50,244 nucleotides of DNA, from the NCBI GenBank assembly GCA_014381505.1, contig JACNLK010000047.1, positions 1 to 50,244 on the forward strand, read 5' to 3'. Positions 1 through 50,244 of this stretch are shown piece after piece. The notes beneath the pieces are model-generated. The model was not told where the DNA came from and did no database searches. It worked only from the letters and a program-made list of their open reading frames with translations. Made by a program: the position numbers and the translations under genes. The DNA is from Candidatus Desulfatifera sulfidica. Lineage in GTDB: Bacteria; Desulfobacterota; Desulfobulbia; Desulfobulbales; Desulfocapsaceae. Each line of letters opens with the position of its first letter. Position 1 is the stretch's first letter.

Positions 1-1
1 C

Positions 2-382
2 CATGCCGCCATTAATCCTGTTTCCGCTCTTCTGCAATGTCGGAATGGTCGTCTCGTGGATAGTATGTTCTCAATTTCCCTTATGAAAAGGCTTATTGAC
101 GAGGGGCGTGACATTGCAGAGGCAAGCGGGGTGGATCTGAGTCATGTGGATCACTATGAGATGTTATTTTCAACCTGCCGTGACAGGGCCAATCATCTTT
201 CTCCCATGCTTCAGGACATTCTGAATGGCAGAAAAACAGAAGTTGATGCCCTGAATGGGATTCTTTGCCGTTACGCTAGACAGGGAGGTGTCGGAGCAAC
301 TACCCATATAACTGTTTATGAATTGATTAAAAGTCTTGAGAAAGAGGCAGACGTACCATGCTTCCAGGAAGAGAGGTTTTGA
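2..382 (+). CDS. panE: 2-dehydropantoate 2-reductase (ketopantoate reductase), C-terminal part
   Basis: The frame is open from the first bases of the window, so only the last 126 residues of the gene are present. The start of the fragment reads HAAINPVSALLQCRNGRLVD, which matches the helical C-terminal domain of ketopantoate reductases (a conserved Asn, then NP-SAL and NG-L). The protein reduces 2-dehydropantoate to pantoate with NADPH in pantothenate and CoA synthesis. The domain ends with the usual helical segment rich in charged residues. The universal stress gene downstream starts 3 bases after the stop, so the two are probably co-transcribed. The N-terminal Rossmann domain lies outside the window, so a paralog of the same fold cannot be excluded. 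Confidence 0.82.
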   Translation, partial: HAAINPVSALLQCRNGRLVDSMFSISLMKRLIDEGRDIAEASGVDLSHVDHYEMLFSTCRDRANHLSPMLQDILNGRKTEVDALNGILCRYARQGGVGATTHITVYELIKSLEKEADVPCFQEERF

Positions 383-384
383 CT

Positions 385-840
385 ATGGCTGATTGGAAAA
401 AAATACTGATTGCCGTGGATGAAAGCCCCCTGTCAGAAAGGGTGGCTGACTATGTGGGCCGTGTTGTCAGCGGCCATGAAGGCGTAGATATTTGTCTGCT
501 TCAGGTCTATCCTGAGCCTCCGCCATATTTTTATCAGGAAGGTCACAATCTCAAAGAATTTCAGCAGGAAAAAGAAAGTACTGCACAAAAGGTTTTTCAG
601 CGTCTATTGCCGGTGCTGGAAGGATACGGCTTTGCCCCGGAGACCATACAAACCAGCTGTCACATGGCAGATGGCGTCAGTCTGAGTAAAGAAATTCTCG
701 TTATTCGTGAACAGGGGGATTTTGGCACGGTGGTGCTTGGCAGGCGAGGTATATCGAAAGCCGAGGAGTTTCTTTTTGGCTCTATTTCCACAGCAATTCT
801 GCGAGAAAGCCACAATTTCACCGTCTGGGTTGTTTCCTGA
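385..840 (+). CDS. Universal stress protein (UspA family)
   Basis: This 151-residue cytoplasmic protein has the UspA fold. It opens with WKKILIAVDESPLSE, the first beta strand and the nucleotide-contacting Asp. It ends with the ATP-binding signature G-x2-G-x9-G-S, seen as GRRGISKAEEFLFGS. It is therefore of the ATP-binding subtype. I chose the ATG at 385 because an AGGAAGAGAGG stretch lies just upstream; an ATG at 358 is in frame but would overlap panE. The next gene encodes a kinase-like protein and begins 23 bases later, which suggests a shared stress-signalling role. That link is inference. Confidence 0.9.
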   Translation: MADWKKILIAVDESPLSERVADYVGRVVSGHEGVDICLLQVYPEPPPYFYQEGHNLKEFQQEKESTAQKVFQRLLPVLEGYGFAPETIQTSCHMADGVSLSKEILVIREQGDFGTVVLGRRGISKAEEFLFGSISTAILRESHNFTVWVVS

Positions 841-863
841 TTATTACTGTTGCGGATAAGACT

Positions 864-1859
864 ATGTCTCAAGCACCTCAAACACTTCATGACATGCCGG
901 ATGATATTGTTGCTTTGTTTAAGGCACACCGGGTCAGTAAATCGTTGCGCAGACAACCCAAAGTCTATACTGACACTTCCAATTTCACATCCATTGATTA
1001 TGGCGATATCATTCATGTGGATGATCGTTATTTTCTGATCACCGCCTATGCTGTCGAGGGCCGCTTCGGTGTGGATGATCAGCCTAAGCAATGGGTTCCC
1101 AAGGTTACTGATCTGGTCAGTGGCCAGTCTCTTATTCTGAAACTTGTTTTTCATGAAACATTTTCAGTAAATATTGGTGATTTCGTTATCCCCTGTTACC
1201 GAAATCCTGAAAAAGAGGCTCGTATCCTCGAATACACCCAGGGGCATAAAAGGTTCATGCAGGGGTACTGTGTCGAGGATGAGGCCGGGAATCTGGTCAG
1301 GATTCTTGATGTGGTGCGTGGTCGGAGGCTGGATAAAGTTGTCTATCGGGAAAAATGTTCCCATGAAGAGTATTTTTATTCCTGTTTACCTGCCATTCTG
1401 CGGGAATTCTTGGAATGTGCTCAGGCTATAACATTTTTGCATCAGGGAGGTTTCCGACATGGAGATATCCGGCGGGATCATATCTATGTGGAGTTCGAAA
1501 CAGGCCTGTTTCGCTGGATAGATTTTGATTATGATTTTTATCTTCCGGAGCGTCCCTTTGCTTTAGATGTACTGGAGTTGGGGAATCTTCTCATGTTTTT
1601 GATTGCCAGAGGAGATTACCGGGACAGGGATCTTCTTGACAATCATTCGGTCGACGAAGCAGTGTTTTCTGATATTTGTGCAGATGATTTTTCTCTGCTT
1701 GCCAAGAACAAGATTGTCAATCTGAAGAAGATTTTCCCTTACATTCCCACAGAACTCAATGATATCTGCATGCATTTTTCCAGAAAGGCCACGGTTTGGT
1801 ACGACACTGCCGATGAATTTTGTGTGGATTTGGAGAAGGTCGTCAGCTCTTTTTCATAA
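864..1859 (+). CDS. Protein-kinase-like protein with altered catalytic residues
   Basis: The 331-residue soluble protein shows a catalytic-loop motif HGDIRRDHIYVE followed by WIDFDYDF. These correspond to the HxDxxxxN and DFG motifs of Ser/Thr kinases and aminoglycoside phosphotransferases. The catalytic Asp is kept, the metal-binding Asn position holds His, and DFG reads DFD. The N-terminal third (about residues 40-110) has beta-rich stretches in which a P-loop is not obvious. It follows a universal stress gene closely and probably shares its transcript. It could be an active atypical kinase or a pseudokinase that binds a nucleotide or partner. No membrane segment is seen. The kinase relationship is fairly clear, the activity is not. 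Confidence 0.7.
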   Translation: MSQAPQTLHDMPDDIVALFKAHRVSKSLRRQPKVYTDTSNFTSIDYGDIIHVDDRYFLITAYAVEGRFGVDDQPKQWVPKVTDLVSGQSLILKLVFHETFSVNIGDFVIPCYRNPEKEARILEYTQGHKRFMQGYCVEDEAGNLVRILDVVRGRRLDKVVYREKCSHEEYFYSCLPAILREFLECAQAITFLHQGGFRHGDIRRDHIYVEFETGLFRWIDFDYDFYLPERPFALDVLELGNLLMFLIARGDYRDRDLLDNHSVDEAVFSDICADDFSLLAKNKIVNLKKIFPYIPTELNDICMHFSRKATVWYDTADEFCVDLEKVVSSFS

Positions 1860-1947
1860 ACACGAATCAGTAGTGAGTGTGGCCTGGCGACAAGCAAAAC
1901 AGTGCGGAAGCACTTACGAGTAATCTTTTAACCAGACCGTGTTGGTT

Positions 1948-3471
1948 TTATTCCGGTTTTGCGTATTTTTCTCTGGCAATTTGCGTGATGGTGCGGAAAT
2001 CGATCTTGCCGCTACCCATTTTGGGTAGTTCTTCAAGGAGCATGAAGCTTTTTGGCAGGGAGATTTTTGGCAGTTCTTTAGCCATATTCTTAAGGGTTTT
2101 TCGTTCATCAATCTCAGCAGTGACTGCGGCTACAATCTTGGCGCCTTTGATGGCGTCCGGAATCTCAACCACACAGCATTGCGCTCCTTCTGGCAGGAGT
2201 TGCTCCAGGGTAATTTCCACCTTGACCAGAGAAACCATTTCTCCGCCGATCTTGACGAATCGTTTCAGGCGGCCCACATGCCAGAGAAAGCCGTCTTCGT
2301 CCAGGTGACCCATATCCCCAGTATCATACCATCCGCGTCGGATATGCATGGATGTCTCTTCAAAATCGTCGAAATAGCCCTTCATGACCATGTCGCCTTT
2401 GACCAGGATCTTGCCTCGTTCACCGATGGCACATTCTTCTCCGGTCTCGTAATTTTCGATACGGACCTGCACGCCGGGGAATGGCTTGCCGACACTGCCA
2501 GGTTTGTTGGCTCCTACGGCATTTCCTGAGATTCCCGGAGAGGTCTCGGTGGCGCCGTAGGCCTCGTAAAGGGTGATGTCGTGTTTTTTCAGAAAACGGG
2601 CTCGCAGGGCATCCGGGCATTTATCTGCCCCGCACAGGGCCAGACGCAGACTGTCAAAGTCTCCCTGTTCAGATTTGCGCAGATAGCCCCAGAAAAAACT
2701 GGGGGTACCCACCATGAGGTTTGGCTTTTCTTCACGGATAATATCGCAGACGGTTTTGAAGTCCAGCGGGTTGGCATAGGAGACAATGGTCATGCCGTGG
2801 AAAAGCGGTGCCCAGAGGTTGGCGGTCAGTCCGAAGACATGAAAAAAGGGCAGGGTGCCGAGAAAGACATCTTTCTCATTCAGCTGGTATAGCTCAGTGA
2901 GGCTGACGATATTGGACCAGATATTTTTGTGGGTCAGCTGTACTGCTTTGGGGTCTTTTTCACTGCCGCTGGTGAAGAGGATGACCACATTGTCATCTGG
3001 TTCTCCACAGGTTATCGTTTTTTTAATAGCAGCCGCAGGGAGTTTTGAGATGAGGGCGGCTTTTACTTTTTGTGCACCGGTGATCCCTTCCATGATATCT
3101 TCTATGTAGACCATACCTTTAACATGGGGGCAGTCAATTTTTTCCAGTAATGCCCTGGAGGTAATAATGGTTTTGAAGTCGCATTTCTGTTGGGCATATT
3201 TGCAATTGGCTTCAGCTCCGGTGGAGTAGTTGATCATTACCGGTGTGCGGCCGCTCATCAAGATACCGATGTTGGTCAGGGCGCAGCCAGCTGAGGTGGG
3301 GATCATTATCCCGATAAATCCCTTGTCGAATTTTTTGAATATTCTTGAGAGGATGAGAGTGGCGATGAGGGCGCGGCTGTAGGTGACTTGACGGTCAGTT
3401 GATCGATCGTTGATAGCTAATTTGTCTCCCATTTTTTTGGCAACGTCAATAAATCGATGATGTAACTGCAT
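1948..3471 (-). CDS. AMP-forming acyl-ACP/acyl-CoA synthetase
   Basis: The protein has 507 residues and belongs to the ANL adenylate-forming superfamily. The phosphate-binding loop reads VVILFTSGSEKDPKAVQLTH. Further on come YGATETSPG (adenine site), GWYDTGDMGHLDEDGFLWHV (hinge region) and a C-terminal KMGSGKIDFRT with the catalytic Lys. It activates a fatty acid through an acyl-adenylate and transfers it to CoA or ACP. The sequence recalls the synthetase half of Aas (2-acylglycerophosphoethanolamine acyltransferase/acyl-ACP synthetase) without its acyltransferase half. An AGGAGA ribosome site precedes the ATG. The gene stands alone, convergent with the kinase-like gene, so its substrate cannot be told from context. 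Confidence 0.88.
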   Translation of the reverse strand: MQLHHRFIDVAKKMGDKLAINDRSTDRQVTYSRALIATLILSRIFKKFDKGFIGIMIPTSAGCALTNIGILMSGRTPVMINYSTGAEANCKYAQQKCDFKTIITSRALLEKIDCPHVKGMVYIEDIMEGITGAQKVKAALISKLPAAAIKKTITCGEPDDNVVILFTSGSEKDPKAVQLTHKNIWSNIVSLTELYQLNEKDVFLGTLPFFHVFGLTANLWAPLFHGMTIVSYANPLDFKTVCDIIREEKPNLMVGTPSFFWGYLRKSEQGDFDSLRLALCGADKCPDALRARFLKKHDITLYEAYGATETSPGISGNAVGANKPGSVGKPFPGVQVRIENYETGEECAIGERGKILVKGDMVMKGYFDDFEETSMHIRRGWYDTGDMGHLDEDGFLWHVGRLKRFVKIGGEMVSLVKVEITLEQLLPEGAQCCVVEIPDAIKGAKIVAAVTAEIDERKTLKNMAKELPKISLPKSFMLLEELPKMGSGKIDFRTITQIAREKYAKPE

Positions 3472-3770
3472 GCAAGGTCTCCTGGTAGGAAGTTATTTAT
3501 GTTGCCGTTCCTGAGTGCAGGCCACTTCAGGATGATAGGCATGAAAATTCGGGTTGATATAAAATGGGGCTAAAGGTAACAAATAAATAAGAAATGTACA
3601 GCCTGGATTTACATGTCAAGTTTCATCGAGTGGTTAAGGGGTTGCTGTTGTCCAGAGTTGTTTTGGACACCTGAGGGCAAAAGGGGAAGTTGTTAATGGT
3701 GATGGGTGCAGTCTGAAGAAGCATGAGGCTGTTATTCTGAGTTTAAATCTGGATATTAGTTGAAAATATT
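3472..3770. other. Divergent intergenic region
   Basis: About 300 bases separate two divergently transcribed genes. The stretch around 3550-3595 is AT-rich and probably carries promoter elements, but I could not fix a convincing pair of -35 and -10 boxes on either strand. Open frames crossing it have no recognisable protein features. I see no tRNA, repeat copy or riboswitch. Confidence 0.4.
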
Positions 3771-4529
3771 GTGAAACATTTGCAGCAGACAGCGATGTAC
3801 TTCTGGATTTGCCTTGCCTATGTGTCAGGGACAGTTTCACTGGTTTTTTTTGTAGTCTTTTTGTCTGTGGGCAGTTTTCATCTGATTCAGCTTGATTTGA
3901 GCTTCTCGGTGGCACTTGCCTGGAATACTTTGCTCAGTGCTGTTTTTTTCATTCAACACAGTGGTATGGTCCGGAGGTTTTTTCGCCAACGTCTTGCTCA
4001 ATTGGTTGCCGATTCGTTCCATGGGCTCATTTATACAATTGCGTCTGGCTTTATTTTAACTCTTTGCATGATGTTGTGGCAGCGGACAGGAGAGCCCATC
4101 ATATTGTTCGAGGGCATTCCGGCTTGGTTTTGTCGTGGCCTTTTTTCATTGGCCCTTTTGGGGTTTGCTTGGGGAGCCTACGCACTCAAAACCCTTGATA
4201 CGTTTGGAGTCAAACCTGCTCTTTCCGTTTTGCGTGGCAGGAGCCCTGTTCCATCGCCTTTTGTTGTTAAAGGGCCATATCGCTGGGTGCGGCATCCCCT
4301 CTATTTCTTTACCCTTGTGCTCTTCTGGTCTTACCCTGCCCCGACGCCGGACCGACTTTTGTTTAATGTTCTCTGGTCGGTTTGGATTTTTGCTGCAACG
4401 TTTGCCGAGGAGCGGGATCTGGTCTCACATTTTGGTGATTCTTATGTCCAATATCAACGTGCAGTACCAAGAATTTTCCCGTGGCGTCCGCCTATCTCAG
4501 TATCATTCAGCTTGAGTAACAATTCCTGA
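3771..4529 (+). CDS. Membrane methyltransferase of the MddA/NnrU/isoprenylcysteine methyltransferase type
   Basis: The 252-residue protein has about six hydrophobic segments (near residues 10-32, 45-62, 83-103, 118-138, 176-190 and 196-212). Residues 61-68 read IQHSGMVR, a feature of MddA/NnrU-like proteins. The C-terminal half carries GPYRWVRHPLY (168-178) and EERDLVSHFGDSYVQYQRAV, the S-adenosylmethionine-binding signature of the isoprenylcysteine/phospholipid methyltransferase superfamily. MddA methylates methanethiol to dimethyl sulfide; NnrU-like relatives have other or unknown substrates, so the exact reaction is open. The GTG at 3771 is the longest start; an ATG at 3795 is an alternative and neither has a clear ribosome site. 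The gene is monocistronic as far as can be seen. Confidence 0.75.
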   Translation: MKHLQQTAMYFWICLAYVSGTVSLVFFVVFLSVGSFHLIQLDLSFSVALAWNTLLSAVFFIQHSGMVRRFFRQRLAQLVADSFHGLIYTIASGFILTLCMMLWQRTGEPIILFEGIPAWFCRGLFSLALLGFAWGAYALKTLDTFGVKPALSVLRGRSPVPSPFVVKGPYRWVRHPLYFFTLVLFWSYPAPTPDRLLFNVLWSVWIFAATFAEERDLVSHFGDSYVQYQRAVPRIFPWRPPISVSFSLSNNS

Positions 4530-4852
4530 TTGAGCCCGGTAATCAATTGCGGAGCCAATCGTTTATGTTCAGCAGAAGCATGACACCATTTTTCTTATGT
4601 CTGGACTATGATTTTTGCCTGAAATGAACGGGATGCAAAAATGTGTGGGTTGGGAATGCCTCATGTCTGCTGTTGTTGAACCTGTTTCTGTGGTACAATA
4701 ATAATTAATGTTGCGATCGTGGGTGTGATTGGTTGTTTCTGATGTTACATTTGAAATATTTTGGGCTCGTTAAGGTATGTATCGTTTTTCGTGGAACAGC
4801 TCAGATTTTCCCGCGAATAAATATCACGGATGACGCCTGAATAGGCTGGTAA
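4530..4852. other. Intergenic region, possible promoter near its end
   Basis: This 323-base gap has no recognisable gene. A TACAAT box at about 4692-4697 sits in an AT-rich patch and could be a -10 element for the downstream open frame, though no good -35 box stands at the right distance. Nothing else is identifiable. Confidence 0.3.
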
Positions 4853-5185
4853 GTGGATGAACTTCTTATGGTAATCGAGATGGAACTCAGAACAAGAAGC
4901 GCTGGTAGAAACACATTTGTAAAGGCTCTTGCCACCGTTACTGTTGTGGACGCTGCTGGCGTGCCAGTAGCCGGAGCAACGGTGCACGGTTCCTGGAGCG
5001 GTGCCACTTTTGATATTGATCAGGGAGTATCCGGCACAGATGGAATTGTAATGCTGGAGTCTGATGAAGTGAAAAATCCCGCTGTTGGAACCAGCTTTAG
5101 TTTTACTGTAACTGGTGTTGAAGCCCAGGGTGGAATGTATAGTCCTGAAGAGAATGTGGAAACAAACGATTCCATTGTCTACTGA
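4853..5185 (+). CDS. Orphan Ig-like surface-protein domain, possibly a gene remnant
   Basis: The open frame encodes 110 residues that form one beta-sandwich domain. Diagnostic pieces are VTVVDAAGVPVAGATVHGSW, GTDGIVMLESDEVKNP and FSFTVTGVEAQGGMYSPEEN. Such domains usually sit at the C-terminus of much larger secreted proteases, glycosidases or adhesins. Here a stop codon (4850-4852) lies directly before the GTG and there is no signal peptide. Translation could instead start at the in-frame ATGs of residues 6 or 10. It is probably the surviving end of a decayed or displaced surface protein, or a small cytoplasmic protein made from such a domain. A hairpin follows the stop. The function is unknown. 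Confidence 0.5.
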   Translation: MDELLMVIEMELRTRSAGRNTFVKALATVTVVDAAGVPVAGATVHGSWSGATFDIDQGVSGTDGIVMLESDEVKNPAVGTSFSFTVTGVEAQGGMYSPEENVETNDSIVY

Positions 5186-5204
5186 TTTTTGGTAAAAAAC
5201 AGTT

Positions 5205-5244
5205 CCTGTGTCAGAGAGATTGGTCAATAACTCTCTGACACAGG
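5205..5244 (+). terminator. 14-bp perfect hairpin after the orphan domain gene
   Basis: CCTGTGTCAGAGAG (5205-5218) pairs perfectly with CTCTCTGACACAGG (5231-5244) around a 12-base loop. It begins 20 bases after the stop codon. There is no long T run right after it, only GTTATTTT some bases further on. It could be a terminator, an mRNA-end stabiliser or an inverted-repeat remnant. Confidence 0.55.
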
Positions 5245-5297
5245 CAGACCGTTATTTTGAAGAAGAGCTCCTTTGCCGTGTAATGAAGAGAAAGGGC

Positions 5298-5411
5298 CGT
5301 CTGTTCTACGTAAAGTCGAAGATGTTTACCTTGGGGAAAGTCCCCGGTTGCTCTGGGAAAGGTTCTTGATGATTTCGGCTCTGAATGAAAATCATAATTT
5401 TTCAAAGTCCC
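5298..5411 (+). repeat. Dispersed intergenic repeat, copy D (degenerate)
   Basis: The 3' part, CTGAATGAAAATCATAATTT followed by TTCAAAGTCCCC, matches the 3' core of the copies at 25527-25671 and 41592-41703. The upstream half (TCTGTTCTACGTAAA near 5310) only loosely follows the copy at 25.5 kb. It points towards the gene at 5568, which begins 156 bases later. Confidence 0.55.
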
Positions 5412-5567
5412 CAGAAACAAAATAATCCCCCATGCCTGGAAGATAATTGAAGTTGAGAATTTTACGGATGTACCATGTCATCATGACCGGGAGTATTGGT
5501 CAGGTAACTGGTCACGCGACGAAATTTTGTTGAAAATCATTTTTTCAAGAGAGCTATTGTCTGAATA

Positions 5568-5987
5568 ATGAAGAAAAATGTCATACCAATACCCATCTGC
5601 TCAACCTGCAAGGCGTCGGGCAGTGACAGCTATATAAGTGGCGATAACTTTTGTCGCTGTTCGAATTGCGGTACAGAAATGAGATATCTGCCTGCGGGAG
5701 AGTTGTTGATTACCAAAGGGAGCGATGTTAAAAAAAATAATGGCTGGATAACAAAATTTTCAGTTGTAAGTGCGGAGCTTTATACAGGCCGGGCCATGAA
5801 CGGAATTGGGACTCTGATTATGGTGTTAGCCCTCTCCTTTTATTGGTTCGGCAGGCTTGAGTTAGATGGTGTCGTGTTGAGCGGTGGATCAGGACTTCTT
5901 CTGGCTTTTATCGGTCAGAGAAGAACGGGAATACAGAAGAGAAAAGTGCAGATGGCCAGAGATAACTATCCCTACTGGCAGCAATGA
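5568..5987 (+). CDS. Hypothetical zinc-ribbon membrane protein
   Basis: The 139-residue protein starts with a short zinc-ribbon-like motif: a CSTC pair around residues 11-14 and a CRCSNC cluster around residues 29-34. Two hydrophobic segments follow, near residues 80-94 and 102-116, separated by a short charged turn. The C-terminal tail is basic. The topology suggests a cytoplasmic metal-binding head anchored in the inner membrane. I do not recognise a named family. The gene lies 26 bases upstream of the radical SAM gene on the same strand, so the two may be co-transcribed. Confidence 0.6.
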   Translation: MKKNVIPIPICSTCKASGSDSYISGDNFCRCSNCGTEMRYLPAGELLITKGSDVKKNNGWITKFSVVSAELYTGRAMNGIGTLIMVLALSFYWFGRLELDGVVLSGGSGLLLAFIGQRRTGIQKRKVQMARDNYPYWQQ

Positions 5988-6013
5988 TTTCTGTATCAGG
6001 ATGACTCTTGTCC

Positions 6014-7546
6014 ATGTTGCTCATCTTCCCCCCTGTTGCCAAAATATGTGAACCTCCAGCCGGTATTGCGCACCTTGCCGGGGTGGTGCGAGGGCATGGT
6101 TTACCTTGCACTTTGTTGGATGCCAATCTTGAGGGCTTGTCGTATCTCCTCGCCTCACCGCCAGAGCCTTCAGATACCTGGGGACGTCGTGCATGCCGAG
6201 GCCTGAAAGACAACCTGGCAGCTCTGAAAGACCCGCAACTGTACACGAATCCTGATCGTTATCAACGAGCTGTGGCCGATGTGGGCCGGGTGCTTGATCT
6301 TATTGGTCGTTCCCATGGTCTGGGCCTGACCCTTGCCAATTACCAGGATCAAGCCTTGTCTCCGTTGAAAAGCCCGGATTTGTTGCGGGCTGCGGAAACA
6401 TTTAAAGTAAGCATCTTTTATCCTTATTTTTCCCAGCGGTTGCCCGGGCTGATTGAAGCGCAGCAGCCTGATCTGGTCGGTATTTCCCTGAATTATCTCA
6501 GTCAAGCTCTCTCCACCTTTGCCCTGATCGGCTTCCTGAAGGAAAAATATCCCCATCTGCCGGTGGTGCTTGGAGGCGGACTGGTGACCTCCTGGCTGAG
6601 TAATCCTGCTTTTGATAATCCCTTTGCGGCTCTTGTTGATCATCTGGTGGCAGGGCCCGGGGGAGAAGCGCTCCTGTCTCTTTTGGGGGTGACCGGCAAT
6701 CATGAACATCATGCCCCCCGGTATGATGACCTGCCGCTGTCCGACTACCTGTCTCCCGGGCTGATCTTGCCGTATGCGGCCTCTGCTGGATGCTATTGGA
6801 ACAAGTGTTCTTTTTGTCCCGAAACAGCTGAAGGAAATCTTTATGAGCAGGTCGCTCCTCCTGTGGTCCTTGCCGATCTTGATGTCTTGGTCAAACGCCA
6901 CCAGCCTCGCCTGATTCATTTTCTTGATAATGCCGTCAGTCCGGCCTTGATGGGCCACCTGGCTGAGCAGCCACCGGGGGTCGACTGGTATGGCTTTGCC
7001 AGGGTGAGTCCTTTGCTGGCCGATCGCGATTTTTGCAAGAGGCTGCGGGAGTCGGGTTGTCTGATGCTGAAACTTGGTCTGGAATCGGGTGATCAGGGGG
7101 TGCTGGACAATATGGATAAAGGTATTGATCTTGATCTGGTGTCCAGGGCGCTTGCCGCGCTGCGTGATGCCGGGATTGCCACCTGTGTTTACTTGCTCTT
7201 TGGTACTCCGTCCGAGTCCAGCGAAGAGGCTCGGAAGACTCTTGAATTTGTCCGTCGCCATCATGATGAAATTACTTTTTTGAATCTTGCTGTCTTTAAT
7301 ATGCCGGTTTGCGGACCAGATGCCACGACCATGGCCTTGCGTGACTTTTATTCCGGCGATCTTACCCTCTATACTGATTTTACCCACCCTCGTGCCTGGA
7401 ACCGTAGAGAAATCCGCCGCTTCCTTGATCAGGAGTTTAAACGCGACCCGGCTGTGGCCACAATTCTTCGCCGTGATCCGCCCATCTTTACCTCCAATCA
7501 TGCATCATTTTTCTGTCAGGCTGCTCAGCCATCCCTGAAGTTGTAA
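6014..7546 (+). CDS. B12-binding-domain radical SAM protein
   Basis: The protein has about 510 residues. The first 230 show the cobalamin-binding-type fold: the start MLLIFPPVAKICEPPAGIAH, then PDLVGISLNYLSQ and VVLGGGLVTSW. The radical SAM domain begins near residue 255 with the cluster motif CYWNKCSFC (Cys 260, 265, 268), which has four residues between the first two Cys instead of the canonical three. GLESGDQGVLDNMDKG is the usual S-adenosylmethionine and glycine-rich element. Such proteins do methylations or rearrangements on varied substrates, and no precursor peptide or partner gene is visible nearby. I prefer the ATG at 6014; an in-frame TTG lies at 6008. Confidence 0.85.
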   Translation: MLLIFPPVAKICEPPAGIAHLAGVVRGHGLPCTLLDANLEGLSYLLASPPEPSDTWGRRACRGLKDNLAALKDPQLYTNPDRYQRAVADVGRVLDLIGRSHGLGLTLANYQDQALSPLKSPDLLRAAETFKVSIFYPYFSQRLPGLIEAQQPDLVGISLNYLSQALSTFALIGFLKEKYPHLPVVLGGGLVTSWLSNPAFDNPFAALVDHLVAGPGGEALLSLLGVTGNHEHHAPRYDDLPLSDYLSPGLILPYAASAGCYWNKCSFCPETAEGNLYEQVAPPVVLADLDVLVKRHQPRLIHFLDNAVSPALMGHLAEQPPGVDWYGFARVSPLLADRDFCKRLRESGCLMLKLGLESGDQGVLDNMDKGIDLDLVSRALAALRDAGIATCVYLLFGTPSESSEEARKTLEFVRRHHDEITFLNLAVFNMPVCGPDATTMALRDFYSGDLTLYTDFTHPRAWNRREIRRFLDQEFKRDPAVATILRRDPPIFTSNHASFFCQAAQPSLKL

Positions 7547-7683
7547 TCCGCTTGTTAGTATTGATGCACATGCAAGCAAAACGATTCATTGCATCAGCGG
7601 CAGCAGTTACAGGAGAGTGCATTATGGAGAGCCTGCTACCTGTGTTCCACAATCTATTGATTGTCAGGATGATAACGGTCTGA

Positions 7684-7801
7684 TACCTTTCTTGAAGATG
7701 CCTTGATTCAGTCACTGGATGATGTGGACCCTGTCCCTGCGGTACAATTTCGCGGGCCCTGTTCCTGAACAAAACGCCTTCTTTTCCAAAGAACCCTTAA
7801 T
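7684..7801 (+). repeat. Dispersed intergenic repeat, copy C
   Basis: The 66 bases from 7736 contain CTGCGGTACAATTTCGCG, then TCCTGAACAAAACG and CCAAAGAACCCTTA. These match the copy at 25527-25671 closely and in the same order. The upstream part (CTTGAAGATGCCTTGATTCA) is a weaker match to the 5' hairpin of the family. It ends 9 bases before the ATG of the RND permease gene, so it forms most of that gene's leader. The rest of the 264-base gap (7547-7683) holds nothing I recognise. Confidence 0.7.
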
Positions 7802-7810
7802 AAATCAAAC

Positions 7811-10126
7811 ATGCATACATTTGAAATCCTCTTTGGAAACTGGGTCGTGCGGAAACGTTGGTGGATTATTGTCGCCTCTCTTGTGCTTGGCTTAGCTGCG
7901 GCCAGTGGTGGTCGGCTTTTAAGTTTTGTGAATGATTCGCGAGTGTTTTTCAGCGAGGAAAATCCGCAACTCCAGGCCCTGGAGGCCTTGGAAAACACGT
8001 ACGTTAAAAATGAGAACGTTTTCTTTATATTGGCGCCAAAGGACGGGGATGTTTTTACACGGAAGACCCTGACCGCGGTGGAAGAATTGACTGAGGCGGC
8101 CTGGCAGATACCGTATTCCAGCCGGGTCAATTCATTGTCCAATTTTCAGCACACCAGATCAGAGAATGACGATCTCATTGTCGAGGACCTGGTGCTGGAC
8201 GCCCAGTCCCTCTCTGATTCCGAACTGGAAGAAATTAAATATATTGCATTGAATGAACCGCTGCTGGTTAATCGACAGGTGTCGGATCGAGGTCATGTAA
8301 CCGGGATTAATGTTAACATATTGAAGCCGGGGGAATCCCAGGGTGAGGTGCGGGAGGTAGCTGATTTCGTTCGTGTTCTTGCCGATGATTTCCGAGTGAA
8401 ATACCCTGGTCTTGATATTTATCTTTCCGGCGGGATTATCATCGATCATGCCTTTGGTGAGGCCAGTTTAAGAGATTTAACGACTCTGGTTCCAGCCATG
8501 TACCTGGTGCTGATTGTTATCATGGGGTTAACCCTGCGATCAGTTGCCGGAACCTTTGTTACGTTTTTGGTTATTGCCTTTTCAATGTTTACCGGACTTG
8601 GATTGGCAGGCTGGCTGGGGATTGCCCTGACCCCGGCCTCGGCAAATGCCCCCACCATTATTCTCACACTGGCTGTGGCCGACAGTATCCATGTCCTGAT
8701 TACCATATTTTACCAGATGCGCGCGGGGCGCAGTAAGCATGAGGCTATTGCCGAATCTTTGCGGATCAACCTGCAGCCTGTCTTTCTGACCAGCATTACA
8801 ACAACAATCGGATTTTTGAGCATGAATTTTTCCGATGCTCCTCCCTTTCGTGATCTTGGAAATGTAGTGGCCATGGGGGTGATTGCGGCATTTTTTTACT
8901 CGATCTTTTTCCTGCCAGCCTTAATGGCAGTTCTGCCGATCCGGGAAAAAAAACAAGCCGAGCAACGAGAATTCCGAATGATCGGACAATTTGCAGATTA
9001 TGTGATCAGGAGAAGGGCGGGGTTGTTCTGGGTGATGCTGCTTGTTTTTATTCCTCTGGCCAGTGGTATTTCACAGATTGAGTTGAATGATAATTTTGTG
9101 AAGTATTTTGATGAAAGCTATGACTTCAGGCGGGCGACTGATTTTGCCGAGGACAATTTAACCGGGTTTGATGTCATTGAATATTCGCTGGAATCGGGAG
9201 AGCCGGGGGGGATAAATAATCCGAATTATCTGCTGAAGGTCGATGAGTTTGCCAATTGGTATAAGGCACAGCCCAATGTCGTGCACGTGATTTCAATTAC
9301 TGAAGTCATGAAAAGACTGAATAAAAATATGCACGGCGATGACCCCGCTTTTTATCGTATACCTGAGAGTCGGGAGCTGGCGGCGCAAAATATGCTGCTC
9401 TATGAGATGTCGTTGCCCTTTGGCCTTGATCTGAACAACCAGATAAACGTTGATAAATCAGCGACACGGATGATAGTGACCCTGAAGAAGGTAACCGCCG
9501 CAGATCTACGGGAATTGGATGAGAATGCTCGGGACTGGCTCAGTCTGAACGCCCCGGAGAGCATGTTCAGTTATGGCTCAGGCCTCTCTATCATGTTTGC
9601 CCATATTTCAAAGCGCAATATTGAAAGTATGCTGGGTGCGTCGATCTTTGCCTTGATCTTAATCTCGGCCATTTTGATAGTGGCCCTGCGAAGTTTCAAG
9701 CTTGGTTTTGTGAGCCTTTTGCCCAACCTGAGTCCAGCCATTCTGGCTTTCGGGATATGGGGACTGGCGGTGGGAGAGGTGGGGCTGGCGGTGTCGGTTA
9801 TGATTGCCATGACGTTGGGCATAGTGGTGGACGATACGGTCCATTTCATCAGCAAATACCAGCGTGCCCGGCGTGAGGAACAGATGAGTTCGCCCGATGC
9901 CGTCCGTTATGCCTTTGAAACGGTGGGCTCGGCCCTGTTTATTACCACCCTGATTCTGGCAGCTGGGTTTACAATCCTTTCTTTTTCAGGATTTAAGGTG
10001 AATTCCGATATGGGGCAGATGACAGTTATTACCATTGTCATGGCGCTGTTGATGGATTTTTTCTTTTTGCCAATTGTACTTATGAAAGTGGATAAGAGCG
10101 TGGACAAGCGTTCTGTGACGCAGTAG
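7811..10126 (+). CDS. RND superfamily exporter (HAE3/MMPL-like permease)
   Basis: The 771-residue protein has the RND layout: one membrane helix near residues 17-38, a periplasmic domain of about 200 residues, a block of five helices, a second helix and periplasmic domain from about residue 400, and a second block of five. Membrane motifs include ADSIHVLITIFYQMRAGRSK and the matching GIVVDDTVHFISKYQRAR in the second half. The length is that of HAE3/MMPL exporters rather than the 1000-residue AcrB type. It uses the proton gradient to move hydrophobic substrates from the membrane. The next two genes encode a LolA-like periplasmic protein and an outer-membrane barrel, which together suggest lipid or lipoprotein traffic. 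No clear ribosome site is seen before the ATG. Confidence 0.9.
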   Translation: MHTFEILFGNWVVRKRWWIIVASLVLGLAAASGGRLLSFVNDSRVFFSEENPQLQALEALENTYVKNENVFFILAPKDGDVFTRKTLTAVEELTEAAWQIPYSSRVNSLSNFQHTRSENDDLIVEDLVLDAQSLSDSELEEIKYIALNEPLLVNRQVSDRGHVTGINVNILKPGESQGEVREVADFVRVLADDFRVKYPGLDIYLSGGIIIDHAFGEASLRDLTTLVPAMYLVLIVIMGLTLRSVAGTFVTFLVIAFSMFTGLGLAGWLGIALTPASANAPTIILTLAVADSIHVLITIFYQMRAGRSKHEAIAESLRINLQPVFLTSITTTIGFLSMNFSDAPPFRDLGNVVAMGVIAAFFYSIFFLPALMAVLPIREKKQAEQREFRMIGQFADYVIRRRAGLFWVMLLVFIPLASGISQIELNDNFVKYFDESYDFRRATDFAEDNLTGFDVIEYSLESGEPGGINNPNYLLKVDEFANWYKAQPNVVHVISITEVMKRLNKNMHGDDPAFYRIPESRELAAQNMLLYEMSLPFGLDLNNQINVDKSATRMIVTLKKVTAADLRELDENARDWLSLNAPESMFSYGSGLSIMFAHISKRNIESMLGASIFALILISAILIVALRSFKLGFVSLLPNLSPAILAFGIWGLAVGEVGLAVSVMIAMTLGIVVDDTVHFISKYQRARREEQMSSPDAVRYAFETVGSALFITTLILAAGFTILSFSGFKVNSDMGQMTVITIVMALLMDFFFLPIVLMKVDKSVDKRSVTQ

Positions 10127-10180
10127 ACCTGAAATTGTATAACCTGATTAAATTGTTATTGAATTGGAGGAAATAACCAG

Positions 10181-10975
10181 ATGAAGCGATTCTTGTCTGT
10201 CTGTATCATTTGTTTGTTTTTGTCTTTGCCTGCCGGTGTTCTCAGGGCTGATACCCCCGAGGAGCAGGGGCTTTCCATAGCGCTTGAGGCCGAAAGACGT
10301 GACGATGGATTTGGGGATTCTACCGCTGATATGAAGATGATCCTCAAAAACCGGCATGGTCAGGAAAGTGTCCGGCTGATCAGAATTAAGACCCTGGAAG
10401 TGAAGGATGATGGTGACAAGAGTCTCTCTGTTTTTGACACGCCCAGGGATGTAAAGGGGACTGCCTTTTTAACTTTTTCGCACAAGCAGGGAGATGACGA
10501 TCAGTGGTTGTATCTGCCGGCCCTCAAAAGAGTAAAACGGATAAACTCTCGTAATAAATCCGGGTCATTCATGGGCAGTGAATTTGCCTATGAGGATATT
10601 TCCAGCCAGGAAAGTGAAAAATACACCTATAAATGGATCAAAAATGAGCCATTGAATGGTGTGGATTGCTTTATCATTGAACGTTATCCCGTTGATCTTA
10701 AAAACTCAGGTTATACGCGGCTGCTAACATGGATAGATAAGGATGAATATCGGGTGCGGAAGGTTGAGTATTATGATCGAAAAAAATCTCTTTTGAAAAC
10801 GTTGACCCTGGATGGCTATCAGCAGTATCTCGGCAAATATTGGCGAGCCCATGAGATGCATATGGTCAATCATCAAAACGGGAAGAGCACAGTTCTGTTG
10901 TGGACAAATCAGCAGTTTCGTCAGGGATTGAGTGAGCTTGATTTTACTCAAAATAGTTTGAAGCGTGTGAGGTAG
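10181..10975 (+). CDS. LolA-like outer-membrane lipoprotein-sorting protein
   Basis: The 264-residue product has a clear signal peptide, with a basic start, a hydrophobic core to about residue 20 and likely cleavage after VLRA. The mature part resembles the LolA-like family often annotated as outer membrane lipoprotein-sorting protein. Recognisable parts are a TADMKMILKNRHGQE strand, DTPRDVKGTAFLTFSH, a WLYLPALKRVKRI stretch and GSFMGSEFAYEDIS. It should act in the periplasm as a carrier of a hydrophobic ligand. It sits 54 bases after the RND permease with a TGGAGGAAA ribosome site and overlaps the next gene's region by a base. RND permease and LolA-like protein are a commonly seen pair. Confidence 0.85.
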   Translation: MKRFLSVCIICLFLSLPAGVLRADTPEEQGLSIALEAERRDDGFGDSTADMKMILKNRHGQESVRLIRIKTLEVKDDGDKSLSVFDTPRDVKGTAFLTFSHKQGDDDQWLYLPALKRVKRINSRNKSGSFMGSEFAYEDISSQESEKYTYKWIKNEPLNGVDCFIIERYPVDLKNSGYTRLLTWIDKDEYRVRKVEYYDRKKSLLKTLTLDGYQQYLGKYWRAHEMHMVNHQNGKSTVLLWTNQQFRQGLSELDFTQNSLKRVR

Positions 10976-10980
10976 TGTTG

Positions 10981-12297
10981 ATGGCGTTGCCCCCGTTCCG
11001 GTCTGCTTTCTTATCGAATTGTTTCGCAAGAGTATGTTTTGCAGATCGCCCAGCTGCACCGCTTGTTCTTGCGCCTTCATGGGTGCGCCTGCGGGGTTTA
11101 CCTGTTATGGGTGTTTTTTTTGTGCTGTTTTTATTGGTTTTTGTCAATATTTCGGTGGCCCATGAGCTGACCGGAGTGGTTGCCGTTGAGCAGAGAGTCT
11201 TTACAAAAGAGCCTCTTTTGGACGAACAAAAGGAACACAATTATTCCCTGGCTATGCAACTGGAATATTATTATCAGTTCCAATATCAAAACAGGTTCAG
11301 CTTTATCTTTGTTCCATTTTTTCGGTGGGATAGCGCCGATGATGAGCGGAGTCATTTTGATTTTCGTGAAATGAATTTTTTGTATGGTGGTGAGTCATGG
11401 GACCTGAGACTTGGAATTGGCAAGGTGTTCTGGGGGGCGACCGAGTTTGTTCATCTGGTGGATATTGTAAACCAGACTGACCTTGTGGAATCCATTGATG
11501 GTGAAGAAAAATTGGGCCAGCCCATGGTTCATCTTTTTCTGCCCGGGCAGTGGGGCGGCGTTGATTTATTTGTTCTGCCCAGTTTCCGGGAACGGACTTT
11601 CCCCGGAAGCCGGGGTAGACTGCGCTCGCAACTTGTTGTGGATACAGATCATCCAGTTTTTGAAAGTTCAGAGCAGGGAAATCATGTGGATTTTGCCCTG
11701 CGCTACAGCCATACAATTGGGGATGTGGATTTCGGGCTTTCGTATTTTGATGGAACTGATCGACAGCCCTTGTTGCTGCCAGGACTCGACGGTCAGGGAC
11801 TATCCGTCTTGACGCCCTATTATCGCCAAATCCAGCAAACCGGTTTTGATCTGCAATGGATCCTGGGTGAATGGCTGCTGAAGATGGAGTCGATCTACCG
11901 TCATTATGACGGCGAGCATGATCATTATTGGGCTGCGGTTGGTGGGTTTGAATATACAGTTGGCTCTCTTCTGGACAGTGGTATGGATCTTGGATTGATC
12001 GGTGAGTATGTCCATGATGCTCGTGGAGATGAGGCGCTGACACCCTTTGAGGACGATATCATATTGGGCCTGCGACTGGCTGTGAATGATGCCGCAGGTT
12101 CTGAAGTACTGGCCGGGGTAATTGTTGATATGGATAGCCCCACTCGTCTTGTGAGCCTTGAGGCGAGCCGTCGCTTTGGTGATCGGATGAGAGCCACTGT
12201 TGAGGCTGGATTTTTCTTGAACCCACCAAAGGGGGACCTGTTCTACAGTCTGCGCGAGGATGATTTCCTGCGGGTTGACGTGGCGTTTTATTTTTAG
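10981..12297 (+). CDS. Predicted outer-membrane beta-barrel protein of the RND export unit
   Basis: The protein has about 438 residues with a late hydrophobic export signal. The core VFFVLFLLVFVNISVA ends near residue 60, and the mature protein would start at HELTG. The rest is rich in alternating aromatic strands and ends in VDVAFYF, a C-terminal Phe typical of proteins inserted by BamA. It probably forms the outer-membrane part of the export system encoded just upstream. The start is uncertain. The ATG at 10981 has a GAGG site, a GTG at 10975 overlaps the previous stop codon, and a GTG at 11083 would give a more standard signal peptide beginning RLRGLPVMG after its initiator. I do not recognise a specific porin family. 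Confidence 0.7.
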   Translation: MALPPFRSAFLSNCFARVCFADRPAAPLVLAPSWVRLRGLPVMGVFFVLFLLVFVNISVAHELTGVVAVEQRVFTKEPLLDEQKEHNYSLAMQLEYYYQFQYQNRFSFIFVPFFRWDSADDERSHFDFREMNFLYGGESWDLRLGIGKVFWGATEFVHLVDIVNQTDLVESIDGEEKLGQPMVHLFLPGQWGGVDLFVLPSFRERTFPGSRGRLRSQLVVDTDHPVFESSEQGNHVDFALRYSHTIGDVDFGLSYFDGTDRQPLLLPGLDGQGLSVLTPYYRQIQQTGFDLQWILGEWLLKMESIYRHYDGEHDHYWAAVGGFEYTVGSLLDSGMDLGLIGEYVHDARGDEALTPFEDDIILGLRLAVNDAAGSEVLAGVIVDMDSPTRLVSLEASRRFGDRMRATVEAGFFLNPPKGDLFYSLREDDFLRVDVAFYF

Positions 12298-12410
12298 GAT
12301 ACTTTGACAACTCAGGATTTTTGTTCAAGATCAGGTAAGCGAGTTTGCGAGACCCCGAGGCACGTGGAAAATTTTCCGCAGGCATGAAATTAATATTTCG
12401 GGGGTGCAAC
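12298..12410 (-). repeat. Dispersed intergenic repeat, copy E (inverted)
   Basis: Read on the minus strand this stretch gives GCACCCCCGAAATATTAATT, then CCTGCGGAAAATTTTC, CTTGAACAAAAATC and GTCAAAGTATCCTA. All four blocks occur in the same order in the copy at 25527-25671. It lies between two plus-strand genes and is the only clear copy pointing against its neighbours. It starts directly after the barrel gene's stop codon. Confidence 0.65.
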
Positions 12411-12501
12411 TTTGAGCGCAACGTGGATTGTGGGTGAAAAATAATTTTTCAGGGAAGCTTTTAGTCAGCTGTCAGCTGGAACAAATTTCGGGAGAGTCAT
12501 A

Positions 12502-12912
12502 ATGGAAATCACATTAACCACACCTGCGTTACTCTTTCCGGCAATTTCACTTTTGCTGGTGGCCTATACGAATCGTTTCAATACCATTAGCGCCCGCATC
12601 CGGGCGTTGTATTCTCAGTATAAGCAGGATCCGGACGATATTCTGGTTGGCCAAATTGAAAGTTTGCGCAAGAGGGTCTATCTGATCAGAAATATGCAGG
12701 CATTTGGGGTTGCCAGTCTTTTTTCATGTGTCTTGTGCCTGTTTATTCTCTTTGCCGGTAAACTTCTGGCTGGTAAAATAATATTTTCCTTGAGCTTAAT
12801 TCTGATGATGATTTCACTGGGTTTGTCGTTTCGGGAAATTTTGATATCAGTACAAGCGTTAAACATTGAGCTCAGCGGCATGCAGAAAGAAGACGGTCGT
12901 AGTCGTGGTTGA
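12502..12912 (+). CDS. DUF2721 family membrane protein
   Basis: The 136-residue protein matches the DUF2721 pattern. It opens with LTTPALLFPAISLLLVAYTN, which is both the family signature and the first membrane helix. A soluble stretch with IRALYSQYKQD follows, then two helices near residues 70-90 and 95-112. A GGGAGAG ribosome site precedes the ATG. The function of the family is not known. The gene appears to be single, with repeat copy E upstream and decayed sequence downstream. Confidence 0.8.
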   Translation: MEITLTTPALLFPAISLLLVAYTNRFNTISARIRALYSQYKQDPDDILVGQIESLRKRVYLIRNMQAFGVASLFSCVLCLFILFAGKLLAGKIIFSLSLILMMISLGLSFREILISVQALNIELSGMQKEDGRSRG

Positions 12913-12938
12913 ATAAAATGATCCTCCCCCGAAAAAGT

Positions 12939-13163
12939 CCTTTCTGAGTTACTGGAGGAGCACATCAAGCTAAAAAAAGAACTTGGGGAGCTCTAACCGG
13001 CAGCCGGGTTCCTCATGATATACGCGATGCCGTAGTTGATTACACAAAAGAGTGGAGCACAAAGGCAGAGATTCCCTTGAAGTGTTTTATCTCTTGGTTT
13101 GTCCGTCTCAAAGAGCAAGTATTACAATTGGATTGCTCGCTACGGTAAAGTAAATCAATCATG
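12939..13163 (+). pseudogene. Remnant of an IS3-family transposase
   Basis: One frame (12939-12995) reads EKVLSELLEEHIKLKKELGE and then stops, like the end of an IS3-type OrfA with its Leu-rich helix. A second frame (from about 12996) reads SRVPHDIRDAVVDYTKEWST and EIPLKCFISW. A third, shifted near 13105, continues SKYYNWIARYGKVNQ before a stop at 13161-13163. Together they follow the junction of OrfA and OrfB in an IS3-family element. The catalytic DDE domain and the terminal inverted repeats are missing, so the element is dead. Confidence 0.7.
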
Positions 13164-13197
13164 ACATTATCCACCCAGTGTCCTTTACCATCTATGG

Positions 13198-13339
13198 AAA
13201 TTTGAAGATATCGGGTTTACCGTAACGGGCCAGAGCTTTTTCCAGTGCGGCCAAGGCTTCCGGTATTCGTGAATTTGTCATGAAGCCTGTGAGTCAGGAT
13301 GAATTGGCAAAAGTCCTGGTCAGGGCCTTGGCTCAATAG
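13198..13339 (+). pseudogene. Remnant of a response-regulator receiver domain with a large internal deletion
   Basis: The first part reads KFEDIGFTVTGQS, like the segment after the first strand of a receiver domain at the end of hybrid histidine kinases. After a frame change the sequence reads SAAKASGIREFVMKPVSQ and DELAKVLVRALAQ, followed by a stop. That is the final part of the same type of domain, including the conserved KP. The middle of the domain, with the phosphorylated Asp, is missing. The usual length is about 120 residues and only about 45 remain. Confidence 0.65.
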
Positions 13340-13526
13340 CGAATCTTGTTCATCTGCTCAGGAATCTGCTTGAGCTGTGTGGTACAAAAAATACTTTGCG
13401 AATTTGTTGAAATAGGGTAGTTTGTGATGTTTTGGATCAGGTGATCGTTGGTCGTCTGGTATGCAGTGTGTTTTTTTGTTTCAAATCCGGTGTGTTGCCT
13501 GCCGGTTCATTGTTGGTTATCTGTTG

Positions 13527-13565
13527 AATAAGGAGTTGCCCCGTTGTGTGGCTCCTTATTTTTTT
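13527..13565 (+). terminator. Terminator-shaped hairpin in the leader of the EF-G gene
   Basis: AATAAGGAG (13527-13535) pairs with CTCCTTATT (13552-13560), and a run of seven T follows the stem, beginning within its last pairs. It has the form of a Rho-independent terminator. It lies 72 bases upstream of the preferred EF-G start. It may end transcription from the decayed region upstream, or act as an attenuator if the EF-G promoter lies before it. Confidence 0.65.
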
Positions 13566-13637
13566 ATTTCATCCTGGCTGATGTCGGGCCAGGGTCGGTT
13601 AGAAACCGACACCAAGAGACTGTTGAGGACAGGAATC

Positions 13638-15722
13638 ATGAGTGTAGACTTGAGTAAGATGAGAAATATCGGGATTAGCGCCCATATCGATTCGGGAAAA
13701 ACCACCCTGACCGAGCGGATCCTCTTTTATACTGACCGGATTCATGCCATCCATGATGTTCGTGGTAAGGACGGAGTCGGCGCCAAGATGGATTCCATGG
13801 AGTTGGAACGTGAACGTGGTATTACCATCCAGTCGGCAGCGACCTACTGTAACTGGAAAGGTGTCGATATCAATATCATTGATACTCCCGGCCATGTCGA
13901 CTTTACCGTTGAGGTTGAGCGCGCCCTGCGTGTTCTCGATGGTGCGGTTCTGGTTCTCTGCTCCGTAGGTGGGGTTCAGTCCCAGTCCATTACCGTTAAC
14001 CGGCAGATGGATCGTTATACGGTTCCTCGTATCGCTTTTATTAATAAATGCGATCGCACCGGTGCAAATCCTGTCCGAGTCACTGGCCAGCTGCGTGAGA
14101 AGTTGGGGCTCAACGCCCACATGATTCAGTTGCCCATTGGTCTTGAGAATGATCTTGTGGGTGTTGTTGATCTGGTGACCATGAAGGCCATCTATTTTGA
14201 GGGTGATAATGGTGAGGTGATTCGCGAAGCCGATATTCCAGCCGAACTGAAAGATGACGCTGCAGGCTTGCGCGAGGAGATGCTTGAAGCCGTTTCCATG
14301 TTCTCCGATGATCTCATGGAGGCCATGCTCGAGGAGCAGGACATTGATCCCGCGCTCGTTGCTGATGCGATACGCAAGGGCACCCTGGCCTTGGGGTTTG
14401 TTCCGGTCATGATTGGTTCGGCTTACAAGAACAAGGCTGTTCAGCCGCTCCTTGATGCCGTTGAAGCGTATTTGCCCTGTCCCACCGATGTTGAAAACCT
14501 CGCCCTGGATCTTGAGAACGACGAAGCCGAATTTTCGGTTACCAATGATGATAAAGATCCTCTGATCATGCTCGCCTTCAAACTTGAGGACGGCCGTTAT
14601 GGCCAGCTCACCTATGTCCGTACCTATCAAGGGAGATTGGCCAAGGGGGATTCTATCATCAATGTGCGTACCGGCAAGAAGGTGAAGGTTGGTCGTCTGG
14701 TGCGTATGCACTCCGACGAAATGGAAGAAATTGATGGCTGTGGCGCTGGTGATATCGTTGCCCTGTTCGGCGTTGATTGCGCATCGGGTGATACTTTCAC
14801 CGATGGCACTTCCACTTGCTCCATGAGTTCCATGCACATCCCCAAACCGGTTATTTCGCTGTCTGTGATTCCGGTGGACAACAAGTCCCAGATTAACATG
14901 TCCAAGGCTCTGAATCGGTTCACCAAAGAGGATCCTACCTTCAAGACCTTTGTGGATCATGAGACCAATGAGACTATTATCTCTGGTATGGGCGAGCTTC
15001 ATCTTGAGGTGTATGTCGAGCGAATGAAGCGTGAGTACAACGCAGAAGTCGAAGTCGGTGCTCCTCAGGTTGCCTATCGAGAGACCATTTCCGCCAGAGC
15101 CGAATTTAATTATACCCATAAAAAGCAGACTGGTGGTTCCGGTCAGTTTGGTCGAGTGGCTGGTTTCATCGAGCCCCTGGAAGAGGGTGAGTATGAATTT
15201 GTCGATGAGATTGTAGGTGGTAGCATCCCTCGCGAGTTTATCTCATCGTGTGATAAAGGTTTTCAGAAGAGCCTGGCTAAAGGCTCTCTCTGCGGGGCTC
15301 CGATCACCGGGGTTCGTTGTACTATCAATGATGGCGCTGCCCATAATGTTGATTCCTCTGATGTTGCCTTCCAGCTTGCAGCTGGCGGTGCTTTCCGCGA
15401 GGGTTACATGAAGGCCAATCCAGTTATCATGGAGCCGATCATGAAAGTGGCAGTTGAGGGACCGACTGAGTTCCAGGGTGCAGCCATGGGCAGCATCAAT
15501 CAACGTCGCGGCATGATCATCGGTACCAATGAAGAGGGGAATTATACCGTGGTTGAGGCCGAGGTTCCGCTTTCTGAGATGTTCGGATACTCTACGACCC
15601 TGCGTTCTCTGACCCAAGGTAAGGCTGAATTTACCATGGAGTTTGCCACGTACCGGCCAGTGCCGAAAAGTGTCGGTGAAGAGTTGGTCAAGCAGTATCA
15701 GGAAGAAAAGAAAAACAGCTGA
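13638..15722 (+). CDS. fusA: Elongation factor G (mitochondrial-like/spdEFG1 type)
   Basis: The 694-residue translational GTPase has the G1 loop [18 protein letters not shown], switch [12 protein letters not shown]4 NKCD and the G5 region IGSAYKN. Domains II to V follow in normal order, with GGSGQFGRV in domain IV. The loop has Ser where standard EF-G has Ala (HIDSGKTT), and [20 protein letters not shown] follows. Both features are typical of the EF-G1 group shared by mitochondria, spirochaetes, planctomycetes and delta-proteobacteria. It moves tRNA and mRNA on the ribosome. The gene stands apart from ribosomal protein genes. I start it at the ATG at 13638, with an AGGACAGGA site; the longer open frame from 13461 has no family similarity. 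Confidence 0.93.
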
Positions 15723-15845
15723 TCTTGCATCTGCGGTTAAAGACGAATACACTACTTGTACTGCAACGGTAATTGTCTGTCGGGTCGCTGACCAGATAGA
15801 AGAAATAGATGCAGACAGATGAATTGAAATAAAAAGGTGACTGTC

Positions 15846-16553
15846 ATGGGAAAAGAAGACCTGGTCGTCAACAATCCATTACGCGTTCTTGGCATGGGTA
15901 CAAAGGCCGAGGACGAACAACAGCGCATGGGTTTGATCATGGCCCGCGCTGGTCTGGGTAAGACTGCAATTCTGGTTCAGATTGCTCTGGATTCCATCCT
16001 GCGAGGCAACAAGGTTCTGCATGTCTCTATCGGTGAGGGGGTCGAGAAGACCCGCGCCTGGTATGATGATATTCTCAACCTTATGGTCGAGGGCAAGGAT
16101 TTTGATAATCTGCCGGAGATGGTCTCTGAGATCGTATCTAAGCGGATGATCATGACCTTTAAGGAGAGCTCATTCGGCGCGGCTAAGCTTGAAGAGCGGC
16201 TCAAGGATATGGTTCAGCAGGATATTTTCTGTCCGGACTGTATGATCATTGATGGCTATGATTTCGGCGAAACAACTCATGAGCAGCTTCAGGAGTTCAA
16301 GGCATTCATGATCACACATGGTCTTAAAACCATCTGGTTCTCTGCTGTCAGCCATCGAGGTGATGACCGGGTCAGTGAGGCTGGTGTGCCGGCTCCCTGT
16401 CATGAGATTGATGACCTGTTCGAAATGATTATGATGATCGTCCCTGAGCAGGATGCAATCAAGCTTAATCTGCTCAAATGCACCTCTGGTGCCGTTGAGC
16501 CTGGTACTTCGTTACTGCTTGACCCTTCGACCATGCTGATCAAGAAGGGCTGA
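15846..16553 (+). CDS. Orphan P-loop ATPase, RecA/DnaB-like core
   Basis: The 235-residue soluble protein has a Walker A motif ARAGLGKTAIL near residue 37. A Walker B-like strand, CMIIDGYDFGETTHE, lies near residue 131 and ends in Asp. The order of strands (VLHVSIGEG, WYDDIL, then LKTIWFSAVSHRG) resembles a RecA/DnaB-type core without extra domains. No sensor or DNA-binding domain is evident. It starts 123 bases after EF-G, on the same strand, and a strong terminator follows. An AAAAGG site supports the ATG at 15846. I do not recognise a named family, and a link with translation rests only on position. Confidence 0.7.
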   Translation: MGKEDLVVNNPLRVLGMGTKAEDEQQRMGLIMARAGLGKTAILVQIALDSILRGNKVLHVSIGEGVEKTRAWYDDILNLMVEGKDFDNLPEMVSEIVSKRMIMTFKESSFGAAKLEERLKDMVQQDIFCPDCMIIDGYDFGETTHEQLQEFKAFMITHGLKTIWFSAVSHRGDDRVSEAGVPAPCHEIDDLFEMIMMIVPEQDAIKLNLLKCTSGAVEPGTSLLLDPSTMLIKKG

Positions 16554-16590
16554 TCCTTCAGCGCCCCGTATGGGGAGTGGATGAATAGTC

Positions 16591-16629
16591 AGGCGGATAT
16601 CCCCAGTACCGGGATATCCGCCTTTTTTT
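16591..16629 (+). terminator. Rho-independent terminator after the P-loop ATPase gene
   Basis: AGGCGGATATCCC (16591-16603) pairs perfectly over 13 bp with GGGATATCCGCCT (16611-16623), with a 7-base loop and seven T at 16623-16629. It separates the EF-G/ATPase unit from hisA. Confidence 0.92.
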
Positions 16630-16663
16630 ATGTTTTTTTGTGAGTGGTTCACGGAGTTGTATC

Positions 16664-17437
16664 ATGAAAATCAGACCATGTATTGATCTGCATAACGGTC
16701 AGGTAAAGCAGATTGTGGGCTCGACTCTGATTGATGATCGCCCTGAGGCCCTGCGGACTAATTTTGTGGCCGAGCAGTCTCCTGCCTGGTTTGCTGAGCT
16801 CTATCGGGGCAATGACCTGCGTGGTGGGCACATCATCAAGCTCGGTCCGGGAAACGAGACGGCAGCGCGTGAGGCTCTGGCCGCCTGGCCTGGTGGTCTG
16901 CAGATTGGTGGGGGGGTTACTGCTGATAATGGTGCTGATTGGCTTTCAGCCGGGGCCTCGCACGTGATTGTTACCTCTCATGTCTTTCGTGACGGGCTGA
17001 TTGATCGTGAGCGACTGGCTCGCCTGGTCCAGGCTGTTGGTTGCAAGCGCCTGGTGCTGGATCTTAGTTGCCGCAGGCGCGGAGATGAGTATCTGATTGT
17101 CACGGATCGTTGGCAGAAGTTCACGGAAGTGGTGATTTCTGAGGCAGTGCTGGCCGATTTGGCCACGTCTTGTGATGAGTTCCTGGTTCATGCCGCTGAC
17201 GTTGAGGGGCAGTGTCGGGGGATTGAGCAGGAACTGGTGGAAAAACTGGCTGCCTGGTCGCCGATTGTGACGACGTATGCGGGCGGAGTCCGTAATCTGG
17301 CCGATTTGGAAGTGATTCGTGATTTAGGTCAGGGGCGGATTGATGCGACAGTGGGCAGTGCTCTTGATATTTTTGGTGGAAGTACAATGACATATAGTGA
17401 GGCCGTTGCGTTCCATCGGCAACATTCCCATGACTGA
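16664..17437 (+). CDS. hisA: ProFAR isomerase of the eukaryotic HIS6 type
   Basis: This 257-residue enzyme isomerises ProFAR to PRFAR in histidine synthesis using a TIM-barrel fold. Its sequence follows the eukaryotic HIS6 branch rather than bacterial HisA. Evidence is the opening RPCIDLHNGQVKQIVGSTL, the blocks GGHIIKLGPGN, LQIGGGV, LVLDLSCRR, FLVHAADVEG, TYAGGVRNLADL, and the end VGSALDIFGG. The catalytic Asp is expected in CIDLHNG. I use the ATG at 16664, with a CGGAG site. No other histidine gene lies in the window. The last 8 bases overlap the next small gene, which suggests translational coupling. Confidence 0.9.
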   Translation: MKIRPCIDLHNGQVKQIVGSTLIDDRPEALRTNFVAEQSPAWFAELYRGNDLRGGHIIKLGPGNETAAREALAAWPGGLQIGGGVTADNGADWLSAGASHVIVTSHVFRDGLIDRERLARLVQAVGCKRLVLDLSCRRRGDEYLIVTDRWQKFTEVVISEAVLADLATSCDEFLVHAADVEGQCRGIEQELVEKLAAWSPIVTTYAGGVRNLADLEVIRDLGQGRIDATVGSALDIFGGSTMTYSEAVAFHRQHSHD

Positions 17438-17654
17438 AAAGTCTCAAGGTACTGCTGTTGGTCTCAATGCAGGCCGTTTGGGGCAGGAGGCTGATCATTC
17501 ATCAGCCTTGGTTGAGTTGAAATTACAAGTCCCGGAAGATCTTTTTCGCGCCTATCAGCGCTGTACCTGGATTATTGCCCATGAAACAGGTCGTCCTCCA
17601 TTGTCTGTAATGGAAGAAATGGTGCGGGACTTCCTGGTCAAGCATGGCTGTTGA
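17430..17654 (+). CDS. Small hypothetical protein coupled to hisA
   Basis: The 74-residue frame starts with an ATG that overlaps the end of hisA by 8 bases (ATGACTGA). Its C-terminal 45 residues include LKLQVPEDLFRAYQRCTWII, PLSVMEEMVRDFLVKHGC. They look like two or three helices that could form a small ribbon-helix-helix-like or other dimerising fold. The first 30 residues appear flexible. I do not recognise a family. The overlap supports real translation. Confidence 0.55.
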   Translation: MTEKSQGTAVGLNAGRLGQEADHSSALVELKLQVPEDLFRAYQRCTWIIAHETGRPPLSVMEEMVRDFLVKHGC

Positions 17655-17827
17655 TTGTTTGTAGGGGAGCTTGCGTTGGACCTGTTGCAGCCCTCATCGT
17701 TGATTGTTTCAGAGTCTGTGCTTATCCGAGGGCTTAATCTTAGGTGGTTCTTGTCAAAGATAAAAGACGAATCAGCCCTGTTTCTAAGTGGTTACGCATT
17801 AAAGTTTTTTGAATCACCACTAGGTGC

Positions 17828-18004
17828 TCATGCTGTTTCTTCTTGTTCCTTTTTTAGATCAAGTTCAGCAATTCTTTGCTCCAGCTCTTCACTGAGAGCG
17901 ACCCTTCCTTCAAGGACGCAGCCGCGTCTGCCGGGGATGCATTCTCCGTGTAATCGTTTGCAGCTGTCGTTGGAGATATCGTAATTTTTACAGTGAAATG
18001 TCAT
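17828..18004 (-). CDS. Small Cys-containing protein of 58 residues downstream of the antiporter
   Basis: The frame runs from an ATG at 18004 to a TGA at 17828-17830. It encodes four Cys in its first half (positions 5, 15, 22 and 29), with the pattern FHCKNYD, CKRLHGECIPGRRGCVLEG. A charged helix LSEELEQRIAELDLKKEQEE follows. The Cys spacing and the PGRxGC turn suggest a small metal-binding knuckle. It begins 23 bases after the antiporter stop codon and is probably on the same transcript. The overlapping plus-strand frame (17655-17984) has no such structure. I recall similar small proteins in related bacteria but no assigned function. Confidence 0.6.
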   Translation of the reverse strand: MTFHCKNYDISNDSCKRLHGECIPGRRGCVLEGRVALSEELEQRIAELDLKKEQEETA

Positions 18005-18027
18005 GATCGTCTACTTGGTGGATGTGG

Positions 18028-19689
18028 TTAGGAGTAAGAGGGCATGTCTGGAATTGCATCGCCTGATACGATGAATTCAGTCTTGCAAACCAGGCCTGTT
18101 GCCTTGCAGACATGATCTGCATATCCGGCTCCGGCCTCGGCGAAGATGTTGTAGGCCGCAGTGGCACCCGCTGCTTCAAGTTCCAGGCGCTCGTCTTCAA
18201 AGCGTGAAGCGGCAGTGACTGGCCCGGTGAAGCCTGCACTTTTGATAGCCTCCAGGGCCAGGAGATTGGCCTGTTGGTGGCTCATGGTCAACATGATGAT
18301 TTTGATTTGTTCCAGTTTGATCTTGCGCCAAAAATCATAATCAGTGGCATCCCCTGAGATCACGCGGCGGCCTGCAGCTCGGTGTGCTTTGATTTTTGCC
18401 TTGTCTTGCTCAACGGCGAGAACTTTGTCTCCCTGGCGTTCGCGGGTTGTGTCGTAGGCCATGGTTCCGAAGGCGTCCATGCCAAAGATCAGGATTTCTG
18501 CGCCATCAAGATCGATCTGCGCATCATCTTTGTGTTCTTTTTGTGTCTCAAAACGTCGCAGGATTTTGCCGAAACGGTCGTAGAGGCTGTTGGCCCGGCT
18601 ATTCAGTGGTGCGGCCAGCAGAAATGAGAAACTTAATGCCAGGGCCATGATCAGAATCCAATCCGCACTGAGCCAGTGATTTTTATAGGCGATGGCTGCC
18701 ACCAGTAAACCAAATTCCGAGTAGTTGGACAGACTCAGTGTGGCAATGAGGCTTGTTCTGGCGCGAAGATGAAAACGGGTCAGGATCATGAAGTAACAGA
18801 ACGATTTCATCCCCATGAGTGCCACAAGACCCAGGGCAATGATGACATGGCTCAGCTCAGGAATGCCGGTCAGACCGATCTGAAAGAAAAACCCCACCAG
18901 AAACAGGTCTTTGAAGGTATAGAGTGAGGCCGAGAGTTCATAGGTTCTTTTGTGAGAGCCAACCAGAACACCGATGATTAACGCCCCAAGGTCTGGTTTG
19001 AGTCCCACGAGGGAGAAACTGGCCGTGCCTATGGTCAGGGCAATGAACAATCCGCCCAGAGGGAGAAGTTCGCCATGCCCACTGTGGTCAACCACATACA
19101 TTAGTGCTGGTCGTACTGCCAGAAGAAACAGGGGAAGCCCCAGGGCCCAGAGAGACGGGAATTCGCCTTTGGAGATGGTGAGGAAGAGGACGGCCATCAG
19201 ATCCTGCATGATCAGGATGCCGATGGCTGTACGTCCATGGATGGAGTTCATTTCTCCCTTTTCTTCCAGAAACTTGACTGCAAACACTGTACTGGAAAAG
19301 CTCAGGGCAAAACCGATAAGGGCGGCCTGGGCGAGATCGAGGCCCACAAGATGTGTGAGGCCAAATGTGGCGCCCAGAAGCATGCATCCACCAAGGAAAA
19401 CAATGGTCAACATGGCATGGACGGTGGCGCCTCCCCATATCTCGGGTTTGAGCATGCCTTTTATGTTTAATTTGAGGCCGATGATAAACAGTAGCAGCGT
19501 TATACCAAGATCGGCGATTCGGTCAAGAGCCAGTGAGCCCCCGGTCATCCCAAGGGCGTTCATGACAAACCCGGCCAATAAAAAACCAAGCATGGGTGGG
19601 AGATTAACTTTTTTGAAGGCAAATCCCAGGAGAAAGGTACTGCCTATCCAGGCACTGTTGATAAAACTGGCAGTATAGAGAAAATCCAT
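18028..19689 (-). CDS. KefB/CPA2-type cation:proton antiporter with RCK domain
   Basis: The 553-residue membrane protein has 12-13 hydrophobic segments in the first 400 residues. Characteristic antiporter stretches are LPPMLGFLLAGFVMNALGM, GLTHLVGLDLAQAALIGFAL, SSTVFAVKFLEEKGE and GILIMQDLMAVLFL, the last with the Asp expected for ion exchange. From about residue 410 comes a cytoplasmic RCK/TrkA-N Rossmann domain starting EILIFGMDAFGTMAYD, where the usual GxGxxG reads GMDAFG. It probably exports K+ or Na+ in exchange for protons under nucleotide or redox control. I use the ATG at 19689, since the 60-residue extension up to 19869 resembles no antiporter. Confidence 0.87.
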   Translation of the reverse strand: MDFLYTASFINSAWIGSTFLLGFAFKKVNLPPMLGFLLAGFVMNALGMTGGSLALDRIADLGITLLLFIIGLKLNIKGMLKPEIWGGATVHAMLTIVFLGGCMLLGATFGLTHLVGLDLAQAALIGFALSFSSTVFAVKFLEEKGEMNSIHGRTAIGILIMQDLMAVLFLTISKGEFPSLWALGLPLFLLAVRPALMYVVDHSGHGELLPLGGLFIALTIGTASFSLVGLKPDLGALIIGVLVGSHKRTYELSASLYTFKDLFLVGFFFQIGLTGIPELSHVIIALGLVALMGMKSFCYFMILTRFHLRARTSLIATLSLSNYSEFGLLVAAIAYKNHWLSADWILIMALALSFSFLLAAPLNSRANSLYDRFGKILRRFETQKEHKDDAQIDLDGAEILIFGMDAFGTMAYDTTRERQGDKVLAVEQDKAKIKAHRAAGRRVISGDATDYDFWRKIKLEQIKIIMLTMSHQQANLLALEAIKSAGFTGPVTAASRFEDERLELEAAGATAAYNIFAEAGAGYADHVCKATGLVCKTEFIVSGDAIPDMPSYS

Positions 19690-20088
19690 GGAGTCCAAAA
19701 AGATGAGATATTTGTAAGGGAAGGTGAAAAAGAAGAATTCGCCTGTTTCGTGACAACATACCATGAATGAGACAGGTGAGGCAAGCCAGGACACGAGGGA
19801 GTACGGATGACGTAGCGGCTGCACCTTTTTTTTTGTGCCTGTGCATGATTTTCTCGGCCTGGGTGTCAATCATCTGGGGCAGGGAGTGTATTGATATGGT
19901 TGGTGTGATGAACCTGAAAAAGAGTTGGGGGGGATAGTTCTGTCAGGTGATGATGAATTTTTTTGTAGAGTTACCCTTCCTGTTGTATGATTTTGAAATT
20001 ATTTTCATAATTTGAATGAACGTTTTTCAGTGGTAAGGGTGGGTGTCCCTTTGTCCTGAACATATGGGAAAAAATACAATATTGCGTG
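19690..20088. other. Divergent intergenic region between the antiporter and aroK
   Basis: This 399-base region holds the promoters of two divergent genes but no boxes I could call with confidence. An open frame extends the antiporter gene to 19869 on the minus strand. Its translation is basic and shows no family feature. I see no repeat copy or RNA gene. Confidence 0.4.
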
Positions 20089-20601
20089 ATGAAGAGTATG
20101 AATATCGTTTTAATTGGTATGGCAGGAGCCGGGAAGAGCAGTGTCGGACCAGTTCTGGCCAAGAGTCTTGCCAGGCCCTTTGTGGATGTCGATACGCTTA
20201 TGGAGCAGGATCAGGGCCTGTCTCTGCAAGAGATTGTGGATAGAAAAGGGCAGACTGCATTTCGGATTTATGAGGAGCAGACCTTGCTCAGTCTTGATTT
20301 GACCGGGCATGTGATTGCAACAGGCGGCAGTGCAATCTATAGCGAGCTCGGTATCAGGCATCTGAAGCAGAGCAGTCATCTGGTTCTACTTGATGTGCCC
20401 TTGGATCTCCTGGAAGAGCGGGTTGATGATGTGGATCAACGAGGCCTGGTTCGTCAGGATCAGCAGAGCTTTTCTTCCCTGTATTGGGAAAGGCGGCCTC
20501 TTTATCATCGTCATGCGGATTTGATTATTGACTGTTCCGGAAAAAGTATTACCGGTATCTGTCAGGTTATTGTTGCACGTTTGGCAATGGGCTCTTCGTG
20601 A
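20089..20601 (+). CDS. aroK: Shikimate kinase
   Basis: The protein has about 170 residues. Walker A reads GMAGAGKSSVG, and FVDVDTLMEQ carries the Asp pair that binds Mg2+ and shikimate. The FRIYEEQTLL segment matches the FRxxE motif. ATGGSAIY stands at the shikimate-binding loop, where most enzymes have GGG. RGLVRQD is at the ATP lid (often RPLL) and YWERRPLYHRHADLII carries the shikimate-binding Arg. It phosphorylates shikimate at O3. The aroD, aroE and aroA genes lie 17 kb away in the same window. The exact start is uncertain, with possible starts at 20086, 20089 and 20098. Confidence 0.8.
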   Translation: MKSMNIVLIGMAGAGKSSVGPVLAKSLARPFVDVDTLMEQDQGLSLQEIVDRKGQTAFRIYEEQTLLSLDLTGHVIATGGSAIYSELGIRHLKQSSHLVLLDVPLDLLEERVDDVDQRGLVRQDQQSFSSLYWERRPLYHRHADLIIDCSGKSITGICQVIVARLAMGSS

Positions 20602-20666
20602 AGACATGGAAGGGAAGGTCTCACAGCGGTCTTGAAGATTATTAATACTCACTGAAGGAGATGGCG

Positions 20667-21095
20667 ATGGCACAGGCCACAAAAGGAAATACAGTCAAGG
20701 TTAAGTATACCGGGCGTCTGGTGGACGGAACGGTTTTTGATTCATCTGAGGGGAAAGATCCCCTTGAGGTGACTCTTGGAAGCGGTCACGTCATTGCTGG
20801 TTTTGATGAAGCTCTGGTCGGTATGGCCGTGGGTGAAAAGAAGACGGTAGAGATTCCGGTTGATAAGGCCTATGGTTCACATGATCCGCAGATGGTCATG
20901 GAAGTGCCTCTGGATCAGGTTCCACCTGATCTTAAACCCGAGGTGGGCCAGAAGCTACAGGTGGGCGGAACCGGTGGTGAGATCATGATGGTTGAAGTCA
21001 GAGATATTACGGACAGTCATATCTATCTTGATGCCAATCCTCCGCTGGCGGGTCAGGACTTGGTCTTTGATCTGGAGTTGGTTGCCATCGATTAA
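20667..21095 (+). CDS. FKBP-type peptidyl-prolyl isomerase, SlyD-like
   Basis: The 142-residue protein starts with GNTVKVKYTGRLVDGTVFDS, the FKBP core strand. It continues with GSGHVIAGFDEALVGMAVGE. The inserted flap domain follows (VDKAYGSHDPQMVMEVPLDQ), and the chain ends in NPPLAGQDLVFDLELV, as in SlyD. The His-rich metal-binding tail of enterobacterial SlyD is absent. It catalyses proline isomerisation and assists folding in the cytoplasm. A GAAGGAG site lies before the ATG at 20667; an in-frame ATG at 20661 is too close to that site. The gene ends before a strong terminator. Confidence 0.92.
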   Translation: MAQATKGNTVKVKYTGRLVDGTVFDSSEGKDPLEVTLGSGHVIAGFDEALVGMAVGEKKTVEIPVDKAYGSHDPQMVMEVPLDQVPPDLKPEVGQKLQVGGTGGEIMMVEVRDITDSHIYLDANPPLAGQDLVFDLELVAID

Positions 21096-21126
21096 TTACA
21101 CTCCGTGCCCTTTGGGTTCAAATGAA

Positions 21127-21166
21127 AAATACCCCGGAACTCTTGATTTGATGTTCCGGGGTATTT
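21127..21166 (+). terminator. Rho-independent terminator after the FKBP gene
   Basis: ATACCCCGGAAC (21129-21140) pairs with GTTCCGGGGTAT (21153-21164), followed by TTTT. The stem has 12 bp and a 12-base loop. The A-rich left flank means it may also work on the other strand. Confidence 0.9.
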
Positions 21167-21194
21167 TTGTTTCAGGATGTTTTTGTGCTATAGT
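21167..21194 (+). promoter_or_regulatory. Sigma70-like promoter upstream of the second universal stress gene
   Basis: TTGTTT (21167-21172) and TATAGT (21189-21194) are 16 bases apart, and a TGC precedes the -10 box, close to an extended -10. The pair sits directly after the FKBP terminator and 48 bases before the stress gene's ATG. A matching TGCTATAGT box occurs at 47.7 kb. Confidence 0.55.
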
Positions 21195-21242
21195 TTAATC
21201 ATGGAGAAGGGAACTGAATCTGTCTGTAAATGGAGGTGTCTC

Positions 21243-21683
21243 ATGGCCAAGATTTCACGAATTTTACTCCCCGTTGATTTTACTGAATGTTCTGTTGCCA
21301 CCCTGGATCATGCCCGCTTGCTGGCTGAGACGTTCAAGGCTGATCTTTATCTCTTCTATGCCATGCCTGGCCCGGAGCAGTATAAGGGGTTGGCTTTGGA
21401 GACCGATTGGTTTTCCACTTATCATCGGCAACTCAAGCATGAAGCTGAACTGGCCCTGGACAACTTTGTTGCCAGGCATATGCAAGGGTTTGAGCCTGTG
21501 GATAAAGCGACCCGGGTAGGAGATGTGGTTGAAGAGGTGATTTCTTATGCGAAAAAGAAAAAGATTGATCTGATCATTACTGCCAGTCATGGTTGCCAGC
21601 GGGCAGAGCGTCAGGTGTATGGAAGTATTGCTGAGTCGTTGTGCAGCAAGGCGTGTTGTCCTGTCATGATCATTCATTCGTAA
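21243..21683 (+). CDS. Universal stress protein (UspA family), second copy
   Basis: The 146-residue protein begins ISRILLPVDFTECSVATLDH, a normal UspA first strand and helix. It ends with IITASHGCQRAERQVYGSIA, the equivalent of the nucleotide-binding loop. The first Gly pair is reduced to HGC, so ATP binding is less certain than for the copy at 385. A GGAGGT site precedes the ATG at 21243. It has its own promoter and is followed by 153 bases before the Tim44-like gene. It shares little with the first copy beyond the fold. Confidence 0.9.
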   Translation: MAKISRILLPVDFTECSVATLDHARLLAETFKADLYLFYAMPGPEQYKGLALETDWFSTYHRQLKHEAELALDNFVARHMQGFEPVDKATRVGDVVEEVISYAKKKKIDLIITASHGCQRAERQVYGSIAESLCSKACCPVMIIHS

Positions 21684-21836
21684 CCCGTCTGGTTCTCCTT
21701 TTTTCAGTCCATGATCAATAATTTGCCTTGCCATATTGTGCTCCGTACCTATAATTGATAGCGATCGTATGAAACGGTCTGAAGTGGTGCGGCCAGCTCG
21801 GCGGACTTTTGATTGAAACAGAATGACAGGAGAAGC

Positions 21837-22733
21837 ATGATTACTTTATTACGACGGATGACCCCATACCTGCTGATTTTTTTGGCCATGGGGCTTGTTG
21901 AGGGCGGGCTGAGTGTTACAGATGCCGACGCCAGGTCCCGCTCTGGCGGTCGCAGTTTCACCCGCTCAGCTCCAGTGCAGAAATCTGCTCCAGCAGTGAC
22001 TCAGGCGGGCCAAACCAAACCGAGATCAGGTTTTGGTTCTGGTTTGGCTGGCGGGCTTCTGGGCGGGGCATTGGGCGGCCTGCTCTTTGGCAGCATGTTT
22101 GGTATGGGTGGTGGTGGCATGGGAATTCTGCCCATTCTCCTCCTTGGTGGGATTGGCTTTTTCTTTTATAAGCGATTTGTTAAAAAACCGGTGGCAGGGG
22201 GTGCGCCGGGCTATCAGCCGCCACCATCCTCTTTCGGTGGTTTTGGCGCAGCCCAGGCTCCGGTTGCCGAACCCATGACTGGCCTGGCAGCAGGCCTGGC
22301 AGAGATTCAGCGAACCGATTCCGGCTTTGATGAGAGTTATTTTGTCGAGATAGCCTCGGATGTCTTTTTCAAGGTTCAGGCCGGTTGGATGCGTCGTGAT
22401 CTTTCTGCCTACAGTTATTTGCTTGGAGAGGAGTTAGCCGCTCAATACGGACAACAATTTGAGGAAATGCGTGCTCGTGGTGAAATTAACAAGCTTGAGA
22501 GTATTTCTGTTCGCAAGGTTGAGGTCTTGGATGCCGGAAAACAGGCTGGTGAAGATTTTGTCACTGTTCTCTTTACCGCCAACCTTCTTGATTATACAGT
22601 CAATGACAAAACCGATGAGCTGATCAGTGGGAGTATGACCGATCCGGTTAAATTTGCTGAGGAGTGGACCTGGGCTCGTCCCGAGGGCACAGATGACTGG
22701 AAGCTCGAAGGGATCAAGGTCGTGGATAATTAA
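21837..22733 (+). CDS. Tim44-like domain membrane protein
   Basis: The 298-residue protein has an N-terminal signal or anchor (PYLLIFLAMGLVEGGLSV), a Ser/Arg-rich stretch, and a Gly-rich membrane segment near residues 75-120 (GGLLGGALGGLLFGSMFG, then ILPILLLGGIGFFFYKRFV). The C-terminal 130 residues contain FVEIASDVFFKVQAGWMRRD and FTANLLDYTVNDKTDELISG, which match the Tim44/MRPL45 fold. An ACAGGAGA site supports the ATG at 21837. Bacterial members of this family are placed in the inner membrane with unclear roles, perhaps in protein or lipid handling. It ends before a strong terminator. Confidence 0.87.
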   Translation: MITLLRRMTPYLLIFLAMGLVEGGLSVTDADARSRSGGRSFTRSAPVQKSAPAVTQAGQTKPRSGFGSGLAGGLLGGALGGLLFGSMFGMGGGGMGILPILLLGGIGFFFYKRFVKKPVAGGAPGYQPPPSSFGGFGAAQAPVAEPMTGLAAGLAEIQRTDSGFDESYFVEIASDVFFKVQAGWMRRDLSAYSYLLGEELAAQYGQQFEEMRARGEINKLESISVRKVEVLDAGKQAGEDFVTVLFTANLLDYTVNDKTDELISGSMTDPVKFAEEWTWARPEGTDDWKLEGIKVVDN

Positions 22734-22757
22734 TTTCTGATCTGGATATTGGCTTGC

Positions 22758-22803
22758 AAAAGGCCCGTTTTACGAGAGAACTCGTGGAACGGGCCTTTTT
22801 TGT
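22758..22803 (+). terminator. Rho-independent terminator after the Tim44-like gene
   Basis: AAGGCCCGTT (22760-22769) pairs with AACGGGCCTT (22788-22797), and inside it ACGAG pairs with CTCGT around an AGAA loop. Seven T follow. It probably also ends the minus-strand operon that stops at 22838, since the left flank has an A run. Confidence 0.9.
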
Positions 22804-22837
22804 GTCAGGAAGTTGTGTATGGGGGTGAAAGGTCTGT

Positions 22838-23488
22838 TTAAAAGCGAAGCGCAGACGTGAAGTTCACTGTCTGACCGTTTTCGGGATGGATGAAGCTGAG
22901 GCTGCTGGCATGGAGAAGAAGCTGGCCTGGGGCAGTGCCGTGGCCGTAGAGGCGGTCGCCGACAATAGGTAAGCCGAGGCCCAGTTCGTGGGCGGCATGG
23001 AGGCGCAGTTGATGGGTGCGTCCGGTGATGGGTTGAAAACAAATGCGGGTACAGTTCTTTTCGTTGCCCAGTTTCTGCCAGTGAGTGATTCCCGTTTTTC
23101 CCTGGATGGGGTCGTAAATCTGATGCGGGCGATTGTCTGGGTCAAGGCGGAATTTGAGACTGATTTTGCCGGCTGTCCCGCGGTTATCCGGGAGCAAACC
23201 ATCGAGAAGGGCGATGTATTCTTTATTGACTGAACGATGTTCAAACTGGCGGCTCAGTTCGCGGTGCGCAGCTGGGGTTCGGGCCACGACCATGAGACCG
23301 CTGGTGTCCATATCCAATCGGTGAACGGCGGGTTGGTCCGGGAGTCCGGTAAAATCCTGTTTGAGTCGGCTGACAACGCAGTCCTGCATCTCAGGTCCAC
23401 GACCCGGGACGGCGAGCAGACCGCTTGGTTTGTCTATAACAATAAAGGTGTCTTCGGCGTGGATGATGCTCAGTTTAAGAGTGTTCAT
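22838..23488 (-). CDS. RluA-family pseudouridine synthase, catalytic domain only
   Basis: The 216-residue enzyme has the RluA signature HRLDMDTSGLMVVAR with the catalytic Asp. Before it comes DTFIVIDKPSGLLAVPGRG, and after it the KEYIALLDG strand and ITGRTHQLRLHAAH near the RNA-binding site. It converts uridine to pseudouridine in rRNA or tRNA; the target cannot be read from sequence. In many gamma-proteobacteria this catalytic domain is fused behind the domain that is encoded here by the separate upstream gene. The ATG at 23488 overlaps that gene's stop codon (ATGA), so both are probably made together. Confidence 0.9.
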   Translation of the reverse strand: MNTLKLSIIHAEDTFIVIDKPSGLLAVPGRGPEMQDCVVSRLKQDFTGLPDQPAVHRLDMDTSGLMVVARTPAAHRELSRQFEHRSVNKEYIALLDGLLPDNRGTAGKISLKFRLDPDNRPHQIYDPIQGKTGITHWQKLGNEKNCTRICFQPITGRTHQLRLHAAHELGLGLPIVGDRLYGHGTAPGQLLLHASSLSFIHPENGQTVNFTSALRF

Positions 23489-24246
23489 GGTTGAAGCCCG
23501 CAGAGGAGAAAGCCGAGAATCGGACGGCATTTATTGTGGCAGGAGGGATAGAAACAGCCCTGCTTTCGACTGGCCGAGGCGTTTTCCCGGCCCCAGTAGA
23601 ATTCGGCAATGCCGGTGGGTCGAAGATTCAGGCGGGCAGCTTGATTGAGTAGTTTAGGTGCGCAACAGTCGCCACTGCCGGTGGGAATGCCGGTTGTCTT
23701 GTTCCAGGCTGTGCGCAGTGAGACGGATTGGCCGTGAAAATTGTATAATCTGTAGAGATCGTGCAGCTCAAGCATTATGTTTCGGGAGAGTTCTCTTCTT
23801 TTCTGAAGGAGCCTGGCGTGTTGGGAGGTGTTGCGTGTTGTGTTCTCTATACGTCGACTCAGTTTTTTGACTTCCGGTTCACCGGTCTGGTTGAGCTGGT
23901 CATAGCTTGAGACGTCAAAGAGGGGAGGGGCCCAGCCGGGGACATGCCAGAGACCGTTGTACTGTCCAGAAAAGGCACGCAGGATTGTCTCCTGGTCGTT
24001 TCTGTCTTGGCAAATCAGAATGCCAAACATTTTACCTCGTGCCGGTCCAAAGAGGAAATCCGTGCTTAAAAGCGCGCTCGCGGCTTCAGGGAACAGGTTC
24101 TGACTGATCCGTTGCCGGGTCTCAAGGTGTGTCATCAGTTTGTTGGCTTCGTCTTCGGCTCGGCGGCTGTGCGGCAGATGATGCACCTGACCACACTGGT
24201 TGCAGAATCCGGAGCAGCCGGTTGTTGGAAAGGGCATATTGATCAC
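23485..24246 (-). CDS. Stand-alone N-terminal domain of fused RluA-type synthases
   Basis: The 253-residue protein resembles the long N-terminal region of certain fused RluA-family enzymes. Marks are FGILICQDRN, FSGQYNGLWHVPGWAPPLFD, a charged coiled-coil-like middle (residues 120-160), then IPTGSGDCCAPKLLNQA, GIAEFYWGREN and CFYPSCHNKCRPILGFLLCG. The Cys cluster may bind metal. It has no catalytic domain of its own. The gene overlaps both neighbours by ATGA. It should act with the separate catalytic protein encoded directly after it. Residues 1-35 carry extra Cys and His (CSGFCNQCGQVHH), a possible second metal site. Confidence 0.75.
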   Translation of the reverse strand: MINMPFPTTGCSGFCNQCGQVHHLPHSRRAEDEANKLMTHLETRQRISQNLFPEAASALLSTDFLFGPARGKMFGILICQDRNDQETILRAFSGQYNGLWHVPGWAPPLFDVSSYDQLNQTGEPEVKKLSRRIENTTRNTSQHARLLQKRRELSRNIMLELHDLYRLYNFHGQSVSLRTAWNKTTGIPTGSGDCCAPKLLNQAARLNLRPTGIAEFYWGRENASASRKQGCFYPSCHNKCRPILGFLLCGLQP

Positions 24247-25097
24247 TGGTCTGATTCGAATACCAGGTGGGAGCCTGCTCCGATGAATTTGTACTGGTCG
24301 TTAAAGATCCGCGCCAGTTCGGCAGCGCGTTTCGGGCCTGTGCAATGGCATGCGGCCAGCGTCCGGATTTTAAACTTTTCCAGGGCCTGGATGGTGGCTG
24401 CAAATTGCAGGTCATTGCAAAAACCTAAGTGCGTGCCGCCCATGACCGTGTCAATGGGGCGGTCCGGAAAGCGTTTGCGGATCGAGGTGAGAATATTGAT
24501 CAATCCGGCGTGGGCGCAACCCAGGATAACGATTAACCCTTGTGGCCCGTCTAAAATCAGCGACTGGTCGTCAATCAAATCGTCCTGGCGCCATTCATCA
24601 GTGGGTGTCAGTTCCTGCATGAAGGGGTCAGGTGGTTCAAAGGTGGCCATCCTGGGCACTTCACCGGTTAAATAACAGGAGGGCGCAATTTCCCGTAATT
24701 CACGGTTCCAGCTAAACTCTGCCCCCAGAGATTCGAGGTATTCCTGGCGATGCCGGATGCCGATAAAACGCTGCTGATGGAGTTCGTCTCGCCAGTAGCG
24801 TTTTCGAAAGACGGCCGGATGACAGAAGACCTGGGTTGATCCGGTGATTCCCAGGACGTCAGGGAGGCCTGAGCAATGGTCATAGTGGCCGTGGCTGAGA
24901 ACAATTCCGTTCAAGTGGTTGAGGTTCAGGCCAAGGATCTGACTGTTACGGGTAATGGCCAACCCCTGGCCGCAGTCAAAAAGGAGCCGGAATGTGCCTG
25001 TTTCGATCAGAACTGCCCAGCCGTGTTCAGCGATCAGACCGAAGGGTGATATGACACTGTTGTCGCAGAGGACGGTGATTGTGATTTTTGAGTTCAT
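24243..25097 (-). CDS. Metallo-beta-lactamase fold hydrolase
   Basis: The 284-residue protein has the metal-binding motif SHGHYDHCSG. Other ligands are probably the His in ILGCAHAGLIN and the His in the final IRTLAACHCTG strand. The extended form, with LIETGTFRLLFDCGQG near the start and GGTHLGF late, matches the branch annotated as dihydropterin/ribofuranosylaminobenzene phosphate synthase-like. The real substrate is not known. It is the second gene of a four-gene minus-strand unit in which each gene overlaps the next by ATGA. Confidence 0.85.
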   Translation of the reverse strand: MNSKITITVLCDNSVISPFGLIAEHGWAVLIETGTFRLLFDCGQGLAITRNSQILGLNLNHLNGIVLSHGHYDHCSGLPDVLGITGSTQVFCHPAVFRKRYWRDELHQQRFIGIRHRQEYLESLGAEFSWNRELREIAPSCYLTGEVPRMATFEPPDPFMQELTPTDEWRQDDLIDDQSLILDGPQGLIVILGCAHAGLINILTSIRKRFPDRPIDTVMGGTHLGFCNDLQFAATIQALEKFKIRTLAACHCTGPKRAAELARIFNDQYKFIGAGSHLVFESDQ

Positions 25098-25432
25098 GGT
25101 TCAGGCCGTTGTTCTGGTGCCGGGTATTTGATCCGATTTTTGACCATCTTTTTTTCGGCGGCTTTGATGGGGTCAAGCCCCAGTTGCATGGCAATGGTTG
25201 TTAAGTATATCATCACGTCTCCGATCTCCTCTTCAATGTGCGTCAGACGGGCGCCATCAGGCGATTGGCTCTCTTCCGGAGACAGCCATTGAAAGATCTC
25301 GACCAACTCGGATACTTCTACGCTCAGGGCCATTGCCAGGTTTTTGGGAGAGTGAAATGGCTGCCAGTCTCGTTCTTTCACAAATTCAGTAATATCATCT
25401 TTTAGTTTTTTTAACTCCCGGATATTTGTCAT
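25094..25432 (-). CDS. MazG-like nucleotide pyrophosphohydrolase
   Basis: This is a compact 112-residue all-alpha enzyme. The acidic metal-binding pattern is SVEVSELVEIFQWLS followed by EEEIGDVMIYL (the ExxE and ExxD motifs). It starts ITEFVKERDWQPFHSPKNLA, typical of the single-domain MazG group. It hydrolyses nucleoside triphosphates to monophosphates and so may clean up altered nucleotides. It is the first gene of the minus-strand unit; its promoter should lie between 25433 and 25789, where a dispersed repeat copy is also found. Confidence 0.9.
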   Translation of the reverse strand: MTNIRELKKLKDDITEFVKERDWQPFHSPKNLAMALSVEVSELVEIFQWLSPEESQSPDGARLTHIEEEIGDVMIYLTTIAMQLGLDPIKAAEKKMVKNRIKYPAPEQRPEP

Positions 25433-25526
25433 GGTATTTGTTTATGCCTTCTGGTAGTCTTTTTATTTATGTCAGCTATTCCCTGATGTTCCTTGGGGTC
25501 AGGGATCATTTCAGTGGCTTGAATTA

Positions 25527-25671
25527 TGGCACCCTTGAAAAAATGTCTTTTCATCCAGGATCTGCGCTACGTGTAAAATTTTATCCTCTGCATATCGACT
25601 CGATGTCTGCGGTACAATTTTCGCGTGTCTTGATCCTGAACGAAAATCTCAATTATTCAAAGTACCCTTAT
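25527..25671 (+). repeat. Dispersed intergenic repeat, copy A (longest)
   Basis: This is the reference copy. In order it has GGCACCC, a hairpin TGAAAA-AATGTC-TTTTCA, AGGATCTGCG, GTGTAAAATTTTAT, TCTGCGGTACAATTTTCGCG, GATCCTGAACGAAAATC and TTATTCAAAGTACCCTTA. Matching blocks in the same order occur at 7684-7801 (+), 12298-12410 (-) and 41592-41703 (+), and partly at 5298-5411 (+). It lies between divergent genes, 118 bases before the tail-specific protease gene and on its strand. A small open frame across it (25426-25677) is probably chance. Confidence 0.75.
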
Positions 25672-25789
25672 GTCTGAATCCTTCTCAATCATGGTGAGAT
25701 CGAAAAAAAATCACTGCAATGGCTCAGTGGGGTGAACTTACTATTGAGCCATCAATTATATCCGATATCCGGTGGGAGAGTTCTATCTC

Positions 25790-27907
25790 ATGAAACGTCA
25801 GTGGCTATTGTATCAATTCTCTTTTTTTCTGCTTCTGTTTTCTCTTCTACTGGCTGGCCCTGTTTTGGCCGAAGACCAGGAGGATGTGCAGCTTGCCAGT
25901 CATAACAAGTGGTTGGCTTATATTCTGGCCAAGCAACTTCCGGTTATGCACTACAGTCACAAGGCGGTGGATGATGATCTGGCCACTGCTATCTTTGATT
26001 TGTATCTCAGACAGCTCGATTTTCAGAAGCGCTTTCTGTTGCAGAGCGATGTCGAGATTCTCAAGTCCTACACTTCGACCATTGACGACAGGCTCAAGGA
26101 TGGTAAGGCCGACTTGCCAGGGGTTGGTCATCGCCTTCTGAATCGCCGGATTGCAGAAGTTGCTGCGATGGTGGATGAGATTGCCGCAACTGACTTTGAT
26201 ACTGAACTCCTCGAGTATTACGAAACAGATCCTGACAAGCTGACCTTTACGCGTGATTTGAACGAACTGAGTGAGCGCTGGCGCCTGATCGTCAAGGGCC
26301 AGATTTTGTCCCGTTATCTGGATTTACAGGAGGAGCAGGCAGAGGCTGAAGAGAAAAAGAGCACAGTCGAGCTTTGGCAGACTGCCAGGGAGAAAGTGGC
26401 CAAGCGGAATCGTGAGATATTCCATCGTTTGGAACAAGAGACCCGCCAGGATCATTATGATCGTTTTTTTAATGCGGTAACCCGAGCCTTTGATCCTCAT
26501 ACGGGGTACATGGCACCGGCCGGCAAGGAAGATTTTGATATTCATATGCGTGGTAGTCTCGAGGGCATCGGTGCATTACTCCGTGAGGAGGATGGCTATA
26601 TCAAGGTTGTGCGGATTATCCCGGGCTCTGCTTCGGCCCGCCAGGGTCGCCTCGCGGCTGAGGATATTATCATCGAGGTCGCTCAAGGGGCAGATGAGGC
26701 CGTGGATGTTACTGATATGCGTCTCAGGGATGCGGTGCGCCTGATCCGTGGACCCAAAGGGACTGAAGTTCGTCTAACTGTGAAGAGGCCTGATGGTACC
26801 TCAGATTTGATTTCTATTATTCGTGATGTGGTTCAGATTGAAGAGACCTTTGTTAAATCAACAATTTTTGATGCCCCGGATGGGAGCCGCATAGGTTATT
26901 TGCTGATTCCCAGTTTTTATCGTGATTTTTCAAAGTCGAAAAATGGTTTGGGGAATCGTAACTCAACGGATGATACCCGGGCCGCCCTGCTTGAATTAAA
27001 GAATGCAGGGCTGGATGGTCTGGTCTTGGATATGCGTAATAATGGTGGCGGCTCACTGGTGGATGCCGTCGATATTGCAGGGCTTTTTATCCGGGAAGGA
27101 CCGGTCGTGCAAATTAAGACGACCGGGTCTGATCGTAAAGTTCTGCGAGATGATGACCCCCGGCGGCTGTATGACGGACCCATGGTGGTACTGGTGAACC
27201 AGTTTTCGGCCTCCGCATCAGAAATTGTTGCGGCGGCACTCCAGGATTATGGGCGCGCTGTGATTATTGGCGGCCAGCACACCCATGGCAAGGGGACGGT
27301 GCAGACCGTTGTTGATCTCAATGATCTTCTGCCTTTTCTTAATTTTGGTATTGCCGATCGCGACTTTGGGGCCGTAAAGGTGACTATTCAGAAGTTTTAC
27401 CGGGTAAATGGAGATTCAACTCAGTACCGGGGGGTGGAGCCTGATATCGTGCTGCCCAGTCTCTTTCAGCACCTGGAATCAGGTGAGCAATACCTCGACT
27501 ATTCTCTGCCGTGGGACCGGTTGGAGGCTGTGGGTTATGAACCCTTTAATGGCAAGGCGTTTGATGTGAACGCCTTGGCTGCGGCCAGTAACAGTCGAAC
27601 CGCTGAAGATCCAGGCCTGCAGGTTATAGCTGATGAGGCTGCCAAGGCTCGGGTGCGGAGTGAAGAAACCCGTATTTCCCTGCGGTTGACCGATATGGAA
27701 AAGGAGAGGGCAGAGGCACGAAATGCCCGTACAAAATTGGGGGCTCACTACCGACAGTATCGGGTTGAGCAGGCCAGTGATCTGGATTCGGTCAAGCCTG
27801 AAGATGACCCGCTGACTCAGGATCAGGATAAATGGCTGGAAGAGGTGCAGGAAGACCCATATGTGGGTGAGGCCATGCGAGTGCTTGCCGATTTGAGAAG
27901 CTGGTAG
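25790..27907 (+). CDS. prc: Tail-specific (C-terminal processing) protease
   Basis: The 705-residue protein has a signal peptide (MKRQWLLYQF, hydrophobic core to LAGPVLA). A helical N-terminal region of about 200 residues is followed by a PDZ domain with GSLEGIGALLREEDGYIKV and the S41A peptidase domain. The catalytic Ser is in NQFSASASEIVAAAL and the Lys in HTHGKGTVQ. A charged helical C-terminal region follows. It degrades or trims periplasmic proteins from their C-terminus. The length and layout match the long Prc group. A GGTGGGAG site precedes the ATG at 25790. Confidence 0.92.
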   Translation: MKRQWLLYQFSFFLLLFSLLLAGPVLAEDQEDVQLASHNKWLAYILAKQLPVMHYSHKAVDDDLATAIFDLYLRQLDFQKRFLLQSDVEILKSYTSTIDDRLKDGKADLPGVGHRLLNRRIAEVAAMVDEIAATDFDTELLEYYETDPDKLTFTRDLNELSERWRLIVKGQILSRYLDLQEEQAEAEEKKSTVELWQTAREKVAKRNREIFHRLEQETRQDHYDRFFNAVTRAFDPHTGYMAPAGKEDFDIHMRGSLEGIGALLREEDGYIKVVRIIPGSASARQGRLAAEDIIIEVAQGADEAVDVTDMRLRDAVRLIRGPKGTEVRLTVKRPDGTSDLISIIRDVVQIEETFVKSTIFDAPDGSRIGYLLIPSFYRDFSKSKNGLGNRNSTDDTRAALLELKNAGLDGLVLDMRNNGGGSLVDAVDIAGLFIREGPVVQIKTTGSDRKVLRDDDPRRLYDGPMVVLVNQFSASASEIVAAALQDYGRAVIIGGQHTHGKGTVQTVVDLNDLLPFLNFGIADRDFGAVKVTIQKFYRVNGDSTQYRGVEPDIVLPSLFQHLESGEQYLDYSLPWDRLEAVGYEPFNGKAFDVNALAAASNSRTAEDPGLQVIADEAAKARVRSEETRISLRLTDMEKERAEARNARTKLGAHYRQYRVEQASDLDSVKPEDDPLTQDQDKWLEEVQEDPYVGEAMRVLADLRSW

Positions 27908-28032
27908 GTAGCCAATATCTCTTCTCACATGGGGATTTCCTAGGAAAAATTTCTTGATTAACCAAAAAAAAAATGATAAACCACGGTACTTATGAATGGG
28001 CATTCATTCAACAGGGAGAGAGGGTATAAAGT

Positions 28033-28575
28033 ATGGAATTGGATGAAGCCTTTCGGTGGTACCGGGAAAAAATAATAGACGGATGGGTGGCTTATACCCT
28101 GGAGACCTATGAATCTTCGAGCTTTTTTAAGAGCGAGAGGGATAAGTTTGCCAACCCGGTAGGGGGTAATACCCGTGAGGCCTTGAGCCGCCTCTATAAT
28201 AAGCTGACTCTTGGGGCAGACCCCAGTGAGTTTGTTCCACCGCTGGAACAGATTATGCGCATTCGAGCAGTACAGAAATTCCCTCCTTCCCAGGCTGTGA
28301 GCCCAATCCATGCCATTAAGCATATCAGCCGCGATATTATAGAGAAAAACAAGGAGACCAAGCATCTGATTGGTCAACTCTATGATTTTGAGTTCGCGGT
28401 TGATCTGGCAGTCCTGGCCGCCTTTGATTTGTATATGCAGTGCCGGGAGCAGTTGTATCAGGTCCGGATTGCCGAGATCAAGTCCGGTAGCTTTATTCTC
28501 ACAGACAGCAAATGTCCATCGAACATGCTGAAAAAAGACAAGTCAGAGCCCGTCCAGGTTCTGCAAGGCCTATAA
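28033..28575 (+). CDS. RsbRD N-terminal-domain-like protein upstream of dsrM
   Basis: The 180-residue helical protein resembles the N-terminal sensory domain of RsbR/RsbRD proteins: WYREKIIDGWVAYTLETY, then EFVPPLEQIMRIRAVQKFPP, and SRDIIEKNKETKHL. It lacks the STAS domain of full RsbR proteins. It lies 69 bases upstream of dsrM on the same strand with no terminator between, so it is probably the first gene of the dsr transcript. I recall such genes next to dsrM in other sulfate reducers. A role in sensing or assembling the complex is inference. The GGGAGAGAGGG site supports the ATG. Confidence 0.75.
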   Translation: MELDEAFRWYREKIIDGWVAYTLETYESSSFFKSERDKFANPVGGNTREALSRLYNKLTLGADPSEFVPPLEQIMRIRAVQKFPPSQAVSPIHAIKHISRDIIEKNKETKHLIGQLYDFEFAVDLAVLAAFDLYMQCREQLYQVRIAEIKSGSFILTDSKCPSNMLKKDKSEPVQVLQGL

Positions 28576-28644
28576 CCGGCGGTCGTTTCAGGTATCTTCA
28601 CCTGCCGCGATAGCCCATCCGTTCATCTTGAAGCGAGGTAAGAA

Positions 28645-29670
28645 ATGAAGTACGCTTTCTCATTTCTGGCAGTCATAGCGTTGATTTTGATCGCATGGCT
28701 AGGATCCCAGATACCGGGCATGGAATACCTGTTTGGTGTCGCCATTCCCTATCTGGCCATTTTGGTCTTCCTGGGTGGCTTTGTGTATCGAGTCATGCAA
28801 TGGGCCAAATCACCGGTTCCATTTCCCATTCAGACCACCTGTGGTCAGGGAAAATCGCTTGATTTTATCAAGCGGGACAAGCTTGACTGTCCCAATACGA
28901 ACTCCGAGGTGATTGCCCGGATGTTTCTGGAGATTTTTGCTTTCCGCTCGCTCTTCCGCAACACCAAGTCCGAGTTGCACGAAGGTCCAAAGATCACCTA
29001 TGAGTCGTCCAAGTGGCTGTGGCTCTTTGCCCTGATTTTCCACTACTCCTTTTTGGTGATCGTCCTTCGTCACATGCGTCTGTTCACCAACCCGGTCCCG
29101 GGCTGGATTCAGGCCATCGAGCTGGGTGATGCCATGCTGCAGATCGGCGCCCCCACCTTGTACCTGACCAACATTGGTCTGGTTCTGGGCGTGGTTTTGC
29201 TCTTTGGCCGCCGACTGACCAATCCCCATGTCCGTTTTATCTCGCTGGTCAATGATTACTTCCCGCTGGTTCTGATTCTCGGAATTGCCATCACCGGTAT
29301 TTTGATGCGTTATTTTCTGCGAACCGACATTGATATCGTCAATATCAAAGCGCTGCTTGTTGGTCTGGCTACTCTCCAGCCCGTGATCAGTGCCGAGATT
29401 GGCGCGATATTCTATATTCATATCTTCCTGGTCTCAGTTCTCCTGGCCTACTTTCCTTTCAGTAAGCTTATGCATCTGGGCGGTGTGTTCATGAGCCCCA
29501 CCCGGAACATGAAGAACAACACCCGCGCGGTGCGCCATATCAATCCCTGGAACGACCCCAACATCAAACCGCATTCCTATGCTGGTTATGAGGACGAGTT
29601 CCGTGAGTATATGGTTGATGCGGGCATCCCGGTGGAAAAGGAATTGCCTCCGAAAAAGGACGAAGCCTAG
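28645..29670 (+). CDS. dsrM: DsrM, membrane cytochrome b subunit of the Dsr complex
   Basis: The 341-residue NarI-like protein has about six membrane helices (near residues 3-21, 29-50, 123-143, 160-190, 205-225 and 245-275). Candidate heme-binding His residues are in FHYSFLVIVLRHM and in FYIHIF/KLMHLGG. A soluble loop of about 70 residues separates helices two and three. DsrM takes electrons from the menaquinone pool and passes them to DsrK on the cytoplasmic side. An AAGCGAGG site precedes the ATG. It is followed 40 bases later by dsrK, in the standard order. Confidence 0.94.
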   Translation: MKYAFSFLAVIALILIAWLGSQIPGMEYLFGVAIPYLAILVFLGGFVYRVMQWAKSPVPFPIQTTCGQGKSLDFIKRDKLDCPNTNSEVIARMFLEIFAFRSLFRNTKSELHEGPKITYESSKWLWLFALIFHYSFLVIVLRHMRLFTNPVPGWIQAIELGDAMLQIGAPTLYLTNIGLVLGVVLLFGRRLTNPHVRFISLVNDYFPLVLILGIAITGILMRYFLRTDIDIVNIKALLVGLATLQPVISAEIGAIFYIHIFLVSVLLAYFPFSKLMHLGGVFMSPTRNMKNNTRAVRHINPWNDPNIKPHSYAGYEDEFREYMVDAGIPVEKELPPKKDEA

Positions 29671-29710
29671 AATTTTGACCCTTCATACGAGCCCATAAGG
29701 ATATAGAACA

Positions 29711-31342
29711 ATGGCAGTTGTAAAACTAGAACAATTATCGAAAAGTGTAGTGCAGGGTCCGTCCTTGTCCACCGGAGCGATACCGACCAAAGATTGGATG
29801 GATACTCCGGCAGTCTTTAAGCCGGGTAATTTCGCCTATCAGGCTAAGGTTGAAAAAGTAGAGTATCTTGACAGTCAGAAAGATCTCAGCTTTCCCAATG
29901 CCCGTGAATGGTCCCCTGACGAAGATGACTGGAAGCTCCCTGAGGACTGGAAGGAGATTATCCTTCAGGGTCTCAAGGAACGCCTGGACAAGTTCCGCAG
30001 CCTGAAAATCTTCATGGACTGCTGCGTGCGCTGTGGCGCCTGTGCCGACAAATGTCACTTTTTTCTCGGCACCGGTGACCCCAAGAATATGCCGGTCATG
30101 CGCGCTGAGCTGCTTCGCTCTGTCTACCGGAATGACTTTACCCTAGCTGGAAAAATCATGGGGAAGATGGCCGGAGCCCGCGAAATGACCGTGGGTGTAC
30201 TCAAGGAGTGGTTCATGTACTCCTACCAGTGCACCGAGTGTCGCCGCTGTTCAGTCTTCTGTCCCTACGGCATTGATACCGCCGAGGTGACCATGATGCT
30301 TCGCGAACTCCTTCATCTGGTGGGCGTGGGTATCAACTGGATTCTGGAGCCAGCCTCCAATTCCAACCGCACCGGTAACCACATGGGCCTCCAGCCCCAT
30401 ACTTTCAAGGACAATGTTGATTTTCTTGCCGAGGACGTTGAGAACCTGACCGGGGTCAAAATCAACCACTCCTTCAACCGCAAGGGTGCTGAAGTCCTGT
30501 TCATCACTCCCTCAGCTGATGTTTTTGCCGAGCCTGGGCTGTACACAGCCATGGGCTATCTGGCCCTGTTCGAGGAGATCGGACTCGATTATACCTGGTC
30601 AACCTATGCCTCAGAGGGCGGTAACTTCGGCTTGTTCACCAACAACGAGTTGATGAAGAAACTGAATGCCAAGATGTATGCCGAAGCCAAGCGACTTGGT
30701 GTCAAGTACATCATTGGTGGCGAGTGCGGTCATATGTGGCGCGTCCTCCATCAGTATATGGATACCATGAACGGACCGGCTGATTTCCTGGAGGTACCCA
30801 AGTCTTCTATTACTGGTACCGTTTTTGACAATGCCGCTTCAACCAAGATGATTCATATCAGTGAGTTTACCGCCGATCTGATCCGCCATAACAAGCTCAA
30901 GTTTGATCCCAGCCGTAACGATCATGTCAAAGCGACCTACCATGATTCCTGCAACCCTGCCCGGGCCATGGGACTGATGGATGAGCCGCGTTATATTTTG
31001 GATCATGTTGTCAACAATTGGGTGGAGATGCCTGAGAACACCATCCGTGAGCAGACCTTCTGCTGCGGATCCGGTACCGGTCTCAATACCGATGAGATTA
31101 TGGAGCTGCGCATGCGTGCCGGCCTACCCCGGGCCAATGCAGTGAAGCATGTTATCGACAAACACGATGTCAATATGCTCTCCTGTGTCTGTGCCATTGA
31201 CCGGGCGACTCTGACCTCGTTGATGGATTATTGGAATCCGGGTTGTGGCGTCTGCGGTGTTTCAGAGCTGGTGGGTAATGCCCTGGTTATGAAAGGCGAA
31301 AACAGACAAGAACTGACTGAAGGTCTGAGGACTTTGGTTTAA
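29711..31342 (+). CDS. dsrK: DsrK, HdrD-like Fe-S subunit of the Dsr complex
   Basis: The 543-residue cytoplasmic protein has two [4Fe-4S] motifs, CVRCGACADKCHF (around residues 105-115) and CTECRRCSVFCPYG (174-187). The C-terminal half has two CCG-type cysteine elements, around IIGGECGHMW and TFCCGSGTG, like the HdrB/HdrD noncubane cluster site of heterodisulfide reductases. It is held to be the catalytic subunit that reduces the DsrC trisulfide or disulfide. Its partner DsrM lies just upstream. An AAGGA site precedes the start. Confidence 0.95.
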   Translation: MAVVKLEQLSKSVVQGPSLSTGAIPTKDWMDTPAVFKPGNFAYQAKVEKVEYLDSQKDLSFPNAREWSPDEDDWKLPEDWKEIILQGLKERLDKFRSLKIFMDCCVRCGACADKCHFFLGTGDPKNMPVMRAELLRSVYRNDFTLAGKIMGKMAGAREMTVGVLKEWFMYSYQCTECRRCSVFCPYGIDTAEVTMMLRELLHLVGVGINWILEPASNSNRTGNHMGLQPHTFKDNVDFLAEDVENLTGVKINHSFNRKGAEVLFITPSADVFAEPGLYTAMGYLALFEEIGLDYTWSTYASEGGNFGLFTNNELMKKLNAKMYAEAKRLGVKYIIGGECGHMWRVLHQYMDTMNGPADFLEVPKSSITGTVFDNAASTKMIHISEFTADLIRHNKLKFDPSRNDHVKATYHDSCNPARAMGLMDEPRYILDHVVNNWVEMPENTIREQTFCCGSGTGLNTDEIMELRMRAGLPRANAVKHVIDKHDVNMLSCVCAIDRATLTSLMDYWNPGCGVCGVSELVGNALVMKGENRQELTEGLRTLV

Positions 31343-31370
31343 ACCGGACCTGAAAGGAGGAATAACTCGA

Positions 31371-31769
31371 ATGTATAATAAAAAAACGATCATCCCAGGA
31401 CTGATTATCTTCGTCCTCTTTGTGACCTTCCCGGTTTGGTTTAACGGGTTGGATGCCGGCCCTGTGCCCAAGCCGGAGATGCCCCAGGGCGGGCAAAAAG
31501 AATGTGTCCTGCCGGCAGATGAGATGCGGGCCAGCCACATGCAGCTTTTGAACGAATGGCGTGATGACGTCCTTCGCGATGGCGGCCGTGATGTTGTTAC
31601 CGTTGCAGGTAAGGAGTATCGCAAGGGACTGCAGATGGCCTGTATGGAATGCCATACCAGCCAGGAAAAATTCTGTGATACCTGCCATATCTACGCATCT
31701 GTCAAACCGTATTGCTGGGACTGTCATATCACCCCAGAGGCAGCTACGAAGAAGAAGGAGACCCGATAA
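31371..31769 (+). CDS. dsrJ: DsrJ, triheme cytochrome c subunit
   Basis: This is a 132-residue periplasmic protein with one N-terminal hydrophobic segment (residues 7-24) that probably stays as an anchor. Three heme c motifs, CMECH, CDTCH and CWDCH, stand at residues 91-95, 102-106 and 115-119. A further Cys at residue 45 (QKECVLP) occupies the place of the unusual axial heme ligand known in DsrJ. The AAAGGAGG ribosome site is strong. The stop codon overlaps the dsrO start by one base (TAATG). Confidence 0.95.
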   Translation: MYNKKTIIPGLIIFVLFVTFPVWFNGLDAGPVPKPEMPQGGQKECVLPADEMRASHMQLLNEWRDDVLRDGGRDVVTVAGKEYRKGLQMACMECHTSQEKFCDTCHIYASVKPYCWDCHITPEAATKKKETR

Positions 31770-32587
31770 TGGACAATCAAAGAAGAAAATTCTTAAAGAT
31801 AGCCGGTGCCTCGGCTCTGGCCGGAATAGGTGCTCCGACTCTTGTCAAGCTGACTGCGGGTGACGCTTTGGCCGCTGCCAAGGCTCCTGCGGACGGGCAC
31901 GGAGCCGCTGCCAAGGATCATGGCCCTGAAGTACCGGCTGGCATTCGATTGGCCATGGTTATTGACATGCGTGTCATTGCGGCCAAACCACATTTGCTCG
32001 ACAAAGCGATTACGGCCTGTAATGAAGTTCATAACATCCCGGACTTTGGTGGTGACCGTAAAAACGAGATCAAGTGGCTGTGGAAGGCATCGTTTGAAGC
32101 GGTCTTAACTGACAAATCCTATACCCGTCTGTCGAAAATGGTTCAGAACACTGATTTTCCGGTCCTCTGTAACCATTGTGAAAATCCTCCCTGTGTCCGT
32201 GCCTGTCCCACTAAGGCCACCTTCAAGCTGGAGAAAAACGGGATAGTGGCCATGGATTACCATCGTTGCATCGGCTGCCGCTTTTGTATGGCCGCCTGTC
32301 CATATGGCGCACGAAGCTTCAATTGGCAGGATCCGCGCCCCTTTGTCAAGAAGTACAATAATGACTTCCCCACCCGGATGCGCGGTGTGGTTGAGAAGTG
32401 TAACTTCTGCAGCGAGCGCCTGGCGCTTGGTCAGGAGCCAGCCTGTGTTGAGGCCTGCGAGGGAGCGATCACCTTTGGTGATATCAACGATCCCCATTCA
32501 GAGATCAGCAAGGTTCTTGATAAGGAATTCACCATCCAGCGGAAGCCGACCCTGGGTACTAATCCGTCAGTCTTTTATATAGTGTGA
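31769..32587 (+). CDS. dsrO: DsrO, periplasmic ferredoxin-like Fe-S subunit
   Basis: The 272-residue protein starts with a Tat signal, QRRKFLKIAGASALAGIGAP. It then has clusters of four Cys: CENPPCVRACP, CIGCRFCMAACPYG and CNFCSERLALGQEPACVEAC, giving three or more [4Fe-4S] sites as in the HybA/NrfC family. It is exported folded and transfers electrons between DsrJ and DsrP. I set the start at 31769, where the ATG overlaps the dsrJ stop; an upstream in-frame start would lie within dsrJ. Confidence 0.95.
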   Translation: MDNQRRKFLKIAGASALAGIGAPTLVKLTAGDALAAAKAPADGHGAAAKDHGPEVPAGIRLAMVIDMRVIAAKPHLLDKAITACNEVHNIPDFGGDRKNEIKWLWKASFEAVLTDKSYTRLSKMVQNTDFPVLCNHCENPPCVRACPTKATFKLEKNGIVAMDYHRCIGCRFCMAACPYGARSFNWQDPRPFVKKYNNDFPTRMRGVVEKCNFCSERLALGQEPACVEACEGAITFGDINDPHSEISKVLDKEFTIQRKPTLGTNPSVFYIV

Positions 32588-32594
32588 GGGAGTC

Positions 32595-33767
32595 ATGATA
32601 GAAAAAACACTCAAAGGTAAACCAGCCTACTGGATCTGGCTGGCATTCTTAGGCATGTTCATGGCTGTGGGGGCCGTCTGTTATGCCAGACAGTACCTCT
32701 TTGGTCTGGGCATGACCGGTATGAGCCGGGATGTATCATGGGGACTCTATATCTCCCAGTTCACCTTTCTGGTCGGAGTTGCGGCTGGAGGCGTGATGCT
32801 GGTGCTGCCCTACTATATCCATAATTTCAAGGTATTCGGGCGCATCACCATCCTGGGTGAGTTCCTGGCCATTGCTGCCATCGTCATGTGTCTGCTCTTT
32901 ATCATGGCGGATCTTGGTCAGCCTTTGCGGGCCCTGAATGTGGTCCTGCATCCCACCCCCAACTCCATGCTCTTCTATGACATGATTGTCTTGAATGGCT
33001 ACCTGTTTCTCAATATTCTCTGTGGTTGGGTTATTCTTACCGCCGAGCGTAAACAGGTCAAACCGCCTAAGTGGATCTATTTCTTTGTCTACCTCAGTAT
33101 CCCCTTTGCCGTCTCTATCCATACGGTAACGGCGATGCTGTACTGCGGTCTGCCCGGTCGTCATTTCTGGCTCTCTGCCATTATTGCCCCGCGCTTTCTG
33201 GCCTCGGCCTTTGCCGCCGGTCCCGCTCTGATCGTGTTGATCAGCCTGATCCTTAAACGTGTTGCCAACTTTGACGCAGGTAAAGAGGCGGTCAACAAGC
33301 TGGTGACCATCATGATCTATTCCGCCATGCTCAACCTCTTCTTTATTGGACTTGAGTTTTTTGTCGGATATTATTCAGGTGTCCCCGGGCATAAGCATGC
33401 CCTGCAGTACCTGTTCTTTGGCCTGGAGCATCATGGTCATGTGTATAACAATCTGGTTCCCTTCATGTGGACTTCGATTATCTTTATGATTGGCTCCATT
33501 GCCATGCTTGCTACTCCGGCTATCCGTAAGGGCAACGAGTTTATCCTCGGCCTGGCCTGCCTGATGCTCTTTACCGGTCTGTGGATCGATAAGGGCTTAG
33601 GGTTCGTTTTTGCCGGGTTTATCCCCAATCCGCTTCATGAGATCACCGAGTATATCCCCACCGCCAATGAGCTTGGGGTTACCATAGGTATCTGGGCTAC
33701 CGGTTTCTTTATCCTGACTTTGCTCTATAAAATTGCGGTCAGTGTGGAGCACGAGATCGAGGAATAG
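32595..33767 (+). CDS. dsrP: DsrP, NrfD-family membrane subunit
   Basis: The 390-residue protein has about ten membrane helices with few charged residues, as in the NrfD/PsrC family. The first segment is WIWLAFLGMFMAVGAVCYAR and the end is a short acidic tail. It exchanges electrons with quinones without hemes of its own and completes the DsrMKJOP complex. The gene begins 7 bases after dsrO, with a GAGGGAG site, and a strong terminator follows. The order and spacing agree with the standard operon. Confidence 0.95.
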   Translation: MIEKTLKGKPAYWIWLAFLGMFMAVGAVCYARQYLFGLGMTGMSRDVSWGLYISQFTFLVGVAAGGVMLVLPYYIHNFKVFGRITILGEFLAIAAIVMCLLFIMADLGQPLRALNVVLHPTPNSMLFYDMIVLNGYLFLNILCGWVILTAERKQVKPPKWIYFFVYLSIPFAVSIHTVTAMLYCGLPGRHFWLSAIIAPRFLASAFAAGPALIVLISLILKRVANFDAGKEAVNKLVTIMIYSAMLNLFFIGLEFFVGYYSGVPGHKHALQYLFFGLEHHGHVYNNLVPFMWTSIIFMIGSIAMLATPAIRKGNEFILGLACLMLFTGLWIDKGLGFVFAGFIPNPLHEITEYIPTANELGVTIGIWATGFFILTLLYKIAVSVEHEIEE

Positions 33768-33794
33768 GATTGATCTGATTCGTGTTTGTATCCA

Positions 33795-33824
33795 AGCCCC
33801 CGAGAAATCGGGGGCTTTTTTTTT
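33795..33824 (+). terminator. Rho-independent terminator of the dsr operon
   Basis: AGCCCCCGA (33795-33803) pairs with TCGGGGGCT (33808-33816) around a GAAA tetraloop, followed by eight more T. It lies 28 bases after the dsrP stop. Confidence 0.95.
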
Positions 33825-33903
33825 GCCTTGATCTCGGGTATAGTTGTCCGTCCTTGGTGTAACAATTAAACAATTTATTTATAAACCAGAAGGTGTCCCC
33901 ACA

Positions 33904-34602
33904 GTGCCCGCCAAGCGTGTTCTGATTCTTTACTATTCCTTTAGCAGCCAGACCAGAAACCTGCTGAACGGCCTGTCGCATGGGTTGGAAGAACAGTGGG
34001 TTGATGTCGTATGGGAACAGTTACGCCCGGTCGAGCCTCTTCGTTTTCCCATCGGTACGGTGTGGGGTACCCTGGTGATGATGTGCCTGACTTTTTTCAG
34101 GAAGCGTTTTGCCGTTCAGCCACTTTCTGAATCCTGTTTTTCTGATTGGGATCTGATTATTCTGGCTGGCCCTACCTGGTCCTACAATCCCAGTGGTCCG
34201 ATCATGGCTATGTTTGATCGGGACGGTCAGGATCTTTTTCAACGGCAATTCGTACTTCCCCTGATTTCCTGCCGTGGGTATTGGCGAGTGCATCTTTTTG
34301 GCCTGCGACGGCTCCTGCGTCGTTGTGGGGCTCGGGTTGCAACGCCGTTGATTTTTTCCCATCCAACACCTGAACCATGGAGAACCATTGGTGTTTTTCT
34401 TCGTTTGGCCGGCAAGGTTCCCCAGGCTGGAAGCGGTCGTTTTCGCCGTTTGTATCCACGATATGGGCATAGCCGTGAACAGGTGTTTCATGCCAGGGAG
34501 ATTGGCGGCAAATTAGCTGCATATCTTCATGGTGAAACCGAGTCTCAGGAATTTGATATTCCCATTCCTGTCCCTTGTGACTGTTCTGATCCCCTGCGTT
34601 GA
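33904..34602 (+). CDS. Flavodoxin-like protein
   Basis: The 232-residue protein starts with KRVLILYYSFSSQTRNLLNG, where the SFSSQT loop is the FMN phosphate-binding signature of flavodoxins. A second strand, LIILAGPTWSYNPSGPIMAM, matches the loop that contacts the flavin ring. The C-terminal 90 residues are basic and longer than in simple flavodoxins. It could be an electron carrier or an NAD(P)H:quinone reductase-like enzyme. I use the GTG at 33904, with a GAAGGTG site; a TTG at 33844 is in frame. It follows the dsr terminator, so it is transcribed separately. Confidence 0.75.
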   Translation: MPAKRVLILYYSFSSQTRNLLNGLSHGLEEQWVDVVWEQLRPVEPLRFPIGTVWGTLVMMCLTFFRKRFAVQPLSESCFSDWDLIILAGPTWSYNPSGPIMAMFDRDGQDLFQRQFVLPLISCRGYWRVHLFGLRRLLRRCGARVATPLIFSHPTPEPWRTIGVFLRLAGKVPQAGSGRFRRLYPRYGHSREQVFHAREIGGKLAAYLHGETESQEFDIPIPVPCDCSDPLR

Positions 34603-34650
34603 GTTGCATGGGATTGCTTGTGTGAGAATGACTGAAAAAGTGCGGATCTG

Positions 34651-35433
34651 CTAGAATAGCGCCCCACTCAGATAGAGATAGAAAACGTATTGAATCTGAT
34701 CACTGAAAAAGAGATACCCCATGGCGGCCAGAGCAAGAAAAGGGCCAAATGGAATCCGGGTCTGCATGTTTGATCCGCCTATGAGCATGGCCGTCAGCCC
34801 GACAATTGAGCCGCTGAGTGAACTGGCCAGAACGATGAAGGGCAGGGCCTGCCAGCCGAGGAAGGCTCCCAGCATGGCCAGAAGTTTGATGTCTCCACCA
34901 CCCATACCTTCCTGGCGTCGGAGCAGAAAATAGCCCCAGGCGATCAGATAAAGGAGACCACCCCCCACGAGCAGGCCTATCAGTGAATCCTGCCAGGCTA
35001 TCGTTGGGCTGACCAGTGCAAAAAGAAAGCCTGTAATGATACCTGGCAGGCTGATGGAATCCGGGATAATCTGGTGATAAAAGTCGATCCAGATAATGAC
35101 CAGCAAGGCGGCACAGAAGAGAAAGTATGCCGCAAAATCCATTCCCGGCCCAAAGCGTGACATGAGCCCTAGGCTCAGCAGCCCCATACTTAGTTCCACC
35201 AGCGGGTATTGGATCGAGATTTTCTTTTTGCAAGTGCGGCAACGTCCCAGGAGAAAAAGATAACTGAGTATGGGAATGTTGTCGTACCAGTGTAGGAGAT
35301 TCTTGCATTGTGGGCAATGTGAGGCGGGCAGTACAATTGAACGACCTTCTTCGGGCAGTCGGAGGATAACGACGTTGAGAAAACTGCCGACGATGGCACC
35401 AAAACAGAAAGAAATGAGTAAAATAATGTCCAT
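34651..35433 (-). CDS. pilD: Prepilin peptidase (type IV leader peptidase/N-methyltransferase)
   Basis: The 260-residue membrane protein has the N-terminal methyltransferase region GSFLNVVILRLP, a zinc-type Cys set (CPQC and CRTC, about residues 40-70) and eight hydrophobic segments. Its two catalytic Asp residues are in WIDFYHQIIPD and MGGGDIKLLAML. It cleaves and methylates pilins or pseudopilins at the inner membrane. No pilus or type II secretion gene is seen in the window. The start at 35433 is chosen because the longer frame to 35511 lacks family sequence. Confidence 0.93.
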   Translation of the reverse strand: MDIILLISFCFGAIVGSFLNVVILRLPEEGRSIVLPASHCPQCKNLLHWYDNIPILSYLFLLGRCRTCKKKISIQYPLVELSMGLLSLGLMSRFGPGMDFAAYFLFCAALLVIIWIDFYHQIIPDSISLPGIITGFLFALVSPTIAWQDSLIGLLVGGGLLYLIAWGYFLLRRQEGMGGGDIKLLAMLGAFLGWQALPFIVLASSLSGSIVGLTAMLIGGSNMQTRIPFGPFLALAAMGYLFFSDQIQYVFYLYLSGALF

Positions 35434-35599
35434 TGGAGGGGCCACTGGCCAGCTTGTTATTGGTTGTGCGTGCTGTGTTGATGAGTATCGTTTTGTACGT
35501 TGACCTTGCAAAAATGCCTTTTGGCTGATAGCAGCACCTTGCTCCAGTCCAACTCCCTTGCAGTATCAAGATAACTTGTAACTATACTTATTACGAATT

Positions 35600-36388
35600 A
35601 TGAGTCGAATCCAGGAAAAAGTACAACTGATCCGTTCTGAGCGTCTGACGGATGATAACTGCCGCCTGACCTTGGCTTCGCAGAGCATTGCTGAGGCCGC
35701 TGTCCCGGGCCAGTTTGTCATGATCCAAACAGCTTCGGGGCATGATCCCCTTCTGCGACGGCCCTTCTCTATTCACCAGACCCGGAATGACGCGACTTTT
35801 CAGATTGTCTTCAAGATTATTGGGCGCGGAACCTCCCTCCTGGCTCATTGTCGTGAGGGTGAAGAATTGTCCGTCCTCGGTCCACTGGGGCAGGGCTACC
35901 GTCTTCAACCGGATGTCCCAGCGATTCTTGTGGGTGGTGGGATGGGGATTGCTCCTCTTCTTTTTCTTGCCAGGCGCCTTATGGAGCAGCAAGTATTGCA
36001 AGCGCCACCTCAAGTTCTTCTCGGGGCCAGAAATGCCGACGAATTACTTTCTTTTCTCAACGAGTTTCAGGCGCTGGGTGTCCGCGTTCTCACGGCAACG
36101 GACGATGGCTCCCATGGGCATTCTGGCCTGGTTACAGATGAGCTCAAAAAACTTAATCCTCTGTCTGAGAGTGTCATCTATTGTTGTGGACCTAAACCAA
36201 TGATGGCGGCGGTAGCCACTATTTGTCGTGAGCGTGCCCTTGCCTGTCAGGTTTCAGTGGAAACAGCCATGGCCTGTGGTATGGGTGCCTGTCTTGGCTG
36301 CACAGTGCCTCTGCAGGATGGTTCGTATGGTCATGCCTGCTCAGATGGCCCGGTCTTTGACGCCGAGAGAATATTATGGACTGTCTAA
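35600..36388 (+). CDS. pyrK: Dihydroorotate dehydrogenase electron transfer subunit
   Basis: The 262-residue ferredoxin-reductase-type protein has an FAD-binding part ([10 protein letters not shown] and [10 protein letters not shown]), an NAD-binding part starting [19 protein letters not shown], and [11 protein letters not shown]. The end carries four Cys for a [2Fe-2S] cluster: [16 protein letters not shown], then HACSDGPVF. It passes electrons from PyrD to NAD+. The last 13 bases overlap the start of pyrD. Confidence 0.94.
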
Positions 36389-37329
36389 TAGAAAAGAAAA
36401 AGAATCCGGCACTTGCGGTACAGATCGGTTCTCTTACCCTGAGCAATCCGGTACTGACTGCTTCCGGTACTTTTGGCTATGCAAAAGAGTTTGAGAGTTT
36501 TGTTCATCTGCATCGTTTGGGTGGTGTGGTGGTCAAGGGCATTTCCTTGGAGCCCAGGGCTGGTAACCCGCCACCACGTATTGTTGAGACCTCCTGCGGC
36601 ATGCTCAATGCCATTGGTCTTGAAAATGTCGGAGTTGAACGTTTTATTGCCGAAAAAATCCCGTATCTGAGCAACCTGAATGTTCCGGTGTTTGTTAATA
36701 TCCTCGGTGATTCCGTTGACGATTATCGGCGCCTGGCGTCTCGCTTGGCAGGAGTGGATGGAATTGCAGCACTTGAAGTCAATATCTCCTGTCCCAATGT
36801 TAAGAAGGGTGGCTCCGCTTTTGGGTCTGACCCGGACGTGGCAGCTGCAGTCACTCGCGCGGTCAAGCAGGAGAGCGATGTCCCCGTGGTTGTGAAACTT
36901 TCGCCTAATGTCACTGACGTTACCGTTATTGCTCAGGCCGTGGAGTCGGCTGGTGCTGATGGCATCAGCTTGATTAATACCCTGATCGGTATGGCCATTG
37001 ATTTGCGAACCAGGCGGCCGAAACTTGCCAATGTCATTGGTGGTTTGTCCGGTCCAGCCATAAAACCTGTGGCCCTGCGTATGGTGCATCAGGTGGCAAA
37101 GGCGGTTTGTGTGCCGGTGATTGGTATTGGTGGAATCGATTCTGCTGAGGACGCACTGGAGTTTATACTTGCCGGTGCCACTGCCGTTCAGGTGGGAACT
37201 GCTAATTTTATCAATCCGAGGGCCAGCGAAGAAATCGTTGAGGGTATAGCCGCCTATGTGGATGAACAACAGCTGGGGTCCATCTGTGAACTGATCGGCG
37301 CACTCAAGATCCCCGGAGAGGGCGGCTGA
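36376..37329 (+). CDS. pyrD: Dihydroorotate dehydrogenase, NAD-linked catalytic subunit
   Basis: The 317-residue TIM-barrel enzyme has the FMN and substrate signatures [26 protein letters not shown] (with the catalytic Cys of the class 1B type), [12 protein letters not shown], and [20 protein letters not shown]. Together with PyrK it oxidises dihydroorotate to orotate in pyrimidine synthesis. It overlaps pyrK by 13 bases and its stop overlaps the next start (TGATG), so these genes are translationally coupled. Confidence 0.95.
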
Positions 37330-37619
37330 TGCCTGGTTTCAGAAATATGTGGCTGCGGCCAGGGCTTTGGCCAAGGATCCAGTATTATGGCCGTCTGCTT
37401 CTGAGCTCCGGCACACCCTGGCGGGTTAAACTCATCCTGCTGGCAGCCCTCATTTATCTGATGTCACCCTATGATTTGCTGCCCGACTGGATTCTTGGTC
37501 TGGGCCTGGTTGATGATATTACCCTGGTGACGCTTCTGGTGGGTTTGGCCATTCGCCTTGCAGAACGAGCCAATCGGCGTCGAAGTTCCCATCCCAATGA
37601 TTTTGAGAGGAGTGTTTGA
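37329..37619 (+). CDS. DUF1232 (YkvA-type) small membrane protein
   Basis: The 96-residue protein has the DUF1232 core, WRVKLILLAALIYLMSPYDL, followed by LPDWILGLGLVDDITLVTLL, with two hydrophobic segments (about residues 35-47 and 55-75). The DLLPD and DD motifs are the family's markers. The C-terminal tail is basic. The function is not known. The start overlaps the pyrD stop, and aroD begins 3 bases after its own stop. Confidence 0.85.
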   Translation: MPGFRNMWLRPGLWPRIQYYGRLLLSSGTPWRVKLILLAALIYLMSPYDLLPDWILGLGLVDDITLVTLLVGLAIRLAERANRRRSSHPNDFERSV

Positions 37620-37622
37620 GTC

Positions 37623-38315
37623 ATGCAGCGTGTTTGTGTTTCAATCGGTAACACCAGTCTTGATGATGCCCTGGCAGCGGTTGATCAGGTTGCGCCCCTG
37701 GCTGATGTGGTTGAGATTCGTCTTGATCTTTTGTCTGTCCCAGCTATTTCTCCTTTTATCGCTGCAATAAACCGCCCCCTGCTCTTTACAAACCGCCCGG
37801 AATGGGAGGGTGGACAGTTTGCAGGTTCTGAAGAGGATAGATTGGCCCCCCTTTGTGAGGCTTTGCGTCAGGGTGCTCATTATGTTGATCTGGAGCTTCT
37901 CTCACCGTCCCCGTCAAAACAGACGTTGCTTCGTGAGGTCGAGGAAAGTGAACAGGGTCGTTTGATTCTCTCCTGGCATCAATTCCAGGGAACTCCTAGT
38001 TTTCCGGAACTGGTTGGGCGTATGGCTTTGATGCAGGATGCTGGTGCGGATATTGGTAAAATCGTGACCACGGCCCATGAACCCGCAGATGTCCGGTCTG
38101 TCTTGCGCCTGCTTGAAGAGGCCGCGAAACTCGAATTTCCCCTGATTGCTTTTTGTATGGGCCGAGCCGGGGTGATCAGTCGGGTGGCCAGTGTGGAATT
38201 GGGTGGCTATATGACGTATTGCGCGGTCAGTGAGGACGAGGTGACGGCTCCGGGCCAGTTGAGTGTGGCAGCCCTGCGGCACATTGAGAGTATTATGGGC
38301 GGTGAGCAGGCATGA
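37623..38315 (+). CDS. aroD: 3-dehydroquinate dehydratase, type I
   Basis: The 230-residue TIM-barrel enzyme forms a Schiff base with dehydroquinate. The Lys is in DIGKIVTTAH and the catalytic His is in LILSWHQFQGTP. The first strand carries EIRLDLL, and GQLSV is the substrate-binding loop before the final helix. It removes water to give dehydroshikimate. The last 4 bases overlap aroE (ATGA). Confidence 0.93.
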   Translation: MQRVCVSIGNTSLDDALAAVDQVAPLADVVEIRLDLLSVPAISPFIAAINRPLLFTNRPEWEGGQFAGSEEDRLAPLCEALRQGAHYVDLELLSPSPSKQTLLREVEESEQGRLILSWHQFQGTPSFPELVGRMALMQDAGADIGKIVTTAHEPADVRSVLRLLEEAAKLEFPLIAFCMGRAGVISRVASVELGGYMTYCAVSEDEVTAPGQLSVAALRHIESIMGGEQA

Positions 38316-39145
38316 CCATTACGGGGGGGACCAGTCTTTACGGAATTGTTGGTAATCCGGTTCGTCACAGCCTCAGTCCGGTCATGCATAATGCTGCTTT
38401 TCAGGCTTTAGGGCTCAATTGTGTCTATGTACCTTTGCCAACGGAGGATGTGGCTGCGGCCATGACTGGTCTCCGTGCGTTAGGGATTCAAGGGGTAAGC
38501 GTCACAATCCCCCATAAAGAGGCAGTCATCTCTTTGCTGGATGAAGTCGACCCTCTGGCCATGAGCATCGGCGCGGTGAATACCATCAAAGCTGTTGAGC
38601 AGAAAGGGCGGGTGGCATTGCTCGGCAGTAACACTGATTGGCAGGGCGCCAATCAGGCCTTGCTGGCAGTAACCGATTTGGCTGGAAAGAAAGTCATTAT
38701 TCTTGGGGCCGGTGGTTCGGCAAGAGCGATAGGTTTTGGACTTCAACAGGAGGGGGCGCAAGTGATCCTCTGCAGCCGAACCAAATCCCGTGGTCAATCC
38801 CTGGCTGCAGATCTTGGTTGTACCTGGATCTCTTTGGAGCAGAGTCAGGAACTGGCAGGTGATGTCCTGGTCAACGCCACGTCGGTGGGAATGAATGATC
38901 CGCAGCTGAGTCCGGTGGATGCTTCTATTCTAGATCGCTTTTCAGTGGTTATGGACATTGTTTATGCCCCGCTTATTACCCGTCTTCTGCAAGAGGCCGA
39001 AAGCGCAGGATGTCTGGTCGTTAATGGTCTGGAAATGCTTCTGTATCAAGGTGTGGCCCAGTTTGAACTGTGGACCGGTCAGTCAGCACCGGTGCCGGTG
39101 ATGCGTCGAGCGCTTTACCAGGCTACCGGCAACATGTATAAATGA
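38312..39145 (+). CDS. aroE: Shikimate dehydrogenase
   Basis: The 277-residue protein starts with GIVGNPVRHSLSPVMHNAAF, where SLS binds shikimate. GVSVTIPHKEAV contains the catalytic Lys, and LGSNTDW the partner Asp. The NADP Rossmann loop is VIILGAGGSARAIGFGL, and NATSVGMN and VNGLEMLLYQG follow. It reduces dehydroshikimate with NADPH. It is coupled to aroD by an ATGA overlap and is followed by a 194-base gap before aroA. Confidence 0.95.
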   Translation: MTITGGTSLYGIVGNPVRHSLSPVMHNAAFQALGLNCVYVPLPTEDVAAAMTGLRALGIQGVSVTIPHKEAVISLLDEVDPLAMSIGAVNTIKAVEQKGRVALLGSNTDWQGANQALLAVTDLAGKKVIILGAGGSARAIGFGLQQEGAQVILCSRTKSRGQSLAADLGCTWISLEQSQELAGDVLVNATSVGMNDPQLSPVDASILDRFSVVMDIVYAPLITRLLQEAESAGCLVVNGLEMLLYQGVAQFELWTGQSAPVPVMRRALYQATGNMYK

Positions 39146-39339
39146 TTGATTTGTCATTACTTTGATCCACGGCGTTGCGGTCTCCTGCCGGATCTGTTCT
39201 TCCCTGTGGAGCAAAATTTTGACTAGTTTATATGGATAAGTTTGAAGAGGTTATCAAAAAACAGCTTATTTCTGAAGAGTGAAATAAAGCATTACTGAGC
39301 CCGATGGGGATCGACCTGTCAGGCCATTATACTGAGACG

Positions 39340-40611
39340 ATGATAGAGATACAGCCCCTAAATACCGTAGATGTGACCATTGCTGTCCCCGGCTCCAAAA
39401 GTCTTACCCAGCGGGCTTTAATAGCAGCGGCCCTGGCCGATGGAACGTCCCGCCTGCTTGGGCCTCTGGCCAGTGAAGATACCGAATATACGTCCAGGGC
39501 GCTGGAACAGATGGGTGTTGTTGTAGAACGGGAGAACGATGAGGTCTGGTTGGTGCACGGTATCGGCGGGAAACTTCAGATTCCCGCACAAGAGATTTTT
39601 CTCGGGAATAATGGTACAGCCACTCGTTTTTTGACGTCGGTGGCAGCCCTGGTTCCCGGAGCGGTCGTTATTGACGGTGAGGAACGGATGCGCGAACGTC
39701 CAATCGGTCCGTTGATGCAGGCATTAAAGGGCTGGGGCGTGGATATTCTTTCTATCATGGGGACAGATTGTCCGCCCCTGCGCATTGGCGGTGGTGGGCT
39801 GAGTGGTGGTGAAACCCTCCTCCCTGAGGGCAGAAGCAGCCAGTACCTCTCCTCTCTGCTTCTTGTTGCTCCCTATGCCGTAAGTCCTGCCCGGTTAAAG
39901 GTCGAAGGTGAGGTCCTGTCCAAGCCCTATGTGAGTATGACTCTGTCTGTGATGGCGGATTTTGGCATTGAGGTCCATTGTGACAGTCAGCTGAATGATT
40001 TTAGGATTCCACAGGGCAGTTACAGGGCCATGGAGTATGATATCGAAGGCGATGCGTCCAATGCCTCTTATTTCTGGGCTGCTGCCGCAATTACAGGTGG
40101 ACGGGTCACCGTGAGTAATGTACCGGTACCTTCATTGCAGGGAGATGCCGGTCTTGTGCCGCTCCTGGCCCGGATGGGCTGTGAAGTCAGTCGTGAGGAG
40201 GGCGGGATTACACTGCAGGGCCCGAAGCGACTTGAGGGGATTCGTGTGGATATGGGTGATATGCCCGATGTCGTTCCGACCTTGGCTGTTGTGGCTGCCT
40301 TTGCCCATGGCGAGACGCGTATTGACAATATAGCCCATCTGCGAATTAAAGAATGCGATCGCTTACATGCCACCTTGACGGAACTGAGCAGGATGGGGGC
40401 CCGGGTTGAAGAGGGCCCTGATTTCATGATTATTCATGGTGACGGTGGTGATGGCTTGCGTGGTGCTGAAATTGAGACCTACCAGGATCATCGTATGGCC
40501 ATGAGTTTTGCCGTCGCCGGTCTTCGTGTCCCCGGGGTCCGGATCATGGATGAGAGCTGTGTTGCTAAATCTTTCCCCGATTTCTGGGAGCGTTTTGCGT
40601 TGTTGGGTTGA
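39340..40611 (+). CDS. aroA: 5-enolpyruvylshikimate-3-phosphate synthase
   Basis: The protein has 423 residues from the preferred start. Family motifs are VPGSKSLTQRALIAAALADG, LGNNGTATRFLTSVAAL (the LxNxGTxxR signature), EGRSSQYLSSLLL, GDASNASYFWAAAA, and RIKECDRLHA near the end. It joins shikimate-3-phosphate and phosphoenolpyruvate. The active-site loop reads GNNGTATR, with Ala after GT as in usual enzymes. An in-frame ATG at 39304 would add 12 residues; neither start has a strong ribosome site. Confidence 0.93.
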   Translation: MIEIQPLNTVDVTIAVPGSKSLTQRALIAAALADGTSRLLGPLASEDTEYTSRALEQMGVVVERENDEVWLVHGIGGKLQIPAQEIFLGNNGTATRFLTSVAALVPGAVVIDGEERMRERPIGPLMQALKGWGVDILSIMGTDCPPLRIGGGGLSGGETLLPEGRSSQYLSSLLLVAPYAVSPARLKVEGEVLSKPYVSMTLSVMADFGIEVHCDSQLNDFRIPQGSYRAMEYDIEGDASNASYFWAAAAITGGRVTVSNVPVPSLQGDAGLVPLLARMGCEVSREEGGITLQGPKRLEGIRVDMGDMPDVVPTLAVVAAFAHGETRIDNIAHLRIKECDRLHATLTELSRMGARVEEGPDFMIIHGDGGDGLRGAEIETYQDHRMAMSFAVAGLRVPGVRIMDESCVAKSFPDFWERFALLG

Positions 40612-40660
40612 TCTCCTGTTGTTGATCCGTTTGAAAAAGTTGTTTTCCGATCCCTGGAGC

Positions 40661-40709
40661 AACAAAAAAAGCCCAGCATATCATGAAGATATGCTGGGCT
40701 TTTTTTGTT
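40661..40709. terminator. Bidirectional Rho-independent terminator
   Basis: A perfect 22-bp inverted repeat, AACAAAAAAAGCCCAGCATA plus TC (40661-40682) and its complement (40688-40709), surrounds an ATGAA loop. The A run on the left and T run on the right let it work in both directions. It separates aroA (+) from the convergent gene that ends at 40768 (-). Confidence 0.95.
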
Positions 40710-40767
40710 GAATGTTCAGCGCTCTGTGTGAGCAGGACCGGAAATATGTGATTTTTTTTGAGAATAG

Positions 40768-41553
40768 TTATTGTGTTTGTTTGGCCCAATCATTATTATT
40801 TTCTATCAGTTGTCTGCTCATTTGTTTGAAGTTGAGATTGAAACGTTTGGTCAGCCGGTTGATTCGGTTCGGTTCTTTGACTGCCTTTTGGGGTGGTTTG
40901 TCTGCAAAGGCCAGTAGGCAGATGTTTGGATCTTCAAAGACCGGTAGGCGCAGGACACGACTGTTGAATGTAAGATCAATGGTTGAGCAGACTGCGTCGA
41001 AAGCGTCTTTGTTGCCACTCCATAGATTGTAAATTGCCAGCCCATTACTGCCCAGGCACGTCAGAAGCAGGTTGTGGAAATCTTCGTTAAACAGGGCAGG
41101 GGCCATGCAGTTGGGACCGAAGAGATCGACGAAAATCAGGTCGTATTGTGGTTCTGCTGCTGATTGTCTCTCTGTAAGGAAATCCTCAGCTCGTGTATTG
41201 ATCAGCCGCAGTTGTTCGTTATTTGACACGTTGAAAAAATCCTGGGCCACCCGAATGACTCCTTCTGACTGTTCAATGACATCCAGTTGCACCTCCTTCA
41301 GGTGATGGAGAAGGAAGTGAACCATGCTCCCGCCACCCAGGCCCATGAGAAGAATTCGCTTCGGTTGCTGCTGGAAAAGGAGTCCACACATCATGGTTCG
41401 GGTGTAGGCGATCTGGAGGTGGTGAGGATTCTTCAAGTCAATACGACTCTGCTCGCAGCTGTTGGGGCCGAATTGGAGACAGCGATACTGACCACGATCG
41501 CTGACGATGAGAGGATGACGGGGATCAAGGCTGTTATGGACGAGATGTTTCAT
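40768..41553 (-). CDS. Spermidine-synthase-like methyltransferase-fold protein
   Basis: The 261-residue protein has the Rossmann-type nucleotide loop ILLMGLGGGSMVHFLLHHLK, the acidic strand end DVIEQSEGVIRVAQDFF and YDLIFVDLFGP, all as in the spermidine synthase family. The Asp and Tyr residues that fix putrescine are not obvious, so it may act on another substrate. The C-terminal 40 residues are basic (NRINRLTKRFNLNFKQ). It is a single gene, read towards the bidirectional terminator. Confidence 0.8.
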   Translation of the reverse strand: MKHLVHNSLDPRHPLIVSDRGQYRCLQFGPNSCEQSRIDLKNPHHLQIAYTRTMMCGLLFQQQPKRILLMGLGGGSMVHFLLHHLKEVQLDVIEQSEGVIRVAQDFFNVSNNEQLRLINTRAEDFLTERQSAAEPQYDLIFVDLFGPNCMAPALFNEDFHNLLLTCLGSNGLAIYNLWSGNKDAFDAVCSTIDLTFNSRVLRLPVFEDPNICLLAFADKPPQKAVKEPNRINRLTKRFNLNFKQMSRQLIENNNDWAKQTQ

Positions 41554-41591
41554 GAAGGAATGATTGAGAATGAAGTGACTGAAATGTTCTC

Positions 41592-41703
41592 ATGGCTACC
41601 GTGAAAAATTGTCTTTTCACCGAGGATCTGTGTTGTGCTCAAAATTTATTCGCGCGCTATGATTTTGAACGAAAAGCTTGGTTTTTCAAAGTGCCCTCTT
41701 ATT
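41592..41703 (+). repeat. Dispersed intergenic repeat, copy B
   Basis: This copy has GGCTACC, a hairpin GTGAAAA-ATTGTC-TTTTCAC, AGGATCTGTG, AAAATTTATTCGCGCG, TTTTGAACGAAAAG and GTTTTTCAAAGTGCCC. The order is that of copy A at 25.5 kb, but about 35 bases around the GGTACAATTT block are missing. It ends 13 bases before the ATG of the small gene at 41717. Confidence 0.72.
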
Positions 41704-41716
41704 AAAAGGCGTTCAG

Positions 41717-41869
41717 ATGTCCAGTGATAAAAAAGTTAAAAAGAAGAAGTGTTGTCATAAATTTGACAAAAAAGGTAAATATTGCAAGAGTTGCCCCGAT
41801 AAAAATTCAGAGGGCATCTGTTGTTTGATTCCCGTTCAAGAGAAAAAGAAGAATCAAGAAACGAGTTGA
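41717..41869 (+). CDS. Small Lys/Cys-rich protein of 50 residues
   Basis: The protein begins SSDKKVKKKKCCHKFDKKGK and continues with YCKSCPDKNSEGICCLIPVQ. Six Cys and one His in 30 residues suggest a metal-binding knuckle, and the ends are strongly basic. It could bind nucleic acid or metal. I recall similar short KKKCC...CKSCP proteins in marine and sediment bacteria, without a function. I use the ATG at 41717. The gene is bracketed by repeat copy B upstream and a small inverted fragment downstream. Confidence 0.6.
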   Translation: MSSDKKVKKKKCCHKFDKKGKYCKSCPDKNSEGICCLIPVQEKKKNQETS

Positions 41870-41894
41870 ACCAGGTCGAGGCAATAACACTCCA

Positions 41895-41912
41895 AGGTAC
41901 TTTGAAAAATTA
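41895..41912 (-). repeat. Fragment matching the 3' end of the dispersed repeat
   Basis: On the minus strand this reads AATTTTTCAAAGTACCTT, which matches only the last 15-18 bases of the repeat family. It stands about 190 bases after copy B and in opposite orientation. A chance match is possible. Confidence 0.35.
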
Positions 41913-41945
41913 GGGTAGTTGAAGTGAGTCCGAGTCATTACGACG

Positions 41946-42782
41946 CTATGGATTTTTCACTTCTCTCACTGCAATGGACTCTGCCTGGCCAAGTATTCCG
42001 TGATTACCGGCGATGTGTCCGATTTCACGCCAGTCACGCCCAAGGAGATCACAGCCATAGGCATCTATGGCGACCGGATCGAAGGAGGCTGCCAGCCGGT
42101 TCACCGGTGGGTCACAATGCGGGCCCCAGAGGTGGGCCTCTGCCATGCCTATACTGGCGTCAAGCAGGGTGAAGTCCGGGGTTCTGTAGCGGTTGAGATC
42201 AAGGATTGCAGCCTGAATATTGTGATGAAACCCTGATTTTCCCCAACTGCCACCCTGCTGATAATGGCTGGGCGGTGCACAACCCATCATATTTTTCATG
42301 GTCAGTGTTATGCCGGCCAGGCTGTGGGCCTTGAGAACAGGGACCGAGAGGAGAAAGACCTCATCAAGCAGGCTGGGCAGGTGCATTTCAGGCCAGCGCG
42401 TGCAGTCATCTCTCTGGTGATGGCTGAGAGGCTCACAGTTCAGGTCGATCAGTTCAAGACCGGCCCTGCTGGCCAGGTCGCTGTATCCCAGGGCGTCAAA
42501 GACATGAAAGGTGTCGTAGTCAAGACTGCCGGTTCCTTCGCCGATCAGGATTGTGCTGTCTGGCAGATTCAGGCGCAGATAGCGGACCAGCTCTGTAATG
42601 AGACTGACCGGAGTGGTAATCGGTGGAGCCAGATTTTCAACCAGATTGGGCTTGATAAGGATGCGCTGGTCTTTGTTAATAGCGGTGATCAGCCCTGCTG
42701 CATCAAGCAGAGGTGGCAGAGTTGAACGGAAGTTGATGAGTTGCGCGCTGTGGATCAGCCCTGAGTCATGTTTGTGGGTCAT
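41946..42782 (-). CDS. DUF362 family protein
   Basis: The 278-residue protein has the DUF362 marks: ILIKPNLVENLAPPITTPVS, ILIGEGTGSLDYDTFHVF, LLSVPVLKAHSLAGITLTMK (with NMMG after it) and FTLLDASIGM. The ferredoxin domain attached in some family members is missing. DUF362 proteins are often found beside anaerobic enzymes and have an unclear redox or assembly role. The start overlaps the stop of the Fe-S ATPase gene (ATGA), so the two proteins are probably made together. Confidence 0.85.
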   Translation of the reverse strand: MTHKHDSGLIHSAQLINFRSTLPPLLDAAGLITAINKDQRILIKPNLVENLAPPITTPVSLITELVRYLRLNLPDSTILIGEGTGSLDYDTFHVFDALGYSDLASRAGLELIDLNCEPLSHHQRDDCTRWPEMHLPSLLDEVFLLSVPVLKAHSLAGITLTMKNMMGCAPPSHYQQGGSWGKSGFHHNIQAAILDLNRYRTPDFTLLDASIGMAEAHLWGPHCDPPVNRLAASFDPVAIDAYGCDLLGRDWREIGHIAGNHGILGQAESIAVREVKNP

Positions 42783-43435
42783 GGCGAATTTTCAATGGGT
42801 TCCGGGTCAAGCAAGCCGTGGAGAAGGACGAATCGACCCAGGGGGATGACTTGACAAGGGAAAGAATTAACAAACAGTGGGTTGTCACAGAGTCCACCAG
42901 AGAGATACAAGGTTTCTGGACGGCCTGCAAAATCGTGGGCGTTGAGGGCAATGCCTTTTACGAATTTGGCCACGGCTTCAGCCTCGCTGCTGCCGTTGAC
43001 CACGGCATCGAAGATATGGCTCATCCCCAGGACTCCACAGGTGATTGAAAATGAGCTTTTGGGGACGGTCAGGCGGGAAAAGTCCAGCTCGTAATACCGT
43101 TCCAGCAGTTCGATTGTAAATCCCATGGAAGCACCACATTCGGCGTTCCAGCCCATGTCCTGCACTTTCCCTCTCGAGTAGCGAACAAACTTGATGTCCC
43201 GGCTGCCGCAATCGAGCAGAGTGTAATTGTCCTCCTTGATCAGGCGCATGCCCCCCCGGGCCAGGGCCGTGAGCTCATTGACATAGTGCGTGCAATGTCT
43301 GCGCCCGTTGTGGCCGGTGCCTCGATCAACCCGCAGGTCTGGATCGAGTTCTCGGCTGGCAATCAGGCGAGGTCCGCCGGGGAGCTCCGGGTTCCAGAGT
43401 TTACAGTATGAGGTGCCGAAGTCAGCAAGTAGCAT
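42779..43435 (-). CDS. BadF/HgdC-type ATPase with probable bridging [4Fe-4S] cluster
   Basis: The 218-residue ASKHA-fold protein has phosphate loops LLADFGTSYCKLW and YTLLDCGSRDIKF and the adenosine loop LYLSGGLCDNP. Two further Cys are placed as in HgdC, the ATP-dependent activator of 2-hydroxyacyl-CoA dehydratase: one in WNAECGASMGFTIELLE, the other in FSITCGVLGMSHIFD. In HgdC these hold one [4Fe-4S] cluster between two subunits. It is somewhat shorter than HgdC (about 260). No dehydratase subunits are seen here. It lies between a Cys-rich unknown gene and a DUF362 gene. Confidence 0.78.
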   Translation of the reverse strand: MLLADFGTSYCKLWNPELPGGPRLIASRELDPDLRVDRGTGHNGRRHCTHYVNELTALARGGMRLIKEDNYTLLDCGSRDIKFVRYSRGKVQDMGWNAECGASMGFTIELLERYYELDFSRLTVPKSSFSITCGVLGMSHIFDAVVNGSSEAEAVAKFVKGIALNAHDFAGRPETLYLSGGLCDNPLFVNSFPCQVIPLGRFVLLHGLLDPEPIENSP

Positions 43436-43480
43436 GGTCAAGTTGAGAGTTCAAGGTGGTCATAATAAATGTGCTGGTGG

Positions 43481-44230
43481 TTACAGGCATCCGGACAGCT
43501 CGAGGAAGGCCTGGATTTTGGCCCGGGCGCTGCTGCCGGCGGTCACATCGCAGTCCACGTAGAGCCCGTGCGGATGGATGCTGGCCAGATGGCGGGCCAT
43601 GGCTGTCTTGGCGCAGAAGGATTGGGCAAAAAACACTGTGGGGATATTGGGGTTACAGTATTCTTCCAGGGCGAAATTGGCGGGAGTTTTGTTCTCCATG
43701 CAGCGGCTCCAGCCGTAGACGTGAGTCGTGTCCGGAAAAGGTTCGAGTAAAGTGAAGTCGCGTGGTGGCACACCCCAGAATCCCGCACTGGGCGTGCAGG
43801 ACGGCAGGCTGGGGTGTTGGAGCGGTGATTGGATGGATCGGGTGATTGCTGTCATTTTGCTCATCATATCCATCCGGGTTCGGCACAGCGGGCTACCAAA
43901 ATCATGATGGTCGAGGTTGCGGGTGGTAATGATCTCTGTACCTGGCAGATGCGCCTGGAGGATCGTTGCGGTATGCAGAGCGCAATCGCATTTGCCTGGA
44001 CCCACATCAATATAAATACGGTCAAGATTGAGTTCCAGGCTGTTCACCACTACGGTTCTGAGGATGGCACAGTAGACCCGGGGGAGACAGGATGAGGCCT
44101 GATCGATACCGATTTTGACCAGTGGTTCATCCAGATCAAAGAGTTCAATGTCCTGATCAGCCAGTTCCTGAAAGATGGTCAGCGGTGGTACGCCCACGAT
44201 ACCGATTCTGGGTTTGCTTTCTGTTTTCAT
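43481..44230 (-). CDS. Cys-rich protein of unknown function
   Basis: This 249-residue soluble protein has about eleven Cys. Notable stretches are PRIGIVGVPPLTIFQELADQ, DRIYIDVGPGKCDCALHTAT, GWSRCMENKTPANFALEEYC and TVFFAQSFCAKTAMARHLAS. A Rossmann-like alternation of strands and helices is plausible. I do not recognise a family; a distant relation to 2-hydroxyacyl-CoA dehydratase subunits is a guess based on the ATPase beside it. I start it at the ATG at 44230, 5 bases after lptG, because the longer frame runs into lptG. Confidence 0.6.
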   Translation of the reverse strand: MKTESKPRIGIVGVPPLTIFQELADQDIELFDLDEPLVKIGIDQASSCLPRVYCAILRTVVVNSLELNLDRIYIDVGPGKCDCALHTATILQAHLPGTEIITTRNLDHHDFGSPLCRTRMDMMSKMTAITRSIQSPLQHPSLPSCTPSAGFWGVPPRDFTLLEPFPDTTHVYGWSRCMENKTPANFALEEYCNPNIPTVFFAQSFCAKTAMARHLASIHPHGLYVDCDVTAGSSARAKIQAFLELSGCL

Positions 44231-44235
44231 TGGCT

Positions 44236-45315
44236 TCAGCGATCGGCACGTCGGAGGAGGAAAATACCACCTGCTCCAAAGAGAATGTGGATGGACAAGG
44301 CTGCAACGGTTGGGCTCAGATAGGTGGCCCGAGCCAGGGTCTGGAGACCGCCCCAAGCCCCCCAGGCAAAGAAGGCGAGCAGGCAACTGGCCGGGATAGC
44401 AACAGACAGGTCACGTCCCCATCTGTTGAAGGCCGTCAGCAGAACAGGGAGTCCGAGCAGAAGCATGGGCAGGCCGAGCAGAGGATAGGAGAGACGACTG
44501 TAAAATTCAGTCCAGGCTCGGGCTGATTCTGTCTTGCTTTGCTGTTTGCGCGCTTCGTGGAAGAGTTGTACAGGGGATTGTTCAGAGGCCTTGTATTTGG
44601 GGATGAAGAAGTAATCCGGTTTTTCGGGGAGATCAAAACGTTGTTCCGTAAACAGTGTGGTCAGATAGGTGCTGCCGGTCCATGTCTGAATCTGCCCGTT
44701 CTTGAGTAGCCAGTGGTCGTCCTGCCACTGTGCTTGCTTGGCGGTGACCAGTTCTTTGAGCTGATAGGGGTCGCTCCAGGTGGAATAGGAAAAGTTGGTG
44801 AAGTTGAATTTCCTGGGGTGCGGCCTGACAAAGGAGTAAAAGCCTTCAGCCCCCTGTGAATAATAGCGGCCGTTGCGCAGAGTACCCTTGGGGATAGAGC
44901 CTTTGACCTCTTCATACCAGATGGTGTTGGTGGCACTGGTGGATGTGGGCAGGAGCCATTGGCCCATGGCCAGGAAGAGGAGGGTGATGATCAGGCCGCC
45001 AAAAATGATTGGTCGGGTGATTCGGGCAAGGGGCAGGCCACCGGCCTTCAGGGCAGTCAGCTCATGGTTGTGGTTGAGCAGACCGAGCGTGATGACCCCG
45101 GCCAGGAGGATGAGGATGGGGCTGAGCTGGTTGAGGATAAAAGGAAGATTCAGGGCGAAAAACTTAAGGACCAGCCCCATTGATTTGCCCTTTTCCATGA
45201 AGTTGTCGACTTTTTCAAAGAAATCGATGAGCAGGTAGACGGCGGTGAAGCCGGACGCAGCCAGGAAAAAGGTGCGCAGGTATTGTCCGAGGATATAGCG
45301 GCTGAGTAATGACAT
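44236..45315 (-). CDS. lptG: LptF/LptG-family lipopolysaccharide export permease
   Basis: The 359-residue protein has the family start LLSRYILGQYLRTFFLAASG, three more N-terminal helices including NHNHELTALKAGGLPLARI, a periplasmic beta-jellyroll domain (about residues 125-265) and two C-terminal helices with SYPLLGLPMLLLGLPV. It takes lipopolysaccharide from the inner membrane together with LptB, LptF and LptC. Its usual partner lptF is not adjacent. It lies between crcB (15 bases upstream) and the Cys-rich unknown gene (5 bases downstream). Confidence 0.88.
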   Translation of the reverse strand: MSLLSRYILGQYLRTFFLAASGFTAVYLLIDFFEKVDNFMEKGKSMGLVLKFFALNLPFILNQLSPILILLAGVITLGLLNHNHELTALKAGGLPLARITRPIIFGGLIITLLFLAMGQWLLPTSTSATNTIWYEEVKGSIPKGTLRNGRYYSQGAEGFYSFVRPHPRKFNFTNFSYSTWSDPYQLKELVTAKQAQWQDDHWLLKNGQIQTWTGSTYLTTLFTEQRFDLPEKPDYFFIPKYKASEQSPVQLFHEARKQQSKTESARAWTEFYSRLSYPLLGLPMLLLGLPVLLTAFNRWGRDLSVAIPASCLLAFFAWGAWGGLQTLARATYLSPTVAALSIHILFGAGGIFLLRRADR

Positions 45316-45330
45316 GAATTGTATCCTCTC

Positions 45331-45711
45331 TTACCCCTTGATCAATCGCTGAGCCAGCCAGAAGCCGGCCCCAACAAGGAGTAAGCCCGCTGTATTGGAG
45401 GCGATCATGTAGGTCAGCCCCGGGAGCATTTGCCCGGTTTTGAAGAGTTGGACGGTCTCACGGCCGAAGGTTGAGAAGGTTGTGAAACCACCCAGAAATC
45501 CGACAAAGAGAAAGAGGCGAAATTCATGGCTGATGTGGATGCGTTCAAACAGGCCCCAAAGCAGGCCGATCAAGAGACAGCCCAGAAGGTTGACGGTGAA
45601 GGTTCCCAGGGGAAAGTTCCCTGGGCTCAGGCGGGCAGCAGCGAGTGATATGGCGTAACGCCCTATGGAGCCCAGGGCCCCGCCGAGGCCGATTGCGAGC
45701 AAGTTCACCAT
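45331..45711 (-). CDS. crcB: Fluoride ion channel CrcB/FluC
   Basis: The 126-residue protein has four membrane helices. Diagnostic elements are GGALGSIGRYAIS near the start, GTFTVNLLGCLLIGLLWG with the pore Asn, and VGFLGGFTTFSTFGRE with the Phe residues that line the pore. It lets fluoride leave the cell as a dual-topology dimer. The ATG at 45711 gives the usual length; a longer frame to 45831 does not match. I found no fluoride riboswitch upstream. It is the first gene of a five-gene minus-strand unit. Confidence 0.92.
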   Translation of the reverse strand: MVNLLAIGLGGALGSIGRYAISLAAARLSPGNFPLGTFTVNLLGCLLIGLLWGLFERIHISHEFRLFLFVGFLGGFTTFSTFGRETVQLFKTGQMLPGLTYMIASNTAGLLLVGAGFWLAQRLIKG

Positions 45712-46020
45712 TGTTAATTTGTTGGAATCGGGTAGTTTAATTGTGTGTCTGGTTTGTAGATTGTGGTCAGGGACAGGGTCTGGGCTTGCTTGTCGCCTGC
45801 CAGGCTCAAACTTTTCACCATTGGCTGGCACGAGGACTGATCGTGGGGCCTGGCTGGTTCAGGCAGAGTAACGAAACGTTGTTTGAGTTCTGTATTTCTC
45901 TTTGTTGAGTCTTTGAATGCATCGATCATAGTCTCATAGTTTAGGTACCATTATCGCGGGATTCCGTCAAGCTCACAGGCTATCGGCGAGATTCGGAGAA
46001 CAGAGTTGAGGAGTTGTTGA
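45712..46020. other. Divergent intergenic region between crcB and the RACo-like gene
   Basis: These 309 bases hold no recognisable gene or repeat. A minus-strand open frame (45714-45929) has no protein features. The promoters of both neighbouring units must lie here. I looked for the crcB-type fluoride riboswitch on the minus strand and did not find its conserved core. Confidence 0.4.
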
Positions 46021-47640
46021 ATGTCATCGTTTGTCAGGTCGTTAGCCATTGTGGCTGATCCCCCAAGTCTGGCTGATAACAGTGGTGATCTGGATCGTTT
46101 GCGGCGGGTCGTGCGTGAGACATTGGCCGATGGCCTGCCGGTTGATTTCCCCCTGACTCACGTGGGTGCTTTGTGTCGTCGTTTTCGAAAGGCCGGATTT
46201 CAGGGAACAGCCCTGGTCAATGACCTGGGTGATCGCTGGGTGGTTGCTGATTTCATGGGCGAAGCACCTGATTTATTGGCCGGGGTGGCTCTGGATCTGG
46301 GAACAACCCATCTTGAGGCCACTTTGATTGATATGGGTAATGGCAGGGTCCTGGCTCGGGCTGACCGGGTGAATGATCAGATTGAATACGGGGTTGATAT
46401 CCTGAGTCGCATCCATTTTGCGACGGCGGCCCGCAGATTGGAGAAAAATCTGGATCCGGATTTTGTTGACCCGGGTCTTGTGACCCTGCAGCGGGTGGTT
46501 CGTGATTGCATCAACGCCTTGCTGGCTGATCTGGCTGCGGCTGCAGGTCTTGAACCCGAGAATGTTCGTGCTTTGGCTGTTTCCGGCAATACCACCATGG
46601 TTCATTTTTTTCTCGGTCTTGATCCCTACCACCTCTGTCGTGAACCCTATATCCCCATGATCAATCAGCCGGGAATTGTCACTGCAAAAGAGTTGGGCCT
46701 GTCTCTGCATCCTGCAGCACCCATCTGGATCATGCCCTCCATCGGCAGTTATTTTGGTGGTGATCTGATTTCAGGAATCCTGGCATCTGGCCTGTCTGAG
46801 GGCGATGAAACCAGGATGCTGATTGATGTCGGGACGAATGCCGAAGTTGTTGTGGGCAACCGGGAATGGCTCATTGCCTGTGCGGGAGCAGCAGGGCCGG
46901 CACTGGAAGGGGGCGTGGCTCGGATGGGTATGCGTGCAGGGCCCGGGGCCATTGATCGGGTGAATATTCATCCTGTCAGTCTGGAATTCACTTACACCAC
47001 CATAGCCAATGCGCCGGCTGTGGGGATATGTGGTTCGGGCCTCATCGACCTGGTGGCAGCCCTCTATTTGAGCCGGGTGATTGATATTCAAGGTCGCCTC
47101 CGTGATCCGGCACTGGAGAAAAATGGGGAGCGAGCAGCATTTATGGCTGCTCGAATTGTTGAAAATGAAGGCCAGCGGGCTTTTGTCATAGTACCGGCTA
47201 CCGAGGCGGCCGGCGATGAACCAATCCTTCTTGAACAGCTGGATCTTGATGCCCTGATGCGCTCCAAGGCGGCCATGTATGCCATCCTCACCACGCTTCT
47301 GGGGCAGGTGGGGCTGGAGTTTGATGACTTGCATGAGATCTGTGTGGCCGGGGCCTTTGGCGGTCATATTGACCCGCTGCGGGCCGTAACATTGGGCATG
47401 CTCCCGGATCTTGATCTTTCGGTTTATCGAGCTATCGGTAACTCATCATTGCATGGCGCCGAGCTGGCCCTCTGTGATCAGGCGTCTCGGCAGGCCTGTT
47501 CTCGGATTGTTGCCCAAATCACCTATGTGGAGTTGAATGTTAATCAGGAGTTTATGATTCGTTTTTCCGGCTCCCGGTTTATTCCCCATACTGATCCATC
47601 TCTTTTTCCTTCTGTACCTTTTTATAACGATAACAGTTGA
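46021..47640 (+). CDS. RACo-like ASKHA protein without the ferredoxin domain
   Basis: The 539-residue protein matches the large C-terminal part of the family that reactivates corrinoid enzymes (RACo/RamA-type, DUF4445). Marks are GVALDLGTTHLEATLIDM, RADRVNDQIEYGVDILSRI, LIDVGTNAEVVVGN, ACAGAAGPALEGGV, GICGSGLIDLVAALY and CVAGAFGGHID. The [2Fe-2S] domain that normally occupies the first 90 or so residues is missing; the protein starts in the linker region. It could use ATP for conformational work but needs another electron donor. A GAGGAG site supports the start at 46021. No corrinoid protein or methyltransferase gene is beside it. Confidence 0.85.
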   Translation: MSSFVRSLAIVADPPSLADNSGDLDRLRRVVRETLADGLPVDFPLTHVGALCRRFRKAGFQGTALVNDLGDRWVVADFMGEAPDLLAGVALDLGTTHLEATLIDMGNGRVLARADRVNDQIEYGVDILSRIHFATAARRLEKNLDPDFVDPGLVTLQRVVRDCINALLADLAAAAGLEPENVRALAVSGNTTMVHFFLGLDPYHLCREPYIPMINQPGIVTAKELGLSLHPAAPIWIMPSIGSYFGGDLISGILASGLSEGDETRMLIDVGTNAEVVVGNREWLIACAGAAGPALEGGVARMGMRAGPGAIDRVNIHPVSLEFTYTTIANAPAVGICGSGLIDLVAALYLSRVIDIQGRLRDPALEKNGERAAFMAARIVENEGQRAFVIVPATEAAGDEPILLEQLDLDALMRSKAAMYAILTTLLGQVGLEFDDLHEICVAGAFGGHIDPLRAVTLGMLPDLDLSVYRAIGNSSLHGAELALCDQASRQACSRIVAQITYVELNVNQEFMIRFSGSRFIPHTDPSLFPSVPFYNDNS

Positions 47641-47678
47641 TTGTACTTTTGATCTCTGTTTTTGTTCAGACCTCCTCC

Positions 47679-47708
47679 TTGCTTTCCCCGGCGTGCCTAT
47701 GCTATAGT
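47679..47708 (+). promoter_or_regulatory. Sigma70-like promoter upstream of the DHH gene
   Basis: TTGCTT (47679-47684) and TATAGT (47703-47708) are 18 bases apart, and TGC directly precedes the -10 box. It lies 39 bases after the previous stop and 152 bases before the DHH gene. Confidence 0.5.
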
Positions 47709-47859
47709 TTTTTCTGTGTCTATTCACGGGATTCCTCATTTTAGTACTAGAGAAGGATGATTGTGGTATGCTGCGGCCATGTATTTTCTGGCGTCATATG
47801 GAATTGTGATGGGGGACTATCGGTAATGGTGCTGGTTTCGGTTTGCACCTGGAGAGATC

Positions 47860-48882
47860 ATGGCGAGAAAGAAAAAAAATAAACAGACTCCTGTCTGTGA
47901 TCAGATTTCACATCGATCAGCAAAGGAACGTCTGGAAAATTTCCTGGCTGTTTTTGACAAAGACGATGAGGTATTGGTCTGTATCAACGCCGATCCTGAT
48001 GCTTTGGCCAGCGCATTGGCGATCAAAAGGCTTCTTCGTTATAAGGTCAAGAGTGTCACTGTTGGGCATCCTAATGCGATCACTCGTCTGAATAATGTGG
48101 CCATGGTCAAGCGTTTGCGGATTCCTCTCGAGCGTCTTCATACTCTCAAGCTTGATCAGTTCAGCAAGAAAATTCTTGTGGACTCGCAGCCCCAGCATCT
48201 GCCCAATTTTGATAAGATAACTTTTGATGCCGTTATTGACCATCATCCGGTGGGTGGTGACTGGCAGGCTTCATTTATCGATATTCGTCCGGATTATGGT
48301 GCTGCTTCAAGTATGATGGTCGAGTATCTGCGGGCCGCCGGAATGAAGCCTTCGGTAATGTTGGCGACAGCCCTTTTTTATGCCATCAAGGTTGACACAC
48401 AGGACTTTGAGCATGAGTCCCTGCTTGCCGACGGAATCTCTTTTCGTTATCTCTTTAATATAGCCAACCGCAATCTGGTTCGTAAATTTGAGTTGACCGA
48501 TTTGAGGCGGTCCGAGCTGAAGTATTTCATGGCCGGTCTCACTGAGCTTTCATACTCCAAGCGTCGTTACTATTCCCATGTTGGGCGAGTACGAAGTCCT
48601 GATCTGCTTGTAATTATTGCTGATTTTCTCAATCACGTGGATGAGGTGGACTGGGTTATTGTCTCCGGAATCTATAATGAGAAATTAGTCGTAATTTTTC
48701 GCTGTGATGGATATCGCAAAAATGCCGGCAAGCTGGCCGCCCAGATTTTTGGGGAGATGGGCTCTGCCGGAGGGCATAAAGCATCTGCCCGGGCTGAGGT
48801 GCCACTCAAGAATCTGAGCTTGGCTGATCTTGAGTTTAGTACTAAAACCCTCAAAAAGTTGACTACACGACATATGAAATAG
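47860..48882 (+). CDS. DHH-family phosphoesterase (NrnA/PDE-like)
   Basis: The 340-residue protein has INADPDALASALAIKRLL (first metal site), VDSQPQ and the defining VIDHHPVGG. The C-terminal DHHA1 domain contains GSAGGHKASARAEVP, which binds substrate. Such enzymes cut short oligoribonucleotides, pAp or cyclic dinucleotides, and sequence alone cannot say which. The N-terminus is strongly basic (ARKKKNKQ). A GGAGAG site precedes the ATG. The glgC pair follows 29 bases later. Confidence 0.88.
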   Translation: MARKKKNKQTPVCDQISHRSAKERLENFLAVFDKDDEVLVCINADPDALASALAIKRLLRYKVKSVTVGHPNAITRLNNVAMVKRLRIPLERLHTLKLDQFSKKILVDSQPQHLPNFDKITFDAVIDHHPVGGDWQASFIDIRPDYGAASSMMVEYLRAAGMKPSVMLATALFYAIKVDTQDFEHESLLADGISFRYLFNIANRNLVRKFELTDLRRSELKYFMAGLTELSYSKRRYYSHVGRVRSPDLLVIIADFLNHVDEVDWVIVSGIYNEKLVVIFRCDGYRKNAGKLAAQIFGEMGSAGGHKASARAEVPLKNLSLADLEFSTKTLKKLTTRHMK

Positions 48883-48911
48883 CGGCACTTTATCCATCTT
48901 TTTTGTGGTGC

Positions 48912-50168
48912 ATGATGCTCAAACCTTCCATTCAGGCCATGATCCTGGCGGGCAGCCGGGTTGATGAGCTTAATGTCCTGACCCATTATCGTCCCAAGTC
49001 AGCAGTGCCGTTCGGCGGTTTCTGCAGGGTGATCGATTTTGCCCTGAGTAACCTGATGCATTCGGGTATCGAGTCAATCGCCATTCTCAGTCAGTATCGT
49101 AGTTATTCCCTCATCAATCATATAGGTACCGGGGCCGCCTGGGACATGATTGGCCGTTACCGGGGGATTTCAATCCTCCCCCCCTTCAAAGATCGTACGC
49201 ATGGTGACTGGTATCGCGGTTCTGCGGATGCCGTCTACAAAAATCTTGATTTCATCCATTACCATGATCCGGAAGAGATCCTAGTCCTTTCCGGAGATCA
49301 TATTTATCAGATGGATTATCGGGAATTGATCCACTACCACCGGGAAAAGGATGCCGATCTGACCATGGCCTTTGTTGAAGTACCCTTGGGCGCAGTCCGA
49401 CGTTTTGGTCAGGCCGCCATGGATGATGAGGATGGTGAGAGAGGCGGCAGGGTTTATCGTTACTGGGAAAAACCTGAGGAGCCCCGGTCAAGCTGGGCTT
49501 CGATGACGATCATGTGTTTTCGGCCCCGGGTTCTGTATCGAGCGCTGGCCGAGAATCAGGGGATGGATTCTTTTGAGTTTGGGCGTGATATTATTCCTCT
49601 GCTCATGGCGCAAGGCGCTCGAATTTATGGTTTCAAGCACCGGGGATATTGGGGATATACTCGTACTGTGGATGAGTATTGGCAGGCGAACATGGATCTG
49701 CTTGGTGAGACTCCTGTTATTGATCTTGAGCAGTGGGGGCTTCGTACTAACCTTGAGCATCGGGGGATTCGAGACTGCCAGCCAGCGTTGATCCGAGATC
49801 AGGGGCAGATTCTTAATAGTCTGGTGTATAACGGCTGCGTTATTGAGGGTGAGGTCCGAAATTCAATCCTTTTTCCCGGAGTGACGGTGGGGCCGGGGGC
49901 CGTGGTTGAAAATTCAGTCCTTTTCTTCAACAATACGGTGGGTCCTGGTTGTTATTTGAATAAGGTGGTGGCCGATGTGAACACGAGTTACGGTTCCGGC
50001 GTTCGTGTCGGCGGGGAACCTGAAGAGGCAACTGCGCCGGTGACTGTGGTCGGTTGGAACAATCAGATCCCCAATGGCACAAGTGTCGGCCCTGGAGCAA
50101 CTATTTTTCCCCGTGTAGGAGTTGATCATTGGCCGGCAGTTGTTGAGGCGGGGAGGATCCTGGAATGA
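48912..50168 (+). CDS. GlgC-like protein with degenerate glycine-rich loop
   Basis: The 418-residue protein is related to ADP-glucose pyrophosphorylase throughout: RPKSAVPFGGFCRVIDFALS, WYRGSADAVYKNLDFI, VLSGDHIYQMDYREL with the metal Asp, YWEKPEEP with the sugar-phosphate Lys, and a C-terminal left-handed helix (VIEGEVRNSILFPGVTVGPG). The nucleotide loop, GGxGxRL in active enzymes, reads AGSRVDELN here, so Gly, Gly and Arg are replaced. It may be a regulatory subunit. Its stop overlaps the start of a second GlgC-like gene (ATGA). The start may be 48912 or 48915; neither has a clear ribosome site. Confidence 0.85.
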   Translation: MMLKPSIQAMILAGSRVDELNVLTHYRPKSAVPFGGFCRVIDFALSNLMHSGIESIAILSQYRSYSLINHIGTGAAWDMIGRYRGISILPPFKDRTHGDWYRGSADAVYKNLDFIHYHDPEEILVLSGDHIYQMDYRELIHYHREKDADLTMAFVEVPLGAVRRFGQAAMDDEDGERGGRVYRYWEKPEEPRSSWASMTIMCFRPRVLYRALAENQGMDSFEFGRDIIPLLMAQGARIYGFKHRGYWGYTRTVDEYWQANMDLLGETPVIDLEQWGLRTNLEHRGIRDCQPALIRDQGQILNSLVYNGCVIEGEVRNSILFPGVTVGPGAVVENSVLFFNNTVGPGCYLNKVVADVNTSYGSGVRVGGEPEEATAPVTVVGWNNQIPNGTSVGPGATIFPRVGVDHWPAVVEAGRILE

Positions 50169-50244
50169 GTCGTAGGCAAGAGACCTTGGTGCTGCTCCTT
50201 GCCGGTGGGGTGGGCAGTCGCCTCAATCTCCTTGTTGAGAGCCG
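50165..50244 (+). CDS. glgC: Second GlgC-like protein, N-terminal part
   Basis: Only the first 26 codons are inside the window. They include VLLLAGGVGSRLNLL, the canonical glycine-rich nucleotide loop of glucose-1-phosphate adenylyltransferases that the preceding gene lacks. The ATG overlaps the previous stop codon. It probably encodes the active partner that makes ADP-glucose for glycogen. The specificity for glucose-1-phosphate cannot be checked from this fragment. Confidence 0.75.
   Translation, partial: MSRRQETLVLLLAGGVGSRLNLLVES

Follow-up and report, generated by a model that had tools for sequence, protein, structure and literature searches.

A minimal two-gene system of Desulfobacterota with a probable role in ATP-gated, low-potential electron transfer

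The window, by which we mean the whole stretch of DNA that was analyzed, comprises 50,244 nucleotides of the genome of Candidatus Desulfatifera sulfidica (contig JACNLK010000047.1). On its minus strand lie three genes in a row, P1 (43481..44230, 249 aa), P2 (42779..43435, 218 aa) and P3 (41946..42782, 278 aa), with 45 bases between P1 and P2 (43436-43480) and an ATGA overlap between P2 and P3; open reading frames and coordinates confirm the arrangement first reported for this locus in an initial annotation made from the sequence. P3 is a DUF362 protein, as indicated by its PF04015 match, and an occasional neighbor of the other two genes. Upstream on the same strand is an lptF-like permease gene (44236..45315), which we regard as context outside the system. 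Only 5 bases separate the lptF stop codon from the P1 start, and P1 thus belongs to an lptF-P1-P2(-P3) run. The permease gene is the usual upstream neighbor in the order and lies immediately upstream in 65/71 named loci; in two other classes it does not adjoin P1-P2. Comparison with the sister genome indicates purifying selection on all three genes (dN/dS ~0.10 for P1, ~0.09 for P2 and ~0.16 for P3). Rfam returned no match at the P1-P2 locus, where a promoter scan gave hits at chance level and a terminator scan fewer than expected by chance, and a plasmid search found no match.

HgdC-type ATPases push electrons to very low potential for an acceptor protein. P2 is a short ATPase of the HgdC/DCCP-R type by both its sequence and its predicted structure. 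Its scores fall below the curated cut-offs of two activase family models (30.2 bits vs. 125.4 for TIGR00241 and 19.7 bits vs. 31.5 for PF01869, BcrAD_BadFG), and its sequence matches in the PDB are structures of DCCP-R, HgdC and HadI. The P2 model (pLDDT 92) finds DCCP-R as its best PDB match (7yyl_E, E 4e-13), and all ten of its top PDB matches are activases. The nucleotide-binding loops are intact (DFGTSxxK, LDCGSRDxK and LSGGL motifs), and together with the activase fold matches they bear out the ASKHA loops that the initial annotation had read in this gene. It had also noted two cysteines at the cluster-bridging positions of HgdC. These are C100 (codon 43136..43138, minus strand) and C133 (43037..43039, minus strand), which align with the first and second cysteine of the HgdC pair that bridges a [4Fe-4S] cluster in the homodimer, and they are the only strictly invariant cysteines of P2 among 41 relatives from three classes. 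P2 therefore shares its ASKHA loops and its two putative cluster-bridging cysteines with HgdC, HadI and the TIGR00241 activases, but it is shorter than these and under the cut-offs given above; DCCP-R is ~25 aa longer.

P1 had been described as a protein of no known family, and P1 itself indeed has no Pfam or NCBIfam match, nor did its sequence profile find a PDB chain at E<0.5. The description is nonetheless superseded by its fold and by weak matches of its relatives to PF06050, which together place P1 in the DCCP/benzoyl-CoA reductase (BCR) family. PF06050, the 2-hydroxyglutaryl-CoA dehydratase D-component, matches 5/23 P1 relatives, the best at 19.3 bits (E 9e-4), where the gathering score is 28.4 bits. 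The confident P1 model (pLDDT 88, pTM 0.85), a structure prediction of the 249-residue protein alone as the initial annotation had proposed, matches five PDB entries at E<=0.001, and all are DCCP/BCR subunits at a probability of 1.00: DCCP (7yyl, 6eno and 7yzm), the 3-methylbenzoyl-CoA reductase MbdON (9g87) and the benzoyl-CoA reductase BzdNO (8s02). TM-scores are moderate (0.51–0.57 by query) because ~170 template residues have no counterpart in P1. Profile comparison (HHalign) with PF06050 proteins from related genomes aligned P1 LPRVYCAILR with LPRNxCxLIKS and GKCDCALH with ETTCDGKKK (E 0.0008–0.002) and, in the C-terminal halves, SFCAKT...KIQAFLEL with FCxxY...RIEAFxE; the probabilities of these alignments were low (10–25%) despite the small E-values. 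On open reading frame, translation, model, fold matches and profile alignment, P1 is best described as a shrunken relative of the dehydratase/reductase (DCCP/BzdN-like) subunits. The earlier statement that the usual dehydratase subunits are absent accordingly stands in part: we found no full-length PF06050 protein elsewhere in the source genome, but P1 is itself a reduced relative of such subunits.

The top matches of P1 and P2, obtained in independent searches, are chains of one solved complex, 7YYL. With DCCP the best structural match for P1 and DCCP-R the best for P2, both proteins reach the same complex first. The DCCP/DCCP-R system (6ENO, 7YYL) also resembles the P1-P2 pair in its composition, in that an acceptor protein is served by an HgdC-type ATPase of its own. 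P1 is nevertheless far shorter than DCCP (249 vs. ~421 aa). Its model shows the N- and C-terminal alpha/beta domains typical of the family, each with four strands, connected through a short linker. The middle helical domain, which in this family helps form the CoA channel (PMC11971306), is missing. Its absence makes a CoA ester an improbable target of P1, for which a small molecule or a metal cofactor bound to a protein would be the better fit. It also bears on whether P1-P2 could be a conventional BCR/HAD enzyme that has a trimmed subunit and acts as a small dehydratase or reductase of CoA esters. All characterized catabolic relatives act on CoA esters, and P1 shares the fold of both alpha/beta domains with BzdN/BzdO and MbdN/MbdO, yet P1-P2 differs from those class I subunits in having one short subunit type only, no CoA-channel domain and no CoA pathway gene as a constant neighbor. 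We consider a conventional CoA-ester enzyme improbable.

P1 contains 11 cysteines, in agreement with the earlier count of about eleven. Scattered and unconserved cysteines in a structure of this protein had been named as evidence against the proposed system; most of the eleven are indeed not conserved, but four (C54, C81, C177 and C206) are invariant among 40 relatives, and C116 and C145 are frequent without being invariant. C54 (codon 44069..44071, minus strand), C81 (43988..43990, minus strand) and C206 (43613..43615, minus strand) align with C73, C100 and C327 of BzdN. Comparison with C95, C128 and C380 of BzdO, following the published ligand numbering of BzdN and BzdO, assigns these three residues to putative ligand positions of a proximal [4Fe-4S] cluster (PMC11971306). 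C177 (43700..43702, minus strand) sits in the C-terminal domain, in the connection from strand 2 to strand 3, a region that in BzdN contains C263 and C293. Of these two possible equivalents, C293 is favored by the profile alignment and C263 by the position of C177 immediately behind strand 2. The position of BzdN C36 is lost in P1 (GxPP), as is the cysteine of the DCCP N-domain motif FCxYxPEE. P1 hence departs from the six-cysteine set that holds the [8Fe-9S] cluster of DCCP, with four invariant cysteines, none at C36 and one for C263/C293. With four cluster cysteines instead of six, a full double cubane ([8Fe-9S]) in P1 appears unlikely by homology, although the frequency of C116 and C145 leaves it some room. 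The simplest reading is that three or four cysteines bind a single [4Fe-4S] cluster.

The two genes are tightly linked across genomes. In a phylum sample of 394 Desulfobacterota genomes, matches to P1 and strong matches to P2 fall in the identical 25. The pair is adjacent in 27/28 loci of one set and in 77/78 named loci of a larger one, the named relatives coming from a contig scan with patterns tuned to close relatives, and each set has a single break, that of the sister genome. Within the window's own family, P1 and P2 have been lost jointly several times, with five changes on the lptF tree, at least three of which are forced by well-supported branches. In one genome without P1 (G015), a weak match to P2 (E 9e-7) lies inside a 1,449-aa open frame that we take to be another activase-like protein. 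In-frame stops in the P2 genes of two genomes (G024 and G025) fall at or past the normal C-terminus, as judged by ORF lengths. Distances among P1 and P2 sequences are also still correlated once lptF (partial r 0.41, permutation p 0.007) or the DHH gene (partial r 0.69, p 0.001) has been controlled for.

In the sister genome (G001, L029:2443-5319), two same-strand genes have been inserted between P1 and P2; by eye, we named them as a glycosyltransferase family 2-like gene and an ArnT-like membrane glycosyltransferase gene. Another bin (G032) carries two P1-P2 pairs (L040 and L054, on contigs C33 and C27), through either duplication or contamination (4%).

The initial annotation had proposed that all three genes form one redox system, in which the DUF362 protein would be a third component, whether substrate, carrier or partner, and had named a conserved neighborhood of the three across genomes as a test. 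Such a neighborhood is seen for P1 and P2 and not for P3. The ATGA overlap of P2 and P3 in the window and the adjacency of P3 in 6/28 loci and 9/69 named loci are consistent with a three-gene system, but DUF362 is distributed independently of the pair. An orthologue with 55–78% identity occurs in 20/38 genomes without association to P1: both are present in 14 genomes, P1 only in 13, DUF362 only in 6 and neither in 5, so that the proposed third component is missing from 13 genomes with the pair and persists in 6 without it. In five P1-less genomes (G003, G009, G011, G013 and G017), DUF362 remains directly behind lptF, which looks like a clean loss of the pair from an ancestral lptF-P1-P2-DUF362 order. 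We give a three-gene system very little credence, as the independent distribution of DUF362 speaks strongly against it, and regard DUF362 as a neighbor at the locus and not a component. The functional unit is two genes, P1 and P2.

Among the sampled genomes of the order, P1-P2 is found in almost all that fall outside the window's family, G114 being the one exception, and in more than half of those within it. Two small classes carry the pair in all genomes sampled (5/5 and 8/8). The carriers thus come from three classes, all of anaerobic sulfur bacteria. Named carriers include Desulfoprunum benzoelyticum, Desulfofustis glycolicus and Desulfocapsa, as well as the cable bacteria Electronema and Electrothrix. 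Gene neighbors differ among the three lineages, and the constant part is P1-P2 only. In one of the other classes the neighbors are lysS-lolC-lolD-bamA-like genes and in the second they are two metallo-beta-lactamase-fold genes (both named by eye). Flanking genes resembling metallo-beta-lactamase-fold hydrolases (again named by eye) recur in several genomes of the most divergent class (L152, L153 and L154) and are a possible hint at function there.

In the window, a RACo/AcsV-like corrinoid activation gene (46021-47640) lies divergent from crcB-lptF-P1-P2. It is a conserved neighbor in many families of the order, and none was seen beside P1-P2 in the two other classes. Its divergent position in the window and in many relatives is what speaks for a reductive activation of CODH/ACS, or of its corrinoid protein, by P1-P2. 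The distribution of CdhC does not support such a role: CdhC is present in eight genomes that lack P1 (G002, G003, G009, G011, G013, G014, G015 and G019) and absent from one that carries P1-P2 (G035). CODH/ACS is thus not an obligatory target of the pair, and we regard this candidate as extremely unlikely.

Conservation of P1-P2 in the manner of core genes suggests a housekeeping reaction or the activation of an enzyme. It would also fit a role in maturation, in which P1 would be a metal-cluster or sulfur carrier or scaffold, active in TudS-like sulfur transfer or in cluster maturation, and P2 would drive the reduction or release of a cluster instead of a catalytic reduction. Like P1, TudS (4-thiouridine-monophosphate desulfidase) is a size-reduced member of the fold family; it is, however, a single-domain protein whose description names no ATPase partner (PMC11971306), whereas P1 retains both domains with invariant cysteines in each and is strictly paired with an ATPase. 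TudS is also absent among the significant fold matches of P1. A carrier or scaffold function is in our view unlikely, if less so than the alternatives above.

We consider it likely that P1-P2 is a minimal two-component, ATP-gated, low-potential electron-transfer system, whose target is probably not a CoA compound. The proposal builds on homology, cysteine conservation, strict pairing and joint loss, and from these we infer the clusters, the dimer, the transfer of electrons and the target. P2 would probably form a dimer in which C100 and C133 of both subunits bind one shared [4Fe-4S] cluster, and, driven by the binding and hydrolysis of ATP, would expel a low-potential electron. An Fe-S cluster located between the two alpha/beta domains of P1 would accept this electron, with C54, C81 and C206 as putative ligands at the proximal site and C177 as a possible fourth, and P1 would pass it on for the reduction of the target. 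That the cysteine-rich protein is the acceptor of an HgdC-type ATPase was the central suggestion of the initial annotation, and it gains support from the match of the predicted P1 fold to the known acceptors DCCP, BzdNO and MbdON and from the inseparability of P1 and P2 across genomes.

Our literature search, with many subscription papers beyond its reach, found no paper on the P1-P2 pair. To our knowledge, only a few enzymes, most of them large, use ATP to exceed the potential of normal biological reductants, and we know of no established physiological role for their archetype DCCP. A further-reaching reading, to which we give slightly less than an even chance when all its parts are taken together, is that P1-P2 is an ATP-driven reductase or reductive activase of a class not described before. 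Its acceptor would be an unusually small two-domain, four-cysteine protein of the DCCP/BCR line, its target a small molecule or a protein-bound metal cofactor and no CoA compound, and its function a core one in Desulfobulbales, cable bacteria included, and in two further classes of Desulfobacterota. That P1 and P2 are core genes in a whole order of sulfur bacteria and always occur together in the phylum sample implies a so far unnamed reaction. Being small and simple, the pair would be a tractable model for the working and evolution of ATP-gated electron transfer.
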